A DNA stretch of 64,000 bases, taken from positions 1,015,812-1,079,811 of the forward strand of contig JBBCGY010000001.1 of NCBI GenBank assembly GCA_037200005.1, in the 5' to 3' direction. Under the pieces are notes generated by a model that worked only from the letters and a program-made list of their open reading frames with translations, searched no databases and had not been told where the DNA came from. A program made the position numbers and the translations under genes. Source of the DNA: Alphaproteobacteria bacterium. Its GTDB lineage: Bacteria; Pseudomonadota; Alphaproteobacteria; UBA9219; RFNS01. Shown here in pieces: positions 1 to 64,000 of the stretch. Positions within the stretch are counted from its first letter, which is position 1. Each line of letters opens with the position of its first letter.

Positions 1-6
1 ACATTC

Positions 7-1245
7 ATGAACGTCGCCGACCTTAAAGGACAGACCATCGCCTTCGCCGCTTCGGGCGGCCTCGACAGCTGCACCATCACGCACTGGCTGACGCAGCAGG
101 GCGTCAAGGTCGTCTCCGTCACCGCCGACATGGCGCAGCCGGACGAAACCGATTTCACCTCCATCGAGAAGCGGATGCGCGCCTGCGGCGCGGTGGATTT
201 CGTCGGCGTTAAGCTGCACAAGGAAATCGCCGAGGGCGGGATCGACGTGATCCAGGCCCAGGCTTGCTATGAAGGCCGCTACTGGAACACGACCGGCGTC
301 GGGCGCAACGTCATCGTCAAGGGCATGCTGCCGGAAGTCAAAAAGCGCGGCCTGAAGGTCATCAGCCACGGCGCGACCGGGCGCGGCAACGATCAGGTGC
401 GGTTTCAGCTTATCACCAACATGCATTGCCCGGAATTCGAGGTCTACGCCCCCTGGCGCGATCAGGCGTTCCTGGACCGTTTCGGCGGGCGGCAGCAGAT
501 GATCGCCTATTGCGAGCAGTATGGATTGCCGATCAAGGCGACGCGCGACAAGCCCTATTCCACCGACGCCAATCTGCTCGGCCTGACGCATGAAGGCGGG
601 CAGCTGGAATCGCTGGCAACGCCCGCGCATCTGGTCGCGCCGGAAATGGGCGTATGGCCGCATGACGCGCCGAATGAAGCCGAGAAGGTCACGATCCGCT
701 TCGAAGCCGGTTTTCCGGTCGCCGTCAACGGCAAGCCCGTGGATTCTTTCGCCGCGCTGACCATCGCCAATGAAATCGGCGGGCGGCATGGCATCGGCAT
801 CGGCCTGCATCTGGTCGAGAACCGCTTCGTCGGCGTGAAGTCGCGCGGCATCTATGAAGCGCCGGGGATGGAGCTGCTGGGCACGGCGTTCGCGTTCCTG
901 CTGCAGCTTGTCGCCGACCGGCGCGCACGGGAGCTTTACGACCAGATGAGCCTTTATATCGGCAAGCAGATTTATCAGGGCTATTGGAACGATGTCGGCT
1001 CGGCGATGGCGAAGGCCGCGCTGGCGCCGCTGGTCAAGCTTATTACCGGCACGGTGACGGTTTCGCTGTATAAAGGCTCCGTGACCTATGTCGAGGCCAA
1101 GGACGCCCCGCATTCGCTCTACAGCAATGACGGATCGATGGAGCAGGAAGGCTCGTTCGACCATAAGGACTCCGAAGGCTTCCTGCGGGTGCTTGCCGTC
1201 AATGCCCGCGCCCTGGCCTATAAGGGCCAGGTGAAGGGTATATGA
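7..1245 (+). CDS. argG: Argininosuccinate synthase
   Basis: Joins citrulline and aspartate with ATP to give argininosuccinate in arginine biosynthesis; cytosolic. The 412-residue protein opens with the PP-loop ATP motif ASGGLDS (residues 15-21), then carries the family segments GRYWNTTGVGRN and SHGATGRGNDQVRF, which bind citrulline and aspartate. Length fits the usual 400-450. Most family members have SGGLDT where this has SGGLDS. The ATG is six bases from the window edge, so upstream signals are not visible. Its stop overlaps the start of the next gene (ATGA), so the two are translationally coupled. Confidence 0.93.
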   Translation: MNVADLKGQTIAFAASGGLDSCTITHWLTQQGVKVVSVTADMAQPDETDFTSIEKRMRACGAVDFVGVKLHKEIAEGGIDVIQAQACYEGRYWNTTGVGRNVIVKGMLPEVKKRGLKVISHGATGRGNDQVRFQLITNMHCPEFEVYAPWRDQAFLDRFGGRQQMIAYCEQYGLPIKATRDKPYSTDANLLGLTHEGGQLESLATPAHLVAPEMGVWPHDAPNEAEKVTIRFEAGFPVAVNGKPVDSFAALTIANEIGGRHGIGIGLHLVENRFVGVKSRGIYEAPGMELLGTAFAFLLQLVADRRARELYDQMSLYIGKQIYQGYWNDVGSAMAKAALAPLVKLITGTVTVSLYKGSVTYVEAKDAPHSLYSNDGSMEQEGSFDHKDSEGFLRVLAVNARALAYKGQVKGI

Positions 1246-1694
1246 CCTCCCCCCCGGCCAGCCTGTTCGAGCAGATCGGCGGCGCGCCCGCCGTTCAGTC
1301 ATTGCTACTGAATCTCTATCGCCGCATGGCGGCGGACGAGACTCTCTCGCCTGTTTTCTCCGGCCTGAATTTCCAGAATCTGCACGGCCATATGCAGAAA
1401 TTCCTGACCGTAGCTTTCGGCGGCCCCGGAGAATATGCGGGCAGAAGCCTGACGCAGGCTCATGCGGGCATGGTCGGAAAAGGAACGCTCGACGCGCGCG
1501 TTTTTGCCCAAGTGATGAGGCACACGCATCGCGTGTTGAATGAAGACCTTCATCTCGCGCCGGAACTGACGCACCGGGTGATGAACGTCCTCGGCGCCAT
1601 GCGCGGCGAAGTTCTGGGCGAAACTCCCCCAAATCCGGTTCGTCCGGAGCCGGATTTAACCGCCTGCCCCATTTCCAAACCGGACGCGATTTGA
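1242..1694 (+). CDS. glbN: Group I truncated haemoglobin
   Basis: A 150-residue haem protein of the 2-over-2 globin family that binds O2 or NO. The start LFEQIGGAPAV is the typical helix-A segment. Tyr26 (LLLNLYRRM) fits the distal B10 tyrosine, and His74 in LTQAHAGM fits the proximal haem ligand. The core ends near residue 125; the last 25 residues are a Pro-rich extension outside the fold. The ATG overlaps the argG stop by ATGA. What a globin does beside arginine synthesis is not shown; protection against NO derived from nitrogen metabolism is only a guess. Confidence 0.88.
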   Translation: MTSPPASLFEQIGGAPAVQSLLLNLYRRMAADETLSPVFSGLNFQNLHGHMQKFLTVAFGGPGEYAGRSLTQAHAGMVGKGTLDARVFAQVMRHTHRVLNEDLHLAPELTHRVMNVLGAMRGEVLGETPPNPVRPEPDLTACPISKPDAI

Positions 1695-1808
1695 CCGCCG
1701 CACGAAAGATTGTGGTTAATATCGGCCCGAAACTATTTTTCTTCTTCTTATTCTCGCGATTCTGGAATAAAAATTCTCTTATAGATTTATGAAATTTGAA
1801 GGTTCGTC

Positions 1809-2696
1809 ATGGCCAAGGACGAAGTCAATCTTTTCGATACCGTCGACGCAGTCATCGCGCGAGATGGCCGCGACGACGACAGGCTCGCTGCCCTCGGCAT
1901 CCTGCAACAGGCTTTAATAGCCTCCAGAAACGCCAATCCCGCGCCCGCTTATATCGATCCGCTCGGGGAATATGTCATCGACAAACTGACACCTTATATC
2001 GCCAATCGGGAAAACAATCTCGAGTTTCGCCAGATCGCGCTTGAGACCGTGTTGGCCGTCGCGGAAAGCGGCGCGCATATGACCTCCCGCGCCATGGCGG
2101 TCGACATCGCCGACCTGATCATAAAAAGAGAGCCAACGATCGCTACGCCCGCTCTGACGGATAAAATCCTGAGCGTCATCACCGGGGACAGCTATCCGTT
2201 CCCGGTCTGCGACTCCGTCGTACGGACTTTCCGAACCCTCTCCGAATGCCCAAACGCCATATCGCCCAAGCATGTCGAGCATCTTACCACTATCGCCACA
2301 AGCGACGACAGCGTGCGCGACGACAGCCCTCATATCATAAGCTCCGCGCTCATGATGATAGGGATGGCAACGGCATCCATGCCGCCTGCGTCGATACCGC
2401 CCGTCAAACAGAAGATCGCGTGCCTCTCCTCCCGCCAGGTCGTCTCGCGGGAATTCGATGAAGCCTATCGGATTTTGCTTAGACTGTTGCCTGACGACGA
2501 AGGCCGCAGAGAGAATATTTCCACGCCGTCGGTGCCGGAAAAATATCCCCCGGTAGTCTCGGATCCTCCCGCCGCGGCCAAACCGGCGTCGGAGCCTCCG
2601 GTAAGAATGGTCGCCGCCGCCGCATCCGGGCCGCAAAAGCCTCGCTGGCAGCGCTGGGCGCGGGGCAACGATCCCAGAAACGATTCCAAGTGGTAA
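1809..2696 (+). CDS. Alpha-helical (HEAT-like) protein of unknown function
   Basis: No family recognised. The 295-residue protein is soluble, with no signal peptide. Residues 5-230 are a run of amphipathic helices about 20-30 residues apart, as in HEAT/ARM solenoids. The last 65 residues are a Pro/Ala-rich linker with a basic, Trp-containing tail (PRWQRWARG). Parts resemble the proteins at 22708 and 21089: a helix pair followed by LLRLLP or ARALLP. The upstream 110 bases are AT-rich with no gene. GAAGG about 9 bases before the ATG serves as ribosome binding site. Confidence 0.7.
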   Translation: MAKDEVNLFDTVDAVIARDGRDDDRLAALGILQQALIASRNANPAPAYIDPLGEYVIDKLTPYIANRENNLEFRQIALETVLAVAESGAHMTSRAMAVDIADLIIKREPTIATPALTDKILSVITGDSYPFPVCDSVVRTFRTLSECPNAISPKHVEHLTTIATSDDSVRDDSPHIISSALMMIGMATASMPPASIPPVKQKIACLSSRQVVSREFDEAYRILLRLLPDDEGRRENISTPSVPEKYPPVVSDPPAAAKPASEPPVRMVAAAASGPQKPRWQRWARGNDPRNDSKW

Positions 2697-2711
2697 GACG
2701 GCAAGCGCCGG

Positions 2712-2909
2712 TTAACGATCAATCCGGTCGTTATTATCGGTAATGCTTTTCGGCGCGGGAGGCTCGTCCTTGCCGTCCAGGCCCGCCTTGAAATTACGCA
2801 CGCCCTTGCCGAGATCGCCCATGACCCTGGGCAATTTCCCGGCGCCGAATACGACCAGCACGACCGCCAGCACGACCAGCAAATGCCATATGCTTAATCC
2901 CATAGCCAA
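2712..2909 (-). CDS. tatA: Sec-independent protein translocase TatA
   Basis: Pore-forming subunit of the twin-arginine translocase in the inner membrane. The 65-residue protein has one N-terminal membrane helix (about residues 6-20), the hinge motif FGAGKLP and an amphipathic helix ([16 protein letters not shown]), then a short charged tail. The glutamate or serine often found early in the membrane helix is replaced by His9 (SIWHLL). It stands alone between unrelated genes; tatB and tatC lie about 38 kb away in the window. Confidence 0.9.
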
Positions 2910-2987
2910 ACTCCTGATTTTTCACTGGCCGCAGCCTAGCACAAACTTCCCATTCCGCAAAAGCGGGCAAAAGCGTATATAATCCCC

Positions 2988-3941
2988 ATGCTTCAAGAAA
3001 AACCATCCGTCATCCTCGTGGCCGGGCCGACGGCCAGCGGCAAATCCGCCCTGGCCGCCGATCTTGCCGTGGAAACCGGCGGCGCGGTCATCAATGCCGA
3101 TGCCATGCAGGTCTATCACGGGTTGCCGATCCTGACCGCGCAGCCCGATCCCGCCGCTTTGGCCCGCGCGCCCCACCATCTCTATGCCTATGTCGATCCC
3201 GGCGAGCGCTATTCCGCCGGAAAATGGCTGGCCGAAGCCATAAAGACCATCGACGCCGCATGGGCCGGAAACAAGACGCCGATCCTCGTCGGCGGCACGG
3301 GAATGTATTTTAAAATGCTGTTAAGCGGATTGGCGGACATTCCGGAGATATCGGATGAACTAAGACGGCAATTGCGGGACGATTACGAAAAAGACGGAGA
3401 GCCTGTCATTCGCCAGCGCCTTGCCGCCCTCGACCATGACGCGGCGGCTAGAATTCCCCCCGGCGACCGGCAACGCCTGCTCCGTGCGCTCGAGGTGGCG
3501 CTGGCGACCGGCAAGAGCCTGTCCGCATGGCAGCAAGAAACGCAACCTGGCTTTTTATCCGGCGCCGACATTACTCCTATTCTTCTGATGCCGCCGCGCG
3601 ATGAATTATACGCCGCCTGCGAACGGCGCTTTTCCGGCATGCTGGAACGCGGCGCGATTGAGGAAGTCCGCGCCCTGCCCGCGCTCGATCCCGGTCTTCC
3701 GGCCATGAAAACCATCGGCGCGCGCGAGATCGGCGATTATCTGTCCGGCTCGATCGGCCTCGAAGAAGCGAAGCAATCCGCCCAGCAGGCCACGCGCAAT
3801 TACGCCAAGCGGCAAGTCACGTGGTTCAGAAATCAGTGGTTGGGCGGCAAAAGCGGGTTTGGGCGGGGGGTCGTTCTCGTGGAAGATTTTTATCGGGTGG
3901 AGATGCTCAAAAAAATTATAGAGCGCGGTGGATTCAAATAG
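2988..3941 (+). CDS. miaA: tRNA dimethylallyltransferase
   Basis: Adds a dimethylallyl group to A37 of tRNAs reading UNN codons; cytosolic. The 317 residues start with the P-loop AGPTASGKS (about residues 12-20), followed by the substrate motif NADAMQVYHGL, GGTGMYF and the C-terminal RNYAKRQVTWFRNQ, all standard for MiaA. Length is normal. It is transcribed away from tatA and runs towards atpC, with a palindromic repeat between the two 3' ends. Confidence 0.94.
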   Translation: MLQEKPSVILVAGPTASGKSALAADLAVETGGAVINADAMQVYHGLPILTAQPDPAALARAPHHLYAYVDPGERYSAGKWLAEAIKTIDAAWAGNKTPILVGGTGMYFKMLLSGLADIPEISDELRRQLRDDYEKDGEPVIRQRLAALDHDAAARIPPGDRQRLLRALEVALATGKSLSAWQQETQPGFLSGADITPILLMPPRDELYAACERRFSGMLERGAIEEVRALPALDPGLPAMKTIGAREIGDYLSGSIGLEEAKQSAQQATRNYAKRQVTWFRNQWLGGKSGFGRGVVLVEDFYRVEMLKKIIERGGFK

Positions 3942-4063
3942 AGCCGTCATTCCCGGCGGCTTTGATCGCCCATGGCGAGTAAAGTCGAACGAGAATCCTG
4001 TTTTCTTCAATAGCAACAAACGGGATTCCCGCTCGCCGCTGCGCGGCGTCGGGAATGACGGCT
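3942..4063. repeat. GTCATTCCCG palindromic repeat, copy 1
   Basis: Bounded by AGCCGTCATTCCC and its reverse complement GGGAATGACGGCT, with an inner CGGGATTCCCGCTCG block. It fills the gap between the convergent 3' ends of miaA and atpC, starting one base after the miaA stop. Related copies are at 10041, 15503, 18303, 35455 and 41028. The folded form could act as a bidirectional transcription stop or protect RNA 3' ends, as REP elements do. Confidence 0.85.
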
Positions 4064-4065
4064 TG

Positions 4066-4467
4066 TTACGACACCGCTGCGAGTTTGGCCTGAAACACCG
4101 CCAGCTTCTCGCCCAGAGCCTCTTGCTCGGCCATGGATGCGGCATTGCCCATGGCGTCTTCCAGTTTTTTGCCCTGCTCCTCAAGACCTTCGCGGGATAA
4201 TTCGCTCACTGGCATCGCTTCGGCGGCAAGAACGGTGCAGCGCTTGTCCGTGATTTCGGCGAAACCTCCGGCAACGAAAATGCGCTCGGATATCTGCTCG
4301 TTTTCATAGACCTCGATCACGCCCGGACGCACCGTCGCGATCATCGGCGCATGGCCGGGCAGGACGCCGAAATCGCCTTCGCTGCCGGGCACGGTGACCA
4401 AAGTCACCTGCTTGTCGATCAGTTTTTTCGTGGGCGAAACCAGTTCAAAGGCGATTTTGTCGGACAT
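4066..4467 (-). CDS. atpC: ATP synthase F1 epsilon subunit
   Basis: Central-stalk subunit of F1 that couples rotation and inhibits ATPase activity. The 133 residues contain the usual N-terminal beta-sandwich (FELVSPTKKL, VPGSEGDFGVLPGHAPMI) and a C-terminal helical hairpin ending KLAVFQAKLAAV. It lies in the same direction as atpD but is separated from it by an unrelated 156-residue gene, which is unusual. Confidence 0.94.
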   Translation of the reverse strand: MSDKIAFELVSPTKKLIDKQVTLVTVPGSEGDFGVLPGHAPMIATVRPGVIEVYENEQISERIFVAGGFAEITDKRCTVLAAEAMPVSELSREGLEEQGKKLEDAMGNAASMAEQEALGEKLAVFQAKLAAVS

Positions 4468-4485
4468 GATATTCCTATGTAAAAA

Positions 4486-4956
4486 TCAGTTATTGGCCAG
4501 GAGCGGCGCGGATGCCAACTGTAGGCTCCCTGGCCGAGTGGGATTGGCGCTGGAGAAAAAAGCCACAAGATCGGTTCCCGTGTCGGTGCGCTCCAGGAAA
4601 TCATTAAGGCTTACGCTGTCGCCGACCGGCCTGAAACTGCCTTTCTTCGAATCATAGGACGACAGCGCCAATCTGAAATTGCCGCTATTGACCCGAAAAA
4701 TGCTCATGACATTCACGACGCCGGGATCGGCGGATTGCCTTGTGTAGTTCTTGCTCCACCACGATCTGATTCCAACCGAGCATTCGGGCCGGGACTGGGT
4801 CATCAACAGGCCGGCAATGGACTGGTTGGAAAGCTCCAGCCCGCTGCCGATAACCGGAGCTGGCTTAAAACCCTGCCCAGTGAAATATCGCTCCAGCGGC
4901 TCCAGTTCGCTTTGCTGTACGACTTTCCCAAGGGAAACAGGCATGATTTTGGTCAT
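4486..4956 (-). CDS. Unknown protein inserted between atpD and atpC
   Basis: Not recognised. The 156-residue, apparently soluble protein begins 12 bases after atpD and stops 18 bases before atpC, in the same direction, so it is almost certainly on the same transcript. No signal peptide or membrane segment. A Trp-rich stretch (IRSWWSKNYTRQ, near residue 64) and a likely beta-strand region (VVNVMSIFRVNSGNFRLAL) are the most distinct parts. It shares nothing visible with ATP synthase subunits. ATG start with only a weak AGGG upstream; an alternative ATG lies four codons in. Confidence 0.65.
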   Translation of the reverse strand: MTKIMPVSLGKVVQQSELEPLERYFTGQGFKPAPVIGSGLELSNQSIAGLLMTQSRPECSVGIRSWWSKNYTRQSADPGVVNVMSIFRVNSGNFRLALSSYDSKKGSFRPVGDSVSLNDFLERTDTGTDLVAFFSSANPTRPGSLQLASAPLLANN

Positions 4957-4968
4957 GGGTCGAATGCC

Positions 4969-6405
<1,437 letters not shown>

Positions 6406-7290
6406 TTAAACGGCTTCCGCGCCGGAAATAATTTCGATCAGTTCCTTGGTAATGAACGCCTGGCGGCTGCGGTTATATTGCAGCGTCAGGCGGTTGATCA
6501 TGTCGCCCGCGTTGCGGGTGGCGTTGTCCATCGCCGTCATGCGCGCGCCCTGCTCGCCCGCCATGCTTTCGAGCAGCGCGCCGTAAATCTGCACGCCGAT
6601 ATTCTGCGGCAGCAGGCGCTGCAGGATCGCGGCTTCGCCCGGCTCGAACAGCGTCAGCGGATTCGCCGCGTTCTCGTTCGCCGGTTCCGCGCTTCCCGCC
6701 GTTACGGGGATCAGTTGATCGACCGTCACGATCTGGGCGATCACCGACTTGAAGCGATTGAAGACCATGCGGCAGACATCGAACTCTCCCGCCTGAAACA
6801 GCGCCAGGATTTTTCCGGCAATCATCTCCGCATCGGAGAAATCGAGCTTCTTGCGTCCGATCTCTTCCAGCGCATCGACCATCAAATGCGCATAGTCGCG
6901 CCGCAGCAGATCGCGCCCCTTGCGCCCGACGCAGAACAGCTTAACGGTTTTGCCGGCGTCTTGCAGAGCCTTGATCTGCTTGCGCGCCTCGCGCACCACC
7001 GAACCGTTAAATCCCCCGCATAGTCCGCGGTCGGAGGTTACGATCAGCAGCAGATAGGTCTCGTCCTTCCCGGTGCCGGAAAGCAGCGTCAAATTTCCGT
7101 CATCAAGCTGCAGATTGGCGGCGAGCGACTTCAGCATCCGCGCCATGGCGGAAGCATAGGGCCGCGCGGCCTCCGCCTGTTCCTGGGCGCGACGAAGCTT
7201 GCTCGCGGCGACCATTTTCATGGCCGACGTGATCTTGCGCGTCGACTTCACGCTGGTAATGCGGTTCTTAAGGTCTTTCAAGCTGGGCAT
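6406..7290 (-). CDS. atpG: ATP synthase F1 gamma subunit
   Basis: Rotor shaft of F1. The 294 residues start with [20 protein letters not shown] and end [20 protein letters not shown], the two conserved terminal helices that form the coiled shaft. In most alphaproteobacteria atpA lies directly upstream; here the upstream gene is a ferredoxin, so atpH and atpA must be elsewhere. The gap of 64 bases to the ferredoxin could hold a promoter, or the genes may be co-transcribed. Confidence 0.95.
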
Positions 7291-7354
7291 GACTGTCTTT
7301 TCCCCGATATGACGGCATCAGGTCAAGTTAAAAAACATGCAGGAAGTCAGGATG

Positions 7355-7693
7355 TTACAATAAACTCTGCGTCTCGGGCGGCAATCTGACCGTTAAGCCA
7401 TCGAGTTGCGGGGTCAGCTTGATCTGGCAACCGAGCCGCGAGTTCTTTTTGACGTGAATCGCCAGGTCGAGCATGTCGGTTTCGTCATCGTCCGGCGCAG
7501 GAAGCCGTTTCGGCCAATCGCCTTCCACCCAGACATGACAGGTCGAGCAGGCCAGGTTGCCGTCGCAAGTGCCGGGCATGTCGATATTGTGAGCGCGGGC
7601 GGCCTGCAGCAACGTCTGCCCCGCCTCGCCGGTTACTTCGCGCCGCGTTCCGTCGCGTTGGATAAAAATAATGGTAGGCATGGCTCCGTTCAC
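7355..7693 (-). CDS. [2Fe-2S] ferredoxin, adrenodoxin type
   Basis: Small soluble electron carrier. Four cysteine ligands are visible at 43, 49, 52 and 89 (CDGNLACSTC then GCQI), the C-x5-C-x2-C-xn-C spacing of the Isc/adrenodoxin class. The longest form uses a GTG that overlaps the livM stop. An ATG at 7681 preceded by GGAG is a more likely start and removes four residues. Its partner is not evident: neighbours are a transporter and ATP synthase rather than isc genes or a P450. Confidence 0.88.
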   Translation of the reverse strand: MNGAMPTIIFIQRDGTRREVTGEAGQTLLQAARAHNIDMPGTCDGNLACSTCHVWVEGDWPKRLPAPDDDETDMLDLAIHVKKNSRLGCQIKLTPQLDGLTVRLPPETQSLL

Positions 7694-9084
7694 CGTTTGA
7701 GAAAAATACCGGGCAGCCGCGTCGCCATCAGTCCGCCGGGACGCCAGATCATAATCAGCACCATGCCCGCGCCGAAGGCAATCATGCGGTATTGCTCAAG
7801 CTCGCGGAACAATTCCGGCAGGCCGATGATGAACAAAGCCGCCAGCACGATCCCCAGATGATGGCCCACGCCGCCGAGAACGACGATGGCAAGCACCGCC
7901 GTGGTTTCGGCGAAGCTGAAACTCTCCGGGCTGATGAAGCCTTGCCGCGCCGCGAAGAACGCGCCGCACAAGCCCGCGCACGCCGCCCCCAGCATATAGG
8001 CGCAGAGCTTGACGCGCGCCCGGTCGATGCCCACGGCGGCACAGGCTATTTCGTCTTCGCGCAGCGCCTCCCATGCCCGCCCGATAGGCAACCTGCGCAA
8101 CGCCCAGCTCAACCACCCGATGGCCGCCGCGAGAACGAACATCAGGTAATAAAGAAAGACCAGGCGGTGTATCGGCGCGAAGGGAATGCCGAAAAATTCA
8201 TGAAAGGTTCCCGCGCCGTTTTTCCCGCTCACCGCGAATTCCAGCCCGAACAGGCCGGGCCTCGGCACGCCCGATACGCCGTTCGGCCCGCCGGTCAATG
8301 TCGTCCAGTTGATCAGCACCAGCCGCACGATTTCCGCGAAGCCCAGCGTCACGATGGCCAGATAATCGCCGCGCAGCCGCAAGACCGGCGTGCCGATGAT
8401 CCCTGCCGTCATCGCAGCCAGTCCGCCCGCCGCCAGCAGCGTCATCCAGAAACCGATGCCGAAGGCTTGCGCCAATAAAGCGCATGTATAAGCGCCGATG
8501 GCGTAAAATCCGACAAAGCCGAGATCGAGCAGCCCGGCATAGCCGACGATGATATTCAGCCCGAAAGCCAGCGCGACATAGGTCAAGACCATCACCATCA
8601 CGTCGAGCATGTAACGGTCGGTAAAGGGCAGCAGAGGAAGCGCAACCGCCGCCAGGGCCATGACGCCGAGCGCGACATCGGCCATTCGCCCCGCTTTGGT
8701 TACGGGAAGAGCGAGCTTAAATCCTTCGGCAAAGAATTTTTGCCTTAGTCCCGCGAAACCGATGACCGCGCATCCCGCCACGCCGACAAAGCGCAAAAAC
8801 GGATTGGGCAGATCGGCGTAGTGCAGGACAACTCCCATGACCACGGCCAGCGCCGCGACGATGCCGGGGATGACCTTGACGAACCCGTACAGCAGCCGCC
8901 CGGCGAAAATCATCGCCGTGACATAGCCCACGTCGAGCAATCGCAGATCGAGCGTCAATCCGTCGGCCCGGTCGACGGTGCGGAATCCAGCAAGCGGCAA
9001 AGCGAGAACGGCGGCAATCGCCGCCGTGACCAAGGCATCGCGCCATGGCGCGCGCGGATCGATAGCGGGAGAAGGCGCGCTCAT
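7690..9084 (-). CDS. livM: Branched-chain amino acid ABC transporter permease LivM
   Basis: Inner-membrane permease of the Liv/HAAT import family. 464 residues with about eleven hydrophobic helices. The family core is clear (FGLNIIVGYAGLLDLGFVGFYAIGAYTCALL, given here only in name order: VGYAGLLDLG then GAYTCALL; later LRLRGDYLAIVTLGFAEI and TGGPNGVSG). The first 150 residues are an additional hydrophobic region, as in E. coli LivM. Overlaps livH by four bases. No livG or livF ATPase genes lie here. Confidence 0.9.
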   Translation of the reverse strand: MSAPSPAIDPRAPWRDALVTAAIAAVLALPLAGFRTVDRADGLTLDLRLLDVGYVTAMIFAGRLLYGFVKVIPGIVAALAVVMGVVLHYADLPNPFLRFVGVAGCAVIGFAGLRQKFFAEGFKLALPVTKAGRMADVALGVMALAAVALPLLPFTDRYMLDVMVMVLTYVALAFGLNIIVGYAGLLDLGFVGFYAIGAYTCALLAQAFGIGFWMTLLAAGGLAAMTAGIIGTPVLRLRGDYLAIVTLGFAEIVRLVLINWTTLTGGPNGVSGVPRPGLFGLEFAVSGKNGAGTFHEFFGIPFAPIHRLVFLYYLMFVLAAAIGWLSWALRRLPIGRAWEALREDEIACAAVGIDRARVKLCAYMLGAACAGLCGAFFAARQGFISPESFSFAETTAVLAIVVLGGVGHHLGIVLAALFIIGLPELFRELEQYRMIAFGAGMVLIMIWRPGGLMATRLPGIFLKR

Positions 9085-9998
9085 ACTTTTTCGATCTCCG
9101 GCCTGCCGAGCAAGCCATTGGGACGGACGGTCAGGATGAGGATCAAAATGACGAAAGCGGCGACGTCTTTATATTCGACGCTGATATAGCCCGACCACAG
9201 GGCTTCGATCAGCCCGATCAACAATCCGCCTAGCATCGCGCCGGGCAGCGAGCCGATGCCGCCCAGAACGGCGGCGGTGAAAGCCTTCATGCCCGCGAGA
9301 AAGCCCATATAAAAATCCACCACGCCGTAATACAGCGTCACCATCACGCCCGCGACCGCCGCAAGCGCCGCGCCGAGAAGAAATGTCAGCGAGATCACGC
9401 GGTCGACATCGATGCCCACCAGCGCCGCCATCGTCCTGTCCTGTTCCGTCGCGCGCTGCGCCCGCCCCAGCCCCGTTCCGCGAATGACCCAGGTGAATCC
9501 CGCCATGATGCCGAAGGTCAGCACGATGATGACGATCTGCAGATATGAAACCGAAACCGAAAAACCGTCCTCCCTGGTCAGCAGGGTGATGCCGCCCTGC
9601 ACCATCGGCGGCAGCGGCTTGACCCGCGCGCCCTGCAAAATCTGCACGTAATTCTGCAGCAGGATCGACATGCCGATGGCGGAAATCAGCGGCGCGAGCC
9701 GCCCCGCCTTGCGCAGCGGGCGATAGGCTATGCGTTCCACCGTCCAGCCATACAGCGCGGTGATCATCACGCTGACGATCAGCGCCAGCAGCAGAAGCAG
9801 CGGGATCGAACTCAGCCCCATGATGCCGAACAGCAGGAAGGTGATGACGGCGATGAACGCCCCGATCATGTAAATTTCGCCATGGGCGAAATTGATCATG
9901 CCGATGATGCCGTAAACCATCGTATAGCCGATGGCGATCAGCGCATAAATCGCGCCAAGCGTCACGCCATTGACGAGCTGTTGCAGAAAATATTCCAA
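9081..9998 (-). CDS. livH: Branched-chain amino acid ABC transporter permease LivH
   Basis: Second permease of the Liv transporter, with LivM. The hallmark block VTLGAIYALIAIGYTMVYG and INFAHGE near the start, plus MKAFTAAVLGGIGSLPGAMLGG near the end, identify it. I chose the TTG at 9998 because it gives LEYFLQQLVNG, matching family starts; a TTG at 10037 would add 13 residues and begin inside the upstream repeat. No good ribosome binding site marks either. A LivJ-like binding protein is encoded 33 kb away at 42953, but partnership is unproven. Confidence 0.88.
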   Translation of the reverse strand: MEYFLQQLVNGVTLGAIYALIAIGYTMVYGIIGMINFAHGEIYMIGAFIAVITFLLFGIMGLSSIPLLLLLALIVSVMITALYGWTVERIAYRPLRKAGRLAPLISAIGMSILLQNYVQILQGARVKPLPPMVQGGITLLTREDGFSVSVSYLQIVIIVLTFGIMAGFTWVIRGTGLGRAQRATEQDRTMAALVGIDVDRVISLTFLLGAALAAVAGVMVTLYYGVVDFYMGFLAGMKAFTAAVLGGIGSLPGAMLGGLLIGLIEALWSGYISVEYKDVAAFVILILILTVRPNGLLGRPEIEKV

Positions 9999-10040
9999 GA
10001 CAGACCGGATAAGTTGAAAAACATACGCACACAACAAGCA

Positions 10041-10186
10041 CCGTCATTCCCGGCAAAATCCGAGTGCTTAGGCACTCGGATTTTGAACGGGAATCCCGTT
10101 TATTTTCTAGTGATAGAGAAACAGGATTTCTGACAAAAAACAACGGGATTCCCGCTCGCTGCTCCGCAGCGTCGGGAATGACGGCT
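10041..10186. repeat. GTCATTCCCG palindromic repeat, copy 2
   Basis: Flanked by CCGTCATTCCCGGC and GTCGGGAATGACGGCT. The inner part holds its own hairpin, ATCCGAGTGC/GCACTCGGAT, and two CGGGATTCCCG-type blocks. Longest copy in the window; it lies between livH and the gene at 10192, both on the minus strand, so it would sit in the leader of livH. Confidence 0.85.
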
Positions 10187-10191
10187 TATCC

Positions 10192-10716
10192 TTACCGCGT
10201 AAGCTCGCCCTGGACGATATCGCCTTCCGCCTCGGCGACTTCCATTTTCTTGCAAAGCGGCTCGTGAGGCTTATAGGCTTTAGCCAGGCGCTTGAGTTCA
10301 TGCCTCACATCATCCGCCGACCAGTTCCCGGCGGTGCCGGTGTGGTCGCGGTACTGATTGCAGAAGCCGGTGGGCGACTTGTCGGCGATTTCCTGCGAAT
10401 AGGCATTGCCGAGCAATGTCCGTAGCCTGTCCATCTTGCCCTCGGCGGACTTGGCGCCCGCCTTGCGGTACCAGGACATCAGCCTCTGTTCGGCATCGCG
10501 CAGCATCTCGATATGGCGGTCGGTAAATTCCTTATAGGCGGTCGGCAGCGCAACGCCGGTCGACGACGTGCGGCACAACAGGGTCGAGACCATCAACTCG
10601 CTGTGCAGCCGCACCGCCATTTCGGCATCCATTTCCGCGGGTCCATAGCATGACGCGGCGGCAGCGAAGCCCGGCGTCATCGCCGAGATCATCAGAAAAA
10701 AGATAAAATGTTTCAT
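10192..10716 (-). CDS. Secreted (periplasmic) protein of unknown function
   Basis: 174 residues. A clear signal peptide (MKHFIFFLMISAMTPGFAAA, cleavage after AAA) is followed by a mature domain with about five cysteines and many charged helices (EFTDRHIEMLRDAEQRLMSWY), so a disulfide-linked helical periplasmic protein is likely. AGAGGA precedes the ATG. No family recognised. Alone on its transcript between the repeat and panB. Confidence 0.75.
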   Translation of the reverse strand: MKHFIFFLMISAMTPGFAAAASCYGPAEMDAEMAVRLHSELMVSTLLCRTSSTGVALPTAYKEFTDRHIEMLRDAEQRLMSWYRKAGAKSAEGKMDRLRTLLGNAYSQEIADKSPTGFCNQYRDHTGTAGNWSADDVRHELKRLAKAYKPHEPLCKKMEVAEAEGDIVQGELTR

Positions 10717-10865
10717 AACCCAATCCTCTTAAGGAGGCTCATGTCTGACAGATTCGATTATACAGGGCAAACCTAAATACGCGCTAAATATATTGCCGCG
10801 GTAAGTGCAGGAAAATCATACGGATTTTAATCAAAATGTTGCAAGTAATTAAAAAATCCTGCAAT

Positions 10866-10902
10866 TCATAAGGGATAAACTGAGTCATAAGGGATAAACT
10901 GA
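10866..10902 (+). promoter_or_regulatory. Two tandem 18-bp repeats in the panB leader
   Basis: TCATAAGGGATAAACTGA occurs twice with a one-base gap (10866-10883 and 10885-10902), ending 17 bases before the panB start. Two helical-turn-spaced identical sites (19-bp period) next to a start codon suggest a binding site for a regulator, or a simple duplication. The surrounding 200 bases carry no gene. Confidence 0.45.
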
Positions 10903-10918
10903 CCCTAAGGAAAATATT

Positions 10919-11776
10919 ATGTCTGTCGCTCCTTCCGTCAAACGCCTGACCTCTATCGATATCATGCGCCGCAAGAACGGCGCGCCGATCGTCGCGCTGA
11001 CCGCGTACCAAGCTTCGATAGCGGCCATCGCCGACATTCATGCGGATATACTTCTGGTTGGCGACAGCCTCGGCATGGTGATCTACGGATACGACAACAC
11101 GCTGCCGGTAACGCTGGATATGATGATCGCGCACGGCCAAGCGGTCGTTCGCGGCTCGAAGCAGGCTCTGGTCATTGTCGACATGCCTTTCGGAACTTAC
11201 GAGGAAAGCCCCGAAGCGGCGTTCCGCCATGCCTCGCGCGTCATGAGGGAAACCGGATGCGGCGGGATCAAGCTCGAAGGCGGTGCGTCAATGGCCGCGA
11301 CCATTCGTTACCTGGCGGAACGGGGCATTCCGGTCATGGCGCATATCGGGCTGACGCCGCAATCGGTGAACGCGCTGGGCGGATACAAAGTCCAGGGACG
11401 CACCCGCGACACATGGAAGCGTTTTGAAGACGACGCCAAAGCCGTATCGGAAGCCGGAGCCTTCGCCGTGGTTATCGAAGCCATGGCCGAGCCGCTCGCC
11501 GCGCGCATTACGACGCAAATCCCCATCCCCACGATAGGCATCGGCGCTTCAGCCGCCTGCGACGGGCAGATCATGGTCACGGACGACATGCTGGGAATGA
11601 CGCCGCGCTCACCGAAATTCGTCAGGCGCTACACCGATCTTGCCGCCATCGCCGAACGCGCCGTCGCGAATTACGCCGCCGATGTCCGCGCCCGGAAATT
11701 CCCGACGTCGGAGCATACCTACGCGATGGTGGAGGCCGTCCCGATGGACAAGATTACCAAGTCATACGGGCCGTAG
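10919..11776 (+). CDS. panB: 3-methyl-2-oxobutanoate hydroxymethyltransferase
   Basis: First committed step of pantothenate synthesis: transfers a hydroxymethyl group from methylene-tetrahydrofolate to 2-oxoisovalerate. 285 residues with LVGDSLGMV (metal-binding Asp), the catalytic region KLEGG and [22 protein letters not shown] (quoted in two parts: [21 protein letters not shown]). Full-length TIM barrel. panC is not adjacent. The start has CTAAGGAAAATATT upstream, with AAGGA at suitable spacing. Confidence 0.94.
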
Positions 11777-11846
11777 ATTTCGTGACGCTTTCCTTCGGAT
11801 CGATCAGCGTGCCCGAGATCAAAGAGAACGTATTCAGCCTCTTCCA

Positions 11847-12155
11847 TCACGCCGTCACATGGCGAGCGGTTTTCGGCTCGAGGATAATCCGCAGTCTGCT
11901 TTCTGTCGCTTCAGCGAAGCGTTCCAGCGTGCGCGTGGAAGGCCGGGTGCGTCCGCTTTCCAGGCGCGCCACGACCGTCTGCGTCGTCTTCATGCGCTTG
12001 GCGACCTGTTCTTGCGTCAGGCCCGCGCGTTCGCGCGCCTGGATCAAAGCCGAGATAATGGAAAATTCTTCTTCCAAGGCATCGTAGGCGGCTTTGTAGC
12101 CGCGCCGCTTTTTCAGCCATTCCTTATGCAAATCGTCAAGCGAACGTCCGCTCAT
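11847..12155 (-). CDS. HigA-type antitoxin, XRE family
   Basis: 102 residues. The N-terminal 35 residues are helical (toxin-neutralising part); residues 40-85 form a helix-turn-helix (LTQEQVAKRM, TQTVVARLESGRTRPS) of the Cro/CI type. It overlaps the toxin gene upstream by four bases, so both are made from one transcript. Expected to bind its own promoter; an inverted repeat lies at the toxin start. Confidence 0.85.
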   Translation of the reverse strand: MSGRSLDDLHKEWLKKRRGYKAAYDALEEEFSIISALIQARERAGLTQEQVAKRMKTTQTVVARLESGRTRPSTRTLERFAEATESRLRIILEPKTARHVTA

Positions 12156-12481
12156 ATAACCTCCTTCGCCCGCCTGTGGGCCAGTTCGATTTCATGCCGT
12201 GGCGTTTTTTGCGTCTTTTTGACGAAGACCCGAACGATCACCACGCGTTTGCCGCTCGCCGTCACATAAATCGCGCGGGCGATCCCGTCTCGTCCGGTCA
12301 GGCGAATTTCCCATAGCCGCCCTTCCAGATGCTTCACATGCGGTTCACGCATCCGCTCAAGCCCAAGCGCCTGAATCAGCTCGCCGATCTTGCGCAAACG
12401 GGCAAGCATATCGTCCGGCAACGTCGCCAGTTCGGCATTCACGGCCCCATTCAGCGTTTCAACTTTCCACATATTCATCAT
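12152..12481 (-). CDS. RelE/HigB-type toxin (phage Gp49-like)
   Basis: 109 residues. The pattern VKHLEGRLWEIRLTGRDGIARAIYV (quoted here as HLEGRLWEIRL and IARAIYV) followed by VFVKKTQKTP is that of the Gp49-like HigB mRNA interferases, which cut mRNA on ribosomes. Toxin-first gene order fits HigBA. Starts at Met1, Met2 or Met4 are all possible; Met1 touches the inverted repeat. Confidence 0.85.
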   Translation of the reverse strand: MMNMWKVETLNGAVNAELATLPDDMLARLRKIGELIQALGLERMREPHVKHLEGRLWEIRLTGRDGIARAIYVTASGKRVVIVRVFVKKTQKTPRHEIELAHRRAKEVI

Positions 12482-12498
12482 ATAGCAAAATTGCTATA
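12481..12498. promoter_or_regulatory. Operator-like inverted repeat of the toxin-antitoxin operon
   Basis: Perfect 7-bp arms TATAGCA and TGCTATA around AAAT, overlapping the first toxin codon. Position and symmetry fit a site for the XRE antitoxin, giving the usual autorepression. TTGCCT lies 15 bases from a TATA on the toxin strand, a possible promoter within the same region. Confidence 0.6.
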
Positions 12499-12513
12499 AA
12501 GGCAAGACTTATC

Positions 12514-14073
12514 TCACTCCCACTCAATCGTCCCGGGCGGTTTGCTGGTCACGTCGTAGGTCACGCGGTTGATGCCGCGCACTTCGTTGATGATCCGCGT
12601 CGCCACGCGGGCGAGGAAAGCATGCTCGAAGGGATAAGACTCCGCCGTCATGCCGTCGATGGAGGTCACGGCGCGCAGCGCCAGCACCTGATCGTAAGAG
12701 CGCCCGTCGCCCATGACGCCGACGCTGTGAACCGGCAGCAGAACGGCGAAAGCCTGCCATATTTCGTCGTATAATCCGGCTTTCTTGATTTCCTCCAGAT
12801 AGATCACATCGGCGGCGCGCACGGCTTTGAGGCGCTCCGGCGTAATTTCTCCCAGAACGCGGATCGCGAGGCCAGGGCCGGGAAACGGATGCCGCGCAAC
12901 GAATTCTTTCGGCAAACCAAGCTCATAGCCGAGTTTCCTAACCTCATCTTTGAATAATTCGCGCAGCGGCTCGACCAGCTTCAAATTCATCCGCTCCGGC
13001 AAACCGCCGACATTATGGTGCGATTTGATCGTAACGCTCGGCCCGCCGGTGAAGGATACGCTTTCGATCACGTCAGGATAGAGCGTTCCCTGCGCCAGGA
13101 AATCCGCGCCGCCGAGCTTCTTGGCCTCGGCGTCGAACACATCGATGAATTTCGAGCCGATGATCTTGCGCTTCTTTTCCGGATCGGTGACTCCCGCGAG
13201 CGCGCCGAGAAATTCCTTTTCCGCATCAACGGCTACTAGCGGGATGTTATAGTGGCGGCGGAACAGATCGACGACCTGCTTGCCCTCGCCCTCGCGCATC
13301 AGGCCGGTATCGACAAAGATGCATGTCAACTGGCTGCCGATGGCCTCGTGAATCAGGACGGCCGCCACGGTGCTGTCCACGCCGCCGGAAAGGCCGCAGA
13401 TCACCCGCCCCTCTCCGACCTGAGCGCGAATCCTCGCCGTCAGTTCGCTCCGGAACGCGCCCATGCTCCAATCGCCGCCGCAGCCGCATATCTTGCGCAC
13501 GAAATTGGCGATGATCTTCGCCCCGTCCGGGGTATGCACGACCTCGAAATGGAACTGCGCGGCATAGATGCGGCGGGCTTCGTCGGTAAACAGCGCGCAA
13601 GGCGCGCCTTCGCTCGCCGCCACGACGCTGAAGCCTTCCGGCAGCTTCGTGACGCGGTCACCATGGCTCATCCATACCTGATAATCGCCGCCGACCTCCC
13701 AGATGCCGTCAAAAAGCGCCGAAGGCGCCGTGACCTTGATCTGCGCCTTGCCGAATTCGCGCTCATGCCCGCCCTCGACCTTGCCGCCGAGCTGAACCGA
13801 CATGGTTTGCTGGCCGTAGCAGATGCCCAGCACCGGCACGCCAAGCTCGAAGACGATCTTCGGCACTTGCGGGCTGCCTTCCTCGATCGCCGAAGCCGGG
13901 CCGCCCGACAGGATAATGCCCTTCGCGCCGAAAGCCTTGATCGCATCGGGCGTCATGCTGAAAGGATGGATTTCGCTATAGACGCCCGCTTCGCGCACCC
14001 GCCGCGCGATAAGCTGCGTGACTTGAGAGCCAAAATCGAGGATCAGGATACGCTCGTGATGTTTACCGGTCAT
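12514..14073 (-). CDS. guaA: GMP synthase (glutamine-hydrolysing)
   Basis: Converts XMP to GMP using glutamine nitrogen. The 519 residues have an N-terminal class I amidotransferase domain with Cys85 (GICYGQQT), His175 and Glu177 (QFHFEVVH), then the ATP pyrophosphatase domain with the PP-loop SGGVDS (229-234), and the dimerisation domain ending KPPGTIEWE. Canonical. The start of guaA overlaps the stop of the upstream acetyltransferase by ATGA. Confidence 0.96.
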
Positions 14074-14561
14074 GATTTCGGAGACCTATAGAGCATTTCG
14101 ACATGGGGGATTCCGTCTTCGTCATAGACATCCGATACCGTTTCAAAGCCGAATTCGCCATAGAATTTTTCCAGGTGTCGCTGGGCCGACATCCGCAAAT
14201 CGGTTCCCGGCCAGGTTGCCGCCCCATGAATCATGGCCCTGCGCATCAATTCCCGGCCCAGGCCAAGGCCGCGAGCGCTCTGGGCCGTCAGGATTCTGCC
14301 CAATGAAGGTTCGGCGTATATTTTTCCATCAAACCTTTTCCCCGGCGGCACCAGCCGCAAATAGGCCGCGACCTGCTCCTCGCCGTCAATGTCCTTCCGC
14401 CAGCCAGTCAGATGATAGGAAATCGGGTCTTTACTGTCGGCGTCGAGATAGATGCTGGTCTGTTCGACCACAAAGACCTGCTGCCGCGCCGAATGGATTT
14501 TGTGCAGCTTGATGGTCGTCAGGCCGGAAAAATGAAGGAATTCCCATTCTATGGTTAACAT
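14070..14561 (-). CDS. elaA: ElaA-like GNAT acetyltransferase
   Basis: 163 residues. [16 protein letters not shown] near the start and [19 protein letters not shown] (the acetyl-CoA binding motif, R/Q-x-x-G-x-G) with [18 protein letters not shown] are typical of ElaA-family N-acetyltransferases. The substrate of this family is not known. AAGG precedes the ATG. Translationally coupled to guaA (4-bp overlap). Confidence 0.86.
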
Positions 14562-14693
14562 GGCCTTATCCTTGAATAATCAGCATTCAGCGCCGATTCG
14601 CATGGCTGAAAGTAAAACCGCGAGTCATAATATTTTCATGACATGCTGGTAGCATTTTTCCGTAACGGCAAACTAAAGACGAGAAACAACATT

Positions 14694-15365
14694 ATGAAAA
14701 AAGCTATTATCGCATCCGCCGCCGCTGCCGGCGCTTTATTGACTGGGACGCCGCGCGCGCAGGCTCAAGACGCCGCCTCCCAATCTGCCACATCATCTGC
14801 GGCTCAGACAAGTCATGGCATCCGCGATAACTGGCTGCTGACGGCATCCTTGCTGAGCGCGCAGTTACCGGGAGGAAGACCGGCCGTCAGCTCGCACACA
14901 ACGACCACGACTTTCGACGGAAACGTTACCGAAAGCAGCAGCTATACCCCGGCCGAAAAATCCGGCGGGATCGGCATGCCTCTTACGCTCGGTATCGAGA
15001 AGACCTGGCCGATCGGTTCGGGCAACAACTATATTTCGGTTTTGGGCGGCTATTCTTTATCCAGCCAATCCTTCACGGGATCGGGGCTCAACAAAGGCGT
15101 CGTGGCGGGCATAGCATCGTCTTTCGACCTGTTTGGCACGTCGAAGATCGGCTTGGGGCCGACGCTGACCTATGACAGCCGTCTTGAGGGCAATTTCTTC
15201 GGCACCAAAGTCGGCCCTGTCGCGCTCGGCATGCGCCTGTTGCTGCAGCCCAAGCTTTTCGATATCCCGCTTCGCGTCAATCTGGATGTCGCGGAAACCA
15301 TAGACGCGAAACGCGGACAAGCGGCGGCTTTCCTGTCAATCGGCGTACCAATCCTCAAACTTTAA
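14694..15365 (+). CDS. Probable outer-membrane or periplasmic protein, unknown
   Basis: 223 residues from the ATG at 14694, which gives a good signal peptide (KKAIIASAAAAGALLTGTP, cleavage after AQA). The mature part alternates polar and hydrophobic residues with Gly/Ser turns and ends in a hydrophobic strand (IGVPILKL), consistent with a small beta-barrel, but the family is unknown. The longer frame from 14643 adds a non-signal-like stretch and is less likely. Divergent from elaA. Confidence 0.72.
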   Translation: MKKAIIASAAAAGALLTGTPRAQAQDAASQSATSSAAQTSHGIRDNWLLTASLLSAQLPGGRPAVSSHTTTTTFDGNVTESSSYTPAEKSGGIGMPLTLGIEKTWPIGSGNNYISVLGGYSLSSQSFTGSGLNKGVVAGIASSFDLFGTSKIGLGPTLTYDSRLEGNFFGTKVGPVALGMRLLLQPKLFDIPLRVNLDVAETIDAKRGQAAAFLSIGVPILKL

Positions 15366-15371
15366 TTGAAA

Positions 15372-15459
15372 TGGTGCGGGCGGGGGGAATTGAACCCCCA
15401 TGGGCTTACGCCCGACGGATTTTAAGTCCGTTGCGTCTACCAATTCCGCCACGCCCGCT
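15372..15459 (-). tRNA. tRNA-Leu(TAA)
   Basis: 88 nt with encoded CCA. Acceptor GCGGGCG pairs with CGCCCGC; the D-arm holds GGTAGACGC; the anticodon stem ACGGA/TCCGT encloses CTTAAAA with anticodon TAA; there is a long variable arm (GGGCGTAAGCCC) as in class II tRNAs, and the T-loop TTCAATT. Reads UUA. Confidence 0.95.
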
Positions 15460-15502
15460 CGTCAAGCTATATATCGCTAAAATCCCCCGGGCCGCAAGCT
15501 AG

Positions 15503-15643
15503 AGTCGTCATTCCCGACGCCTTGTCACTCGCCCATGCGAGTGGCGGGGCGAGCGGGAATCCCGTTTGGTTTGCCAAAGAAAACGGGATTCCCGTTCGAC
15601 TTTGCCCGCTTCAAAGCGGTCAAAGCCGCCGGGAATGACGGCT
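15503..15643. repeat. GTCATTCCCG palindromic repeat, copy 3
   Basis: Starts AGTCGTCATTCCC and ends GGGAATGACGGCT, with GAGCGGGAATCCCGTTTGG and AAACGGGATTCCCG inside, forming nested hairpins. Located between the two tRNA genes. Confidence 0.85.
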
Positions 15644-15720
15644 CTGGCTGAGCTTGCGTAGTTCTATTTCTAAATGCTTATTGCGTGCGCTACGCATAGC
15701 CGCTAGAAGATTTGCCGTGT

Positions 15721-15796
15721 TCCCTGGTAGCTCAGTTGGTAGAGCAGGTGACTGTTAATCACCGGGTCGGCGGTTCGAGCCCGTCCCAGGGAGCCA
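15721..15796 (+). tRNA. tRNA-Asn(GTT)
   Basis: 76 nt with encoded CCA. Acceptor TCCCTGG pairs with CCAGGGA; D-arm AGCTCAGTTGGTAGAGC; anticodon stem GGTGA/TCACC around CTGTTAA gives anticodon GTT; T-loop TTCGAGC. Reads AAC/AAU. Confidence 0.96.
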
Positions 15797-15830
15797 TTTT
15801 TAATGCATTTATAAATTCGTGGGGCGACCT

Positions 15831-16343
15831 ATGTATATTCAACTGCCTGTTCTTCTGGAACGTATCATCGCCGTCGCCCAGGAGACCACCGCCTGTGCGG
15901 AAACCACATTTGAAGAATTGAAGACTGCCGCCTTTAACGCGCGGTTCGCCATGCGCGCGAGCGAGTTTCATTACGCCGCCGAGGTCAGCGGCCAATATCT
16001 TGGGCGCGATACGCTCCGGGAACGGCGCGCCGCCGAATTCGCCGCCTTGCCTCAGCAGGAAAAGGATGAGCTGGCCAGCGCCCGCGATTACGGCGAATAT
16101 GGCATATATCATTTGGTCTCGCAGCCGGAAGTCGAGCTTGCGCTGAAAATCGTCGCGCATGAGTTATGCCCTCAGCGGAAAATTCTCGACGAAAGCGATT
16201 TGGCCGATTTGGCGAAGCCTGGCCAGATCGAAGCCATCAGCGCCCGCTTTCCGGAAATATCGCCGGAGCGGATTCAGCACGCCATGCGTCCCCGGCCTCC
16301 GTTGAAAATGAGGAAGCCTAGCCGCGCCCTTTTGGCCGTCTGA
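15831..16343 (+). CDS. Unknown protein beside tRNA-Asn
   Basis: 170 residues, soluble, mostly helical and rich in Ala and Glu. No family recognised. I chose the ATG at 15831, which has GGGGCGACC upstream; a GTG at 15819 would add four residues. No signal or membrane segment. It begins 35 bases after the tRNA, so might share its promoter. Confidence 0.62.
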   Translation: MYIQLPVLLERIIAVAQETTACAETTFEELKTAAFNARFAMRASEFHYAAEVSGQYLGRDTLRERRAAEFAALPQQEKDELASARDYGEYGIYHLVSQPEVELALKIVAHELCPQRKILDESDLADLAKPGQIEAISARFPEISPERIQHAMRPRPPLKMRKPSRALLAV

Positions 16344-16417
16344 AACACCGGCAAGCTCTCCCCATTGACTCCTATTGCGGGCAGGCCATACCCTTTGGGC
16401 AGGCTACAGGGGGCAAC

Positions 16418-16834
16418 ATGGATTCAGAAATAGAAGCACTCATAGGCTTGCCACTTCGTTCCGTCGAAAAGAAAGACTGGACATGGTTTTTTTCATTCGC
16501 CGACGACGCAAACATTCTTACTGAGTCCAAATGGCGGTTAATTTCCGATGGCCGCGTTTCCATTACTTCTGAAGATCATGAGCATCAGTTCGGCCTACCA
16601 ACGCCTGTAGACGCCACAGAGAGAGTCATGTCTAGGACATCCGGGATAGCTGTCACTAATGCCTCCATTCATACCACGACTGGCGACCTGTCAGTGCATT
16701 TTGGTGAAGATATACAATTGCAATTTTTGCAATTCTCTCTCGGCTATGACGCATGGCGGGCGCACCTTCGAGGCGCTCTAATTGTTTGTAATGGAGGCGG
16801 AGACATTTCCTGTTTCCCACCTGCTCAACCATGA
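16418..16834 (+). CDS. Unknown protein, possibly DUF6188-like
   Basis: 138 residues, soluble and likely mixed beta (WRLISDGRVSITSEDHEHQFG; FGEDIQLQFLQFSLGYDAW, quoted partly). The Trp-x-Leu/Ile pattern recalls small immunity-like or DUF6188 proteins, but I cannot confirm this. Base composition is more AT-rich than neighbours, suggesting recent arrival. Overlaps the next gene by ATGA. Confidence 0.6.
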   Translation: MDSEIEALIGLPLRSVEKKDWTWFFSFADDANILTESKWRLISDGRVSITSEDHEHQFGLPTPVDATERVMSRTSGIAVTNASIHTTTGDLSVHFGEDIQLQFLQFSLGYDAWRAHLRGALIVCNGGGDISCFPPAQP

Positions 16835-18285
16835 GCATAGCCGCCCCCACCCTCCTCCGCAACACCTGCCTGATCGGCGGGAAGTGGGTCGCGGCGAAAT
16901 CGGGCCGCAGTTTTTCCGTCATCAATCCCGCGACCGGAGAGAATGTCGGCGATGTTCCGTTGATGGGCGCCGACGAGACGCGCGCGGCCATTGCCGCCGC
17001 GCATGAGGCGCTCCAGCCATGGCAGCGCCTGACGGCCCTTGAGCGCAGCGATATTCTGATCCGCTGGCATGACCTCATGACACAGCATGCCGACGAGCTG
17101 GCGCGGATCCTGACGCTCGAACAGGGCAAGCCTCTCGCGGAAGCAAAAGGCGAAATTACCTATGCCGCGTCGTTCCTGCGTTTCTTCGGCGAGGAGGCGC
17201 GGCGCATCTATGGCGAGACGATCCCCGCGCACCGCGCCGATACGCGCATCATCGTCATCAAGCAGCCGGTCGGCGTCGCGGCCTGCATCACGCCGTGGAA
17301 TTTTCCCGCCGCGATGGTCACGCGCAAGCTCGCGCCCGCGCTGGCGGCGGGATGCACGGCGGTACTGAAGCCCGCGCGGCAGACTCCCCTCACCGCTCTT
17401 GCCATCGCCGCGCTTGGGGAACAGGCGGGCGTCCTGCCCGGAACCATCAATATCGTCACCGGCGACGCGGGCGTGATCGGCGACGAATTATGCGCCAGCC
17501 CGCTGGTGCGCAAGCTTTCCTTCACCGGCTCCACCGAAACCGGAAAAATGCTGGCGGCGAAATGCGCCGGAACCGTCAAGAAAATCTCTCTTGAGCTAGG
17601 AGGCAATGCGGCATTCATCGTGTTCGACGACGCCGATCTTGATGCCGCGCTAGAAGGCGCGATGACCGCCAAATTCCGCGGCATGGGGCAATCCTGTGTC
17701 GCGGCGAACCGGTTTCTGGTTCAGGCGGGAATCTATGACGCCTTCGCCGCGCGTTTCACCGAGCGCGTGAAAAAACTCGCGGTCGGCAACGGGCTGGAAG
17801 CCGGAACGGCCATAGGCCCTCTCATCAACAAAGCCGCCATCGAAAAAATCCGCGCCCATATCGCGGACGCAGTCAAAAAAGGCGCCAAGATACTCACCGG
17901 CGGCAATCCGCACGCGCTCGGCGGCAATTTCTTCGAGCCGACCGTCATCAGCGGCGGCACGCAAGACATGCTGATGGCGAATGAGGAAACATTCGGCCCC
18001 GTCGCCGCGTTGATGCGCTTCGACAGCGAAGACCAGGCCATCGAGATCGCCAACGCGACGCCGTTCGGCCTCGTCTCGTATTTCTATACGGCCGATCTCG
18101 CGCGAAGTTTCCGCGTGGCGGAAAAACTGGAAAGCGGCATGGTCGGCGTCAATACCGGATTCATATCCGTCGAAATCGCGCCGTTCGGCGGCATTAAGGA
18201 ATCCGGCATGGGGCGGGAAGGCTCGCGCCACGGCATCGAGGAATTCCTGGAACTCAAATATCTGTGCATCGGCGGGATTGGGTGA
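16831..18285 (+). CDS. gabD: Succinate-semialdehyde dehydrogenase, NAD(P)-dependent
   Basis: 484-residue aldehyde dehydrogenase oxidising succinate semialdehyde to succinate (GABA catabolism). Shows PWNFPAAMVTRKLAPALAAG (quoted to 20), the cofactor motif FTGSTETGK, catalytic Glu in LELGGNAAF and nucleophile Cys in GQSCVAANR. The residues PFGGIKESGMGREGS near the end favour the GabD subfamily. No GABA transaminase gene is adjacent, so the exact aldehyde is inferred. Confidence 0.87.
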   Translation: MSIAAPTLLRNTCLIGGKWVAAKSGRSFSVINPATGENVGDVPLMGADETRAAIAAAHEALQPWQRLTALERSDILIRWHDLMTQHADELARILTLEQGKPLAEAKGEITYAASFLRFFGEEARRIYGETIPAHRADTRIIVIKQPVGVAACITPWNFPAAMVTRKLAPALAAGCTAVLKPARQTPLTALAIAALGEQAGVLPGTINIVTGDAGVIGDELCASPLVRKLSFTGSTETGKMLAAKCAGTVKKISLELGGNAAFIVFDDADLDAALEGAMTAKFRGMGQSCVAANRFLVQAGIYDAFAARFTERVKKLAVGNGLEAGTAIGPLINKAAIEKIRAHIADAVKKGAKILTGGNPHALGGNFFEPTVISGGTQDMLMANEETFGPVAALMRFDSEDQAIEIANATPFGLVSYFYTADLARSFRVAEKLESGMVGVNTGFISVEIAPFGGIKESGMGREGSRHGIEEFLELKYLCIGGIG

Positions 18286-18302
18286 ACGGCTCCGCACAAA
18301 AA

Positions 18303-18428
18303 ACCGTCATTCCCGACACCGCGCAGCGGTGAGCGGGAATCCCGTTTGTTATCGTTAATAAAAAAACGGGATTCCCGCTCGCGCCCATCACTCATAAATG
18401 AGTGACGGGCTTGGCGGGAATGACGGCT
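18303..18428. repeat. GTCATTCCCG palindromic repeat, copy 4
   Basis: Opens ACCGTCATTCCCGAC and closes GGCGGGAATGACGGCT; between them AGCGGGAATCCCGTTTG and AAACGGGATTCCCGCTC face each other. An additional small palindrome ACTCATAAATGAGT lies near 18390. Between gabD and the Nudix gene. Confidence 0.85.
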
Positions 18429-18464
18429 TTGAGATAGCGGAGCCGGAATGACAAACAAGAAAGA

Positions 18465-19091
18465 ATGTTCTATATTCCGCCCATGCCGCGCAAATTCACC
18501 ATCCACCGCCGCGAGACCCTGTTCCAGGGCTATTTCCGCATGGAACGGCTGCATATCAGCCACGACAAGTTTTCCGGCGGCACCGTCGGCCCGTTCACGC
18601 GCGAAGTCATGGAACGCGGCCATGCCGTCGTCGTGCTGCCCTACGATCCGGTTTCCGATATGGTGATCCTGATCGAGCAGTTCCGTGCGGGGGCCATGCT
18701 GGCGGGCGATCCCCAGCCGTGGCTGATCGAAAGCGTAGCCGGGATCATCGACGCCGGAGAAGCGCCCGAACAGGTCGCGCGCCGCGAGGCTATGGAAGAA
18801 GCGGGCTGCGTCATCAGCGATCTGGTACATATCCAGGACTGCTACTCCACCCCCGGCTGCATGAGCGAACAGGCGAAACTTTACGTCGGCCACGCCACGA
18901 TCGAAACCGGCAGCGGCGTTTACGGCATCGATCACGAGCATGAGGACATCCGCACCCATGCCATCCCCGCCGACGAAGCCTTCGACTGGCTGCTCGCCGG
19001 AAAAATCCGCAGCGCCATGGCCGTCATCGTCGTGCAATGGCTGATGCTGAACCGCGACGAACTGCGCGAGCGGTGGCTCGCATCCCCCTAA
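18465..19091 (+). CDS. nudF: Nudix hydrolase, ADP-ribose pyrophosphatase type
   Basis: 208 residues. The Nudix box GIIDAGEAPEQVARREAMEE (continuing AGC) fits G-x5-E-x7-REUxEExGU, binding Mg2+ for hydrolysis of nucleoside diphosphate derivatives. The flanks (ETLFQGYFRMERLHISHDKF; YSTPGCMSEQAKLYVG) match NudF/ADP-ribose pyrophosphatase. Start uncertain: the ATG at 18465 has AAGAAAG very close; an ATG six codons in (18483) gives MPRKFTIHRRETLF and is equally plausible. Confidence 0.87.
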   Translation: MFYIPPMPRKFTIHRRETLFQGYFRMERLHISHDKFSGGTVGPFTREVMERGHAVVVLPYDPVSDMVILIEQFRAGAMLAGDPQPWLIESVAGIIDAGEAPEQVARREAMEEAGCVISDLVHIQDCYSTPGCMSEQAKLYVGHATIETGSGVYGIDHEHEDIRTHAIPADEAFDWLLAGKIRSAMAVIVVQWLMLNRDELRERWLASP

Positions 19092-19107
19092 AAACCAGGA
19101 GACCATC

Positions 19108-20109
19108 ATGATCAGCGGCTTTGCCTGCCATAATCCCAAGGAAGCCCTGAAGCCCTTGGCCTATGAACCCGGCCCGCTCGGCGACGACGAGGTCGAAGTC
19201 AAGGTGACGCATTGCGGTATCTGCCACAGCGACATTCATCTGATCGATAATGATTGGGGCATCAGCAGCTATCCTTTCATCCCCGGCCATGAAATCGTCG
19301 GCACGATCAGCGCCAAGGGCAAGAATGTCCGCGAGCGCGAAATCGGCCAGCGCGTCGGCATCGGCTGGCAAAGGGCGAGTTGCGGCGCATGCGATATGTG
19401 CCGCGCCGGGCTGGAAAATCTGTGCGCCAAAAGCGCCGCCACCTGCGTCGGCCATCATGGCGGCTTCGCCGAGGCGGCGCGCGCCGACTGGCGCTTCGCC
19501 ATTCCCCTTCCCGACCGGCTGGCCTCCGGGGCCGCCGCGCCTCTCCTATGCGGCGGCGTGACGGTCTATAGCCCGTTTCGCACGCATAATGTCGGCCAAG
19601 GGATGAATGTCGCCGTCGTCGGCATCGGCGGCCTCGGCCATATGGCGCTGCAATTCGCGAGCGCGCGGGGATGCCGCGTCACGGCGCTTTCCACCAGCAA
19701 AAACAAGGAAGCCGAAGCCAAAAGTTTCGGCGCGGAAAAATTCCTGCTCTCGAACGACATGGCAGCCATGCGCGACGCAGCCGACACCATGGATTTCATC
19801 CTGGTCACGGCCAGCGGCGACGTCGACATATCGGCGCTGATGAATCTGCTGAAAACCCGCGGCAAGCTTTGCATCGTCGGCGCCATTCCGACGCCTCTGT
19901 CGGTCCATGCCTTTACGCTGATCGGCGGCGAGAAGAGCATTGTCGGCAGCGCCATCGGCTCGCCCGCCGCGATCAAGGAAATGCTGGAGGTGGCGGCGGC
20001 GAAAAACATCGCCGCCAAAATCGAAACCGCGCCGATGCCGTCGGTCAATGCCGCGCTCGACAAAGTGCGCGCGAATGCCGTGCGGTATAGAATGGTGCTG
20101 GAGAATTGA
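19108..20109 (+). CDS. Zinc-dependent NAD(P) alcohol dehydrogenase
   Basis: 333-residue medium-chain dehydrogenase. Catalytic zinc ligands appear in THCGICHSDIH and PGHEIVG; structural zinc cysteines in SCGACDMCRAGLENLC; nucleotide fold GIGGLGHMALQFA. The YahK/cinnamyl-alcohol type, which reduces a range of aldehydes. Good ribosome site (CAGGAGACC). It ends one base before the sulfurtransferase ATG, so the two are co-transcribed. Confidence 0.88.
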   Translation: MISGFACHNPKEALKPLAYEPGPLGDDEVEVKVTHCGICHSDIHLIDNDWGISSYPFIPGHEIVGTISAKGKNVREREIGQRVGIGWQRASCGACDMCRAGLENLCAKSAATCVGHHGGFAEAARADWRFAIPLPDRLASGAAAPLLCGGVTVYSPFRTHNVGQGMNVAVVGIGGLGHMALQFASARGCRVTALSTSKNKEAEAKSFGAEKFLLSNDMAAMRDAADTMDFILVTASGDVDISALMNLLKTRGKLCIVGAIPTPLSVHAFTLIGGEKSIVGSAIGSPAAIKEMLEVAAAKNIAAKIETAPMPSVNAALDKVRANAVRYRMVLEN

Positions 20110-21012
20110 ATGGGACTGTTCGGGTTTTCCCCTCCCACCCTCCCCTCGCCCCTCGTCGAGCCGGAATGGCTGAAAGCCAATCTGGGACGCGTCAATCTGC
20201 TCGACGCTACCTTCGCCATGCCGGGCAGCGGGCGCAATCCGGCGGCGGAATTTCATGCGCGGCATATTCCGACGGCGCAATTCTTCGATCTGGAAATCGC
20301 CTCCGATCCTGAAACCACGCTGCCGCATATGCTGCCCGCGCCCGAAGCTTTCGCCGATTATATGCGCCAGCTGGGCGTGGACGAACGCAAGCCCACGATC
20401 ATTTATGACGACGGCGCTTATCTCGGTGCGACGAGGCTGTGGTGGATGCTGCGGGTTTTCGGCCATGACAATATCGCGCTGCTGCATGGCGGACTTCCGG
20501 CATGGCAAGCCGCCGGTCATCCGCTTACGGACAAGATCGACCCGCCCGGCAAGGGACGCTTCACCGCCACATTCCGGCCCGAACTGGTCTGGTCGCTCGC
20601 GCAGGTCACGGACAATCTCGAGCATGGCGACACGGTGATGCTCGACGCCCGCGCGTCCGGAAGGTTTCGCGGCGAGCAGCCGGAGCCGCGCCCCGGCCTC
20701 GCGCGCGGCCATATTCCCGGCTCGCTTAATCTTCCTTTCAGCGAGCTTATCGATCCGGCAACGAAGCAGTTATGGCCGGCGGCGCGGCTCAAGGAGATAT
20801 TCACCGGCGCAGGCATTAACTCTGGCGAATCCATCACGGCGACCTGCGGCAGCGGCGTCAGCGCCTGCGTGCTCGCTTTCGGCTTGTTCTTGCTCGGACG
20901 CGGCGACGTGCCGGTCTATGACGGTTCTTGGGCGGAATGGGGCGCGGATAAGGTTAATCCCGTCATGCTCGGGCCGCCGCAAAGGCTTAAAACGCCGATC
21001 CTGGACGATTAA
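20110..21012 (+). CDS. sseA: 3-mercaptopyruvate sulfurtransferase
   Basis: 300 residues with two rhodanese domains. The active-site loop CGSGVSAC (near residue 246) is close to the CGSGVTAC of mercaptopyruvate sulfurtransferases, which pass sulfur to thiols or cyanide. The first domain carries the linker GARFWDL-like segment as IPTAQFFDLE. Follows the alcohol dehydrogenase with no gap. Confidence 0.88.
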   Translation: MGLFGFSPPTLPSPLVEPEWLKANLGRVNLLDATFAMPGSGRNPAAEFHARHIPTAQFFDLEIASDPETTLPHMLPAPEAFADYMRQLGVDERKPTIIYDDGAYLGATRLWWMLRVFGHDNIALLHGGLPAWQAAGHPLTDKIDPPGKGRFTATFRPELVWSLAQVTDNLEHGDTVMLDARASGRFRGEQPEPRPGLARGHIPGSLNLPFSELIDPATKQLWPAARLKEIFTGAGINSGESITATCGSGVSACVLAFGLFLLGRGDVPVYDGSWAEWGADKVNPVMLGPPQRLKTPILDD

Positions 21013-21088
21013 AGCTTTTAGTTTCAAAATTTCTTCGTTATCTTTTCGATGATTTCCAATTCAAAACATTGAACGCGACGAGGGATAT

Positions 21089-22681
21089 ATGGCTATTTAT
21101 TGTGAAGACCCCATCAGCGGGGCAAAACTGCCCGTCGTCTATGATGAATCGAAACCAAATCCCCATCGGCATTTCGTGCCCGGCGGCGCTACCGACAAGG
21201 AAACCGAAGAAGCTTTCGCCCGCGCCCGGCAAGACAGGGCATGGCTGTACGAACAAGAAAAACAAGGCCACCATATAAGGTGGTCGCAGGTCGCGGAAGA
21301 AGAGATGCAGCGCATCATGGAGAAGATGCCTGTATCTATGGGAGGAAACGCCTTGCCACCTCCCTCCGCCCAGCCCCGGGAGCCGTCTTCGCCCCGCCCC
21401 GCCATGTATATTCACGATCCCGTGACCGATAAGTATATTCCCATCGTACGAGAGGGTGAAAACAGCCCCTATCCTTTTTATGTGCGTCCGGACGCCCCGA
21501 TGGAAGCAGTAAGAGCCATGATCCGGATTGGAAAGGAACACGGATTTGAATATGCCCCCTCTCGCTGGGCCGTTTCCATCCAGGAAGGCGAAGCGGGGTT
21601 GCAGCGTCTGGATAAAAACTGGATAAAGCAGCGTCTGGATAAAAACGCGTCTCCCGCCATTCCCAAAGACTGGCAGCGCGTGGCGGGAGAAGAACTCGCT
21701 AACGAGCGCCGGATTTTGACGGCTGCCGCACCCGCGCCTGCTCAGCCAAAAAAGCAGCCGTCTTTCCAGAATACGGCCGAAGAGCAAACCGCGCGCCGGG
21801 CGCAGCAAATGGAAAGAGACATCAACGAGCTGATTCCGGAAACCATAACCGATGCAAGCCTTCAGAAACTTGACAGCTATCTCGCCAAGCGCCCACTCAC
21901 CCCCATCCCCGCGTCCTTTTTTACGAAAAGCGCGGCGCGGGCTTCTCAAGCGAAAGACGCGCACAACCGCGTGGGTTATCGCAAAGTTCTCGATTTGCTG
22001 CTGAAGCATAATCCCGAAGCCGACACCGCTCATATTCTGCGCGGCGCGGGCGGCATCGCCGCCGACGGCAAGAAAGATTGGGACATGCGTCTCGGCGCGG
22101 TCCTGACCATCGGCACGATCTTCAAATGGAACGCCAATTGCCCGCCAGAGACCGAGAATGCGCTGCATCGCATTTCCCGCAATCCCAAAGAGAAGCCCGG
22201 CTTGCGCAATGCCGCCAACGAAGCTTTGGCGACGCGCATGGCCGTCTTGGGGATTACGGAATCGAGCGTGACGCGCAAAGAAGAGACCCAAGAGCGGCTG
22301 AACGAATTTCTGACTCAGCATCCCCAGGCCGCGACGAGAAGCCTCGCCGAGCATATCCTCACGCGCTTCGTGATCGTCAGCAAAGAAGCCGAGCGGCGTC
22401 TGGGGCCGGAAGGCCTGGATTACAAAAGGCCACAGCGCTATCACGGCCTGGTAACGACGGGCATCCTCCTTCGGCATAATGCTTCCGCCGGACAAGGCCC
22501 GATCGTTTCCTCCGAGTTGAGCAGAATTGCGCTCAACGACTACGATGCGGGACTGGCCCATGATGCGACGCAGGCGCTTGCGGCCATGGGCAGGAAGCCC
22601 ATGGCTCCGGCGCAACCGCAACCGACGCGGCTCGAGGCTTTGGCCGCGCGGCCTCGCTACAATAAATTCGATTGGGATTAG
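21089..22681 (+). CDS. Large alpha-helical protein of unknown function
   Basis: 530 residues, cytosolic by appearance. Two N-terminal segments look like repeats: YCEDPISGAKLPVVYDES and YIHDPVTDKYIPIVREGE (about residues 4 and 107), each followed by a His/Pro turn. After a Pro/Gln-rich linker (about 205-235) the C-terminal 290 residues are helical and HEAT-like (TIGTIFKWNAN; TGILLRHNAS). No family recognised. GAGGGATAT precedes the ATG. The gene at 22708 follows in the same direction and shares features. Confidence 0.72.
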   Translation: MAIYCEDPISGAKLPVVYDESKPNPHRHFVPGGATDKETEEAFARARQDRAWLYEQEKQGHHIRWSQVAEEEMQRIMEKMPVSMGGNALPPPSAQPREPSSPRPAMYIHDPVTDKYIPIVREGENSPYPFYVRPDAPMEAVRAMIRIGKEHGFEYAPSRWAVSIQEGEAGLQRLDKNWIKQRLDKNASPAIPKDWQRVAGEELANERRILTAAAPAPAQPKKQPSFQNTAEEQTARRAQQMERDINELIPETITDASLQKLDSYLAKRPLTPIPASFFTKSAARASQAKDAHNRVGYRKVLDLLLKHNPEADTAHILRGAGGIAADGKKDWDMRLGAVLTIGTIFKWNANCPPETENALHRISRNPKEKPGLRNAANEALATRMAVLGITESSVTRKEETQERLNEFLTQHPQAATRSLAEHILTRFVIVSKEAERRLGPEGLDYKRPQRYHGLVTTGILLRHNASAGQGPIVSSELSRIALNDYDAGLAHDATQALAAMGRKPMAPAQPQPTRLEALAARPRYNKFDWD

Positions 22682-22707
22682 GCAACTCGGCAAAAGAACG
22701 GAGGGCC

Positions 22708-23226
22708 ATGACGATGACAGAAGCCGGAACGCCTTCCCCCTCGCCCGACGCGTTGATCGATACCGCCGCGGACACTGCTCTGCCGCTCCAGCCGCGCCTG
22801 AAAGCTTTGACGCAGCTTCGGGAACTTGCCGCGCAAAATGGAGCGGAGATTGCGACGGCGGAACGGATGCAAAGGCTGGAGACCATCAGCAATGACACGG
22901 TTGTCGGCAATGTTAAGTGCTTTCAAACCCTGTGCGCTTTTGTCATTGCGAATCCTGCTAACGCAACGCCGCAGATTAAAGAGAAGCTCAGACGCTATGA
23001 TGTCGTGGATATCCCGTCGCAAGAAACCGTCGATCTTCTCAAGCAGGCGCGAGCCTTATTGCCGAAGAAAAAATACTCGGCCCCAAACGGCCAGCACAAC
23101 TGGCATTATGTCCTCTTTGGCGAAGCCGCCCATATTCTCGCCGAAGGCAAAGAAACGCAACCTCTCGCCGAAAAACGCACTAGAACAGCCCATCGCATGA
23201 TCCATTCCCGCAAATATGAGCGGTAA
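22708..23226 (+). CDS. Helical protein related to its neighbour, unknown
   Basis: 172 residues. The ATG at 22708 is chosen for its strong GGAGGG six bases upstream. The body (PRLKALTQLRELAAQNG; AERMQRLETI; LLKQARALLP) is helical and resembles parts of the 295-residue protein at 1809, suggesting a lineage-specific helical family. No signal, no known domain. About 80 bases lie between its stop and dnaB. Confidence 0.68.
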   Translation: MTMTEAGTPSPSPDALIDTAADTALPLQPRLKALTQLRELAAQNGAEIATAERMQRLETISNDTVVGNVKCFQTLCAFVIANPANATPQIKEKLRRYDVVDIPSQETVDLLKQARALLPKKKYSAPNGQHNWHYVLFGEAAHILAEGKETQPLAEKRTRTAHRMIHSRKYER

Positions 23227-23310
23227 GAGCCCCCGGCCATTTTTATCCCCATAATTAACAGGCTAGTTTTCCACAATCCCATATTCGATAAAACGTGCTA
23301 AAAGCGCCCC

Positions 23311-24819
23311 ATGTCCGAGAATCGCAACATCATCCCAGCCAGTTTCCGCCCTCCCGTTGCCGGGAGCGGTTTCGACAATCTTCGCCGCCCGCCCAACAAT
23401 CTGGAGGTGGAACAGGCGCTGCTGGGCGCGATTTTGATGAACAACGCCGCCTATGAAAAAGTCGGCGAGATGCTGCGCCCGGAGCATTTCTACGATCCGG
23501 CCCATTCCCGGATTTACGCGGCGGTCGAAACGCTCATCAGCCGGGGGCAGATCGCCGATCCGCGCACATTACGCGGCATGTTCGACAACGACCCCGCTTT
23601 GACCGCCGTCGGCGGCGGCAATTACCTGGCCGATCTGGTGACCAGCGTCGTCACCATCATCAACGCCGAGAATTACGCGCAGCTGATCTATGAGCTTTAT
23701 CTGCGGCGGCAGCTGATCGGCCTCGGCGAAGATGTCGTCAATAACGCCTATGACCAGAATGTCGAGCAGCGCGCGTCTGACCAGATAGAATCCGCCGAGC
23801 AAAAACTGTTTCAGCTTTCGCAGACCGGCGAGGCGAAGCGCAGCTATGTCGATCTCAATACGTCGCTGTCGTCCTCGATCCGGCAGGCGGAGATCGCGTT
23901 CCGGCGCGACAGCCATATCACCGGCGTCACCACCGGCCTGCGCGATCTCGATTACAAGCTCGCCGGGCTGCATAAATCCGATCTCATCATTCTGGCCGGA
24001 CGGCCCGCGATGGGCAAGACCGCGCTGGCGACCAATATCGGAATCGCCGCCGCCAAGGCGATGCGGGAAAGCGGCGGCAAGGACGGCGCGGGCGTCGCGT
24101 TCTTCTCGCTGGAAATGTCGTCGGAGCAGGTGGCGATGCGCCTGCTCGCCGAACATACCGGCATTCCGTCGAACGAAATCCGTGCCGGGCGGTTTCAGGC
24201 GGACGATTTCACCAAATTCATGGAGGCCTCGCAGCGGCTGTCCAACATGTCTTTCTATATCGACGACACCCCTGCCATATCGATCGCGGCGCTTCGCACC
24301 CGCGCCCGCCGGATGCAAAGGCTCCATAAGGATATCGGCATGATCATCGTCGATTACCTGCAATTGCTGCATGGCTCGGCGCGGCGCGACGATAACCGCG
24401 TGCTGGAAATTTCCGAAATCACGCGCGGCCTCAAGGCGCTGGCGAAGGAGCTGAACGTGCCGGTCATGGCGCTGTCGCAGCTTTCGCGCAACGTCGAGAA
24501 CCGCGAGGACAAGCGCCCGCAGCTTTCGGACTTGCGCGAATCCGGCTCTATCGAGCAGGATGCCGACGTGGTGATGTTCGTCTATCGCGAAGAATATTAT
24601 CACGCGCAGAACGAGCCGAAGCGGCGCGACAATGAAAGCGACGACGCCTTCAACAATCGTCACCAGCGCTGGCAGGAGCAGGGCGAAAAAGTCCGCAACA
24701 TCGCCCAGATCATCATCGGCAAGAACCGCCATGGCCCCACCGGCACCGTCGCGGCGCATTTCGACGGCCGCTACACGCGCTTCTCCGATCTCGAACAGCG
24801 GTATGACGTGCCGGAGTGA
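23311..24819 (+). CDS. dnaB: Replicative DNA helicase DnaB
   Basis: Hexameric 5'-3' helicase of the replication fork. The 502 residues have the N-terminal primase-interacting domain (LEVEQALLGAILMNN), then the RecA-like domain with Walker A GRPAMGKT, SLEMSSEQVAMRL, the DYLQLL Walker B and SQLSRNVENR arginine region. No intein. The usual alphaproteobacterial neighbours rpsF-rpsR-rplI are replaced upstream by unknown genes; alr follows downstream as usual. Confidence 0.96.
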   Translation: MSENRNIIPASFRPPVAGSGFDNLRRPPNNLEVEQALLGAILMNNAAYEKVGEMLRPEHFYDPAHSRIYAAVETLISRGQIADPRTLRGMFDNDPALTAVGGGNYLADLVTSVVTIINAENYAQLIYELYLRRQLIGLGEDVVNNAYDQNVEQRASDQIESAEQKLFQLSQTGEAKRSYVDLNTSLSSSIRQAEIAFRRDSHITGVTTGLRDLDYKLAGLHKSDLIILAGRPAMGKTALATNIGIAAAKAMRESGGKDGAGVAFFSLEMSSEQVAMRLLAEHTGIPSNEIRAGRFQADDFTKFMEASQRLSNMSFYIDDTPAISIAALRTRARRMQRLHKDIGMIIVDYLQLLHGSARRDDNRVLEISEITRGLKALAKELNVPVMALSQLSRNVENREDKRPQLSDLRESGSIEQDADVVMFVYREEYYHAQNEPKRRDNESDDAFNNRHQRWQEQGEKVRNIAQIIIGKNRHGPTGTVAAHFDGRYTRFSDLEQRYDVPE

Positions 24820-24870
24820 TAAAGTGTTTTTAGAAAATGGGCGCTGCCCCAGTTTTAAGATTGCGTTTGT

Positions 24871-25959
24871 ATGACCCCCGAAACCGGCATCCTGACTATC
24901 GACCTCGCCGCCGTCGCGGCGAATTACCGGCTGCTGGCTGAAAAAGCGCCGGGCAAGCAGATCGCCGCCTCCATCAAGGCCGACGCTTACGGCCTTGGCA
25001 TGACTCGCGTCGCGCCTGTCCTCGCGGAAGCCGGCTGCGGGTTCTTCTATGTCGCCAACATGGCCGAGGCGCTGCCATTGCGCGCAATTCAGCCCGAGGC
25101 AAAAATCGCCGTGCTGCACGGGCTGGAGGCCGGTGATTGGGATACCGTGAGCCGCAACCGGCTGATCCCCGTCCTGCCCCATCTCGGCGCGATCCGCGCA
25201 TGGCGCGACGCGGCGCTGGAGCGGCAGGTCACGGCGCCGGTCATCATCTTTCTCGATACCGGCATGAACCGGCTTGGGCTTGGCCCCGACGATGTCGCGC
25301 AGCTTCTCGACCATCCCGAATGGCTGACCGGGCTTAAGATCGAATTTTGGTTAAGCCACCTCGCATGTTCCGACGAGCCGGAAAATCCCATGAACGCGGC
25401 CCAGCTTGCCGCCCTGACGCAATATCTTATCAAGCTGCCCGCCGCGCCGCTCAGTTTCGCCAATTCCGGCGGCATATTTCTCGGCGCGCAATACCATTTC
25501 GACCAGGTTCGCCCCGGCGCGGCGCTCTACGGCCTCAATCCCACGCCCGATCAGCCCAACCCCATGCGCCCCGTGGTTCGGCTCGAAGCGCCGATTCTCC
25601 AAGTCCGCGACGTGGTGCCGGGCATGACCGCCGGTTATGGCGCGACCTGGCGCAGCAAACGGCTTGGCAAACTGGCCGTCTTGCCTGTAGGTTACGCCGA
25701 TGGTTTAATGCGCTCATTGAGCAATCGGGGACATGTTTCCTTCGGCGGTCATCTGGCGCCGGTTGCCGGGCGGGTATCGATGGATCTTGTCACGGTTGAT
25801 GTCACCGGCGTGCCGGAGCCGCTGCGCCAGATCGGCGCGATGGGCGAGTTGATCGGCGCGGCGCGCGAAGTCGAGACGGTGGCGCGCGAAGCCGGTACGA
25901 TCGGGTACGAAATCCTGACGAGTCTGGGTTCTCGTTATAAGCGGGTTTACAAGGAATGA
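24871..25959 (+). CDS. alr: Alanine racemase
   Basis: Makes D-alanine for peptidoglycan. 362 residues; PLP lysine Lys36 in SIKADAYGLG and the opposite-face catalytic Tyr256 in TAGYGATW are present, as are FLDTGMNRLG and GRVSMDL. The ATG is chosen as first in frame; 51 bases separate it from dnaB. Overlaps mlaE by four bases. Confidence 0.95.
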   Translation: MTPETGILTIDLAAVAANYRLLAEKAPGKQIAASIKADAYGLGMTRVAPVLAEAGCGFFYVANMAEALPLRAIQPEAKIAVLHGLEAGDWDTVSRNRLIPVLPHLGAIRAWRDAALERQVTAPVIIFLDTGMNRLGLGPDDVAQLLDHPEWLTGLKIEFWLSHLACSDEPENPMNAAQLAALTQYLIKLPAAPLSFANSGGIFLGAQYHFDQVRPGAALYGLNPTPDQPNPMRPVVRLEAPILQVRDVVPGMTAGYGATWRSKRLGKLAVLPVGYADGLMRSLSNRGHVSFGGHLAPVAGRVSMDLVTVDVTGVPEPLRQIGAMGELIGAAREVETVAREAGTIGYEILTSLGSRYKRVYKE

Positions 25960-26744
25960 TGACATTCACGAATAATCCCCTCGCGCTGCTCGGTCGCAGC
26001 TCCGTCGAATTCCTTCAATCGACCGGACGGTTCGGCGCTTTTCTGGCCGTATCCGTCAGCCATGTGCTGCGCCCGCCCTATCATGGGCGGCAGATTGTCC
26101 GGCAGCTCATCGATATCGGCTATTATTCCCTGCCCGTGGTGGGATTAACGACCCTGTTCGCGGGCATGGTGCTTGCGCTGCAAAGCTATACCGGCTTCGC
26201 GCGCTTCAATGCCGAAAGCGCGATCGCCAATGTCGTGGTGCTTTCCATCACGCGCGAGCTTGGGCCGGTCATGGCCGGGCTGATGGTGGCGGGCCGGATC
26301 GGCGCGGCCATCGCCGCCGAGATCGGCACGATGCGCGTCACCGAACAGATCGACGCGCTGTCCACACTCTCGGCCAATCCGCACAAATATCTGATCGCGC
26401 CGCGCCTGATCGCCGGAACCCTGATGCTGCCCCTGCTGGTGCTGGTCGGCGACATCATCGGCGTCTTCGGCGGCTTTCTGGTCAGCGTGTACCGCCTCGA
26501 TTTCAATGCCGCCACCTATCTGCGCCAAAGCTGGGATTTCGTGGAATTCATGGATGTGTTCTCCGGCCTGGTCAAAGCGGCGGTGTTCGGCTTCATCATC
26601 ACGCTGATGGGCTGCTATCATGGATTCAACTCGCGCGGCGGGGCGCAAGGCGTCGGCGCGGCGACCACGAACGCCGTGGTTTCCGCCTCGATCATGATCC
26701 TGATCGCCAACTATATCCTCACCGGCGTATTCTTTTCCAAATAG
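25956..26744 (+). CDS. mlaE: Phospholipid-transport ABC permease MlaE
   Basis: 262-residue membrane protein of the Mla system that moves phospholipids between the inner and outer membranes. About five hydrophobic helices; family blocks VVVLSITRELGPVMAGLMVAG and ARIGAAIAAEIGTM are seen in near form (REVGPVM/ GRIGAAIAAEIGTMRV). Directly followed by mlaF. The binding protein mlaD is not adjacent. Confidence 0.92.
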   Translation: MMTFTNNPLALLGRSSVEFLQSTGRFGAFLAVSVSHVLRPPYHGRQIVRQLIDIGYYSLPVVGLTTLFAGMVLALQSYTGFARFNAESAIANVVVLSITRELGPVMAGLMVAGRIGAAIAAEIGTMRVTEQIDALSTLSANPHKYLIAPRLIAGTLMLPLLVLVGDIIGVFGGFLVSVYRLDFNAATYLRQSWDFVEFMDVFSGLVKAAVFGFIITLMGCYHGFNSRGGAQGVGAATTNAVVSASIMILIANYILTGVFFSK

Positions 26745-26748
26745 AGCC

Positions 26749-27528
26749 ATGAACGCAGCATCGCCAAAAATAGAACTCAAGGATGTCAAAAAATCCTTCG
26801 GCTCCAAAAAGGTGCTGAACGGCATCGATCTTGCCGTGGCGCCCGGCGAGTCTCTCGTCATCATCGGCGGCTCGGGCACCGGAAAATCGGTCACGCTGAA
26901 ATGCATCCTCGGCCTCCTGCGCCCCGATAGCGGCAGCATCGCCGTCGACGGCGAGAAGACGACACGGCTTTTCGGCAAGGCGCGAGACAAGCATATGAGC
27001 AAATTCGGCATGCTGTTCCAGGGATCGGCGCTGTTCGACTCCCTGCGCGTATGGGAGAATGTCGCCTTCAAGCTGGTCCAGGAACAGCGCGTGAAGGGCC
27101 AGGAAGCTCACGATCTCGCCGTCGAGAAACTGGCCGCCGTCGGCCTCGGCGCGGAAGTCGCCGACCTGTTTCCCGCCGAACTTTCCGGCGGCATGCAAAA
27201 GCGCGTGGCGCTCGCGAGAGCCATCGCGTCGAAGCCGGAGATTATCTTCTTCGACGAGCCGACCACCGGCCTCGACCCGATCATGGCCGATGTCATCAAC
27301 GACCTGATTGTCAAATGCGTGCGCGACCTCGGCGCGACTGCCTTGTCGATCACCCATGACATGGCCAGCGCCCGCAAAATCGCCGACCGCATCGCCATGC
27401 TCTATGAGGGCAAAATCATCTGGCAGGGGCCGCGCTCGGAAATCGACAATTCCGGCAATGAATATGTCGATCAATTCATTCACGGCCGCGCCGACGGGCC
27501 GATTAAGATGCAGGTCAAGAGACTGTAA
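26749..27528 (+). CDS. mlaF: Phospholipid-transport ABC ATPase MlaF
   Basis: 259-residue ATPase. Walker A GGSGTGKS (40-47), signature LSGGMQKR, Walker B IIFFDEPTTGLDP and the H-loop SITHDMAS are all present. The signature with GGMQKR rather than GGQRQR is typical of MlaF. Four bases after mlaE, clearly one unit. Confidence 0.93.
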   Translation: MNAASPKIELKDVKKSFGSKKVLNGIDLAVAPGESLVIIGGSGTGKSVTLKCILGLLRPDSGSIAVDGEKTTRLFGKARDKHMSKFGMLFQGSALFDSLRVWENVAFKLVQEQRVKGQEAHDLAVEKLAAVGLGAEVADLFPAELSGGMQKRVALARAIASKPEIIFFDEPTTGLDPIMADVINDLIVKCVRDLGATALSITHDMASARKIADRIAMLYEGKIIWQGPRSEIDNSGNEYVDQFIHGRADGPIKMQVKRL

Positions 27529-27665
27529 GGCCTCGCGAATTATTAACAAAACCTTACCTCCGCATATTCGCACTGCTAAAATTAAGCAGGAATTAGTTTC
27601 ATCCAGGCTATGGTATAATTGAATTTCAAACGTGATTGATTGTGCGGCATGCCGGAGGACTGGCA

Positions 27666-28670
27666 ATGACAAAATACAGCACGATGGGCCGGACGGCTTT
27701 TGAAAGCCCCTCTGCGCTTAGCCCGCTTTCCATCGAAGGCCGCAGCCTCGATCCTCAATCCATGGCGCTGCATATCGCCCATCTGCACGACCATTACGCG
27801 TCGAGGCCCGTCGCCGAATTGCAGAGAGATATCACCAAGGCCGCCGGAATCGACATGGCGGGACAGGGGCAGGACTCCGCCCTGGCGCGCGCCGGTCAGG
27901 AAATCGCCCAAACCCTGGACACACAAGCGGCGGCGACGCCACTTAACAAGAATCCTTATCACGATGTCCAGCATCACAGGGAAGTGATGATCAATGAATT
28001 CGTCTGCAGGCAAATCACCGACAAGCTGACCGGCCAGAAATCCTCGAAGGAAGATTACGCCGCGGGCACGACCTTGGCGGCGGGACATGACAACGGGCAT
28101 CCTGGCGGCTCGAACGATTTTCCGTTTCAATTCGAGGAGATGGCTTTCAAAACCATGAAGCCCGTTCTCGACAAGCATGGCGTGAGCCCGAAAAATCAGG
28201 ACAAGGTGCATATCGGCGTGCTGTCGACCGACCCGATCAACAAGAAACTACTGGATGCCGATCCGCGCTATGACGCGCAGGCCCGCCACGACGCCCAAAT
28301 TCTCGGCGCGGCGGATGTGCTGGGCAGCCTGGCCGTCACCATCGACAAGGCTCACAAGGCCACGCATAATTTCGCGGACGAGCTGGAGGCTCGCGGCAAG
28401 GCCCCCATCGACAGCGAAAAATATCAAAGCTTCGCCACCCACGCGAAGCTCGGCCCGCCCGCGCTCGACGCTTTCTGGCAGCCGCAAAGGGAAAAAGTGA
28501 CGCAGGGAGTCTTGCGCCAACTCAAGGCTGAAGAAGCGGCCAAGCCGGTCGCAGCGCAAGCGGCAACTCAGGACGCGCCGCCGCCCGCAAGCGCGAGAAA
28601 CAATTCGCCCCCGGCATCCAACCGGACGCCGCCTTCATCGCGCAAAAATTTGCCCAACGCGACGATGTAA
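27666..28670 (+). CDS. HD-type protein with class I cyclic nucleotide phosphodiesterase-like ligands
   Basis: 334 residues. YHDVQHH (His99, His103), GHDNGHPGGSN (His141, Asp142) and GAADVLGSL (Asp217) reproduce in order the acid histidine and metal ligands of eukaryotic PDE catalytic domains (YHN..H, HDxDHPG..N, ADL). The signature pattern fits except for Asn at its third position. The C-terminal 60 residues are a low-complexity Pro/Ser/Asn tail. The ATG at 27666 has GGAGGA upstream. Cyclic nucleotide hydrolysis is an inference; a Q/N nucleotide-recognition residue is not evident. Confidence 0.7.
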   Translation: MTKYSTMGRTAFESPSALSPLSIEGRSLDPQSMALHIAHLHDHYASRPVAELQRDITKAAGIDMAGQGQDSALARAGQEIAQTLDTQAAATPLNKNPYHDVQHHREVMINEFVCRQITDKLTGQKSSKEDYAAGTTLAAGHDNGHPGGSNDFPFQFEEMAFKTMKPVLDKHGVSPKNQDKVHIGVLSTDPINKKLLDADPRYDAQARHDAQILGAADVLGSLAVTIDKAHKATHNFADELEARGKAPIDSEKYQSFATHAKLGPPALDAFWQPQREKVTQGVLRQLKAEEAAKPVAAQAATQDAPPPASARNNSPPASNRTPPSSRKNLPNATM

Positions 28671-28696
28671 AGTGGTTTTGCCGAGCTTTTTTAGCT

Positions 28697-29032
28697 TCAG
28701 AGGCTCAATGGCGCGAATTTTTGGGGCTTGGCCTTTACCGGCTCATGCGGAATTCTTTGAGTCTTGGGCGCTGCTTCCGCTGGCGCAGATCCCACAGGGA
28801 TGATCGGCGAACCTTGAATTTTTGGCCCCTGCGGCGCTTCCGCGGCGGGCATTTTTGCCGTAACCGTCCCTGGTTCCGCAATCTGCGCTAAACGCTGTAA
28901 ATTGCCTGGGATGGTAGGCGCTTGCGATGAGGGTATGGCTTCGGCTTGAGCTAGCGCGATGCCTTCTCTTACTTTTTTGGCGGTCGCGCCCAACTCCATG
29001 TAAGCATTCATATCGCGTCTTCTGCCAGCCAT
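28697..29032 (-). CDS. Short Pro/Ala-rich protein, unknown
   Basis: 111 residues from the ATG at 29032, chosen for the GGAG six bases upstream; an ATG at 29044 adds four. N-terminal helix (MELGATAKKVREGIALAQAE), then a disordered Pro/Ala/Lys region. No family known. Convergent with the phosphodiesterase-like gene and may interact with it, though nothing shows this. The 237 bases upstream of its start hold no gene that I can see. Confidence 0.55.
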   Translation of the reverse strand: MAGRRRDMNAYMELGATAKKVREGIALAQAEAIPSSQAPTIPGNLQRLAQIAEPGTVTAKMPAAEAPQGPKIQGSPIIPVGSAPAEAAPKTQRIPHEPVKAKPQKFAPLSL

Positions 29033-29281
29033 GGAGTTCTCCATCCTTATGAAATATTTTTCTCTCTATAACTTGATAGTGTAACCCGCACTGGTAGAAG
29101 AATCGTTAATCTTCCCGCTGCCGGAAACCGTCCACGCGTTGCTGCGTTACGACTTGAAATAGCTCGTCAAAATATTCATTTCGCTATCGAAAACGTCTTT
29201 TTAACCCCTTCGTTATAGATTGGGAAAGAAGACCTTTACGCGCGATTTGTATTTAATATTTCATGAACGGAGATTGCGCCG

Positions 29282-29875
29282 GTGAACGCCATCCTCGAAT
29301 TTGCGGCGGCATTCTTTTTATCGACGTTTTTCAGCTATTGGATGCACCGGCTGGCGCATGTCCATAAGCCGTGGAATCCCTTGTGGATCAACCATAAGCC
29401 TCATCACCAGATCAAATACGACGAACACACGCCGGTCATGGTCTATGACTGGAGAGAGTTCATATTCTGGTTCGGAACCTGGAAACAGACGCTGGATGTC
29501 TGGATCACCGATACGATTCCGACCATCCTGGCGGCATGCATCATCGGCGGCGCGGGCTGGTATATTCTGGCGTTTCATTATTTCTATCATGTTTTTCTGT
29601 CCGGCGGATTGCTGGAGCATAACGTGAAGATCAAGGGGCCGATCACCAGGATTTTGGCCTGCGGCCAGTTCCATATGCAGCATCACAGAAAGTTCGACCG
29701 TAATTTCGGTTTTGTCATCGGCCTGTGGGATTATGTTTTCCGGACTTATGACCTTGGCTATATGCAGCAGGGAAAGGCGCGGCCGGTCCATGCCGAACCA
29801 TTATGGCAATCCGGAACAAACCGGCTATGGCAGCGCCTGGGCATATGCCATCCCTCAGCTTATCTGGACGTATGA
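29282..29875 (+). CDS. Sterol desaturase / fatty acid hydroxylase family protein
   Basis: 197-residue membrane di-iron protein. The histidine clusters are HRLAH (22-26), HKPHH, FHYFYHVFLSGGLLEHN (quoted part) and HMQHH, the eight-histidine pattern of this family. Three to four hydrophobic helices. The substrate, a lipid or carotenoid, cannot be told from sequence. GTG start with GGAG upstream. Confidence 0.84.
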   Translation: MNAILEFAAAFFLSTFFSYWMHRLAHVHKPWNPLWINHKPHHQIKYDEHTPVMVYDWREFIFWFGTWKQTLDVWITDTIPTILAACIIGGAGWYILAFHYFYHVFLSGGLLEHNVKIKGPITRILACGQFHMQHHRKFDRNFGFVIGLWDYVFRTYDLGYMQQGKARPVHAEPLWQSGTNRLWQRLGICHPSAYLDV

Positions 29876-30991
29876 TTAAGGCTGAGGCCGGGGCAGCGGC
29901 ATAGCCGATACCGCGCCATTCATTGCGCCCGCGCTTTTGCAGTCTCCCGTAACCTTGCTCCACAATGTTTGGGAAATGCCGAGCTTGACGAGCGCCTTAG
30001 CGCCGCCGATCAATGCGATGTCCACGCACATGATTTCGACTTTTTCTTCCGGAGCCAGCGTCCGGTTTTCCATGCAGTCGAAGCCAAAAGGCATGAACTC
30101 TTTATCGCATGCTCTCGATTTGCCGGACAGGCCGCGGCTGGTTTCGGTGAAGAGACGCTTGATTTGATGGCCTATCCCCGCGAATGCAACTTTCTGAAAT
30201 TCCTGGGGTTCGATATGCGCCTGAGCCAAGGCGTTATTGACGAATTCCGGCGGCACGAAAGCGTAATTCCAGCCCGAAGCGGTTAGGGCGGCCTCGACCG
30301 TATTGCGGATTTCATAGCTGTTTTCCTTGCCGGTCGCGGCAAGCTGCTTGGCCGTATTGAAGCTGTCTCTGGCCTCGAAAGCCTCGGAAGCTCTTAAAAC
30401 CTTGCGAAACTCTAGGCCGTCGATCCCCGTCGCCGTCAAACCTCCGGCGCGATTGAGGATTCTGTCTATATTTCGAAATTCATGGCGGGCGGAAATATTG
30501 CTGGCGACAAGGCTTTCGGCCTTCTTGAACGACGCCTTGACGCCATAGATAGCGCCCGCGCGGTCATAGGCGGAGAATGCGTTCGGTTCGATGCCGATGG
30601 CTTCCAATCCTCCGGCTTGCGCCGCGTTCCAGCAGGCGCGTTCGATTTCCGGCGCATTGGCATGCCCTAAATCGGCGAGATCTTTTGCCCGGCTATACCA
30701 CCAGCGCGCCTCGGTGCTGAAATCATCGGCATAGCGCTTTTCCCGCGCGAGAATTCTTGTTTCCATACTATCCGTGCCGGGCGGACAGCCGTCATAATTC
30801 GGACGAGAAGACGGGATGGATTGCAGGGTGCCCCCCGACGAAAAAGAATCGCCTGAAACGGAGATAGGATCGTAGGAATTATATCGAAGAGGATTCTGGT
30901 GCGTGATCGCATAACCGGCGATCACAATCAGCGCCGTAGCCCCGACACAATGGGCGCGTATGTTCGACTTGCTGTTGACCGGCTCTTCCAT
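29876..30991 (-). CDS. Membrane-anchored protein with three internal repeats, unknown
   Basis: 371 residues. One hydrophobic segment at about 15-30 anchors it, or serves as an uncleaved signal. Residues 115-285 hold about three tandem 55-residue repeats: (AP)EIERACWNAAQAGGLEAIGI, (RH)EFRNIDRILNRAGGLTATGI and (SY)EIRNTVEAALTASGW. A C-terminal hydrophobic helix follows (VDIALIGGAKALVKLGIS). Convergent with the hydroxylase and its stop is adjacent to that stop. No family recognised. Confidence 0.65.
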   Translation of the reverse strand: MEEPVNSKSNIRAHCVGATALIVIAGYAITHQNPLRYNSYDPISVSGDSFSSGGTLQSIPSSRPNYDGCPPGTDSMETRILAREKRYADDFSTEARWWYSRAKDLADLGHANAPEIERACWNAAQAGGLEAIGIEPNAFSAYDRAGAIYGVKASFKKAESLVASNISARHEFRNIDRILNRAGGLTATGIDGLEFRKVLRASEAFEARDSFNTAKQLAATGKENSYEIRNTVEAALTASGWNYAFVPPEFVNNALAQAHIEPQEFQKVAFAGIGHQIKRLFTETSRGLSGKSRACDKEFMPFGFDCMENRTLAPEEKVEIMCVDIALIGGAKALVKLGISQTLWSKVTGDCKSAGAMNGAVSAMPLPRPQP

Positions 30992-31092
30992 TTTTACGAT
31001 CCTATTATTTGTGCGCTTGTCTTCGGCGCTAAATTCATGAAGTCTATCGGCGCATCATAGCGTCAGGCATAATCTGTTATCAAGCGGGAAAC

Positions 31093-31602
31093 ATGCGCGG
31101 TTATTTCGGAATAGGCGTCGAAGGCATCAGCAAATCGGGCAATCTGGGCAATCTGGTGCGCTCGGCCCATGCCTTCGGCGCGAGCTTTTTCTTTACCATT
31201 AACGCTGCGATTAACCAGAATGAGCTGAACGGAACCGACACTTCCCACGCCGGGGGTCATATGCCGTTTTATAAATACGCCGATTTAAACACATTTGCCC
31301 TGCCCCAGGATTGCAGCCTCGTGGGCGTGGAATTGATCGAGAACTCCGTCGATCTGCCGCGCTTCCGGCATCCGCTATGCGCCGCTTACGTGCTGGGGCC
31401 GGAGATGGGGAGCCTGTCGCCCGAACTCGTGGCCCGCTGCGATTTCACGGTCAAAATCCCGATGAAATTCTGCATCAATGTCGGCGTCGCGGGCGCGATC
31501 GTCATGTATGACCGGCTGGTAAGCCTCGGTGGATTTCCCGCCAGACCGGCGCGTCCGGGCGGCGAGCCGACACCCATCGGGCAGCGCAAACGGCGGCAAT
31601 AA
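31093..31602 (+). CDS. TrmH/SpoU-family RNA 2'-O-methyltransferase
   Basis: 169 residues, only the SPOUT knotted domain. Motif 1 SGNLGNLVRSAHAFGA, motif 2 AAYVLGPEMGSLSPEL and motif 3 IPMKFCINVGVAGAIVMYDR are present, binding AdoMet at the knot. The short size without an extra RNA-binding domain is as in TrmL-like enzymes; the target RNA is unknown. Ends with a basic tail (QRKRRQ). Confidence 0.86.
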   Translation: MRGYFGIGVEGISKSGNLGNLVRSAHAFGASFFFTINAAINQNELNGTDTSHAGGHMPFYKYADLNTFALPQDCSLVGVELIENSVDLPRFRHPLCAAYVLGPEMGSLSPELVARCDFTVKIPMKFCINVGVAGAIVMYDRLVSLGGFPARPARPGGEPTPIGQRKRRQ

Positions 31603-31607
31603 CAATA

Positions 31608-32381
31608 CTACCCGCCGCCGTAGCTCTGCACCAAACTGCCGATCACCAGATACCAGCCATCCACCAACACGAAGAAGATGATCTTGAACGGCAGGGATAT
31701 CTGCGTCGGCGGCAGCATCATCATGCCCATCGACATCAGGATCGAGGCGATGACCATGTCGATAATCAGGAACGGCAGGAACAGCAGGAATCCGATCTCG
31801 AACGCGCGGCGCAATTCGGAAATCATGAAGGCGGGAATGAGCACGTGCAGAGGCGTGTCCTTGGCTTCCGCCGGGGGCTTGATCTTGCCGAGGTCCATGA
31901 AAAGCTGAAGGTCTTTCTCGCGCGTATGCCGCAGCATGAAGCCGTGGAACGGGGCCACGGCTTTCTCGAAAGCCGCCTTTTCTTCCAGCGCGTTGTCCAT
32001 ATAGGGCTGAACGCCGTCTTCCCACGCCTTCTGGAATACCGGCTGCATCACGAACAGGGTCATGAACAGCGTCAGGCTGACCAGCACGACGTTAGGCGGC
32101 GACGAGGCGGTTCCCATCGCGTTGCGAAGAAACCCAAGCACCACGATGATCCGCGTGAAGCATGTGACCATGATAAGGATCGACGGCGCCAGCGACAGCA
32201 CCGTGACCAGCAGCATGAGCTGGATGATGCGCCCGGAAGCGCCGCCGGGCCCGCCGTTTCCGGCATCGATGGTGATGCTTTGCGCCAATGCCGGAGAGGC
32301 GCAGAATGCGACCAAGAGCGCCAGCGCCAGTCCCGCGAGGCCGATGGTCAAACGCTGCATGGATTTTGTGCCGTGGCTCAT
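31608..32381 (-). CDS. fliP: Flagellar export apparatus protein FliP
   Basis: Gate component of the flagellar type III export channel. 257 residues: a signal-like N-terminus (cleavage after ALA), the block LSLAPSILIMVTCFTRIIVVL (part), PPNVVLVSLTLFMTLFVM and the C-terminal IDMVIASILMSMGMMMLPP. Full length. Overlaps fliO by ATGA. Other flagellar genes are not in the window. Confidence 0.93.
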   Translation of the reverse strand: MSHGTKSMQRLTIGLAGLALALLVAFCASPALAQSITIDAGNGGPGGASGRIIQLMLLVTVLSLAPSILIMVTCFTRIIVVLGFLRNAMGTASSPPNVVLVSLTLFMTLFVMQPVFQKAWEDGVQPYMDNALEEKAAFEKAVAPFHGFMLRHTREKDLQLFMDLGKIKPPAEAKDTPLHVLIPAFMISELRRAFEIGFLLFLPFLIIDMVIASILMSMGMMMLPPTQISLPFKIIFFVLVDGWYLVIGSLVQSYGGG

Positions 32382-32656
32382 GACGATGGCCCTTTTTCCG
32401 AAGCCGTTACATCGCGGTCGATCAATGTCGCCCGGTCTTCACTCACGACCAGCAGGTGCTGGCGGCTTTCACAGCGCAACAGCACGGCGCGATGGCGCCC
32501 GCCGAGCGGCAGGCTTTCGACGATCTGCAGCCGGCGCTGGCGGCCCGCGACGAACGTGCCCGGCGCGTAGCGCTTGACCCCGAAAGCGAGAAGCCAGATC
32601 AGGCAAAGAACGAAAAGAAGGGCGACGATGGCCTGGATGTAATCGATCTGGGTCAT
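32378..32656 (-). CDS. fliO: Flagellar biosynthesis protein FliO
   Basis: 92 residues with one membrane helix (ALLFVLCLIWLLAFG) followed by the cytoplasmic RLQIVESLPLGGRHRAVLLR pattern of FliO. The longer frame upstream to 32779 has poor FliO character; the ATG at 32656 overlaps the preceding stop by four bases and is preferred. Confidence 0.84.
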   Translation of the reverse strand: MTQIDYIQAIVALLFVLCLIWLLAFGVKRYAPGTFVAGRQRRLQIVESLPLGGRHRAVLLRCESRQHLLVVSEDRATLIDRDVTASEKGPSS

Positions 32657-32895
32657 TGGCCCCGCCCCGCCTTGGCTCGCATATCCGTTTCCATTTCTTT
32701 TATGAGCTCCAACAGCGCCAGGAATCCCGCTTTGATGCGCTCGCGCGTTTCGGCGTCCGCCGCGACGACATGGTCGCATAAGTCTTTTATGCGCTGATCC
32801 ATGCTCGTCAAGTCGATAAACGCGCCGTCGGCCAGCGCCTGCTTCGTCGCGATGAAAGCCTTGGTCAGATTATCCAGTTCTTCATCCAGATTCAT
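32653..32895 (-). CDS. Small helical protein in the flagellar operon
   Basis: 80 residues, all helical (LDEELDNLTKAFIATKQALA; ERIKAGFLALLELIKEMETD). Flanked by and overlapping FlhB-like and FliO genes by four bases each, so it is a probable flagellar accessory protein, perhaps a chaperone or FliT-like factor. No family certain. Confidence 0.68.
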   Translation of the reverse strand: MNLDEELDNLTKAFIATKQALADGAFIDLTSMDQRIKDLCDHVVAADAETRERIKAGFLALLELIKEMETDMRAKAGRGQ

Positions 32896-33221
32896 GATGC
32901 GTCGCCCGGGGCAGGAGGAATTTTATCGATAGCCTGATTGGCTGCATAGACCCGCGCGAGAATCTCCGCAACCGCGACGATCGCCTCGCCGGGTATGTCG
33001 CTGTCGATATCGAGGGTGGCCAGAATCTCGGCGAGATCGGCATCCTCGCGGACGCGCACGCCATTCTGGAAGGCTAGTTCGAGAATCTGTTCGGCAAGCT
33101 TGCCGCGTCCCGAGGCGACGATTTTCGGCAGCCCGCCCGCCCGCCCGTCATGGCTTATGGCAACCGCGACTTGATCGGCGGGGGATTTAGGTTCTGAGCC
33201 GGTTTTTGATTCGCTGGACAT
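32892..33221 (-). CDS. FlhB C-terminal-domain-like protein
   Basis: 109 residues matching only the cytoplasmic domain of FlhB/YscU (AVAISHDG, PKIVASGRGKLAEQILELA, VREDADLAEIL, IPGEAIVAVAEILARVY). The membrane part is absent, and the NPTH autocleavage motif is replaced by ISHDG. Such stand-alone copies (FhlB/YlqH type) occur in many flagellated bacteria. First gene of the four-gene unit leading to fliP. Confidence 0.82.
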   Translation of the reverse strand: MSSESKTGSEPKSPADQVAVAISHDGRAGGLPKIVASGRGKLAEQILELAFQNGVRVREDADLAEILATLDIDSDIPGEAIVAVAEILARVYAANQAIDKIPPAPGDAS

Positions 33222-33272
33222 CGCGGCTATCTTAGGGTGTGCGAGCCTGTTTGGAAAGTTTGACGGTTTTCG

Positions 33273-34754
33273 CTACCCGCTGGTCTGCGCGCGCAGCACG
33301 GAAATCTGGCCCTGGCCGATGGAGGAATCCATGTCGGTAAGGGAGATCGGATAGTCGCCGCTGAAACAGGCGTCGCAATATTGCGGCAGGGCGGCGTTGC
33401 GTCCGGTTTCGCCCACCGCGCGGTACAGCCCCTCCAGCGAGATGAAGGCGAGGCTGTCCGCGCCGATCAGCTTGGCCATTTGCTCGACCGTGTAATTGTG
33501 GGCGAGCAGCTTCTCTTTCTCCGGCGTATCGACGCCGTAGAAGCAGCTATGCTTGGTAGGCGGGCTGCTGATGCGGACATGGACTTCTTTCGCGCCCGCA
33601 TGGCGCAGCATCTCGACGATCTTGATCGAGGTCGTGCCGCGCACGATCGAGTCGTCGACCAAAACGACGCGCTTGCCGTCGATGAAGCGGCGGTTCGCGT
33701 TATGCTTCAGCTTGACGCCCAGATGGCGGATGCGCTCGGTCGGCTGGATGAAAGTGCGTCCGACATAATGGTTGCGGATGATGCCGAGGTCGAAAGGCAA
33801 TCCGCTTTGCTGCGCGTAGCCGATGGCCGACGGCACGCCGGAATCCGGAACCGGAACGACGATATCGGCTTCGATGGGGGATTCCTTGGCAAGCTCGATG
33901 CCGATCTGCTTGCGCATTTCATAGACCGACTGTCCTTCGAGCGTGCTGTCGGGACGGGCGAAATAGATATACTCGAAGATGCAGAAGCGGCGCGGCACCG
34001 GCGCGAAGGGAAACGAACTGTGCATTTCGCCGTTGCGGATCGTGACCAGCTCGCCGGGCTTCACGTCGCGGATGAATTCCGCGCCGATGATATCGAGCGC
34101 GCAAGTCTCGCTCGCCAGCACCCATGACTGGTCGATGCGCCCCAGCACCAGCGGACGCACGCCGTACGGATCGCGCACGCCGATCATGATATTCTTGGCA
34201 AGGCAGACAAGCGAGTACGCGCCCTCGATCTGCTTGAGCGCCGCCGTCAGCCGTTCAACCGGGCCGCCGCTGGCGACCTTGGCCATGAGATGCAGGATGA
34301 CTTCGGTGTCCGAGGTGGAGCGGAACAGCCGCCCTTCGCGCACCAGCTGGCCGCGCAACGTGTAAGCGTTGGTGATGTTGCCGTTATGGGCTATCGCGAA
34401 GCCGCCGAAGGCGAAATCGGTGAAGAAAGGCTGCACGTTGCGCAGCGCGGTTTCGCCGCTGGTGGCGTAGCGAACATGGCCGACGGCGGAATGGCCCGCC
34501 AGCCGGTCGATGATGCTGGGCTGGTTGAAGGTCTCGCCGACATGACCCATCGCATGATGAGCGTTGAAATGCTCGCCGTCGCTGGAAACGATGCCCGCGG
34601 CCTCCTGGCCGCGATGCTGCAAGGCATGCAAGCCGAGCGCCACCATCGTGGCGGCGCTTTCCTTGCCTTTAATGCCGAAGATTCCGCACTCCTCGCGCAG
34701 CTTGTCGTCCGCGAATGGGTTGGTCGTGAAATCGTTTGCAAGATCAGGTGTCAT
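33273..34754 (-). CDS. purF: Amidophosphoribosyltransferase
   Basis: First step of purine synthesis: glutamine plus PRPP gives phosphoribosylamine. The propeptide ends at Glu22 and Cys23 (EECGIFGI) becomes the N-terminal nucleophile. The PRPP site VVLVDDSIVRGTTS and NRRFIDG are present; 493 residues is normal. Overlaps cvpA by four bases. Confidence 0.96.
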   Translation of the reverse strand: MTPDLANDFTTNPFADDKLREECGIFGIKGKESAATMVALGLHALQHRGQEAAGIVSSDGEHFNAHHAMGHVGETFNQPSIIDRLAGHSAVGHVRYATSGETALRNVQPFFTDFAFGGFAIAHNGNITNAYTLRGQLVREGRLFRSTSDTEVILHLMAKVASGGPVERLTAALKQIEGAYSLVCLAKNIMIGVRDPYGVRPLVLGRIDQSWVLASETCALDIIGAEFIRDVKPGELVTIRNGEMHSSFPFAPVPRRFCIFEYIYFARPDSTLEGQSVYEMRKQIGIELAKESPIEADIVVPVPDSGVPSAIGYAQQSGLPFDLGIIRNHYVGRTFIQPTERIRHLGVKLKHNANRRFIDGKRVVLVDDSIVRGTTSIKIVEMLRHAGAKEVHVRISSPPTKHSCFYGVDTPEKEKLLAHNYTVEQMAKLIGADSLAFISLEGLYRAVGETGRNAALPQYCDACFSGDYPISLTDMDSSIGQGQISVLRAQTSG

Positions 34755-35434
34755 GGCCGCGATTTCTGCTCGATCAATTCATCGAGCTTTTTCTGTTCCT
34801 TTTTGTCGTAAGCCGGCTGGGTCTTGTTCAGCTCCGGCGTCGGCGTCGTGAGATTCTTCAGGAATTGCTCCGCTTTATCCACCCGTTCGTCCTTTTCGCT
34901 CTCGACGCCATCCTTGCGCTTCGATTCCGGGATCATGTCCTTGATAATCTGCGCTCCTGCTTCGAGCAGCGGCAGCGTTTTAGCCTCCTGCACGGCTTTG
35001 GGGGCCTCCTCGGGCTTTTCCCAGAATTGCTGGGCCATCAGGAAGATAAGGCTGGCGATCAGCAGCCCGCGCAGCACGCCGAAGACAAAGCCGAGCGAGC
35101 GGTCGATGGCCGTAAGCGCCGTTCCCTGAATCTTGCTGATAATGAAACTGGTGATGGGAAGAAGGATAATCAAGGTCGCGATGAAAATACTGAAATAAGC
35201 CACCGCGTCGGCGGTCATCTTATTCTTGAACTGTTCGCGCATCCAGGGCTGCACGGTCGGAAACAGATGCATGGAGGCGTACATCGCGCCGACCCAGCCG
35301 ATCAGCACGAAAGCTTCCTTCACGAAGCCGCGCATCATCGCGAAGATTCCGGAGATCAGCAAAAGGGCGAGAACGCCGATATCGATCCAGTTGGTCGCGT
35401 GCGCCTGTTGCGCGAGTTCGGTCGTATGTTCCAT
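34751..35434 (-). CDS. cvpA: CvpA family membrane protein
   Basis: 227 residues with four hydrophobic helices in the first 150 residues (NWIDIGVLALLLISGIFAMM in part; GFVKEAFVLIGWVGAMYAS), then a charged coil tail. Named for colicin V export but conserved widely next to purF. I use the ATG at 35434; the frame extends to 35473 without homology and would run into the repeat copy. Confidence 0.88.
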   Translation of the reverse strand: MEHTTELAQQAHATNWIDIGVLALLLISGIFAMMRGFVKEAFVLIGWVGAMYASMHLFPTVQPWMREQFKNKMTADAVAYFSIFIATLIILLPITSFIISKIQGTALTAIDRSLGFVFGVLRGLLIASLIFLMAQQFWEKPEEAPKAVQEAKTLPLLEAGAQIIKDMIPESKRKDGVESEKDERVDKAEQFLKNLTTPTPELNKTQPAYDKKEQKKLDELIEQKSRP

Positions 35435-35454
35435 CTTTCGCAATAGTCCCCATG

Positions 35455-35512
35455 CGTCATTCCTTCCAAGCAACCCGCTGCAAAACAGCGGCGCACCCGA
35501 GCGGGAATGACG
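35455..35512. repeat. GTCATTCCCG palindromic repeat, short copy
   Basis: Only the outer arms CGTCATTCC and GGGAATGACG with a short CCCGCTGCAAAACAGCGG hairpin between them remain (58 bp), upstream of cvpA. A deleted form of the family. Confidence 0.7.
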
Positions 35513-35556
35513 ATTTTGCCTTTACCTGGCCTTGCTCTAACACACTTTTTCAGAAG

Positions 35557-35602
35557 TTAATAGTTTGACGCCGTATTTTTTAATAGTTTCATGCCGTATT
35601 TT
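35557..35602. repeat. Two tandem 23-bp AT-rich repeats
   Basis: TTAATAGTTTGACGCCGTATTTT is followed at once by a copy differing at two bases. Together with the short palindromic copy it makes up the cvpA/lipoprotein divergent region, in which I see no gene. Confidence 0.6.
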
Positions 35603-35698
35603 ATTCTATATCTGTGAACGCTAAGTTCGGGCACTTTGAAAGTTAAGCTTGAACGTGATAGAGCCATACAACCAATTTATCTTTAGAGGAGAAGCATT

Positions 35699-36106
35699 AT
35701 GAGCATTTATAGCCGTCTTGGAAAAGGTATTGCCGGTGGATTCGCCCTTCTGGGTCTCCAGGCTTGCGCTCAAATCACCCCGCCCATCCAAAGCCCTAAG
35801 GCCGAGCGCGACACGGTTCTTGCCACGGTTAATCGTCTGCAGGCTAGCGACAACAAAGAAACCAACACCCAATGTTCGGTGATCACTGAAACGACTCAGT
35901 GGATCAAAGACTGGAGTTCTACGGAACTTGCGGTATCGCCCTCCCAATATACCCGCCAGGAAGCCAGATCGATCGCTATCGACAGCATGGCGCATCCTTC
36001 CAGCAGCACTGAAGTCCACGCCAACGTAAGCTGCGGAACCAACATCCCGAAACCGATACGGGCCACGGAAGTTCGGCAAACGAAATTCGCCACGCTCGAC
36101 CGCTAA
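35699..36106 (+). CDS. Small lipoprotein, unknown function
   Basis: 135 residues. The signal ends LLGLQAC with Cys23 as lipid-attachment site. The mature part is hydrophilic with two further cysteines (NTQCSV and VSCGTN) that may form a disulfide. AGAGGAGAAGC precedes the ATG. Its end overlaps radA's end by four bases (convergent). Confidence 0.72.
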   Translation: MSIYSRLGKGIAGGFALLGLQACAQITPPIQSPKAERDTVLATVNRLQASDNKETNTQCSVITETTQWIKDWSSTELAVSPSQYTRQEARSIAIDSMAHPSSSTEVHANVSCGTNIPKPIRATEVRQTKFATLDR

Positions 36107-37515
36107 AGGCGGGCGGCTATTTTAGTAGTGGCCGGTCTGCCCTCATTCGCCTCGAATAAAGGCAACAGTTCGGAAAGATTGCTGATTTCGGTGCGTTTGA
36201 GGGCTGATTCCGGCTTGGTTTTCGTGCGCCGGTTGTGAGGCAGGATCGCCTGGGTAAAACCGAGCTTGGCGGCTTCTTTCAGGCGCAGTTCCGGCTGGCT
36301 CACGGGGCGGATTTCCCCGGCCAGCCCGATTTCGCCGAAAATCACGCATTCCGGCGGCACCGGCGTTCCCGAAAGCGACGAAAGCAACGCGGCGGCCACG
36401 GCAAGATCGGCGGCCGGCTCGGTTATTTTCAGCCCGCCCGCCACGTTCAGGTAAATATCGTTCGGGCCGATGGTCACGCCGCAGCGCGCCTCCAGCACCG
36501 CCAGCACCATGGCGAGACGGGCGCTATCCCATCCCACGACGGCCCGGCGAGGCGTGCCGAGCGCGGAGGGCGCAACCAGCGCCTGAATCTCCACCAATAC
36601 CGGCCTAGTGCCCTCAAGCCCCGCGAATACCGCCGCGCCGGAGACATCGTCGCGCCGGTCGGCCAAAAACAGCGCAGAGGGATTGGGGACCTCCATCAGC
36701 CCCTGCTCCGTCATCTCGAAGACGCCGATTTCGTCGGTCGGGCCGAAGCGGTTCTTCACCGCGCGCAGGATGCGGAAATGATGGCCGCGCTCGCCTTCCA
36801 GATACAATACGGTATCGACCATATGCTCCAGCACGCGCGGCCCGGCGAGCGTGCCTTCCTTGGTCACATGGCCGACCAATAGCAGCGTGATGCCGCGCTT
36901 CTTGGCGATGCGGATCAATTCCTGCGCCGAGGCGCGCACCTGCGCCACCGTGCCGGGGGCGCTGTCGATCACATCGACATACATGGTCTGGATGGAATCG
37001 ATCACGACGACATCCGGCGCGTTGACGTCATCCATGGTGCCGGCGATATCGCGGATCGCCGTGGCGCTGGCGAGATCGCAGGCGACCTGCGAAACGCCGA
37101 GGCGCTGCGCGCGCATGCGCACCTGATCGACCGCTTCCTCGCCGGAGATATAGGCGCAACGCTGGGTCGCCGCCAGGCGGCATACCGCCTGGAGCAGCAG
37201 CGTCGATTTGCCGATGCCGGGATCGCCGCCGATCAGGATCACCGAACCCGGCACGAAGCCGCCGCCCGCGACGCGGTCGAGCTCGCCGATGCCGGTCATC
37301 CGGCGCGGCATGGGCGCGTCGCTGCCCGCCAGATCGACGAATTGGATCGAGGTTTTCTTGCCCGGCGACTTGCCCATGCTCTTGGGCGGCGCGGCGGCGG
37401 GCGCGGCTTCTTCGACGATGCTGTTCCAGGCGTTGCAAGCCTCGCATTTCCCGCTCCATTTGGGAAAGGCTGTGCCGCAATTCTGGCAGACGAAATGGCT
37501 AGTGCGCTTGGACAT
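36103..37515 (-). CDS. radA: DNA repair protein RadA
   Basis: Recombination helicase acting on branched intermediates. 470 residues: zinc ribbon Cys10, Cys13, Cys24, Cys27; Walker A GGDPGIGKS; the RadA motif KNRFGPT; and a C-terminal Lon-like domain (DIYLNVAGGLKITEPAADLA, part). Canonical. Confidence 0.95.
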   Translation of the reverse strand: MSKRTSHFVCQNCGTAFPKWSGKCEACNAWNSIVEEAAPAAAPPKSMGKSPGKKTSIQFVDLAGSDAPMPRRMTGIGELDRVAGGGFVPGSVILIGGDPGIGKSTLLLQAVCRLAATQRCAYISGEEAVDQVRMRAQRLGVSQVACDLASATAIRDIAGTMDDVNAPDVVVIDSIQTMYVDVIDSAPGTVAQVRASAQELIRIAKKRGITLLLVGHVTKEGTLAGPRVLEHMVDTVLYLEGERGHHFRILRAVKNRFGPTDEIGVFEMTEQGLMEVPNPSALFLADRRDDVSGAAVFAGLEGTRPVLVEIQALVAPSALGTPRRAVVGWDSARLAMVLAVLEARCGVTIGPNDIYLNVAGGLKITEPAADLAVAAALLSSLSGTPVPPECVIFGEIGLAGEIRPVSQPELRLKEAAKLGFTQAILPHNRRTKTKPESALKRTEISNLSELLPLFEANEGRPATTKIAARL

Positions 37516-37517
37516 GT

Positions 37518-38345
37518 CTAATTCGACGATTCCCGCACCGGCATCAGCGGCAGGGGGTCGATGGATTTGCCGTCCTTGCGGATTTCAAAATGCAGTTGCG
37601 GGCCGGTCACGTCGCCGGTGCTGCCGACAGTGCCGATCATGTCGCCTTTGGCGATGACGGAATCCTTGTCCACCACCATGCGATCGAGATGGGCATAGGC
37701 GGTGATATAGCCGTCGCCGTGGCGGATCAGCACAAGATTGCCGTAACCCTTCATTTCATTGCCCGCATAGACGACGATGCCGTTCGCGGCGGCCTGCACC
37801 GGCGTGCCGCGCGGCACGGCGATATTCAGCCCGTCATTGTTCGTGCCGCCGGTCTTCGGGCCGAAGGAGGACAGCAAAGGCCCTTCGACCGGCCAGATGA
37901 ACATGCCCCGATCTTCATCCGAAGGCGTGATCGGCGTGGGCGCGCCCAAACCGCCCTTCGAGACCGCCGAGGAAGAATAATTCGGCGGCGGCAATTCGCT
38001 GGCGGTGACATCGCTGCCGCTGCCTCCCGATCCGCCCCAGCCGCTGCTCATGCCGCTGGTGACGGTGCTGGTCAGATCGCCGCTGCCGCCAAGCGGCAAT
38101 ATGATTTCCTGCCCGGGCCAGATCACATAAGGCTGGCGCAGCCGGTTGAGGACGATCAAATCATCCATCGGCACTTTATATTTCCGGGCCGCGGCATAAG
38201 CGGTGGTTTTCTTATCCACCACGACATGCTGCCCCGGCAGCAGATTGGTCTTGGTGCGCAGATAAGGCTGGTCGCTTTCGAACCAGGAGGTGCAACCCGC
38301 GAGCATGAGCGCGCTTGCCAGGATCATCGTCCGCCGCATCGTCAT
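37518..38345 (-). CDS. nlpD: LysM / M23 peptidase lipoprotein (NlpD-like)
   Basis: 275 residues. Lipobox MLAGC near residue 17; a LysM-type segment ([21 protein letters not shown] with [21 protein letters not shown], quoted partly); a Gly/Ser linker; then the M23 domain ([50 protein letters not shown]). The first metal-binding His of M23 (usually HxGxD) reads NNDGLNIAV, so the metal site is probably lost, as in NlpD activators of amidases. Overlaps serS by four bases. Confidence 0.88.
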
Positions 38346-39607
38346 CCGATTTTCTCCATCCCGTTCATATAGGGCCGCAGCGCTTCCGGCACCGTGATGC
38401 TGCCGTCGGTGTTCTGGTAATTTTCCATGACGGCGATCAGGCAGCGCCCAAGCGCAACGCCGGAGCCGTTCAGCGTATGAACGAATTGTGTCGATTTTTC
38501 GCCCTTCGGGCGATGACGCGCATTCATCCGCCGCCCCTGGAAATCGCCGCAGTTGGAGCAGCTTGAAATCTCGCGGTAAGCCCCCTGCCCCGGAAGCCAG
38601 ACTTCAAGATCGTAGGTCTTGCGCGACGCGAAGCCCATATCGCCCGCGCACAGCAGCATGCGGCGATAAGGCAGGTTCAGCTTTTCCAGCACCGTCTCGG
38701 CGGCGCGGGTCATGCGCTCATGCTCGGCTTCGGATTGCTTCGGCGTCGTGATGCTGACCATTTCGACTTTATAAAACTGATGCTGGCGCAGCATGCCGCG
38801 CGTATCTTTTCCGGCGGCGCCAGCTTCGGCGCGGAAGCACGGCGTCTTCGCCGTGAAGCGCAGCGGCAGTTTTTCGCTCTCCAGAATATCGCCATTGACG
38901 ATATTGGTCAGCGGAATTTCCGCGGTCGGCACCAGCCACATGCCATGCGTCGTCTGAAACATATCCTCGGCGGCTTTCGGCAAATTGCCTGTGCCATAGG
39001 CGATTTCCTCGCGCACCATCAGCGGCGGGCTGATTTCCTCATAGCCGAAATCGCGCGTGTGAATATCCAGCATGAATTCGCCGAGCGCCCGCTCCATCCG
39101 CGCCAGCGCGCCGCGCAGCATGGTGAAGCGCGCGCCGGACAGCTTGGCCGCCGTGGTGAAATCCATCAGGCCGAGCGCCTCGCCAAGCTCATAATGATGC
39201 TTCGCGGAATTCAGGCGCGGCGGCTCGCCGGATTTCTTGATTTCCTTATTGCCTGTTTCGTCCACGCCATCCGGCACATCATCGGCGGGCAGGTTAGGAA
39301 TGGCGGCCAGCAATTCGTCAAGCTGCGCGGTCAGCGCATTCGTCTCGGCCTCGTCCGCCGTCATTTGCTCTTTGAGCGTCGCGACCGCCGCCATGATGCC
39401 TTCGGCGTCGCCGCCGGTGCGCTTGATCTCGCCGACCTTTTTGGAAAGGTCGTTACGCTTGGCCTGGTTTTCCTGCAGCGCGGTCAGAATCTTGCGCCGG
39501 TCGGCATCGATTTGCACAAGCTTCTCCGCCAGTGGCGGCAAATGGCGGCGCGCCAGCCCCCGGTCGAAGGCTTCGGGATTTTCGCGGATGAAACGGATGT
39601 CATGCAT
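38342..39607 (-). CDS. serS: Seryl-tRNA synthetase
   Basis: Class II synthetase. 421 residues: N-terminal coiled-coil arm (about 30-100) that grips the tRNA-Ser long arm, and the catalytic motifs [20 protein letters not shown] (motif 2) and [19 protein letters not shown] (motif 3). Normal length. Confidence 0.96.
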
Positions 39608-39653
39608 GGTGATTCTCTCTCACGGGGAGGATAATCGCATGCGGGGAGCGGGT

Positions 39654-40424
39654 CTAGTCCGGTTGTTTTCGTTCTACGGCCTTCATCCATCGCGCGGCGA
39701 CGATGGAAATCTCATAAAGCCCCCATAAGGGCAGCGCGAGCAGAAGCTGGCTCAGCACATCCGGGGGCGTAATGACGGCGGCGATGACAAAAATCGCCAC
39801 GACGGCGAAACGGCGGAAATTCACCAGCTGCTCGACCGACAGCACGCCGACCCGCACCAGCAGCACCAGCAGCACCGGCAGCTCAAACGCCGCGCCGAAG
39901 GAAAAGATCAGCATCATCGCGATGGACAGATATTCGCTGACTCGCGCCTCGAGCTGGATCGGCATTCCCCCCGCCGAATTGTTCTCGAACGAGAGAAAGA
40001 ATTTCCAGGCGACCGGCATGACGACGAAATAGGCCATCGCCGCCCCCAGCGCGAACAGCAGCGGCGTCGCCGCTAGGAACGGCCAGAATGCCCGCTTCTC
40101 GTGCGCGAACAGGCCAGGCGCGCAGAACCGCCATATCTGAACCGCGATCAGCGGAAAGGCCAGGAAACAGGCCGTCCATAACGCCAGCTTGATATAGGTG
40201 ACGAAGGCTTCGGCGAGGCCGGTATAGATCAGCTTGCGTCCTTCGCCATGCATCGCGTCGGCCAAGGGCCGCACCAGGATCGCATAGATGTCGGCGGCGA
40301 AATAATAACTGACGCAAAAGCCGATGCCGATAGCGGCAAGGCACCAGATCAGCCGCGAGCGCAGCTCGATCAAATGAGCCAGAAGCGGCTGGCGCAGCAT
40401 ATCGTCGGGATCGTGCGGAGACAT
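39654..40424 (-). CDS. tatC: Sec-independent protein translocase TatC
   Basis: Receptor for twin-arginine signals. 256 residues, six membrane helices; the cytoplasmic start HLIELRSRLIW and the FxxE-type loop AFELPVLLVLLV are visible. Together with tatB upstream, although a small opposite-strand gene intervenes. serS follows downstream. Confidence 0.93.
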   Translation of the reverse strand: MSPHDPDDMLRQPLLAHLIELRSRLIWCLAAIGIGFCVSYYFAADIYAILVRPLADAMHGEGRKLIYTGLAEAFVTYIKLALWTACFLAFPLIAVQIWRFCAPGLFAHEKRAFWPFLAATPLLFALGAAMAYFVVMPVAWKFFLSFENNSAGGMPIQLEARVSEYLSIAMMLIFSFGAAFELPVLLVLLVRVGVLSVEQLVNFRRFAVVAIFVIAAVITPPDVLSQLLLALPLWGLYEISIVAARWMKAVERKQPD

Positions 40425-40524
40425 AGGGTTAACGCCAGTGAAATACTTTTTACTTTCGGGGAAGTAATGATAATATTCTTTCAGCGATTTTAATACTGCG
40501 TATTATCGTTTTAGGGAGATCATC

Positions 40525-40746
40525 ATGCCGAGGACCCAAGGACGCTATGCACCTCTGAACAACGGGGAAATTGTATCCCTGGCCTCTAAAATGGCGCAAA
40601 ACCCCAAGAATATCGATGACCGGAGCATCGGGAGGCTGATTGCCACTCTTCAGCCGGACAATCCCAACCCTCCCGGCAGAGCGGCGGCTTCCAGACTGTA
40701 CAACGCCCTCATTAGAAAAGAAAAACCCAGCTTCACGCCGCGATAA
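40525..40746 (+). CDS. Small unknown protein between tatC and tatB
   Basis: 73 residues, hydrophilic and basic, no signal. AGGGAG six bases before the ATG and an AT-rich leader support a real gene. It lies on the strand opposite to tatB and tatC, separating them. No family recognised. Confidence 0.55.
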   Translation: MPRTQGRYAPLNNGEIVSLASKMAQNPKNIDDRSIGRLIATLQPDNPNPPGRAAASRLYNALIRKEKPSFTPR

Positions 40747-40755
40747 ACGATTGTA

Positions 40756-41004
40756 TTAAGAGATGCTCGAAGCATCATCTTTTTTGTCTTGAGGCTCTTT
40801 TTCCGCCTCTTCCTTCTGCCGCTCCGCGACCTCCGCCTCATAGCTTAGCTGCTCCCACTGACGGCGCAGATCATGAGTCATGTCCTGCACCTGCCGCGCC
40901 GCCTTGCCGAGCATCAGCATCGTCTTCGGCAAGTCCTTCGGCCCGATGGCGACCAAAGCCACCGCGCCGATGACGAACAGTTCCGACCAGGCTATATCGA
41001 ACAT
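40756..41004 (-). CDS. tatB: Sec-independent protein translocase TatB
   Basis: 82 residues; membrane helix with the TatB-type start MFDIAWSELFVIGAVALVAI (Glu8 in the helix), the hinge GPKDLP and a long amphipathic helix (MTHDLRRQWEQLSYEAEVAE). A Glu/Lys-rich tail ends it. tatC lies 330 bases downstream. Confidence 0.93.
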   Translation of the reverse strand: MFDIAWSELFVIGAVALVAIGPKDLPKTMLMLGKAARQVQDMTHDLRRQWEQLSYEAEVAERQKEEAEKEPQDKKDDASSIS

Positions 41005-41027
41005 GCGACCACTCTCCGATCAAACAG

Positions 41028-41144
41028 AGCCGTCATTCCCGGCGGCTTTGACCGCCCCAGGCGGACAAAGCCGAACGGGAATCCCGTTTTTTCAACAAAC
41101 CAAACGGGATTCCCGCTCGCCCCTGCGGGGCGTCGGGAATGACG
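41028..41144. repeat. GTCATTCCCG palindromic repeat, copy 5
   Basis: From AGCCGTCATTCCCGGCGG to GTCGGGAATGACG, with CGGGAATCCCGTTT and AAACGGGATTCCCGCTCG in the middle. Very close in sequence to copy 1. Between tatB and the end of ettA. Confidence 0.85.
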
Positions 41145-41181
41145 CGAGTTGCTTGGGCGGGTCCATTCCATCGGCTTTGCG

Positions 41182-42864
41182 CTAGACTCTGGTGAGAGGC
41201 TTATATCGTATCCGGTGTGGCTGTTCGGCCTCGGCGCCGAGGCGGCGCTTGCGGTCGGCCTCATAGTCCTGATAGTTGCCCTCGAAATAGACCACCTGGC
41301 TGTTGCCTTCGAAGGCGATGATGTGCGTGGCGATGCGGTCGAGGAACCAGCGGTCATGGCTGATGACCACGGCGCAGCCGGGGAAATCCTCCAGCGCGTC
41401 TTCCAGCGCCCGCAGCGTATCGACATCGAGATCGTTGCTCGGCTCGTCGAGCAGCAGGACATTCGCGCCCGATTTCAGCATCTTCGCCATATGGACGCGA
41501 TTACGCTCGCCGCCCGAAAGCTGGCCGACCTTTTTCTGCTGATCCGGGCCTTTGAACCCGAACGAAGCGACATAGGCGCGGCTGGGGATTTTGCTCTTAC
41601 CGAGATCGATGATGTCGAGGCCGTCGGAGATTTCCTCCCAGACATTTTTGTCGGCATGCAGCGTGTCGCGGCTCTGGTCGACATAGCCGAGCTTGACGGT
41701 TTCGCCGACGCGGAAGTCGCCTTTATCCGGTTTTTCCTGGCCGGTGATCATGCGGAACATCGTGGTTTTTCCCGCGCCGTTCGGCCCGATAATCCCAACG
41801 ATTCCGCCTGGCGGCAGGTTGAAATTCAAATCCTCGATCAAGAGCCGGTCGCCGAACGCTTTATCGACATGCTCGGCCTCGATCACGTTTTGGCCGAGGC
41901 GCGGCGGCGTCGGAATGGTGATTTGCAGCGTATCCGGCCCTTTATTGCCGCTCTGCGCCAGCAGGCTTTCATAGGAGGAAATGCGCGCCTTGCTCTTGGC
42001 TTGCCGCGCCTTGGGCGAGGCGCTGATCCATTCCAGCTCGCGCGCCAGCGTCTTCTGCCGCCCGCTTTCCTCGCGAGATTCCTGCTCCAGGCGCTTCTGC
42101 TTCTGCCCCAGCCATGAGGTGTAATTGCCCTCATAGGGAATGCCCGCGCCGCGATCCAATTCGAGAATCCAGCCCGTCACCTTGTCGAGGAAATAGCGAT
42201 CATGGGTCACCAGAATGACCGCGCCCGGATAATTCACCAGATGCTGCTGCAGCCACGCCACGGATTCCGCGTCGAGATGGTTGGTCGGCTCATCGAGCAA
42301 CAGCAAATCGGGTTTTTGCAGCAGCAACCGGCACAGCGCCACGCGCCGCCTTTCGCCGCCCGAAAGCTTGGTCACTTCGCTGTCGCCCGGAGGGCAGCGC
42401 AGCGCGTCGAGCGCGATCTCGATCTGCCGCGACAAATCCCATGCGTCGGCGGCATCGATTTTTTCCTGCAATTCCGCCTGCTCGTCGATCAGCTTTTGCA
42501 TCTCATCGGGGTCTTCGACCTCGCCGAGCTTGTTGCTGACTTCTTCGAAACGATCCACCAGCGCCTTGGTCGCGCCGAGGCCCTGCAGCACATTCTGCTC
42601 GACCGTCAGTTTTGGATCGAGCTGCGGCTCCTGCTCGAGATAGCCGATGGTCGCGCCTTCGGCGATCCATGCCTCTCCCGCCCAATCCTTGTCCAGCCCC
42701 GCCATGATTTTCATGAGCGTGGATTTTCCCGATCCGTTCACCCCCAGAACGCCGATCTTCGCGCCCGGATAGAAGGACAACCATACATTGTCCAGGACCT
42801 TCTTGCCGTTCGGAAAGGCCTTGGTCAGGCCTTTCATGACGTAGATATATTGATATGCTGCCAT
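41182..42864 (-). CDS. ettA: Energy-dependent translational throttle protein EttA
   Basis: ABC-F protein that binds the ribosomal E site and gates elongation by energy status. 560 residues with two ABC domains (Walker [10 protein letters not shown] and GPNGAGKTT; signatures LSGGERRRV and LSGGERNRV) joined by the P-site linker, and the arm insertion typical of EttA. No membrane segments. Confidence 0.93.
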
Positions 42865-42952
42865 GTTTCTTTCCCTATGGTTGGGAATTATCTAGCAAAG
42901 ATTCATCCCCTCGTCCAAATTTTGCTACAATTGGACGATAAAATAGGCATGC

Positions 42953-44146
42953 ATGAAATACCTTATCCTCACAGGGCTGCTTTGCCTTGCATTTCCCGCG
43001 GCGGCGGCTGAAGGCGCCGAAGCCGTGCGGATCGGCGTGCTTACGGCAAAAACCGGCGCTCATGACGAGACGCGGGGCAGCGGTTCCGTGCTGGCGGCGC
43101 AAATGGCGATCGAGGATTTCGGCGGCAAGGCGCTGGGCCAGCCCATCGAGATCGTTACCGGCAATCATCAGAACCGCCCCTCCGTCGGCGCCAGCATCGT
43201 CCGCCGCTGGTTTCAGCATGGCGGCGTCGATGTCGTCGTCAATGTCCCCAATCCTGGCGTCGCCGAAGCCGTGCGCGAGGCGGTCGCCGAACATCACGGC
43301 CTGCTCATCATGTCGGTAAGGCCGTTCTCATCTCAGCCCGAACATTGCCAGAGCCAGGTTATTACCTGGGGCTATGACGCGGACTGGCTCGCTCGCGGCG
43401 CGGTCAAAGGATTGGCCGGCGCGGGCGTGCGATCATGGTCTTTGTTCGGCACTTCGACCAGGCATGGCGAGGAAGCCATGGATTCTTTGGCGCAGATTAT
43501 CGCCGCCGCCAAAGGCCAGGTGGTCGCCGCGCGGAAGCTTCCGGCCCTGCGCCGCGAATACCCGTCCGCCCACTCGCTGGTCGAAGACCTGCATGCGGCC
43601 AATGCGGATATCGTCGCGCTGAATATGGGACCGGCGGCGCTCAAAGCTTTTTCCCAGGATTTGCATGGCGAACTTGGCGGCAAGCTGCTGCCTCGCATAT
43701 ACAGCCAAGCGTGGCCTTTTGCCGACGATGAAAAACAGCCGCCGGAGATCGCCGGGGAAGTGATTTACGCCCTGCCCTATGAGGACGGCGAAGGCGCGCG
43801 GGATTTCAGTAGCCGGTTCACGGCGCGCGCCGACGGACGCAAGCCAAACCTGCTGCATCTGAGCGTCTATGCGGCGATCTTGCATTATCTGAAAGCGGTC
43901 GAGGCGCTCAATGCGGATCGTCCCGGCGAACTGGTCGGCGCGAAAATGCAGGAACTGCCCACCGAGGATGCCATCTTCGGCGCTGGCGCCATCCTCCCCA
44001 GCGGACGGAGAGTAGGCAATATATATCTGTATGCGCACCACGCCGCGGACGCGGATAAAAAAGACGAACTCCTGTCCCATCTCTCCTATGCGGATATGGG
44101 GGGCGCTGCCGCGCTGGCCCCTTGCGAGAAAGAAGCGGGGAAGTGA
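42953..44146 (+). CDS. Periplasmic binding protein, LivJ type
   Basis: 397 residues. Signal peptide KYLILTGLLCLAFPAAAA, then the type I fold start VRIGVLTAKTGAHDETRGSG and ALQMAIEDFGG-like AAQMAIEDFGGKALGQPIEI. Matches branched-chain amino acid/amide ABC binding proteins. The only Liv permeases in the window are at 7.7-10 kb. Divergent from ettA. Confidence 0.84.
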   Translation: MKYLILTGLLCLAFPAAAAEGAEAVRIGVLTAKTGAHDETRGSGSVLAAQMAIEDFGGKALGQPIEIVTGNHQNRPSVGASIVRRWFQHGGVDVVVNVPNPGVAEAVREAVAEHHGLLIMSVRPFSSQPEHCQSQVITWGYDADWLARGAVKGLAGAGVRSWSLFGTSTRHGEEAMDSLAQIIAAAKGQVVAARKLPALRREYPSAHSLVEDLHAANADIVALNMGPAALKAFSQDLHGELGGKLLPRIYSQAWPFADDEKQPPEIAGEVIYALPYEDGEGARDFSSRFTARADGRKPNLLHLSVYAAILHYLKAVEALNADRPGELVGAKMQELPTEDAIFGAGAILPSGRRVGNIYLYAHHAADADKKDELLSHLSYADMGGAAALAPCEKEAGK

Positions 44147-44235
44147 TCACAGGTTGATCTGGCCGAAAGGTTGCGATAGAATCCGCCGCGACCTAATATG
44201 TCGCTCCATTCGTTTTCGCATCAAAGGGCAAAACC

Positions 44236-44610
44236 ATGCAAAAGAAATTCCTCGCTATCGTCGCTCTGCTGGCCGTCGCCGGATGCGCGCAGGATTATCA
44301 GCCCGTCGTCGATCTCAAGGGCTATGACGGCGGCAAATACCAGAAAGACCTCGCCGAATGCCGCCAATTGGCGTCGCAAGTCGATGTCGCGGGCGATTCC
44401 GCCGTCAATGGCCTGATCGGCGCGGGCGTCGGCGCGGCGCTGGGCGCTGCGGTCGGCGCAGTCGCGGGCGTTCCGGCCTATGGCGCGGCTTCGGGCGCGG
44501 CCTTGGGTGGCATCGGCGGCGGGGGCGGCAGCGCCGTCAGCAAGGTCGAACGTCAGAAGAAGATCATCGACAACTGCCTGACCAAGCGCGGCTATAACGT
44601 GCTGGGATAG
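44236..44610 (+). CDS. Glycine-zipper outer membrane lipoprotein
   Basis: 124 residues. Lipobox AVAGC with Cys17. A long glycine-zipper (GLIGAGVGAALGAAVGAVAG, then GAASGAALGGIGGGGG) spans about 68-100, typical of membrane-associated zipper lipoproteins. One further Cys pair (AECRQL and DNCLTK) may cross-link. Precedes ldcA by two bases. Confidence 0.8.
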   Translation: MQKKFLAIVALLAVAGCAQDYQPVVDLKGYDGGKYQKDLAECRQLASQVDVAGDSAVNGLIGAGVGAALGAAVGAVAGVPAYGAASGAALGGIGGGGGSAVSKVERQKKIIDNCLTKRGYNVLG

Positions 44611-44612
44611 GC

Positions 44613-45569
44613 TTGCAACCGCTCGTCCCCCCTGCCCTGCGGCCCGGCGATACGATCGGGATTGTCGCGCCCGCGCGCTGGGCGCCGCAGGAATGGGTAG
44701 AAGCGAGCAAATCACACTTTGAATCCAAAGGCCTCAAGGTTAAACTTCATCCGCAAATTGAGCTTCGGCATGACAGGCTGGCGGGTGACGATCAAGCGCG
44801 GGCCAAAGCCATCAACGATATGTTCGCCGACGATAGCGTGCGCGCCATCGTCTGCGCACGCGGCGGCACCGGCAGTTTTCGTATTCTTGAGCATATCGAT
44901 TACGAGTTGATCCGCCGCAAGCCGAAAATCTTTTGCGGCTTCTCCGATATCACGACTTTGCTTCATGCGATTCAGCAGCGCACCGGCCTGATAACCTTCC
45001 ATGGCCCGATGGTAAAAAATTTCGCGCGGGCCGCGAGCGATCCGCGCACCGGCTCGGACATGCTCGAATTGCTGGGCGGGCATTATCCGGCGGACGGAAA
45101 GGATTTCCCCGCGCAGGCGATGACCGAGGGAACCGCCGAAGGCCGCCTGACCGGCGGCAATATCAGCATGCTCCGCAACATGATCGGCACGCCCTATGAT
45201 TGGAGCGTCAAGGACTCCATCATCTTCATCGAAGACATGGACGAGCCAATATACAAGCTCGATCATATGCTATGGCAATTCAGGCAGGCAGGGAAATTCG
45301 TCGGCGTACGCGGCGTGATCGTCGGCGAAATGGTAGGATTGACCGGCGGGAAAGACGGCCTTCCCGATCCCGACGGCGATATTCCCTACGGCAAAAGCCT
45401 GCATGATCTGCTGCGCGAGTATCTGCCGCCCGGTATTCCGGTCTGTACCGATTTTCCCTGCGGCCATGGCGATTATTTGACGACACTGCCGCTCGGCGCG
45501 GCGGCGCGAATCGATGTCGCGGCAAGCAAGACGCGGTTAAGCCTCCTGCAGCCCGTCGTCGGTGGCTGA
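44613..45569 (+). CDS. ldcA: LD-carboxypeptidase, peptidase S66
   Basis: Removes terminal D-alanine from tetrapeptides in cell-wall recycling. 318 residues: catalytic Ser111 in GFSDITTL, ARGGTGS and a C-terminal domain with GHGDYLTTLPLG (His). The TTG at 44613 is two bases after the lipoprotein stop. It ends 33 bases inside the cutA gene on the other strand. Confidence 0.88.
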   Translation: MQPLVPPALRPGDTIGIVAPARWAPQEWVEASKSHFESKGLKVKLHPQIELRHDRLAGDDQARAKAINDMFADDSVRAIVCARGGTGSFRILEHIDYELIRRKPKIFCGFSDITTLLHAIQQRTGLITFHGPMVKNFARAASDPRTGSDMLELLGGHYPADGKDFPAQAMTEGTAEGRLTGGNISMLRNMIGTPYDWSVKDSIIFIEDMDEPIYKLDHMLWQFRQAGKFVGVRGVIVGEMVGLTGGKDGLPDPDGDIPYGKSLHDLLREYLPPGIPVCTDFPCGHGDYLTTLPLGAAARIDVAASKTRLSLLQPVVGG

Positions 45570-45869
45570 CGCGAGCCAGTCGAGATATTCCGCCGTTCCG
45601 GCGACCAGCGGCAGCGCGACGATGCAGGGCATGTCGTAGCTGTGCAGTTCCTTCACCAGCCCCACCACGCGATCGAACAATGGCTGCTGTGTTTTCAGGA
45701 TCAGAACCGTTTCCTCGGCCATCTCGGCCTTGTCTTCCCAGAGGTAAATCGACTTCATGCCGGGAATGACATTCGCGCACGCCGCGACCCGCGCTTCGAC
45801 AGCGGCCCGGCCGATCTTCTCGGCCTCCTCGGCGTCCGCGCAGGTTATGTAAATGAAGATCGGGGGCAT
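45537..45869 (-). CDS. cutA: Divalent cation tolerance protein CutA
   Basis: 110 residues from the ATG at 45869, matching the family: ADAEEAEKIGRAAVEARVAACANV and ELHSYDMPCIVALPLVAG (both partly quoted). Trimeric copper-binding fold. An upstream in-frame extension to 45965 has no family character. Converges with ldcA. Confidence 0.9.
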   Translation of the reverse strand: MPPIFIYITCADAEEAEKIGRAAVEARVAACANVIPGMKSIYLWEDKAEMAEETVLILKTQQPLFDRVVGLVKELHSYDMPCIVALPLVAGTAEYLDWLASATDDGLQEA

Positions 45870-45991
45870 GGGATGAGCGAATCGCCGAATGGGACGCGGC
45901 CAGCATACACTTATGCCGCCTATTTCAACATAGGGCTTGACCCATACCCGCAACAGCGTCATCAAACTGGAGAATTAACGGTTATCGAAGC

Positions 45992-47215
45992 ATGAACCGG
46001 ATCAGCATCGGCGAAAAAATCTATTCCCTTGAATGGCTGCGCGATCAGGCATCGGCGGGGCAGAACGTGCTGCGCCGCGCGCATCAGGGCCGGATCAAGC
46101 CGCTGTGCCTGTGCGGGAATAAGCAAGTTGCCAAAGAACTCTATGTCGCCAAGCGTAATTTTTATTACCTGGCGAGGATGCCGGGAACAGGCAAGCTGCA
46201 TGCGCCGTGGTGCGATTTTTACGGCGACGCCGATGGCGGGCCTGGATCCAAATCGCAACCGGCGATTATCGAGAAAGAGGACGGCAGGCTTGACGTCAAT
46301 CTGTGGAGTCCGCTGACGCGGCCCGCGAAGACAACCGCACCGTCTTCAGAAACAAAATCACGACAGATAGAAAGGCCGGGCGTCTCCAGAGCTTCGATTA
46401 CGCTGCTCGGACTGCTGTATAAGCTGTGGCAGGACGGCAATCTGCATGTGTGGTATCCCGTGCGCAAATACGCGCGCACGATCAACACGATCCATAAATC
46501 GCTGAACGAGATCGCGGCTTACATGGATATAGGCGATGACGGCCTTCAAGACCGGTTCATAGTCACCAAATACCAGGATAGCTGGCCCGCCAGCGAAGCG
46601 AAAACCCGTGAAGCCATCGACGCGATCACTAAAGGCAAAGACAGCGCCGCGATCCTGATCGGCGAGCTTGAGGACTGGCGACCATCGCAAAAGGAACAAG
46701 GCGGCGCGGGCCTTAAAATCCGTTATCTGAAAGACTGCGTATGGATGGGCAAGGAACTGGCGGAGAGGATCGAAACGAGCTTCCAAAGAGAGAAAGCCTG
46801 CATCGACGACAAGAACCAGAAGATCATGGTCATATGCACGGTATTCCAAAACGGCGTCACCCTGAACGCCGATGACGCGGCACTGATGCGCACCAGCAAG
46901 GAATATATTCCGGTGGAGTCTTCCTATGAACTAGAGGTCACGCGCCGGCTTATCGAACAGGAGCGCAAGTTCAAGAAGCCGGTGCGCATGGATGAAAACG
47001 ATCAGAGGCCGGACTTTATTCTCCTGGATACCGATCCCAACTGGTTCATGGAAGTCTTCGGCATCGACAATGACGAAGCCTACACAGCCAGGAAACACGA
47101 AAAGCTCGCCGCCTATCAACAACAAGGCATCCCATGCTGGTCATGGGAAGCGACATCGAGCAAAACCATCCCGGCATTCCCGGCCCCCTCCCCCGAAACG
47201 CTCGACGAAGAATAA
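45992..47215 (+). CDS. DUF1173 family protein
   Basis: 407 residues. PLCLCGNKQVAKELYVAKRN followed by YLARMPGTGKLHAPWCDFYG is the N-terminal pattern of DUF1173, with Cys residues suited to a zinc site. DUF1173 proteins are usually carried by integrative and plasmid elements; the function is unknown. A C-terminal region with RRLIEQERKF and PDFILLDTDPNWFMEVFGID resembles a nuclease core with acidic residues, which is an inference. First gene of the accessory island. Confidence 0.8.
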   Translation: MNRISIGEKIYSLEWLRDQASAGQNVLRRAHQGRIKPLCLCGNKQVAKELYVAKRNFYYLARMPGTGKLHAPWCDFYGDADGGPGSKSQPAIIEKEDGRLDVNLWSPLTRPAKTTAPSSETKSRQIERPGVSRASITLLGLLYKLWQDGNLHVWYPVRKYARTINTIHKSLNEIAAYMDIGDDGLQDRFIVTKYQDSWPASEAKTREAIDAITKGKDSAAILIGELEDWRPSQKEQGGAGLKIRYLKDCVWMGKELAERIETSFQREKACIDDKNQKIMVICTVFQNGVTLNADDAALMRTSKEYIPVESSYELEVTRRLIEQERKFKKPVRMDENDQRPDFILLDTDPNWFMEVFGIDNDEAYTARKHEKLAAYQQQGIPCWSWEATSSKTIPAFPAPSPETLDEE

Positions 47216-47234
47216 AAGCGCGATGCTCCGCGCC

Positions 47235-47423
47235 GGGACAGGGCTGGGACCGGCGCCCCCGTCAGGCTGTCCTGCCGCTAGGTTCAGCGAATGCTGAACC
47301 TAGCTCGATCGCGCCCTTGACCGCCCGTGGGGCGGGCAAGGGTACGCCTATATCTCCGTCGGGTTCGACGGAGATATAGGCCGCAGGCCATCCTGACGGG
47401 GGCGCCGGTCCCAGCCCTGTCCC
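47235..47423. repeat. Cloverleaf-like nested palindromes, 189 bp
   Basis: A perfect 32-bp inverted repeat (47235-47266 and 47392-47423) encloses three separate hairpins: 11-bp arms at 47278-47288/47293-47303 (loop GAAT), 13-base arms with one mismatch at 47314-47326/47330-47342 (loop GTG), and 14-bp arms at 47347-47360/47367-47380 (loop GGGTTC). It lies 20 bases after the DUF1173 stop. As RNA or cruciform DNA this makes a multi-arm junction. No gene inside. Confidence 0.92.
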
Positions 47424-47509
47424 TCTGCGGCGTTGTGCCGGTCTGGCAAGTCAAGCGGCGAGATGGCAAAGCGCGTGACAGAATGGCGAGATGTTTGCCG
47501 AATTGCGCG

Positions 47510-47573
47510 TTGACGCCGGAGCGCAGCCATGCGCGGCGAGCGCCGCCGATGGGCGGGAGCCTCCCGGCGTCAA
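47510..47573. repeat. Second stem-loop before the Rhs gene
   Basis: TTGACGCCGG (47510-47519) pairs with CCGGCGTCAA (47564-47573), with an inner GCGGCG/CGCCGC helix. Together with the cloverleaf it makes most of the 530-base gap before the Rhs gene structured. No other feature seen in that gap apart from the Rhs ribosome site GAGGAGA at about 47737. Confidence 0.7.
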
Positions 47574-47748
47574 AGATAATCCGCGCGGAATGAGCCCGAC
47601 GCGGCGGATTTATCCTACCCATTTCTACATAAGCTTACTTTTTTCAATGGCCGGACGGCCGTATCGGGCGGATTTGGATTTGCCGCGCCGCGTCCATGAT
47701 AGAGCGGCCCTCCCCCGGAGCATTTCGCGCCGGGTTGAGGAGATAAGC

Positions 47749-50700
47749 ATGAAAAAGATAACGACGAGAAATTGGGTAGGAAGGGCGTTGGCCTTGCTGC
47801 TGATGGCGTGCATGGCAGTCATCGCGGTGCTGAGCGCCTGCACGGGCGGCGGCAATCGCGCTGCGCTGCCGAAGGAGAGTGTTGGCACGACGACGCAGGC
47901 CATCACGGGCATGACTGGGCTTGCGCCGCTGACGGCTGGCGTTGATTACTACGAATACGGCAATCTGTGTGTTTCGACATCCGAGGCGGCGGTGGCGCAA
48001 TGCGAGTTTCAGTCGATCTGCGTTCCCACCTATCTGCCTTCGTCATTGTTCATGCCGCCTCCCTCCGGCCCTTGCACGGGTAGAACAGGCTATGCCGACC
48101 AGAATTGCAGCAGCTGCATCAATGTTGCGTTCATGCATAACTATGCAGGAACGACCTGCCCTAGCGGGTTTATGGCTAGCGGCGTGTGCAAGGATCCGCC
48201 GGATGGCCAAGAAATCATCGACACGAAGGTGGAGGATGAGAAGATTCATGATTGCGGCGGAAACGACGAGCCACTAAGTCCGGGGCAGTCATTGATGAGC
48301 GGGGAGCAGCTTGCCGGTGTCGGCATGTGCGTGCCGAATGCGCATAAGATGCTGGCGAGTCTGAATCTGGTGGATACGCCGGTCGGCTACACGCCGGCGA
48401 AGGGGCCGGATATGCATATCCGGCTGACTTATAATCAGAGAGAGCCGGTTCCGGCGACCGCGCCGAACTACGGCAATGTCGGCCCGAAATGGAATATCAA
48501 CTTGACGTCCTATGTGCAGGACGACCCCTCGGTGGCGGGCAGCAAAGTGACGCGTTACGCGCGAGGCGGCGGCAGCGTGCTGCATAATGGCTACCCCGAT
48601 TATGATAGCGGCACGGGGAACTGGATTCCGGAGAAGCAATCCGGCGCGGTGCTGAAGCGGTTTCCCGCGACAGGAACGCCGGTCACGTCCTACACGCTGA
48701 CTGAGGTCAATGGCACGGTGCAGACCTTCAGCAAATTCGACGGCGCGAGCACGTATCCGCGCCGTGTGTTCCTGACCAGCATCACCGACCCGCAGGGCAA
48801 TGCGGTGACGTTCACTTACGACAGCACCTATCTGCGGGTGAACAGCATCACCGACGCGACGGGACGGACGACGACGCTCGGCTACACGGTGTCGGGGAAA
48901 CCTCTGCTCGTCTCGAGCATCACCGATCCGTTCAGCCGCTCGGCGACGCTGAGCTATGACGGCAGTTATCGCCTCGCGTCGATTACCGACGTGCTGGGGA
49001 TTACGTCGTCGTTCACTTACGACACGACGGATACGAGCTTCATCACGACGCTGACGACGCCCTACGGCAATAGCACCTTCGATTACGGAGGCGACTATAC
49101 TGCGGGAACGCGCTGGCTCGAACTGACCGACCCGGAGGGCAAGACCGAGCGCGTGGAGTATCGCGCGAGCACGGCAGGCATGTCGAACAGCGACGGTAGC
49201 GTGCCGAGCGGCATGACGATTGTGAATTCCGACTTGTCGAAGCGAAACACGTTCTATTGGAATAAACACGTCTTTGGCCTCTACGGCACGGACGACAGCA
49301 AGGCGGAGGTGACGCACTGGCTGGACGCGGGAGGCAACGCGCCCTCGCCGATGGTGCAGGCGCTCAAGCCCGCGCTGGAAAACCGCATCTGGTATAACTA
49401 TCCAAGCCAGAGCGCGGGCGACAAGGAAGGCACGCTCGCCGCGCCTACGGCGATGGGGCGATTGCTCGCGAGCAGCGTGACGCAACTATCGACGGCGACG
49501 TACAACAGTCTCGGCAAGGTGCTGACGGCGACCGACCCGCTGGGGCGGACGTTGAAATACACCTACGCCGGGAACAATATCGACCTGACGACGGTGGAGC
49601 GGAAAATCTCGTCGACGCCGACTTACGCGACGCTGGCGAGCTTCGGCACTTACACCAACCACCTGCCCGCGAGCTATACCGACGCATCGGGCCGGGTGAC
49701 GAACTACGCCTATAACGGCGCGGGGCAGCTTATCTACGCGACGAACGCGCTGAACCAAACCACGTTCAACGAGTACGACGCCTACGGAAGGCTGACGCGG
49801 GTGACGGTGCCCTATGCCGTGGCGTTCGGCAGCGTGACCTACGGCACGACGAACGCGCTGGCCGCGACGAAAGAGAGCTACAGCTATGACGGCTATGACC
49901 GCGTGGGCACGCTGACGGATTCGGAGGGCCGGGCCGAGACGTACGGCTACAACGCGCTGGATATGCTGACGCTGGTGACGTATCCGGACAGCACGACGGA
50001 CACTTACACCTATGACGGCACGAAGAAACTGAATCTGAACAGCCGCACCGACCGGCTCGGACGGACGACGAGCTACACTTACGACGACAACCGGCGGCTG
50101 CTCTCGCTCACCGAGCCGATTACCAGCGCGCCGCTCACCCGAACGACGAGCTACACCTATTACGACAATGGCGCGCTGCATACGCAGACGGACGCGAACA
50201 GCAACGTCACGACCTGGAGCATCGATATCGAAGGGCGCGTGACGGCGAAGAGCTTGGCGGACTCAAGCGCCGAGAGCTACGCCTATGAATCCGAAACCAG
50301 CCGCCTGCGCACGGTGACGGACGCGCTGGCGCAAGTGAAGACCTATACATACGATGTCGCCGACGAACTGACCGGCATCGGCTACACGAACGAGGTGAAC
50401 AGCACGCCGGACGTGACGTTCGCCTATGACACATGGTATCCGCGCCGCACGAGCATGGTGGACGGCATCGGCACGACGGCCTGGAGCTACATTGCGCCGG
50501 GCACGGACGGGGCATTGCAACTGCAGACGGAGAACGGGCCGTTCGCGTCGAACGACTCCATCACCTACGCCTACGATGCGCTGGGGCGTGAATCCTCCCG
50601 AACAGTATCCGGCGGGAATGAGAGCCTGACCTACGACACGCTGGGGCGGGTTGCGACGCATGTGAACAGCCTGGGCACATTCACCTACGGCTACAACGGC

Positions 50701-52002
50701 AGCACGAGCCAGGTGACGACGCGAACGCTGAACGGCACCAGCATCGGGACGACCTGGGCCTACGACACGAACAGCAACGACCGCCGCCTGACCAGCATCA
50801 CGAACGCGAACGGCCTCAGCGGCACCAGCAAGCCGAGGAACTACGCCTACACCTGGAGCGGCGGCAATCCGTACAACGTGACGAGCGTGGCGGAGAGCAA
50901 CGGCCCGTGGACGGGACAGACATGGAGCTACACATACGACCTGTCCGACAGGCTGACGGCGGCAACGACCGGCAGCCCGACGAGCTGGAACTTCGCCTAT
51001 ACGCGGGACAAGCTGGACAACATCACCACGCTAACCCGAAGCGCGGGCAGCGCTGGCGGCGGGTGGACGAGAAGCGCGAACAACGTCAATCAACTCACCG
51101 GAGCCGGGGTCCCAACCTACGACGCGGCGGGAGAGGTGACGGACGATTACAAGATGTACCGCCAGAGCTGGGACGCGGAACATCGAATGATAAAGGCGGA
51201 GTACAAGACCAGCTGGGGCGCTGGCACCTACACGAGCCAGAAGACGGAGTTCAAATACGATGGTCTCGGAAGGCGCACGGTTGAAACTGAATACGACAAC
51301 ACGGGAGCGTTCGCCTATGAATGGCACTTCGCATGGTGCCAAGACGAAATCTGCCAAGTGCGCTGGTCGTGGGGCGAGACAGTGGCGAGACGCTACTTCC
51401 CGGAAGGGCAATACGCGCTCGACACCGGCAAGAAGCATGTGCACATGCCGGACATGCTCGGTTCGGTGCGCGACATCGTGAATGTGAGCACGAGCGCGGT
51501 GGACTTCAGCATCGACTACGGCCCCGGAGGCGAGAGCATCCGCACGAACGGCAGCGTGTACCCGGACCACAGACTTGCCGGGATGTTCCAGGCCGGGCCG
51601 TACTTCAACTACCAAACGCGCTATCGCATCCTCGACCCGTTCTATCTGACGTGGCAGAGCCGCGACCCGATTGGTGAGAACGGAGGTATCAATCTGTTTG
51701 CGTACACGGGTGGAAGGCCGACGATGAAGACGGATAGGTTGGGGCTTAGTGATGACCCAGTAAAAGATATAGCAATGTGCCAAGCATTAGGAGGGGGATG
51801 GTGTAAGCCTACCGAGCCCCCATCAAAGGAAGAGTTCGATTGTGCGTTCCATTGTGCCATTCAAACAGCTCCTCTTTGCGCTTATGCTATGATGTTTGGC
51901 CCTTGTGGTCGCGCCCTAGGCTTGGTATGTCAGGGAGGAAGAGCGCTCTATTGCTCTGAGGTTGTTTGTGCCGATAAGTCTTCTGATAAGGGTAAAGAGT
52001 AG
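47749..52002 (+). CDS. Rhs/YD-repeat lipoprotein, polymorphic toxin
   Basis: 1417 residues from the ATG at 47749 (GAGGAGATAAGC upstream). A lipoprotein signal ends VLSAC, so the protein is exported and lipid-anchored. A Cys-rich segment (about 60-150) is followed by many YD repeats (YDALGRESSR, YDTLGRVATH) that form the Rhs shell. The core ends RDPIGENGG ... TDRLGLS near residue 1333, where the usual cleavage motif is DPxGL; here it reads DRLGL. The last 85 residues are a Cys-rich tip of lower GC. No VgrG, PAAR or Eag gene is nearby. Confidence 0.9.
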   Translation: MKKITTRNWVGRALALLLMACMAVIAVLSACTGGGNRAALPKESVGTTTQAITGMTGLAPLTAGVDYYEYGNLCVSTSEAAVAQCEFQSICVPTYLPSSLFMPPPSGPCTGRTGYADQNCSSCINVAFMHNYAGTTCPSGFMASGVCKDPPDGQEIIDTKVEDEKIHDCGGNDEPLSPGQSLMSGEQLAGVGMCVPNAHKMLASLNLVDTPVGYTPAKGPDMHIRLTYNQREPVPATAPNYGNVGPKWNINLTSYVQDDPSVAGSKVTRYARGGGSVLHNGYPDYDSGTGNWIPEKQSGAVLKRFPATGTPVTSYTLTEVNGTVQTFSKFDGASTYPRRVFLTSITDPQGNAVTFTYDSTYLRVNSITDATGRTTTLGYTVSGKPLLVSSITDPFSRSATLSYDGSYRLASITDVLGITSSFTYDTTDTSFITTLTTPYGNSTFDYGGDYTAGTRWLELTDPEGKTERVEYRASTAGMSNSDGSVPSGMTIVNSDLSKRNTFYWNKHVFGLYGTDDSKAEVTHWLDAGGNAPSPMVQALKPALENRIWYNYPSQSAGDKEGTLAAPTAMGRLLASSVTQLSTATYNSLGKVLTATDPLGRTLKYTYAGNNIDLTTVERKISSTPTYATLASFGTYTNHLPASYTDASGRVTNYAYNGAGQLIYATNALNQTTFNEYDAYGRLTRVTVPYAVAFGSVTYGTTNALAATKESYSYDGYDRVGTLTDSEGRAETYGYNALDMLTLVTYPDSTTDTYTYDGTKKLNLNSRTDRLGRTTSYTYDDNRRLLSLTEPITSAPLTRTTSYTYYDNGALHTQTDANSNVTTWSIDIEGRVTAKSLADSSAESYAYESETSRLRTVTDALAQVKTYTYDVADELTGIGYTNEVNSTPDVTFAYDTWYPRRTSMVDGIGTTAWSYIAPGTDGALQLQTENGPFASNDSITYAYDALGRESSRTVSGGNESLTYDTLGRVATHVNSLGTFTYGYNGSTSQVTTRTLNGTSIGTTWAYDTNSNDRRLTSITNANGLSGTSKPRNYAYTWSGGNPYNVTSVAESNGPWTGQTWSYTYDLSDRLTAATTGSPTSWNFAYTRDKLDNITTLTRSAGSAGGGWTRSANNVNQLTGAGVPTYDAAGEVTDDYKMYRQSWDAEHRMIKAEYKTSWGAGTYTSQKTEFKYDGLGRRTVETEYDNTGAFAYEWHFAWCQDEICQVRWSWGETVARRYFPEGQYALDTGKKHVHMPDMLGSVRDIVNVSTSAVDFSIDYGPGGESIRTNGSVYPDHRLAGMFQAGPYFNYQTRYRILDPFYLTWQSRDPIGENGGINLFAYTGGRPTMKTDRLGLSDDPVKDIAMCQALGGGWCKPTEPPSKEEFDCAFHCAIQTAPLCAYAMMFGPCGRALGLVCQGGRALYCSEVVCADKSSDKGKE
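51013..51747 (+). repeat. Rhs core-end repeat, expressed copy (735 bp)
   Basis: From the codon of LDNITTLTRSAG to the GLG/L end of the core motif. It matches 52364-53098 over the same 735 bases without gaps, in the same coding phase. Many third-position differences, about 11 amino acid changes. Confidence 0.92.
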
Positions 52003-52017
52003 TCAGGGAGAGGTACC

Positions 52018-52284
52018 ATGAAATGTCCACAATGCGGCGCTCGCATCAACTTTTTTAGTATGCTTGGATTAGACGATATTGTCGTGTGTCGTAATTGTGG
52101 GACTACCTTAGAGATTATCGGAAGCAAGAAGTTTGGAGTGGCTCTTTTTGTCTTATCTTTTTTTCCGGTCATGATATTTGCAAGTGTAAATTCCCCCGTT
52201 CTCTTGGTTGGAGTGCCTGTCTTTTTCCTTGCGTTGGGTTATTTTCTCTCTAAGTCGTTTTTGCGCCTGCAAATTAAGAAGTGA
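52018..52284 (+). CDS. Zinc-ribbon two-helix membrane protein, candidate immunity
   Basis: 88 residues: CPQCG and CRNCG form a zinc ribbon (Cys3, 6, 24, 27), followed by two hydrophobic helices (FGVALFVLSFFPVMIFASV; VLLVGVPVFFLALGYFL). GGGAGAGG precedes the ATG. It starts 15 bases after the Rhs gene and is followed by a terminator, the position of an immunity gene for the tip. The function is inferred from position. AT-rich compared with the core. Confidence 0.72.
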   Translation: MKCPQCGARINFFSMLGLDDIVVCRNCGTTLEIIGSKKFGVALFVLSFFPVMIFASVNSPVLLVGVPVFFLALGYFLSKSFLRLQIKK

Positions 52285-52300
52285 AGTTGGTTGGTGCATT

Positions 52301-52344
52301 AGGCCCGGCCCCCGCCCCAGGGAGCCGGGCCTTTTGCTTTTCTG
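52301..52344 (+). terminator. Intrinsic terminator after the first immunity gene
   Basis: GGCCCGGC / GCCGGGCC stem with TTTTGCTTTT after it. 43 of 44 bases are identical to 53729-53772. Confidence 0.85.
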
Positions 52345-52363
52345 CACCCCACTGCCCCAAGGC

Positions 52364-53098
52364 CTGGACAACATCACCACACTCACCCGAAGCGCGGGCA
52401 GCGCTGGCGGCGGGTGGACGAGAAGCGCGAACAACGTGAACCAGCTGACGGGCAGCGGCGTGCCGACGTACGACGCGGCGGGAGAGGTGACGGACGATTA
52501 CAAGATGTACCGCCAAAGTTGGGACGCCGAGCACCGCATGATAAAGGCCGAATATAAAACCTCGTGGGGCGCAGGCACCTACACGAGCCAGAAGACGGAG
52601 TTTCAATATGACGGCCTCGGACGCCGCACGGTTGAAACTGAATACGACAACACGGGAGCGTTCGCCTATGAATGGCACTTCGCGTGGTGCCAAGACGAAA
52701 TCTGCCAAGTGCGCTGGTCGTGGGGCGAGACGGTGGCGCGGCGCTACTTCCCGGAAGGGCAATACGCGCTCGACACCGGCAAGAAGCATGTGCATATGCC
52801 TGACATGCTGGGCAGCGTGCGCGACATCGTGAACGTATCAACGAGCGCGGTGGACTTCAGCATCGACTATGGCCCCGGAGGCGAAGCCATCCGCACGAAC
52901 GGCAGCGTGTATCCGGACCACAGACTTGCCGGGATGTTCCAGGCCGGGCCGTACTTCAACTACCAAACGCGCCACCGCATCCTCGACCCGTTCTATCTGA
53001 CGTGGCAGAGCCGAGACCCCATCGGCGAGAACGGTGGAACGAACCTCTACGCATATGTCGGAGGAAAGCCGACGATGAATGTCGACCCGTTGGGGCTT
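52364..53098 (+). repeat. Rhs core-end repeat, silent copy (735 bp)
   Basis: Same length and phase as 51013-51747. Differences are mostly at third codon positions; amino acid changes include Tyr to His (YQTRYRIL/YQTRHRIL) and Arg to Pro restoring DPLGL. Confidence 0.92.
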
Positions 53099-53371
53099 TC
53101 AAGAACTCCCCCGCAAGCTATCTGGGTGCCAGTTTTAACTCCCCCGATGCTCGTGCCGGGAACAGGAGACTTCAATGCCTTTCATAAGTGGTTCAACGGC
53201 ATATGCCATTCAGATTCCGAAGACACTAAAAACCCAGACAAAGCGAAGCATGAACATTGCGAGGCTCTTAGGCAAAGCATTCTTAATACTTGCGTGCCTC
53301 TTAGTGGCGCCAAAAAAGCTGCTTGCTTATGGGTGGCGAACACTACATATAATCAGTGCATGGAGGACTAA
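52364..53371 (+). pseudogene. Silent Rhs C-terminal cassette with alternative tip
   Basis: Repeats the core end of the Rhs protein (52364-53098) and continues to a different tip of about 90 residues (SRTPPQAIWVPVLTPPM ... VANTTYNQCMED), again with several cysteines. It lacks a start codon and signal of its own: the only in-frame ATG upstream lies inside the immunity gene. Its core motif is DPLGL, the standard form. One recombination with 51013-51747 would place it in frame behind the expressed core. The tip activity is not recognised. Confidence 0.85.
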
Positions 53372-53376
53372 CTAAC

Positions 53377-53703
53377 GTGACTGAATTCGTAGCAGAAAGA
53401 CAGCTTCTGTGTTCCTTGAAGGGAAGTGATGTCCGCAAGGAAATCACTATTGGTATCAGTGCACCCTTTTCCGTTAATCAAGACATGGTTAGTTTTGATA
53501 TAGGAAGCGGTCTTTTTGCATGCCGGGTGGAAGTGGTCGGCTTGGATGAAATAAGTCGGGACGTTTATGGCATGGATTCTTTCCAAGCGATTCATCTTGC
53601 AACGGATACGGTGGAGTCGTGGCTCCGGCAACTGCGTAAAAAATACGATATATATTTCCCAAATGGAGATGCGTATTTTGATAACGTTGTTGTGACAGAG
53701 TAA
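53377..53703 (+). CDS. Candidate immunity protein of the silent tip
   Basis: 108 residues from a GTG with GGAGG about 12 bases upstream; a GTG at 53356 overlaps the tip gene and adds seven. Soluble alpha/beta protein. The segment GMDSFQAIHLATDTVESWLR recalls small immunity-type (DUF6968-like) proteins, which I cannot verify. Directly follows the silent tip, and the second terminator follows it. Function inferred from position. Confidence 0.68.
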   Translation: MTEFVAERQLLCSLKGSDVRKEITIGISAPFSVNQDMVSFDIGSGLFACRVEVVGLDEISRDVYGMDSFQAIHLATDTVESWLRQLRKKYDIYFPNGDAYFDNVVVTE

Positions 53704-53728
53704 CTGCTAAAGTATCTGAGTCAGGAAA

Positions 53729-53772
53729 AGGCCCGGCCCCCGCCCCAGGGAGCCGGGTCTTTTGCTTTTCTG
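53729..53772 (+). terminator. Intrinsic terminator after the second immunity gene
   Basis: Same hairpin and T-run as 52301-52344, with a single C to T change in the descending arm (GCCGGGTC). Confidence 0.85.
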
Positions 53773-53780
53773 GTAGCTCC

Positions 53781-53811
53781 GCCCGCCCGGCTTTTAGCCC
53801 GGCGGGCTTTT
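53781..53811 (+). terminator. GC-rich hairpin followed by TTTT
   Basis: An imperfect GCCCGCC/GGCGGGC stem around CTTTTAG, then TTTT. Possibly a second terminator in tandem for the Rhs region. The following 430 bases up to the relaxase hold an inverted repeat but no gene I can support. Confidence 0.5.
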
Positions 53812-54056
53812 CTGTGTTTGCTGCCCGCCCCCCGTCTGACTCCATCGGCTCTGCCTGGGAAGAGCCGTGGCCGGGTTTACCGCCGAACTCGTTTCCCGCT
53901 TGAGTGTTCGCCGTTCGAACTGCCCGGTCTGACAGATAGAGTCTTGCCCATGGCCTGACGCCGAATGGGATTATCTCTGCTTTCAGGTTTTTTCGCCCGC
54001 CGATATTTTGGCGCTTGACTCTCGTCGGTTGTATGCGTTTTTATTATTTCCCTTGC

Positions 54057-54112
54057 ATCCTGTGGATATTTAGTCATCAAGCTAGGGAGTTAATGGTTAA
54101 TATCCACAGGAT
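54057..54112. promoter_or_regulatory. 14-bp inverted repeat upstream of the relaxase, oriT candidate
   Basis: ATCCTGTGGATATT (54057-54070) and AATATCCACAGGAT (54099-54112) are perfect inverted copies 28 bases apart, within an AT-rich block about 130 bases before the relaxase start. Transfer origins and their accessory-protein sites look like this, but no nick consensus can be named. Confidence 0.5.
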
Positions 54113-54238
54113 TTCATTCTGAATCCCCGCCTCGCCATTCCGATAATTCCATAGCTTTTCAATCAGTTGCCGCCGTTGTCTCAAGCTCCATTTTCGAATT
54201 CGATTTATCTCGCATCGTCATTTCTGAGGAGACATTGC

Positions 54239-55419
54239 ATGATCGGCCAGGGCAGGACTTACGCGAGCGGCGCCGGTCGCGCCAAATATCTGTTCCGGCC
54301 CAAAAACGGCGAAACGGTCGAGGTCTATCAGGTTCGCGGTTCGGCACGGACGACCCGGCCGAGGCGCTCAAGAGCATCGACTGGCAGGCGATGCGGCTCG
54401 CCACCCGCAGCACGGAACCGATTTACGGGGCGCATCTGCGCTGCCCGCCGCATGAGGATTTGCCGGATAAGGATTGGGAGTATGCCGCCGACTGGATCGA
54501 AGCAAAACAGAACCTTTCCGGTCATGCGCGGATAATCGTGTTTCACACATCCCCGGACGGCTGGAAGCACATGCATGTGGTCTGGAACCGCATCGACCCG
54601 GACACGCGGCTGGTGAAGAAGGAAGGCTACAGCCACAAGAAGCTGAAAGAGGCGGTGCGGGAAATCGAGATTTTCCTGGGGCTTTCGCCCGCGCCGCGCC
54701 GCAAAAAGGAAGAGGCGAAACCTCACGTCGACGCGGGCTTCATTCGGCAGGTGCGGCGGTTTGGAATGGAGCTTGAGGAGTTTCGAGCGCATATCGGCGA
54801 CATATGGAAACGCTCGGACAGCGGCAAAGCATTCGCCGTGGGACTGGCGGAGAGCGGCCTTCTGCTGGCGCGTGGCGACAAGCAGGATTTTGTGGCGGTC
54901 GACAGGCACGGCGGAGTTTATAGCCTGCCCCGGCTGATGGGGATGAGGCCGGACATACTGCGACGACGGTTCGCGGACATCGACAATGCGCGACTTGGCA
55001 ACGTCGCGGAAGCGGAGGCGATGTTCGCGCGGCTGGGCGCGGCGGCTCCGGCGCAAGAACCGGCGAAGCCAGCCATCATTCTTCCTGCTGCGGTGGCGGA
55101 AATAACGGCTCCGCAGTCCAAAGCGCCAGCACTCATCCCCGCGCCCGCGTCGAAACTCGACATCCGCGCCGAATGGAAACGGGAGGCGGCGGCGCTGCTC
55201 AAGAATACGCGCTCGGCTATCCGCGACGCCTGGCGCAAAACCAGAACCATCCTGGGCTTCGTCAGAAAGCTGTCGGCGCAAGATATGAAACTGGAGCACG
55301 GCATCCGCGACTCTTACGCTGTCATCGACGCGCAAGGCGTCAAACACCCGCTGCCGCGCCTGCTGCGTGAGAAAGCGGCGGACGTGCGCAAGAAGCTTGG
55401 GAGTCTGGACTCCGGATAG
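54239..55419 (+). pseudogene. Conjugative relaxase, interrupted by a frameshift
   Basis: The first 34 codons (GQGRTYASGAGRAKYL ... VEVYQVRG) are in one frame. From about 54341 the protein continues in another: FGTDDPAEALKSIDW, then HARIIVFHTSPDGWKHMHVVWNRID (quoted partly), the His-x-His-x3-Asn motif that binds the catalytic metal. Restoring one T in GGTTCGGC gives a smooth join VRG-FGTDD. The full protein is about 390 residues with a helical C-terminal region. Whether this is a real mutation or a sequencing error is open; programmed slippage seems unlikely as no X-XXY-YYZ heptamer lies at the join. Confidence 0.82.
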
Positions 55420-55473
55420 GCGGCGGGAATGTTTTGACCGCTGTTATGCAAACGCAAATTTTATGAGGACGAT

Positions 55474-55791
55474 ATGATGATGGATACAAACCACCTGCCC
55501 GCTCTTCCGGCGTTCAAGGCCGCCGTCGAAGAATTGCGCGAGTTCGGCATCGTGCTGACGATGTCGCCAGGAGAATATAAGGTGAATTATCGCGGCGGAA
55601 CGCCCGCAACAGCCTATCGCTCCGACGATCTGGCCGACGCCGTGGAGCATGCCCGCGCCATGGCATCGCTTCGGCCGGCCTCGTCGGAGCCGCCGCTCGG
55701 CCCGATGTCCCGTGCCAGTTCCCATCGCAGCAAAATGTACAAGCACAATGCCAAGGTCGCCGCGCGGCGGCGGAAGGCGCGGGGTGGATAG
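55474..55791 (+). CDS. Unknown small protein following the relaxase
   Basis: 105 residues. N-terminal half mixed alpha/beta (FGIVLTMSPGEYKVNYRGGT; YRSDDLADAVEHARAM), C-terminal half strongly basic (HRSKMYKHNAKVAARRRKAR), suggesting nucleic acid binding. GAGGAC upstream of the ATG. Typical of small genes on mobile elements but no family named. Confidence 0.62.
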   Translation: MMMDTNHLPALPAFKAAVEELREFGIVLTMSPGEYKVNYRGGTPATAYRSDDLADAVEHARAMASLRPASSEPPLGPMSRASSHRSKMYKHNAKVAARRRKARGG

Positions 55792-55835
55792 CCAAAGTTT
55801 TTTTGTCGGGAGTTCAAATCCCACGGATGATACGA

Positions 55836-55869
55836 CCACACATAAGGGGCTAAAGCCCCTTATGTGTGG
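55836..55869. repeat. 16-bp perfect palindrome abutting tRNA-Met
   Basis: CCACACATAAGGGGCT and AGCCCCTTATGTGTGG are exact inverted copies separated by AA. It includes the CCA end of tRNA-Met. It may be its terminator (no long T-run follows). On its other side a T-arm-like GGGAGTTCAAATCCC and a CCA lie in the opposite direction. Confidence 0.75.
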
Positions 55870-55941
55870 TAGCAGCGGAGGGATTTGAACCCCCGACCAA
55901 GGGATTATGATTCCCCTGCTCTACCACTGAGCTACGCTGCC
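55867..55941 (-). tRNA. tRNA-Met(CAT), elongator type
   Basis: 75 nt with encoded CCA. Acceptor GGCAGCG pairs with CGCTGCT (first pair G-T). D-arm AGCTCAGTGGTAGAGC; anticodon stem GGGGA/TCCCT around ATCATAA; T-loop TTCAAAT. Not the initiator, which has a C at position 1. Modification to read Ile (lysidine) cannot be excluded. Confidence 0.9.
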
Positions 55942-56150
55942 ATACCATGCCGGAAGGCGCTATCAATAAGCCGTAGGGGTGGCGGCTGTCAACCTTAGCT
56001 TGGGCGGCTATATCAAAGCAAAATCAACCGGATATGGCGTTTTCCGCAAACCGGCTCGCAGCAATCGGCGGATTAAGTCGGCATAAGCTCGTTCTTGCCG
56101 TCGAAGCCTTTCGCGGCAGGCCGCGGCGCGTTGTTCGGGGGGAAGCGCGA

Positions 56151-56390
56151 TCAGCCGTTATTAAACTGCTCCGAACGTATTCTACGATAAATCCTGGCAG
56201 TTTCAGTTATGGTTTGCCCCAATATTGCGCCTACGCCAAATGCTAATCCAGCCGCCAACGGATTTACCCCGCGGGTGGAGGCATACGCCCCCATGGCCGC
56301 GCCTACAACAGCTCCTTGAAAAGCAATTCTGGCTTTGCGAGTCTGCAGAGTTTCAATTGCCGCCCGCCGAAATAGGGTTAACGCATCCAT
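56151..56390 (-). CDS. Small glycine-rich membrane protein, unknown
   Basis: 79 residues with GAVVGAAMGAYASTRGVNPL and AAGLAFGVGAILGQTI, two zipper-like helices that should enter a membrane. ACGGAG eight bases before the ATG. No family named. The 209 bases between it and tRNA-Met appear to hold no gene. Confidence 0.62.
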   Translation of the reverse strand: MDALTLFRRAAIETLQTRKARIAFQGAVVGAAMGAYASTRGVNPLAAGLAFGVGAILGQTITETARIYRRIRSEQFNNG

Positions 56391-56453
56391 GAAATTCTCC
56401 GTTAAATAAATTATGCTCGCAATATATACGGCATAAATACTTTCATAAAGAAA

Positions 56454-57566
56454 TTAAGCTGCCACGATCCATCCGCCGCCCAGGACTCGCGAGCCGTCAT
56501 AGATCACGCCCGCCTGCCCCGGCGCGACGCCGAAGCACGGCTCGTCAAGTTCGATAAGGCCGCCCCCAGCCTGCAAATAGAAAGTCGCCGCCTGAGGCGG
56601 CTGCGATGAGCGCAAGCGGACTTGCACTTTCAGGCCGCTCTCCGGCACCACGCCGCCGAGCCAGTTGATCTCGGCGAGCTTGACCGCCGTGCGCCCAAGC
56701 GCCGCGCGCGGGCCTACGACCACGCGCCGCGCCGCCGCGTCGAGCCTGACGACATAGAGCGGCTCGTTATTGTCGCCCACCCGGTCGCCGATATCGAGGC
56801 CGCGGCGCTGGCCGATGGTGAAATTGATGACGCCTTCATGCCGCCCGACCACATGCCCGTCGAGATCGACGATATCGCCGGGATCGATCGCGCCGGGCCG
56901 AAGCTTCGCCACCACCGAGGCGTAATCACCGTTCGGCACGAAGCAGATATCCTGGCTGTCGGGCTTCGACGCGACCGGCAGCGCGAAACGCTCCGCCAGC
57001 GCGCGCGTCTCGGTCTTCGGCATGCCGCCGAGCGGAAAGCGCAGGAAATCCAGCTGCTCGCGCGTGGTGGCGAACAGGAAATAGCTTTGGTCTTTGCCGG
57101 GATCGGCGGCGGCATGAAGTTCCGCGCCCGCATCCCCCGCCCGGCGCTGAACGTAATGGCCGGTGGCGAGAGCATCCGCGCCAAGCTCGCGCGCGGTCTT
57201 CAGCAGGTCGCGGAATTTGACCTTTTGATTGCATCGCACGCAGGGGATCGGCGTCTCGCCGCGCAGATAGCTTTCGGCGAAATCATCCATCACTTCGGCG
57301 CGGAAACGCTGCTCGTAATCCAGCACGTAATGCGGAATGCCGACGCTCTCGGCCACGCGGCGCGCGTCATAGATATCCTGCCCGGCGCAGCACGCGCCCT
57401 TGCGCGCCGCCATTTCGCCCTGGTCGTATAATTGCAGCGTGATGCCGACGGCGTCGTAGCCCTGCTCCTTGAGCAAGGCCGCCGTCACCGAGCTATCCAC
57501 GCCGCCCGACATCGCCACGACCACGCGGGTCGCCGAGGGCGGCTTATCGAAGCCAAGGGAGTTCAT
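56454..57566 (-). CDS. mnmA: tRNA-specific 2-thiouridylase
   Basis: Adds sulfur to U34 of Glu, Gln and Lys tRNAs. 370 residues: PP-loop MSGGVDSSV (near 19), catalytic cysteine pair in PCVRCNQ and DICFVPNG, and the C-terminal beta barrel. Canonical length. Confidence 0.94.
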
Positions 57567-57598
57567 AATTTATCCGATACACTATTCTTGTTATTTTG

Positions 57599-59383
57599 TT
57601 ATTCCGGCGCAAAGCCAATGCTTATATCGTCGCCCAGGACCAACTCGTCGAATTGCGGCGGCTTTGCGGTAATGGTTTTCTTGCCTTCGGTGACGGCTTT
57701 TATGAATTCCTGCCACGGTTTTTTCATGACCATGGTGCCGTGATATTTGGGGCGCTGCCATTTTCCGTCCGCGCCCTGTTTATATATGAGGTTATTCCAG
57801 CCTTGCAGCCACACCCACTCCTTGACGCCGTCCCGGTCCAAATCTATGGCTACCATGGCGCAGTTATTATAGGGCTTGGCGCAGGTCTGCAACTGATAGC
57901 GATACTCGCTCGCCATAAGATCGATCACTTCTTCCGGCAGCTTGCCCTCGCTTCCCTGCTGCGCGTCCCATACCGGAATGCCGCGCACGCCATCCCGCAA
58001 TTGCGCCTCCGGAACGCTATCATAAGGGCGGTACTCCGGCTCTTTATCCGCCTTCTCAATCGCCGCCGCCAGTTTTTCCTGCTGCGGATGATTCTTGATG
58101 GCCTTGAGCTTCTCGAAAGCCTTCTTCCCCGGCTCACCGAGACGATGCTTCAGGAACCAGAAATCGAATTTCTCCGGATCGACGCGATTCTCGGCGATCA
58201 AACGATATTGATGCCCGGCGCTGAGGCTCACGGCATTGGTCAAAGGCATCAGCGTGATGATGGCGACCACGATCAGCCCCTGCGCCACGATCACATTGCC
58301 GCGACGGATCGCCGCCGTCGCGCGGACGGGCCGGAACGCGGCATAGGCGTAGGTCACCCCGTAAGCGCAAACAATCGCCCCAAGCAGTTCGGCATAGAAC
58401 CGGTCCGGCGTCAGGCCGTATTGGCCGATCCGCAGCCATGTGCTGTAGCATGCCAGGAAGCCGAAGACCGGCAAGATAACCAAAGCGGCGCGCTGCAGCT
58501 TGCCGCCGATGCCGGTGAAATATTTTTCTTCCGCTCCATCCTGAAAGATCGAGTTGAAGAACAGGATCATCAGCATGGAGAAGCCCAGGAAAATAGGCGT
58601 CGCCATACGCGTCTTCCAGACCAGTTCCAGCCCGGCAAAGGGCAGCATGGCGACGAAAATCATCGCAAAGACCGCTAGAACCGGCGCCAGGAACCGGCAG
58701 AACCCCAGGCACAGACGCCGCAAGGAATGCACGATGCCTTCATTATCGCGCGCGATCGCGTAGCCGACGGCCTTGACCGTGAAATAAGCCGGGATGAGAA
58801 ACCAGGCTTGCTTGAGCATTTCCAGGAAAAATTTTATTTTCAGAATGTCGAACAGCGCCCCGGCCAAACCGAATACGGCAAAAAACAATCCCGTCAGCAT
58901 ATAGCTGCTGGCCACGATCTGGCCATTGTTCCAGCCATGGCGATAAAGCTCTTCGTAAGCGAATTGCCGGCGGCCGGTCGCCACGTATATCTGCAGGAAC
59001 GGCATGGCCACATATGTCAGCACCGCGGCGCTGGCATACCAGATGGAAATCTCTTCGAATGCCTGGGATTTTTCAGAAAACGGCACCGCGACCAGCCACA
59101 ACGCGGCATGCAGCAGGCCGAACAGTCCCGATGCCACCACGGCCCGGAACCATGTCTCTTTCCCATATGACAGGAAAAACGCCAGCCCCGCCGTTATCAG
59201 CCCGACGCCGAGAACGCCATAGCCGCGCCAGAAGATTTCGATGGCATCCAGGCTCCCACCGTGGGCCATGAGGTCTTGAGACACGCAATAAAGAATAAGG
59301 CCTTGCAGGAATCCCAGCGGCACGAAAACGCGCATAAACGGGTTATCGCTATCCAGGCTAAAAAATTTTCCGAATTTCATCAT
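57599..59383 (-). CDS. DUF4153-like multi-spanning membrane protein
   Basis: 594 residues from the ATG that overlaps the dps stop (ATGA); an ATG one codon later is also possible. About 11 hydrophobic helices occupy the first 400 residues. ENRVDPEKFDFWFLKHRLG is close to the RVDPxxFDYxFLRF pattern of DUF4153. The last 170 residues are soluble and include DLDRDGVKEWVWLQG, an EF-hand-like D-x-D-x-D-G. Role unknown. Confidence 0.78.
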   Translation of the reverse strand: MMKFGKFFSLDSDNPFMRVFVPLGFLQGLILYCVSQDLMAHGGSLDAIEIFWRGYGVLGVGLITAGLAFFLSYGKETWFRAVVASGLFGLLHAALWLVAVPFSEKSQAFEEISIWYASAAVLTYVAMPFLQIYVATGRRQFAYEELYRHGWNNGQIVASSYMLTGLFFAVFGLAGALFDILKIKFFLEMLKQAWFLIPAYFTVKAVGYAIARDNEGIVHSLRRLCLGFCRFLAPVLAVFAMIFVAMLPFAGLELVWKTRMATPIFLGFSMLMILFFNSIFQDGAEEKYFTGIGGKLQRAALVILPVFGFLACYSTWLRIGQYGLTPDRFYAELLGAIVCAYGVTYAYAAFRPVRATAAIRRGNVIVAQGLIVVAIITLMPLTNAVSLSAGHQYRLIAENRVDPEKFDFWFLKHRLGEPGKKAFEKLKAIKNHPQQEKLAAAIEKADKEPEYRPYDSVPEAQLRDGVRGIPVWDAQQGSEGKLPEEVIDLMASEYRYQLQTCAKPYNNCAMVAIDLDRDGVKEWVWLQGWNNLIYKQGADGKWQRPKYHGTMVMKKPWQEFIKAVTEGKKTITAKPPQFDELVLGDDISIGFAPE

Positions 59384-59850
59384 GCCAGCAGGCTCTTCAG
59401 CATCCACAGCGTCTTTTCGTGCTCAGCCCGGCGCTTGATCATTAAATCCTCGCTGCCGGTATCGTCCATATCGTCTGAAAGCTCCAGCGCCACGTCGATG
59501 CTGGCGATGGCATGTTCGTGCGCCTTGGAAAAATCGCTCAGCATCGCCTTCGCCGTCAGCGGCTTGGTGCCGGTCTCGGCAATGGTGGTATGGGACAGAA
59601 ATTGCGCCATGCTGGGCGGCGCGAGCGCATCGAGCGCGCGAATTCGCTCCGCGATTTCGTCGGCGGCCACGAACAGGGATTCATATTGCTTGCCGAAAAA
59701 TTCATGCAACTGGACGAATTCCGGCCCGGTCACGTTCCAGTGATAGCCGTGCGCCTTGACGGCCAGGACATAGGTGTCGGCGAGCACGATTTTCAGCGCG
59801 GCGACGAGATCGAGGTTCGAGTTTTTTCCGTTGGCGGATTTCTTGGTCAT
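59380..59850 (-). CDS. dps: Dps-family DNA-protection ferritin
   Basis: 156 residues from the ATG at 59850 with GGAGAG upstream. The ferroxidase signature HGYHWNVTGPEFVQLHEFFG and ESLFVAADEIAERIRALD is present. Stores iron and protects DNA against peroxide. Its stop is coupled to the DUF4153-like gene by ATGA. Confidence 0.93.
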   Translation of the reverse strand: MTKKSANGKNSNLDLVAALKIVLADTYVLAVKAHGYHWNVTGPEFVQLHEFFGKQYESLFVAADEIAERIRALDALAPPSMAQFLSHTTIAETGTKPLTAKAMLSDFSKAHEHAIASIDVALELSDDMDDTGSEDLMIKRRAEHEKTLWMLKSLLA

Positions 59851-59896
59851 GATCGCTCTCCTGTAGATGATGGATGGTTTAAGAAGCCGCCCGCTA

Positions 59897-61138
<1,242 letters not shown>

Positions 61139-61190
61139 TTAAGTTAGCATGGTGGCCTGGTTATGCCAATATATTTGGGCAATCGCGCAT

Positions 61191-62462
61191 ATGGCCAGGA
61201 AGATTATTCCTCCGCTATCGACGACCAGCCATCGATCTTCCATCGGGCAAGCCTTTCGCACCGCCGCAGCATCCATCGCCATTCTTACCAGCGCATGCGG
61301 CAGCATGCCAAACGGCCCTCCGCGTTTGCCGGAAAGAATAGCTAAATCTTCCGTACCCGCGCCCGTTCCATCCGTCCCGCCAAGCGCATCGTATGATAAA
61401 ACGGCCGAACTCTATTATGTTCCGCTCACCAGCGTCGCCGGCGATCCTGAACTCATACACCGCAGCGCGGCGCGCGCTGCCGCTTTCCTCGCGGAAGCTA
61501 TTCCGGACGACCGCCAATTCATCGCCTTCGCCGACACCAATCACGGCGTCCCCGATCACTACGAATTCATCGCCGATAAAAGCATCATCGCCATGCTGGC
61601 CGCGAAAGAAGTCAAAACAATCGGCGTGGAAATCCCGGAGATCATGCAGAAGGACATCGACGATTTTTACGAGGGGAAAATAATCCGCCTCGAATTTCTG
61701 CAAGCGCTCGCGAACAAAACATCGTATGCCTCCGGTTCCGAGGAAAGCAAAGCGCGGATCGATGCCGCGCTAGCCGATCTTATAGAAAACAGCAGGGGAT
61801 ATGGAATCGAAATCGCCGCCGTCGATCCAGGCATGATACGCCAAGTGCATGAAGATTCGCCCTATGGCCGCGCCGTGCTGGCCCATGGCATTGCGCTATT
61901 AAATCGTAATCCCGCTTTGGCGCAATGGATGCGCGCGTTATATGAAAAAGAAAATACCAGGCTTGCCGAAGGCAAGAAACTGACATGGACGCAATATCTG
62001 ATGGCTTATAGCTCCGAGCGTTTCGACATGGATGCGTTTCCGGTCGGCACGCAGGTATGCCTGCTTCAGTCCTTTACTCAAGAGCGCACCAACGACGCCT
62101 TGCTGGCCGAAAATCTCGTGGCTGCATCCAAAAAGCATCGCGTGGCGTTCATCTACGGCTCCGACCATCTGCAAAAGCGAACGCCGAACAATCTTATCGA
62201 TCTTCTGGGAAGAAAAAACATCTTTAGCATCGGCTTGTTTCCCAACCAACAGGATATCGTGAAGTCATACGATCCGAACAGTATCTGGTCCGGCGCGCGT
62301 GAACGGCCTTTCGATCTCGCCTGGAATGTCAGGGAAGCGGAAAGTTTCAAGGAACCGCCGCCGCGCCCGCAGCCCATGGAAGATTACTGCGCGCCATACC
62401 GTATGGAGCCTTCCCTCCCCGCCTTTATCGTACCGGCTCTTGCGCGCCCGAGCGCTGGATAA
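61191..62462 (+). CDS. TIKI/ChaN-like lipoprotein
   Basis: 423 residues from the ATG at 61191. A lipoprotein signal ends ILTSAC. AFADTNHGVPDHYEFIADKS, KTIGVEIPEIMQKDIDDFYE and later IYGSDHLQKRTPNNLIDLLG follow the order of His/Glu motifs of the TIKI/ChaN/EreA fold, which binds metal or haem. Enzyme activity is unknown. Divergent from aspC with about 85 bases between them. Confidence 0.68.
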   Translation: MARKIIPPLSTTSHRSSIGQAFRTAAASIAILTSACGSMPNGPPRLPERIAKSSVPAPVPSVPPSASYDKTAELYYVPLTSVAGDPELIHRSAARAAAFLAEAIPDDRQFIAFADTNHGVPDHYEFIADKSIIAMLAAKEVKTIGVEIPEIMQKDIDDFYEGKIIRLEFLQALANKTSYASGSEESKARIDAALADLIENSRGYGIEIAAVDPGMIRQVHEDSPYGRAVLAHGIALLNRNPALAQWMRALYEKENTRLAEGKKLTWTQYLMAYSSERFDMDAFPVGTQVCLLQSFTQERTNDALLAENLVAASKKHRVAFIYGSDHLQKRTPNNLIDLLGRKNIFSIGLFPNQQDIVKSYDPNSIWSGARERPFDLAWNVREAESFKEPPPRPQPMEDYCAPYRMEPSLPAFIVPALARPSAG

Positions 62463-62489
62463 AGGCGTGAGGAAAACCGCGGGCGCTGC

Positions 62490-62678
62490 TTAGACAGCGG
62501 GCGGTAGCGTCGGCCTGCGCCCAGTGACGGCGGCATAAATCAGGCTGGCGATGAATAAAATAATGAATACCCCGGCGAGAAACTTGGCGATCTCGACGAA
62601 CGTTCCCGCCAATCCGCCAAAGCCAAGCAAGGCCGCGGCAACGGCCAACAGGAAGAAAGTTATAACCCAGCTCATCAT
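62490..62678 (-). CDS. DUF1328 (YtjA) membrane protein
   Basis: 62 residues, two helices (WVITFFLLAVAAALLGFGGL; AGVFIILFIASLIYAAVTGR). GGAGAG lies upstream; Met1 or Met2 may be used. A widespread stress-linked family without known role. Confidence 0.85.
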   Translation of the reverse strand: MMSWVITFFLLAVAAALLGFGGLAGTFVEIAKFLAGVFIILFIASLIYAAVTGRRPTLPPAV

Positions 62679-62755
62679 GGTGCTCTCCTTTAGAAAACAT
62701 TTCCTCTGCCGCCCGGCGAAAAAGGCGCCGGGCGGATTTATTCAGGCGAATTTAT

Positions 62756-62983
62756 TTAGGCGGCTTTGCTGCTCTTGCTGCTGCAGCCGCAGGATTTCTC
62801 GAAATCCTTGACCATGCGCTCGCCTTCTTCGCGAGCAACGCCATGCGCTTCCTGGAGCCTGCCGAAGAACTTGTCGCGCTTGCCTTCCAGCAACGCGATA
62901 TCGTCATCCGTCAATTTTCCCCAGGTCTCTTTGACCTTGCCTTTGAATTGATTCCAGTTGCCTTCGGCTTGTTCGCGGTTCAT
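62756..62983 (-). CDS. CsbD family stress protein
   Basis: 75 residues with the CsbD start NREQAEGNWNQFKGKVKETW, WGKLTDDDIALLEGKRDKFF, and an unusual Cys/Ser/Lys tail (CGCSSKSSKAA). AAGGAG upstream. General-stress protein of unknown mechanism. Confidence 0.9.
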   Translation of the reverse strand: MNREQAEGNWNQFKGKVKETWGKLTDDDIALLEGKRDKFFGRLQEAHGVAREEGERMVKDFEKSCGCSSKSSKAA

Positions 62984-63165
62984 GTCGCACTCCTTGTGAA
63001 TGGTGATACGGGAAAAGGAATCTCCCGAAGTGTTAATGGTAAGAGCCTCAATGCAAGGAACCGATGTCGTAAAGCTGGTTTATGCATAAAAAAGCCGGAG
63101 GGCCGCGCATCGAATGAAGTGTAACCCCCATTCGACATGCAACCCCCCGGCATTATGCGGCCAGG

Positions 63166-63666
63166 TTATGCAGCCACGGCTTGCGCGCGCTCATTGATAA
63201 AAGACAGCGCCATCTGATTCAGCTTCTTATCGGCTCCCTTTTCCTCCTTCAGAATTTCATCGAGCAGCCGCACCGATTTGTCGAGACCGAGCATGGCGGC
63301 ATAAGTGCGAAGCGCGCCATAACTCGCGATTTCATAATGCTCGATCTTCTGGCATGCCACGATCAAGGCGGCATCCAGCAATTCAGGCTCCATGTCGGCG
63401 TCGATAAGCTCCTTCGCTTCGGCGATTAATCCTTTCATCGCCTCGCACGTTTCACCGCCGGGCTTGACGCCGAGTTCTCTAAAGGCTTCCTCCAGCCTTA
63501 AAACTTGTTCCCTGGTCTCTTCGAGATGGCCGTCCAGCCCTTCGCGCAATTCCTCCGATGTCACGGCATCGGCAGTCTTGGGAAGCGCCTGCACCAGTTG
63601 TTTTTCGGCAGAGTACATGTCTTGCAGAAGATTGGTGTAGAGCTTCTGAAGCGAGGTTATTTTCAT
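63166..63666 (-). CDS. DUF892 ferritin-like protein (YciE/YciF)
   Basis: 166 residues from the ATG at 63666 (AAGGAGACGTCCC upstream). LQDMYSAEKQLVQALPKTAD and KIEHYEIASYGALRTYAAML carry the Glu/His di-iron pattern of the family. Third gene of a stress group with CsbD and DUF1328. The last 280 bases of the window show no gene. Confidence 0.92.
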   Translation of the reverse strand: MKITSLQKLYTNLLQDMYSAEKQLVQALPKTADAVTSEELREGLDGHLEETREQVLRLEEAFRELGVKPGGETCEAMKGLIAEAKELIDADMEPELLDAALIVACQKIEHYEIASYGALRTYAAMLGLDKSVRLLDEILKEEKGADKKLNQMALSFINERAQAVAA

Positions 63667-64000
63667 GGGACGTCTCCTTACAGTGATGCGTTGATCCAGC
63701 GCGGCCATCATTCGCACTCAATCCGTAAGAAACGCATTCCTAAGCCCCATGGAGGGCTAAAATGTTCGTATAATCGAAGAGATTTCCCAATCCGGCGAAC
63801 CGCATACGACGCCGCTCCTCATCGGGCCGGACTTCCTGAAAAGCGAATGATTTGACGATCCCGGGTGTGACTTATGCGACTCATGCAGGCGTCAAAGAAT
63901 ACCGGATTCAACATATCGTAATGGAAACCTTATCCTTTTAATCCCTTATCTCATATGTCGATGCGCGACTCCGGGATCGTCCACATCCGGCCTCAATCAA

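Follow-up and report, generated by a model that had tools for sequence, protein, structure and literature searches.

A bacterial protein resembling class I cyclic nucleotide phosphodiesterases and its patchy proteobacterial family

The window analyzed here, a 64,000-nucleotide stretch of an alphaproteobacterial genome, encodes a 334-aa class I phosphodiesterase (PDE)-like protein, P0001, at 27666..28670 on the forward strand, in an open frame with an ATG start and a stop codon. We consider P0001 to be probably a metal-dependent, class I-like cyclic nucleotide PDE of a patchy proteobacterial family, most likely one that removes the cAMP made by a partner cyclase. Its activity, metals, and substrate we infer from conserved residues, a predicted fold, and the gene neighbors of its relatives. 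P0001 is class I-like rather than a formal member of class I, because it fails both the Pfam cut-off and the strict PDE signature. Class I PDEs are major drug targets; if the assignment is true, the class would be extended to bacteria, providing small single-domain enzymes for study, hints at the origin of the eukaryotic class I PDEs, and a testable bacterial cAMP-removal step.

The catalytic residues of P0001 occur in three contexts resembling those of solved PDEs. A preliminary description of the sequence had assigned H99, H103, H141, D142, and D217 to a class I catalytic core, and all five are numbered and placed as it claimed, in Y98-H99-DVQ-H103-H104, H141-D142-NG-H145-PGGS-N150, and A216-D217. 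The first context, YHDVQHH (residues 98-104; 27957..27977, forward strand), aligns to PDEs, and both of its key histidines are present in 19/19 rows of A2, our 19-member family alignment; by the roles of known PDEs, we take H99 to be the general-acid position and H103 a metal ligand position. Within HDNGHPGGSN (residues 141-150; 28086..28115, forward strand), H141, D142, H145, and G147 are found in 19/19 rows and N150 in 17/19, with H141 and D142, like D217, presumably occupying further metal ligand positions. D217, within AADV (residues 215-218; 28308..28319, forward strand), is likewise present in 19/19 rows and aligns to the AD of PDEs (5vyd). Alignment to solved PDEs thus finds the metal ligands H, H, HD, and D and the general-acid His in order in P0001. 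Beyond the residues originally pointed out, T188-D189 (28227..28232, forward strand) lines up with the (A)TD of PDEs, T188 being present in all 19 rows and D189 being Asp in 17 with gaps in the remaining 2, and E239 (28380..28382, forward strand; 19/19) lines up with the conserved Glu (KEF) of PDEs in 5vyd. The full set of positions invariant across the 19 rows comprises H99, H103, H141, D142, H145, G147, E157, T188, D217, E239, and F256. N150 and D189 are not absolute, since both vary within the 15-row alignment A4, where the former is Asn in 12 rows and Ser in 3 and the latter Asp in 9 and Glu in 6.

P0001 departs from the strict PDE signature at position 3 alone, where it carries Asn. This residue, to which attention had already been drawn, is real and occurs in P0001 only among 27 family members; the whole signature, searched with a pattern that also allows C at position 3, is carried by 5 of the 27. 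A short C-terminus, also noted earlier, turned out not to set P0001 apart, as its relatives end at about the same place. The purine-contact Gln of PDEs is not confidently placed in the family, the sequence alignments of the family profiles to PDEs ending before it. One candidate for the position is Q274 (28485..28487, forward strand), a Gln in P0001 that is replaced by Asn in 14/14 other rows of A4 and that could contact the purine. In a relative from Thiocapsa (L040), an Asn lies 31 residues past the conserved Glu; we take the purine Gln of PDE4D to lie 30 residues past its own, a spacing that is suggestive only for placing the position. Plant CAPE proteins carry Asn or Thr in place of the purine Gln, and the one from liverwort is reportedly active (PMC8115329), so that an unplaced purine Gln does not exclude activity.

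Taken by itself, the sequence of P0001 would not convince, and the case for a PDE rests on the family. The Pfam PDEase_I profile (PF00233) gives P0001 14.9 bits, under its curated cut-off of 24.8; a PF00233 search of P0001's own genome returned no match, P0001 falling below the threshold of that search; and P0001 alone reaches a PDE chain in the PDB at E 0.8. A profile built from 14 relatives, with P0001 left out, scores P0001 at 88.5 bits (E 2.5e-25 at Z=10000), while 5000 shuffled versions of P0001 gave no listed match to the same profile; the motif match is therefore more than chance. An hhalign comparison of A1, the alignment from the window's order, with alignment A5 gave E 1e-52, a value that is not independent, as P0001 is in both. 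Searched against the PDB, the A2 profile matches 151 chains at E<=0.01, of which the best 60 are all PDEs, and its best alignment (5vyd, E 1.4e-10) spans profile positions 47-272, from before H99 to past E239, with the TD, the metal Asp, and the Glu included. The A5 profile matches 138 chains at E<=0.001, the best 60 of which are again all PDEs. The A1 profile, made from the order's four sequences, reaches 41 chains at E<=0.01; every one is a PDE, the lowest E is 1.9e-7, and most of the alignments cover the region of the first motif. In the A2 alignments, the H, H, HD, H, TD, D, and E of the family profile appear in the same order as in solved PDEs. At E<=0.1, PDEase_I matches 18/19 members (best 4.2e-9), and a relative from Zavarzinia clears the curated cut-off with 28.8 bits. 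The claim that such domains are rare in bacteria also holds: the PDEase_I cut-off was passed in 1/398 Pseudomonadota genomes, by a protein that is itself a member of P0001's family.

Structure prediction points in the same direction. An AlphaFold2 model of P0001 computed with a 15-row alignment has a mean pLDDT of 86.0 and a pTM of 0.81. Foldseek placed class I PDEs in all of its best 50 rows (TM by query length 0.37 to 0.53), with a best E of 1.9e-3 at probability 1.00 and none below E 1e-3. When the same candidates were aligned with VIA-align 2, the best 50 rows for the P0001 model were class I PDEs at Z 20.3 to 19.6, including PDE2A (Z 20.3, 3.5 A over 257 residues) and PDE4D (Z 20.0, 3.1 A over 240 residues); the tool gives Z about 14 as the top value usually reached by largely helical models that lack a clear counterpart. 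Identity between P0001 and class I PDEs over the structural match is 10-16%. The model of a Thiocapsa relative (pLDDT 89.2) reaches Z 24.2 to PDE7A, at 3.1 A over 255 residues. The predicted fold of P0001 is thus the all-helical PDE catalytic fold, with nearly the whole domain matched, rather than the unrelated fold that would have spoken against the assignment; for the ligands, whose failure to cluster would also have spoken against it, the check consisted of the sequence alignments.

The family is proteobacterial and patchy. Counting P0001's own genome each time, relatives were found in 5/33 genomes of the window's order, 16/385 genomes sampled from the class, and 7/398 sampled from the phylum, the three lowest of the seven phylum matches (E 4.6e-6 to 4.1e-5) being left out of follow-up; 0/3 other genomes of the window's own family carry a relative. 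A first scan of named genomes with A1 yielded 421 stretches and no relative, and a scan with alignment A3 yielded 14 loci, including ones from Zavarzinia, Thiocapsa, Methylibium, Burkholderiales, a Methylococcaceae MAG, and a 'Micavibrio sp.' MAG. One genome of the class carries a gene identical to that of Zavarzinia marina. In the protein of 1106 aa encoded by the 'Micavibrio sp.' locus (L044:5956-9273, the same as L013/L024), a PDE-like repeat occurs twice; its second copy has CH instead of the HD metal pair and looks dead. Even within the window's order, identity is only 23-28%. In a tree of 27 members, from which we omitted copies of included loci (L032, L035, L036, L038, and L044), a fragment (L045), and L028 to L031, P0001 has the longest end branch (2.18), which makes its place unsure; it is a fast-evolving member of the family. 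The order's five rows require two changes on this tree, and a single clade is not supported. The PDE gene adjoins genes for DAHP synthase II and NAD synthase in one genome of the window's order (G017) and in two of another order (G267 and G348; the NAD synthase of G267 was identified by reading only), and a glutamyl-tRNA synthetase-type gene in G053, G184, and G281 (by reading only for locus L062 of G184). These neighborhoods suggest that the class inherited the gene long ago and that it was lost many times. In a further genome (G011), a histidine-phosphatase-like ORF, recognized by reading only, lies just 3' of the PDE gene on the same strand (L055:5048-5743).

The gene neighbors of relatives connect the family with cyclic nucleotides. 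Among 24 PDE loci, whose genes were listed with a simple ORF caller and whose neighbors were in part Pfam-scanned, at least 6 have a cyclase or Crp partner. At L051 and L052, a gene for a GAF-PAS-class III cyclase lies directly upstream of the PDE gene on the same strand; at L043, a CHASE2-class III cyclase ORF lies directly downstream, an arrangement shared by L037 as judged from reading the protein rather than from a Pfam scan. At L053, which is not among the six, a cyclase lies about 9 kb off in the same region. In two Thiocapsa loci (L040:5965-7539 and L042:5000-6805), the PDE region continues in frame, with no stop, into a cNMP-binding domain and a Crp helix-turn-helix, an arrangement that may represent a sensor destroying its own ligand; the junction contains an internal Met, at which the Crp part might start separately. 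At the genome level, we tested 20 of the 23 carriers found, leaving out three weak ones, and detected a class III cyclase (PF00211) in 13 of them. The 7 carriers without PF00211 are the five of the window's order together with G132 and G133, such that outside this order 13/15 carriers have a class III cyclase. These counts leave an enrichment of cyclases in carriers unproven, the comparison with non-carriers having been made only inside the window's order.

Known PDEs use two metals, a water bridged between them, and a general-acid His. By analogy, P0001 would hold two metals through H103, H141, D142, and D217; the metal-bridged water would attack the cyclic phosphate, and H99 would give a proton to the leaving O3', yielding a 5'-NMP. 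In the relatives, the enzyme would remove a cyclic mononucleotide, most likely cAMP, produced by the partner class III cyclase.

The genome that encodes P0001 presents a different picture. Class III cyclases (PF00211) are absent from it and from 33/33 genomes of the order, and neither a class I cyclase (PF01295) nor a CYTH cyclase was found in it. The doubt about the substrate raised in the preliminary description was justified for P0001. The genome encodes one cNMP-binding protein, of the Crp/Fnr type, in which no cAMP-pocket motif was seen when we read it against the pattern that we take to mark such pockets. Given no cyclase and no cAMP-pocket motif, another substrate source or a changed substrate has to be considered: in this bacterium an unrecognized cyclase or the surroundings of the cell may supply the cyclic nucleotide, or the enzyme may have switched to a different substrate. 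On balance we lean slightly towards cAMP or cGMP as the substrate of P0001 itself; these remain the likeliest candidates given its undamaged catalytic set and the evidence from the wider family.

The most serious alternative is a different substrate in this lineage: P0001 would still be a class I-like PDE but would act on, for instance, pGpG, a cyclic dinucleotide, or a 2',3'-cyclic nucleotide in place of cAMP or cGMP. We think this unlikely: it would fit the missing cyclases, the Crp-like protein without the usual pocket motif, and the 9 GGDEF matches in the same genome, but relatives outside the order have class III cyclase neighbors or run on into a cNMP-binding domain, and the cyclase search covered class I, class III, and CYTH only. 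(The last two GGDEF matches are abutting pieces in different frames, at G000:C1:1673096-1673561, representing a frameshifted gene or a sequencing error.) Less plausible again is that P0001 is an HD-superfamily phosphohydrolase of a general kind, without a particular link to class I PDEs. HD-GYP and other bacterial HD phosphohydrolases do share HD superfamily metal chemistry with P0001's family; Pfam HD (PF01966) matches 8/19 members and HD-CE 5/19, and the PDEase_I scores of other bacterial HD proteins, which span the first 46 positions, are similarly weak. However, the profile and fold matches of P0001's family extend across almost the entire PDE domain, the TD, D, and E positions included, whereas a control profile built from four bacterial HD proteins (L069, L070, L072, and L075) lacks a full-length PDE match, reaching PDEs at E 0.014 at best over about 45 residues and stopping after the HD motif, with exportin and PPR proteins mixed into its lower matches. 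Six HD proteins (L069, L070, L072, L073, L076, and L078), 291-347 aa long and encoded in large alphaproteobacterial genomes, were rejected as relatives, scoring 14 to 20 bits and lacking the GxxN, TD pattern. P0001 itself matches neither HD_5 nor any other HD profile (Pfam, E<=1) and contains no GYP sequence.

Its long branch and the Asn at signature position 3 could instead mark P0001 as a decaying or catalytically dead protein kept for binding only, a reading that we consider improbable, as P0001 retains all family-invariant catalytic residues in an open frame and its model is a confident one. Finding PDE-like motifs in a bacterium might also bring to mind a eukaryotic PDE gene acquired by recent transfer. 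This is very hard to reconcile with nearest relatives that are bacterial (among the non-eukaryotic genomes searched), identities of 23-28% even inside the order, and the DAHP synthase II and NAD synthase neighbors common to two orders, which point to old inheritance in the class. A phage, plasmid, or viral origin was rejected, as no relatives of P0001 were found in viral contigs, plasmids, or phages, none of the A3 alignment in viral contigs, and none of L011 in plasmids. The best PHROGs match of P0001 is a phosphohydrolase at 13.6 bits only, and matches to DUF746 (14.9 bits, 34 residues) and NCBIfam SCO2207 (10.6 bits vs a cut-off of 250) were dismissed as chance.

A class I-like PDE in a bacterium stands apart from the described distribution of these enzymes. 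A 2025 review confines class I PDEs to eukaryotes (PMC11988041), and class III is described as the prokaryotic PDE type (PMC1431542); our literature search found no report of a bacterial class I PDE family, which, with subscription journals mostly outside its coverage, is weak evidence of absence. The eukaryotic class I domain (PF00233; PDE2, PDE4, PDE7, PDE8, and PDE9) shares with the family the all-helical fold, predicted in the latter (Z 20 to 24), and the order H, H, HD, H, G, TD, D, E; in contrast to it, P0001 is bacterial, lies below the Pfam cut-off, has Asn at signature position 3, and has no confidently placed purine Gln. The pairing of class III cyclase and class I PDE seen in relatives of P0001 also occurs in plant CAPE (PMC8115329), but within one eukaryotic protein, whereas the bacterial family has separate neighboring genes or a PDE-Crp-like region. 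Bacterial CpdA-type class III cAMP PDEs (PMC4222275) have the same job as that proposed here with an unrelated metallophosphoesterase fold, and no metallophosphoesterase profile in Pfam or NCBIfam matches P0001 at E<=1. A speculative and rather unlikely extension is that Proteobacteria possess complete cyclase/class I-like PDE/Crp circuits, that the eukaryotic class I PDE domain descended from this family, possibly via the alphaproteobacterial ancestor of mitochondria, and that the window's lineage kept the PDE and lost the cyclase, perhaps destroying cyclic nucleotides from outside.

Within its own genome (2.36 Mb, 95.12% complete), the P0001 gene is single copy. A likely ribosome-binding site, GGAGG (27654..27658, forward strand), precedes the ATG at 27666 by 7 bases. 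Genes for mlaE and an ABC ATPase (25956-27528) lie on the 5' side and unrelated genes on the 3' side, and no neighbor within the 64-kb window suggests a partner. Two reverse-strand ORFs, of 115 aa (28697-29044) and 371 aa (29876-30991), have no Pfam, NCBIfam, or PHROGs match. Farther along, the window contains an RHS-repeat protein of 1503 aa (47491-52002), adjoining a DUF1173 protein at 45992-47215.

Follow-up and report, generated by a model that had tools for sequence, protein, structure and literature searches.

A cloverleaf between a DUF1173 gene and an Rhs gene

The window (the whole 64-kb stretch of DNA that was analyzed) carries, on the plus strand, a DUF1173 gene (45992-47215; Pfam DUF1173, E 4e-45) and, directly downstream of it, a four-armed cloverleaf of 189 nt (47235-47423). 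These are followed by a non-coding leader that extends from the cloverleaf to the Rhs start (47424-47748) and by a gene for an Rhs-repeat protein whose signal peptide is lipoprotein-like (47749-52002; Pfam RHS_repeat, E 3e-39). Further to the right, on the same strand, are a gene for a MobA/VirD2-like relaxase (54235-55419), which has an apparently garbled N-terminus and is probably decayed, and a small gene with no Pfam match (55474-55791). The cloverleaf, at the border of the two genes where the earlier note had placed it, is separated by 19 nt from the DUF1173 stop codon and by 325 nt from the likely Rhs start codon (47749). The end of the Rhs core is duplicated (51013-51747 and 52364-53098, 89% identical) and is accompanied by a second tip, an arrangement that resembles Rhs tip replacement. 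Two terminator-like stretches in the Rhs region (52301-52344 and 53729-53772) are near-identical.

The outer stem consists of 32 perfect Watson-Crick pairs between a left arm (47235-47266) and a right arm (47392-47423), and an extra imperfect helix of 2+5 bp links it with the junction. Inside lie three hairpins: hairpin a, with 12 perfect bp (47277-47288 with 47293-47304; span 47277-47304), hairpin b, with 6+6 bp flanking a single A/G mismatch (47314-47326 with 47330-47342; span 47314-47342), and hairpin c, with 16 perfect bp (47346-47361 with 47366-47381; span 47346-47381). On rechecking, the coordinates and the perfect 32-bp stem reported earlier proved exact and the number of hairpins was correct, while the arm lengths of 11, 13, and 14 bases had to be revised to those given here. 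The junction linker TCGATCGCG (47305-47313) follows hairpin a. A DNA fold of the 229-nt stretch from 47215 to 47443 has an energy of -114 kcal/mol versus -52.6 ± 3.9 kcal/mol for dinucleotide shuffles (z -15.9), and no second perfect inverted repeat of at least 18 bp within 300 bp was found across the 64-kb window. With Rfam at the gathering score, three tRNAs were the only matches in the whole window, and the cloverleaf was unmatched.

A second copy with compensated divergence

Using blastn, we found a second full-length match in the same genome (G000:C1:1161838-1162049, 67% identity). It contains a second cloverleaf (C1:1161855-1162041), 99 kb distant and also preceding an Rhs gene, which has the same fold plan with an outer stem of 36 bp (z -17.5). 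Of the 75 pairs without an alignment gap on either side in either copy, 26 differ between the copies, and all 26 are changed on both sides, with no one-sided change and no broken pair; these statistics come from two sequences of one genome, and the structure was derived from the same two sequences, which favors the paired percentage by construction, though not the double changes. By helix, the changed pairs amount to 12/37 (outer stem, helix 1), 2/11, 7/14 (hairpin b), and 5/14 (hairpin c). The probability of 26 double changes is ~1e-20 if the changed columns of both arms are assumed to be independent, and sliding the partner by 1 to 3 columns as a control left 1 to 4 double changes and a pairing of 35 to 49%. 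One double change includes a G-U pair whose presence depends on the alignment. When each copy was folded alone with RNA parameters, 1 of 158 pairs was G-U (P 3e-5 if G-U is assumed to make up 8%). Between the islands, 341 of 366 aligned positions of the leader (47424-47790) are identical (93%); the stems differ far more.

Since about one-third of the paired positions differ and yet all pairs match, the fold itself is being maintained, either through selection or through some copying mechanism. The earlier note had held that chance cannot produce such a fold and had proposed a search for further copies and a covariance analysis. The former yielded one homologous locus, in which the pairing is retained, and the latter showed 26 of 26 changed pairs to be altered on both sides, which strengthens the original statement. 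The compensated changes also support its suggestion of protein-recognized DNA or structured RNA. As to the choice between the two, the near-absence of G-U pairs makes it unlikely that wobble was tolerated as in RNA, and the evidence leans toward DNA as the active form.

Several letters are common to both copies in the alignment: CCGCGCC-GGGACAGGG and CCCTGTCCC-TCTGCGG at the stem ends and shoulders, TTCAGCGAAWGCTGAA at the tip of the first hairpin, and TCKATCGCG in the linker that follows it. The left shoulder, (T)CCGCGCC (47227-47234), lies outside the stem and is kept in the second copy according to both blastn and the alignment. The tip of hairpin a, which was counted as conserved, reads TTCAGCGAATGCTGAA in the window copy and TTCAGCGAAAGCTGAA in the second copy; GCGAAAGC-type tips are unusually stable DNA mini-hairpins. 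The remaining stem positions drift between the copies. Judged from two aligned sequences, conservation at the ends of the stem, at a single hairpin tip, and in a single junction linker appears contact-like, a pattern as would be expected for a recognized structure.

Two probable mobile islands share an Rhs-relaxase block

A blastn comparison of the window with 51 kb around the second copy revealed one co-linear block common to both regions. It runs from the cloverleaf with its leader (47227-47853) through the Rhs core and the relaxase region into the small gene, as far as 55764 (55189-55764, 70% identity). No blastn similarity between the islands was found left of 47227, where the neighbors are unrelated: the DUF1173 gene in the window, which the second island does not share, and a 130-aa open reading frame (ORF) without a Pfam match in the second island. 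The homology sets in exactly at the cloverleaf and breaks off shortly after the relaxase gene, so that the cloverleaf marks the left end of the shared Rhs-relaxase block. The relaxase homologue of the second island (L044:15569-16951) is preceded by an ORF at the MobC position. There is, in the same region, another relaxase, accompanied by a NikA/MobC-like protein, as well as a serine recombinase and a HamA-like protein that comes with a DEAD helicase. The relaxases, this recombinase, and a tRNA adjoining the window block lead us to infer that both blocks are probably mobile islands. A third Rhs-relaxase remnant, which is truncated, is present at C1:1530-1533 kb (stretch L111), and no cloverleaf was seen there.

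The 3' end of tRNA-Met (55867-55941) recurs beside the gene as an imperfect inverted copy (55802-55836), which may be what is left of an attachment site bounding the island on its right. A palindrome tree with a 19-bp outer stem and two large branched hairpins (G000:C1:1142063-1142331, or L044:4064-4332; z -13.3) lies ~20 kb from the second cloverleaf, to which its sequence is unrelated.

Distribution and comparison with known palindromic elements

Both blastn and a covariance model (R1) gave two copies in the 2.36-Mb genome. The same model found no copy among 38 relatives, nor among up to 384 other sampled genomes of the class, a search in which distant copies could be missed and in which E-values are rough, as they are for short-calibrated covariance models. 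There was no blastn match of the element among plasmids and phages, no match of the Rhs N-terminal protein in genome contigs, and none of the relaxase in viral contigs; the Rhs core, searched in 59 relatives, was found in its own genome only. Searches of genome and viral contigs with hairpin and linker patterns returned 13 + 5 loci, none of which is a full cloverleaf by covariance model (best, 22 bits over 59 nt), and these were taken as chance matches. By these searches, the element would be either rare or evolving too fast for the methods used. The structural scan consisted of sampled stretches totaling ~0.5 Mb (about 0.4 Mb plus two loci), with stretch L097 read as N throughout. A fold with a 46-pair stem that starts with a 21-bp perfect inverted repeat (L099:18190-18353) is possibly a MITE.

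The window also contains dispersed CGTCATTCCCG repeats (3942-4063, 10039-10186, 15503-15643, 18302-18428, and 41028-41147). These CGTC-type repeats number 5 in the window and ~17 genome-wide, and dozens more occur in other genomes of the order. Each plan is that of an outer stem around three hairpins, and the ends are CGTCATTCC(C)G; their side hairpins vary widely and are mostly still paired. They fit the description of head-to-head dimers of CGTC-tagged REPs, which carry the CGTC tag at the unit ends (PMC3733652). The Rhs cloverleaf has the plan of these dimers, with an outer stem and three variable yet paired hairpins, but its ends are GGGACAGGG/CCCTGTCCC without CGTCATTCC, its stem is 32 to 36 bp long, and it is not dispersed. 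Covariance model R2 recovers the five window repeats and misses 47235-47423; with no CGTC tag and only two copies, the cloverleaf was not assigned to this family. As far as tested, the likeness is one of plan, not of descent.

A common transposon end, named in the earlier note as an alternative, finds no backing in the genome, where dispersed copies were not found. A transposon or MITE end was likewise rejected, as both copies lie at the same place relative to Rhs, inside longer homology, and no target-site duplication was seen in the flanks read. Parvovirus-type inverted terminal repeats (ITRs) and hairpin telomeres also consist of a stem closing inner palindromes, a likeness that had been described as one of shape only. 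This description is upheld: unlike those structures, the cloverleaf is internal, occurs once per island, and lies away from any DNA terminus.

Candidate transfer-origin sequences

An oriT-like inverted repeat in the leader (47520-47552) is a weak lead that ranks about seventh in the scan of ~0.5 Mb. The half-repeat GCAGCCATGCGCGG, which both islands carry ~100 nt to the right of the cloverleaf, resembles the repeat of the oriT regions of related relaxases (GCAAGCCATGCGCGG...); it is not exceptional in the genome scan, and several sites elsewhere in the ~0.5 Mb score better. Three plasmids with related MOBP relaxases (32 to 34% identity) share a GCAAGCCATG repeat, and their non-coding DNA from this repeat to mobC was folded. 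It is hairpin-rich in two of them and not clearly so in pTF4.1 (z -1.5). In the Frigidibacter and Sphingopyxis plasmids (L150:1310-1760 and L151:1640-2010; z -4.8 and -6.6), runs of short hairpins with many TTCG loops lie between GCAAGCCATG and mobC. We also considered TATCCTACCC, near 47613, as a putative nic site but dropped it as unsupported; its surroundings were found only in the two copies.

Possible roles of the folded element

Our leading, if tentative, explanation is that the cloverleaf acts in cis as a DNA signal and is recognized in its folded form on an exposed single strand, e.g., as a second-strand origin. One strand of the island would be exposed during conjugative or rolling-circle transfer, or as the lagging-strand template; it would fold into the stem with its three hairpins, and a replication or mobilization protein would recognize the folded strand. 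The simplest role would be the start of second-strand synthesis, i.e., the function of a single-strand origin (sso) or a primosome site, in which case DNA would be the active form and priming its task. Consistent with this are the compensated divergence, the few G-U pairs, the contact-like conserved points, the location where a block with a relaxase gene begins, the hairpin-rich DNA between GCAAGCCATG and mobC in two plasmids with related MOBP relaxases, and the precedent of plasmid pBAA1, whose sso requires three stem-loops and still works with a different primary sequence of the same fold (PMC4595007). Counting against it are the finding of only two copies, both in one genome, the decayed look of the window relaxase, and the fact that no oriT has been established.

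In the sso of rolling-circle plasmids and ICEBs1, which convert single-stranded into double-stranded DNA in a manner that depends on orientation, a non-coding multi-hairpin fold lies on a mobile element, as does the cloverleaf, and structure governs function besides or instead of sequence (PMC4595007). The cloverleaf is likewise a multi-hairpin fold conserved in structure, with all pairs kept across the double changes. The sso described there have three stem-loops, with no mention of a closing stem of 32 to 36 bp, and no sequence match to the cloverleaf was found. Frpo/ssi single-strand promoters of conjugative plasmids are also long folded DNAs upstream of a gene on a mobilizable element, but they differ in having -35/-10 elements in the folded strand (PMC11541004). 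A search for sigma-70-like -35/-10 pairs, which would not recognize unusual promoters, found none within either cloverleaf; an Frpo-type promoter is therefore disfavored, and the result also weighs against a single-strand signal more generally.

The fold could instead act as RNA, either as the 5' portion of an Rhs leader of some length or as a separate small RNA, and control Rhs expression. A location 325 nt ahead of the Rhs gene, common to the two islands, would suit such a role, compensatory pairing is RNA-like behavior, and the leader is 93% identical between the islands while the Rhs N-terminal coding part past the signal peptide drops to ~50 to 60%. We nevertheless regard an RNA role as doubtful given the single G-U pair among 158, the complete lack of one-sided changes, the lack of an Rfam family match, and the absence, in both copies, of a promoter-like site just upstream, although read-through from the upstream gene is possible. 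Perfect pairing could also be kept without any function, which is a further point against a single-strand signal. In template switching (quasi-palindrome correction), one arm serves as the template for the other, and the process is reported to produce multi-base compensatory changes and homogenized inverted-repeat arms (PMC8794818, PMC8604942). It would account for double changes without intermediates, and many further palindromic repeats exist in the genome and order. A functionless palindrome is nonetheless unlikely, as template switching accounts neither for conserved sequence at the stem ends, in the linker, and at the tip of hairpin a amid drift at other stem positions, nor for the retention of three separate hairpins and their junction. 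Dead repeats of similar age would be expected to lose parts.

That the inter-island homology begins within a few bases of the cloverleaf, next to unrelated left neighbor genes, might also indicate a recombination site, where an attC-like or HUH-transposon-end-like fold serves as the join for exchange of the Rhs-relaxase block between islands. This appears quite improbable: no target-site duplication was seen, the other end of the block is without a second copy of the fold, a shared recombinase was not found, the observation consists of a single junction pair, and inspection by eye revealed no attC-type features.

Implications

The Rhs cloverleaf is a clear natural example of a large DNA fold maintained through fully compensated change. 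With contact points already visible at the ends, one tip, and one linker, it is directly testable whether a protein of the host or of the island recognizes the folded DNA. It is conceivable, though we would not count on it, that the two copies represent a DNA element of mobile islands that belongs to a new class, namely a cloverleaf with a long stem that is read by shape, diverges faster than its flank with all pairs kept, and serves strand conversion or strand-specific control of the Rhs cargo gene. If the cloverleaf is a single-strand DNA signal, a structure-first class that sequence searches overlook would join the known ones, and other mobile islands could be screened for such elements with covariance in place of sequence.

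Follow-up and report, generated by a model that had tools for sequence, protein, structure and literature searches.

The window, a stretch of 64,000 nucleotides from an alphaproteobacterial contig, contains a main rhs gene followed by a small gene and a terminator, and behind these a second unit built to the same plan (Table 1). The main gene matches the Pfam RHS_repeat with E=1.2e-38, and the best PDB sequence matches of its product are solved Rhs cores. A start at position 47491 was rejected as too early, there being no signal peptide at that point; the likely start is 47749, which is common to a second locus of this genome, locus B. The layout of tip, small gene and terminator after each of two core-end copies, described in an earlier sequence-only reading, is indeed present, with the two terminators matching almost letter for letter. 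Judged by these features, the locus (locus A) is a main Rhs gene with one orphan tip/immunity cassette.

Table 1. Features of locus A and its surroundings (positions within the window; strand in brackets, "." where none applies).
Feature	Position	Remarks
DUF1173 protein	45992..47215 (+)	PF06666, E=3.8e-45; left side of element (membership inferred)
Long imperfect inverted repeat	47228..47430 (.)	upstream of rhs; opens DNA block common to locus B
Main rhs gene, about 1417 aa	47749..52002 (+)	signal peptide, Cys-rich N-terminal region, YD repeats, Rhs core, tip 1
Signal peptide	47749..47841 (+)	lipobox V-L-S-A-C (Cys31), by eye and pattern
Core end, copy 1	51013..51747 (+)	expressed; last 735 bp of Rhs core
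Tip 1, 84 aa	51748..51999 (+)	10 Cys; preceded by DRLGL; no detectable relatives
Immunity-like gene 1, 88 aa	52018..52284 (+)	N-terminal zinc ribbon, hydrophobic C-terminal half; plausible ribosome site
Intrinsic terminator 1	52301..52344 (+)	hairpin -33.6 kcal/mol, z=-5.4, then TTTTGCTTTT
Core end, copy 2	52364..53098 (+)	orphan; no recognised start signal of its own; ends in canonical DPLGL
Tip 2, 90 aa	53099..53371 (+)	C-x10-C-x10-C-x10-C
Immunity-like gene 2, 108 aa	53377..53703 (+)	DUF6968; GTG start, GGAGG just upstream
Intrinsic terminator 2	53729..53772 (+)	43/44 identical to terminator 1; strong hairpin
MobA/VirD2-type relaxase	54235..55419 (+)	PF03432, E=1.1e-12; homologue at locus B, C-terminal remnant at locus C
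Small gene, 105 aa	55474..55791 (+)	homologues directly downstream at loci B and C
tRNA T-arm/acceptor-like fragment with CCA	55808..55838 (+)	right end; possible remnant of integration site

The two core ends align gap-free over 735 bp at an offset of 1351 bp, each lies in the frame of its respective protein, and similarity is lost abruptly on both sides, where 13/60 bases match beyond each end. The repeat had been called exact, which holds for length and codon phase but not for sequence: there are 84 differences (88.6% identity, or 11.4% divergence), and an identical duplication of the core end is thereby ruled out. The differences are distributed 12/11/61 over codon positions 1/2/3, the 66 changed codons comprise 55 synonymous and 11 nonsynonymous ones, and the longest identical tracts measure 60, 59, 53, 53, 47 and 47 bp. 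Both copies score above the cut-off of 32.5 bits for TIGR03696 (Rhs_assc_core), copy 1 with 33.1 and copy 2 with 40.7. The canonical DPxGL motif before the tip is present in copy 2 (DPLGL) and at a third locus, C (DPSGL); copy 1 reads DRLGL and locus B DRDGR at this point.

No start or promoter-like site was found for the orphan cassette in a scan covering one promoter type, and the open frame ahead of copy 2 passes through terminator 1. Both observations would fit a dead relic of C-terminal displacement, in which a new core end with tip 1 pushed aside the tip 2 unit, the older of the two, which has since been decaying, with nothing switched. Decay does occur in this genome, the tip frame being broken at locus B and locus C being a remnant, and at the sites where the copies differ locus B agrees with copy 1 in 44 cases and with copy 2 in 26. 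However, the orphan unit stays open through 335 codons with neither stop nor frameshift, synonymous changes outnumber the others five to one where it departs from copy 1, the partner gene is unbroken and has a good ribosome site, and patches of the core end are almost identical to copy 1; we consider a relic rather unlikely. Alternatively, the cassette could be kept mainly for its immunity gene, directed against kin or element-mates deploying tip 2. Orphan modules with intact immunity genes are consistent with such a role, and immunity-gene collecting has been discussed for CDI/Rhs systems (PMC3150448), but this would leave an open, in-phase 735-bp core end and a whole tip unexplained, and the same one-type scan found no promoter-like site before gene 2. 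We hold this alternative to be improbable.

The n-region, hydrophobic region and lipobox cysteine of the carrier were found, by eye and pattern, in the proteins of loci A and B (VLSAC in both) and in the nearest relative, L034 (LVIIAC), while most other readable relatives have ordinary Sec signals and no lipobox. A lipoprotein signal peptide implies Sec export and a protein most likely retained at the cell envelope, and display of the carrier on the surface is what we infer from it. The combination of a lipid-anchored Rhs with Cys-rich tips had been put forward as less usual; the lipobox is genuine and few relatives have one, but Cys-rich tips also occur in other relatives (L046, L077, L106), and there are earlier predictions of lipid-anchored YD proteins (PMC13018210). 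A type VI secretion effector was ruled out as a reading, given this N-terminus, the failure to detect the sheath protein VipB in the genome (95% complete) and the lack of a PAAR domain at the N-terminus by Pfam.

Tips 1 and 2 are unrelated to each other, though both are Cys-rich, and neither matches any known toxin family. Against solved structures, tip 1 gave no match and tip 2 (by sequence) one chance match, and no match was found when tips and partner proteins were compared with plasmids. The product of gene 1 matches Pfam PF21344 (E=1.3e-7); the gene has one copy in the genome and a single marginal match among 397 other genomes, there is no evidence of its linkage to a tip outside this locus, and a PHROGs search with the small genes returned nothing beyond a weak zinc-ribbon match, obtained with gene 1. 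The DUF6968 assignment of gene 2 is supported by PF22302 at E=9.8e-7 (29.0 bits against a curated cut-off of 27). In an unrelated genome a DUF6968 gene lies directly downstream of a phage-type protein with a similar Cys-spaced tail; of nine DUF6968 genes sampled outside this genome, one adjoins a Cys-rich tail, and no match was obtained for DUF6968 in viral contigs or for the L116 pair in phage records.

Structural prediction, which the sequence-only reading had proposed, succeeded in part. The single-sequence model of tip 2 shows residues 46-89 as a helical hairpin, with per-block pLDDT of 72-85 from residue 41 on and a whole-model mean of 66, while the model of the DUF6968 protein was unusable (pLDDT 34). 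In a Foldseek search with the tip 2 model, phospholipases A2 ranked first (fungal, E=0.7) and third (bacterial, E=4.0); we treat phospholipase A2 as a lead only, since sequence support is lacking and just a generic helical hairpin was matched. Small, Cys-rich tips, one of them modelled as a 44-residue hairpin and neither with an enzyme match, could also be disulphide-braced surface or adhesion modules on a lipoprotein Rhs that serves contact or predation rather than killing, and delivery is not required of a lipoprotein in the envelope. However, a different small gene after each of four tips is the toxin/immunity pattern, and DUF6968 is paired in a similar way with another carrier elsewhere. 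We give the adhesion reading little credence, and regard the tips as putative toxins and the small genes as their candidate immunity partners.

Two further Rhs loci in the genome, B and C, carry a third and a fourth cassette with other tips and immunity-like genes, a DUF4279 gene at B and an 80-aa ORF at C, so that genome-wide there are four core ends, four unrelated tips and four different partner genes (A1, A2, B, C). Loci A and B share a DNA block at 47227-47860 with 82% identity, and terminator 2 continues into a segment common to locus C (53729-53827, 85% identity). Downstream, all three loci share the terminator, the relaxase or its remnant and the small gene, and because this backbone is the same in each, the Rhs unit appears to travel as cargo on a mobilizable element. 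Neither loci B and C nor the relaxase backbone figured in the sequence-only reading. A tRNA-Met site lies near 55.9 kb. No second copy of the tRNA-like fragment (55808-55838) was found in the genome that would mark an integration repeat, the DUF1173 protein had no copy among the relatives fetched, and the locus was not found in the relatives searched.

Comparison of the two copies with each other and with locus B revealed a patchwork of identity, in which adjacent informative codons agree in pattern in 77 of 110 cases against 46.4 expected (p<5e-5). Over codons 176-210 the two copies differ by 2.9% and both differ from B by 28-30%, while over codons 211-245 they differ from each other by 24.8%. 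Further upstream, the difference between A and B at fourfold sites falls abruptly near 49.5 kb, in the 3' third of the core, from 0.51 to 0.30 (permutation p=0.0015). Tests for recombination between two parents within the 735 bp were marginal (p=0.03-0.06), and part of the mosaic could be imitated by uneven constraint. Taken together, the patchwork and the abrupt change near 49.5 kb suggest that the two copies and locus B have probably recombined already. Among relatives, core ends can be spaced too closely for full genes, with up to 12 in 18 kb (L064), an argument for orphan arrays that leaves out pairs spaced enough for two full genes (e.g., L044, L056); a search of genome and viral contigs with core alignment A1 gave no match.

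We therefore come to a reading that we consider likely: a polymorphic-toxin Rhs locus in which a lipoprotein carrier bears tip 1 and an orphan tip 2 cassette can be loaded by recombination, the whole being cargo of a mobilizable element. The carrier would be exported by Sec and most likely held in the envelope, bearing tip 1 at present, with the tip 1 partner gene and a terminator next in line. The orphan cassette behind that terminator (core end, tip 2, DUF6968 partner, terminator), devoid of start signals, would be silent cargo until homologous recombination between the 735-bp core ends loaded tip 2, with its immunity gene alongside. As both copies are in the same frame, a crossover within the repeat would give an in-frame fusion of core and tip 2. 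The 1351-bp deletion envisaged earlier would thus make this join and keep the second immunity-like gene, but would also lose immunity gene 1. For the same reason, locus duplication has been inferred as the first step in Salmonella (PMC3967940). Given 11.4% divergence here against 5% over 522 bp there, spontaneous deletion should be rarer, and exchange between the core ends may be slow; switching within a population is what this reading would predict. With three element versions in the genome, A and the two others, core ends could also recombine between loci. More tentatively, we suggest a family of mobilizable elements with an envelope-anchored, T6SS-independent Rhs weapon, whose Cys-rich tips, kept as cassettes, are traded inside a locus and also from one element copy to another of the same genome, a wider view that is possible rather than probable. 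If true, tips and immunity genes would be dispersed and newly combined as the element is transferred. Should the tips prove active, the locus would lend itself to a compact test of the way in which a lipid-anchored Rhs attacks its neighbours, with DUF6968 and the zinc-ribbon protein as two candidate immunity families to study.

Silent, recombination-ready toxin cassettes are found in the MafB toxins of Neisseria. That system resembles the present one in having toxin cassettes on a surface-associated carrier, but its carrier is unrelated and its lipid anchor lies on a separate protein, the lipobox being on the partner MafA (PMC3482391). Orphan Rhs tips in enterobacterial rhs loci, to which the sequence-only reading had pointed, have an experimental precedent in the main and orphan rhs of Salmonella LT2, an arrangement that recombines (PMC3967940). 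As in the orphan rhs-CT/rhsI modules of Salmonella LT2 (PMC3967940), Dickeya and Yersinia (PMC3150448), a main rhs, tip and small immunity-like gene are followed by a core fragment with a second tip/immunity pair that lacks start signals. The homologous core ends measure 522 bp at 95% identity in Salmonella and 735 bp at 88.6% here, and the present locus differs from the enterobacterial modules in its Sec lipoprotein signal, the lack of a detectable T6SS sheath gene in the genome, the terminator between units, the relaxase backbone downstream and Cys-rich tips with no known-toxin match. New relative to the Salmonella design are the lipoprotein carrier, loci B and C with their relaxase backbone, the mosaic and the DUF6968 partner; the orphan-tip mechanism would thereby extend to an Rhs lipoprotein from a genome in which no sheath gene was detected, and be tied to mobile DNA.

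Bacterial teneurin-like proteins (PMC13018210) share the YD-shell and polymorphic C-termini, and their Gram-negative members are predicted Sec/SPII lipoproteins. In contrast to them, the N-terminal half of the locus A protein gave no sign of an NHL or FN-type domain (Pfam over 47749-49500 at E<=10 gave RHS_repeat and one chance match), and orphan cassettes, present at this locus, are absent from the text of that paper. On plasmids, the core end has its closest relatives (31-39% identity) in Sec-exported Rhs proteins with a C39-peptidase-like N-terminus, encoded by a Nitrosospira 18.9-kb plasmid, a Methylosinus 22-kb plasmid and Rhizobium plasmids. Their N-terminal region resembles that of locus B (40-50% identity), whereas they differ from locus A in having ordinary Sec signal peptides without a lipobox, and a C39-like domain where locus A has a short Cys-rich segment.

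The core end of the expressed Rhs gene (copy 1) and the orphan core end that follows it (copy 2) form a gap-free pair of 735 bp, offset by 1351 bp, with the Rhs reading frame kept in both. The sequence-only reading described this core end as repeated exactly in length, which holds, as it does for phase; in DNA sequence the two copies are 88.6% identical. Third codon positions hold 61 of the 84 differences, 55 of the 66 changed codons are synonymous, and immediately beyond the edges similarity is at chance level. Judged from these comparisons, the duplication is therefore exact at its edges in length and phase, yet not recent throughout. Each copy leads into a Cys-rich tip of its own, after which come a small gene preceded by a good ribosome site and a hairpin terminator, the two terminators being almost the same.

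Features of the Rhs loci of this genome
Feature	Position	Description
Locus A, copy 1	window 51013-51747	expressed core end
Tip 1 partner	window 52018-52284	zinc-ribbon gene
Locus A, copy 2	window 52364-53098	orphan core end
Tip 2 partner	window 53377-53703	DUF6968 gene
Locus B	contig 1, about 1155-1160 kb	full Rhs frame with TPR/C39-peptidase-like N-terminus; DUF4279 gene 3'
Locus B core/tip junction	L005 10646-10733	core frame enters unrelated reading; plausible tip goes on in another frame
Locus C	1531 kb	remnant: core end, intact tip, 80-aa partner ORF, terminator

A good, though not conclusive, case can be made from codon patterns for past exchange among the core-end copies. At fourfold sites, the difference between loci A and B is about half in the gene's 5' portion and 0.30 from about 49.5 kb on (change point p=0.0015). 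Within the 735 bp, the role of nearest relative alternates among copy 1, copy 2 and B, and adjacent informative codons agree in pattern in 77 of 110 cases where 46.4 would be expected (p<5e-5): copies 1 and 2 differ by 2.9% in codons 176-210, where each differs from B by 28-30%, and by 24.8% in codons 211-245. Formal two-parent recombination tests were weaker (p=0.03-0.06). The proposed tip replacement by recombination across the copies has a mechanism with experimental precedent in Salmonella: there, the main and the orphan rhs have 522 bp in common (95% identity), and recombinants bring the orphan toxin into use (PMC3967940; see also PMC3150448). Plain deletion, however, would lose the main immunity gene, which is why the Salmonella authors proposed that locus duplication comes first (PMC3967940), and the same reservation holds for locus A. 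Orphan core ends are common among relatives; G098, a relative's genome from the same class, carries several, with nuclease-like and other tips. Three successive Rhs core fragments with differing tips (L126, reverse complement 5051-9459) make up another cassette array in G098, one tip being nuclease-like with a separate small gene, and an extreme orphan-tip array occurs in Lentisphaerae bacterium WC36 (L064, CP085689.1), with 12 Rhs core ends in 18 kb.

Searches with tip 1 and its 88-aa partner found no convincing relatives. Tip 2 has the Cys spacing C-x10-C-x10-C-x10-C, and residues 46-89 form a helical hairpin in the predicted structure. Its partner family, DUF6968, occurs in nine other genomes in a sample of 398, in one of which the gene sits shortly after a Cys-tailed phage protein. 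This protein (L116 1456-2780, minus strand), HK97-type prohead-protease-like by sequence features judged by eye rather than by profile search, has the tail C-x10-C-x11-C-x10-C with the DUF6968 gene close behind, possibly a phage-borne toxin/immunity pair. That two different carriers each combine a tail of this kind with a DUF6968 partner supports, from a single extra case only, a toxin/immunity reading of tip 2 and its neighbour.

The main rhs gene likely starts at 47749, so that its product opens with the signal peptide MKKITTRNWVGRALALLLMACMAVIAVLSAC, which contains a lipobox (called by motif, as are all lipoboxes here); the leader at locus B nearly matches it. A search of about 85,000 species genomes gave as nearest relative of the carrier an Rhs protein on a Myxococcales-binned contig (L034), with a core end 52% identical, the Cys-rich N-terminal segment in common and likewise a lipobox. 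A tyrosine recombinase gene adjoins this relative, and the Myxococcales binning may be wrong. Nearly all other sampled long Rhs frames with a readable signal peptide seem to have ordinary Sec-type signals. Predicted lipid-anchored YD proteins are already on record within the teneurin-like group (PMC13018210). Delivery of the carrier by a T6SS is unlikely, since VipB has no match in the genome.

Beyond the Rhs part, each of the three loci A, B and C has a relaxase, in C as a remnant only, and one common small gene; the Rhs genes are thus best read as cargo carried by related mobilizable elements. The plasmid location of a related Rhs gene in Nitrosospira (18.9 kb) and Methylosinus (22.5 kb) points the same way. 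We found no description in open-access papers of a lipoprotein Rhs, an orphan cassette and a relaxase backbone together. Locus C's core end and copy 1 share 43% identity. At locus B, the plausible tip lies out of the core's frame and so seems to be broken, unless this reflects an assembly error. The region around locus B (L005 and L027, contig 1, about 1149-1171 kb) is likely an integrated mobile defence island. Its genes include a Hachiman-like pair (HamB at E=6e-53 and a HamA-like DUF1837 at E=9e-5), a candidate defence gene of type PDC-S19 and a second relaxase, together with a serine recombinase gene that runs at its end into a tRNA-Glu gene. In the window, a tRNA T-arm/acceptor-like fragment with a CCA end (55808-55838) lies beside tRNA-Met (55867-55941); it occurs once in the genome, so that no integration partner was found. 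An imperfect inverted repeat of about 200 bp (47228-47430) lies 5' of rhs, and part of it is conserved at locus B.
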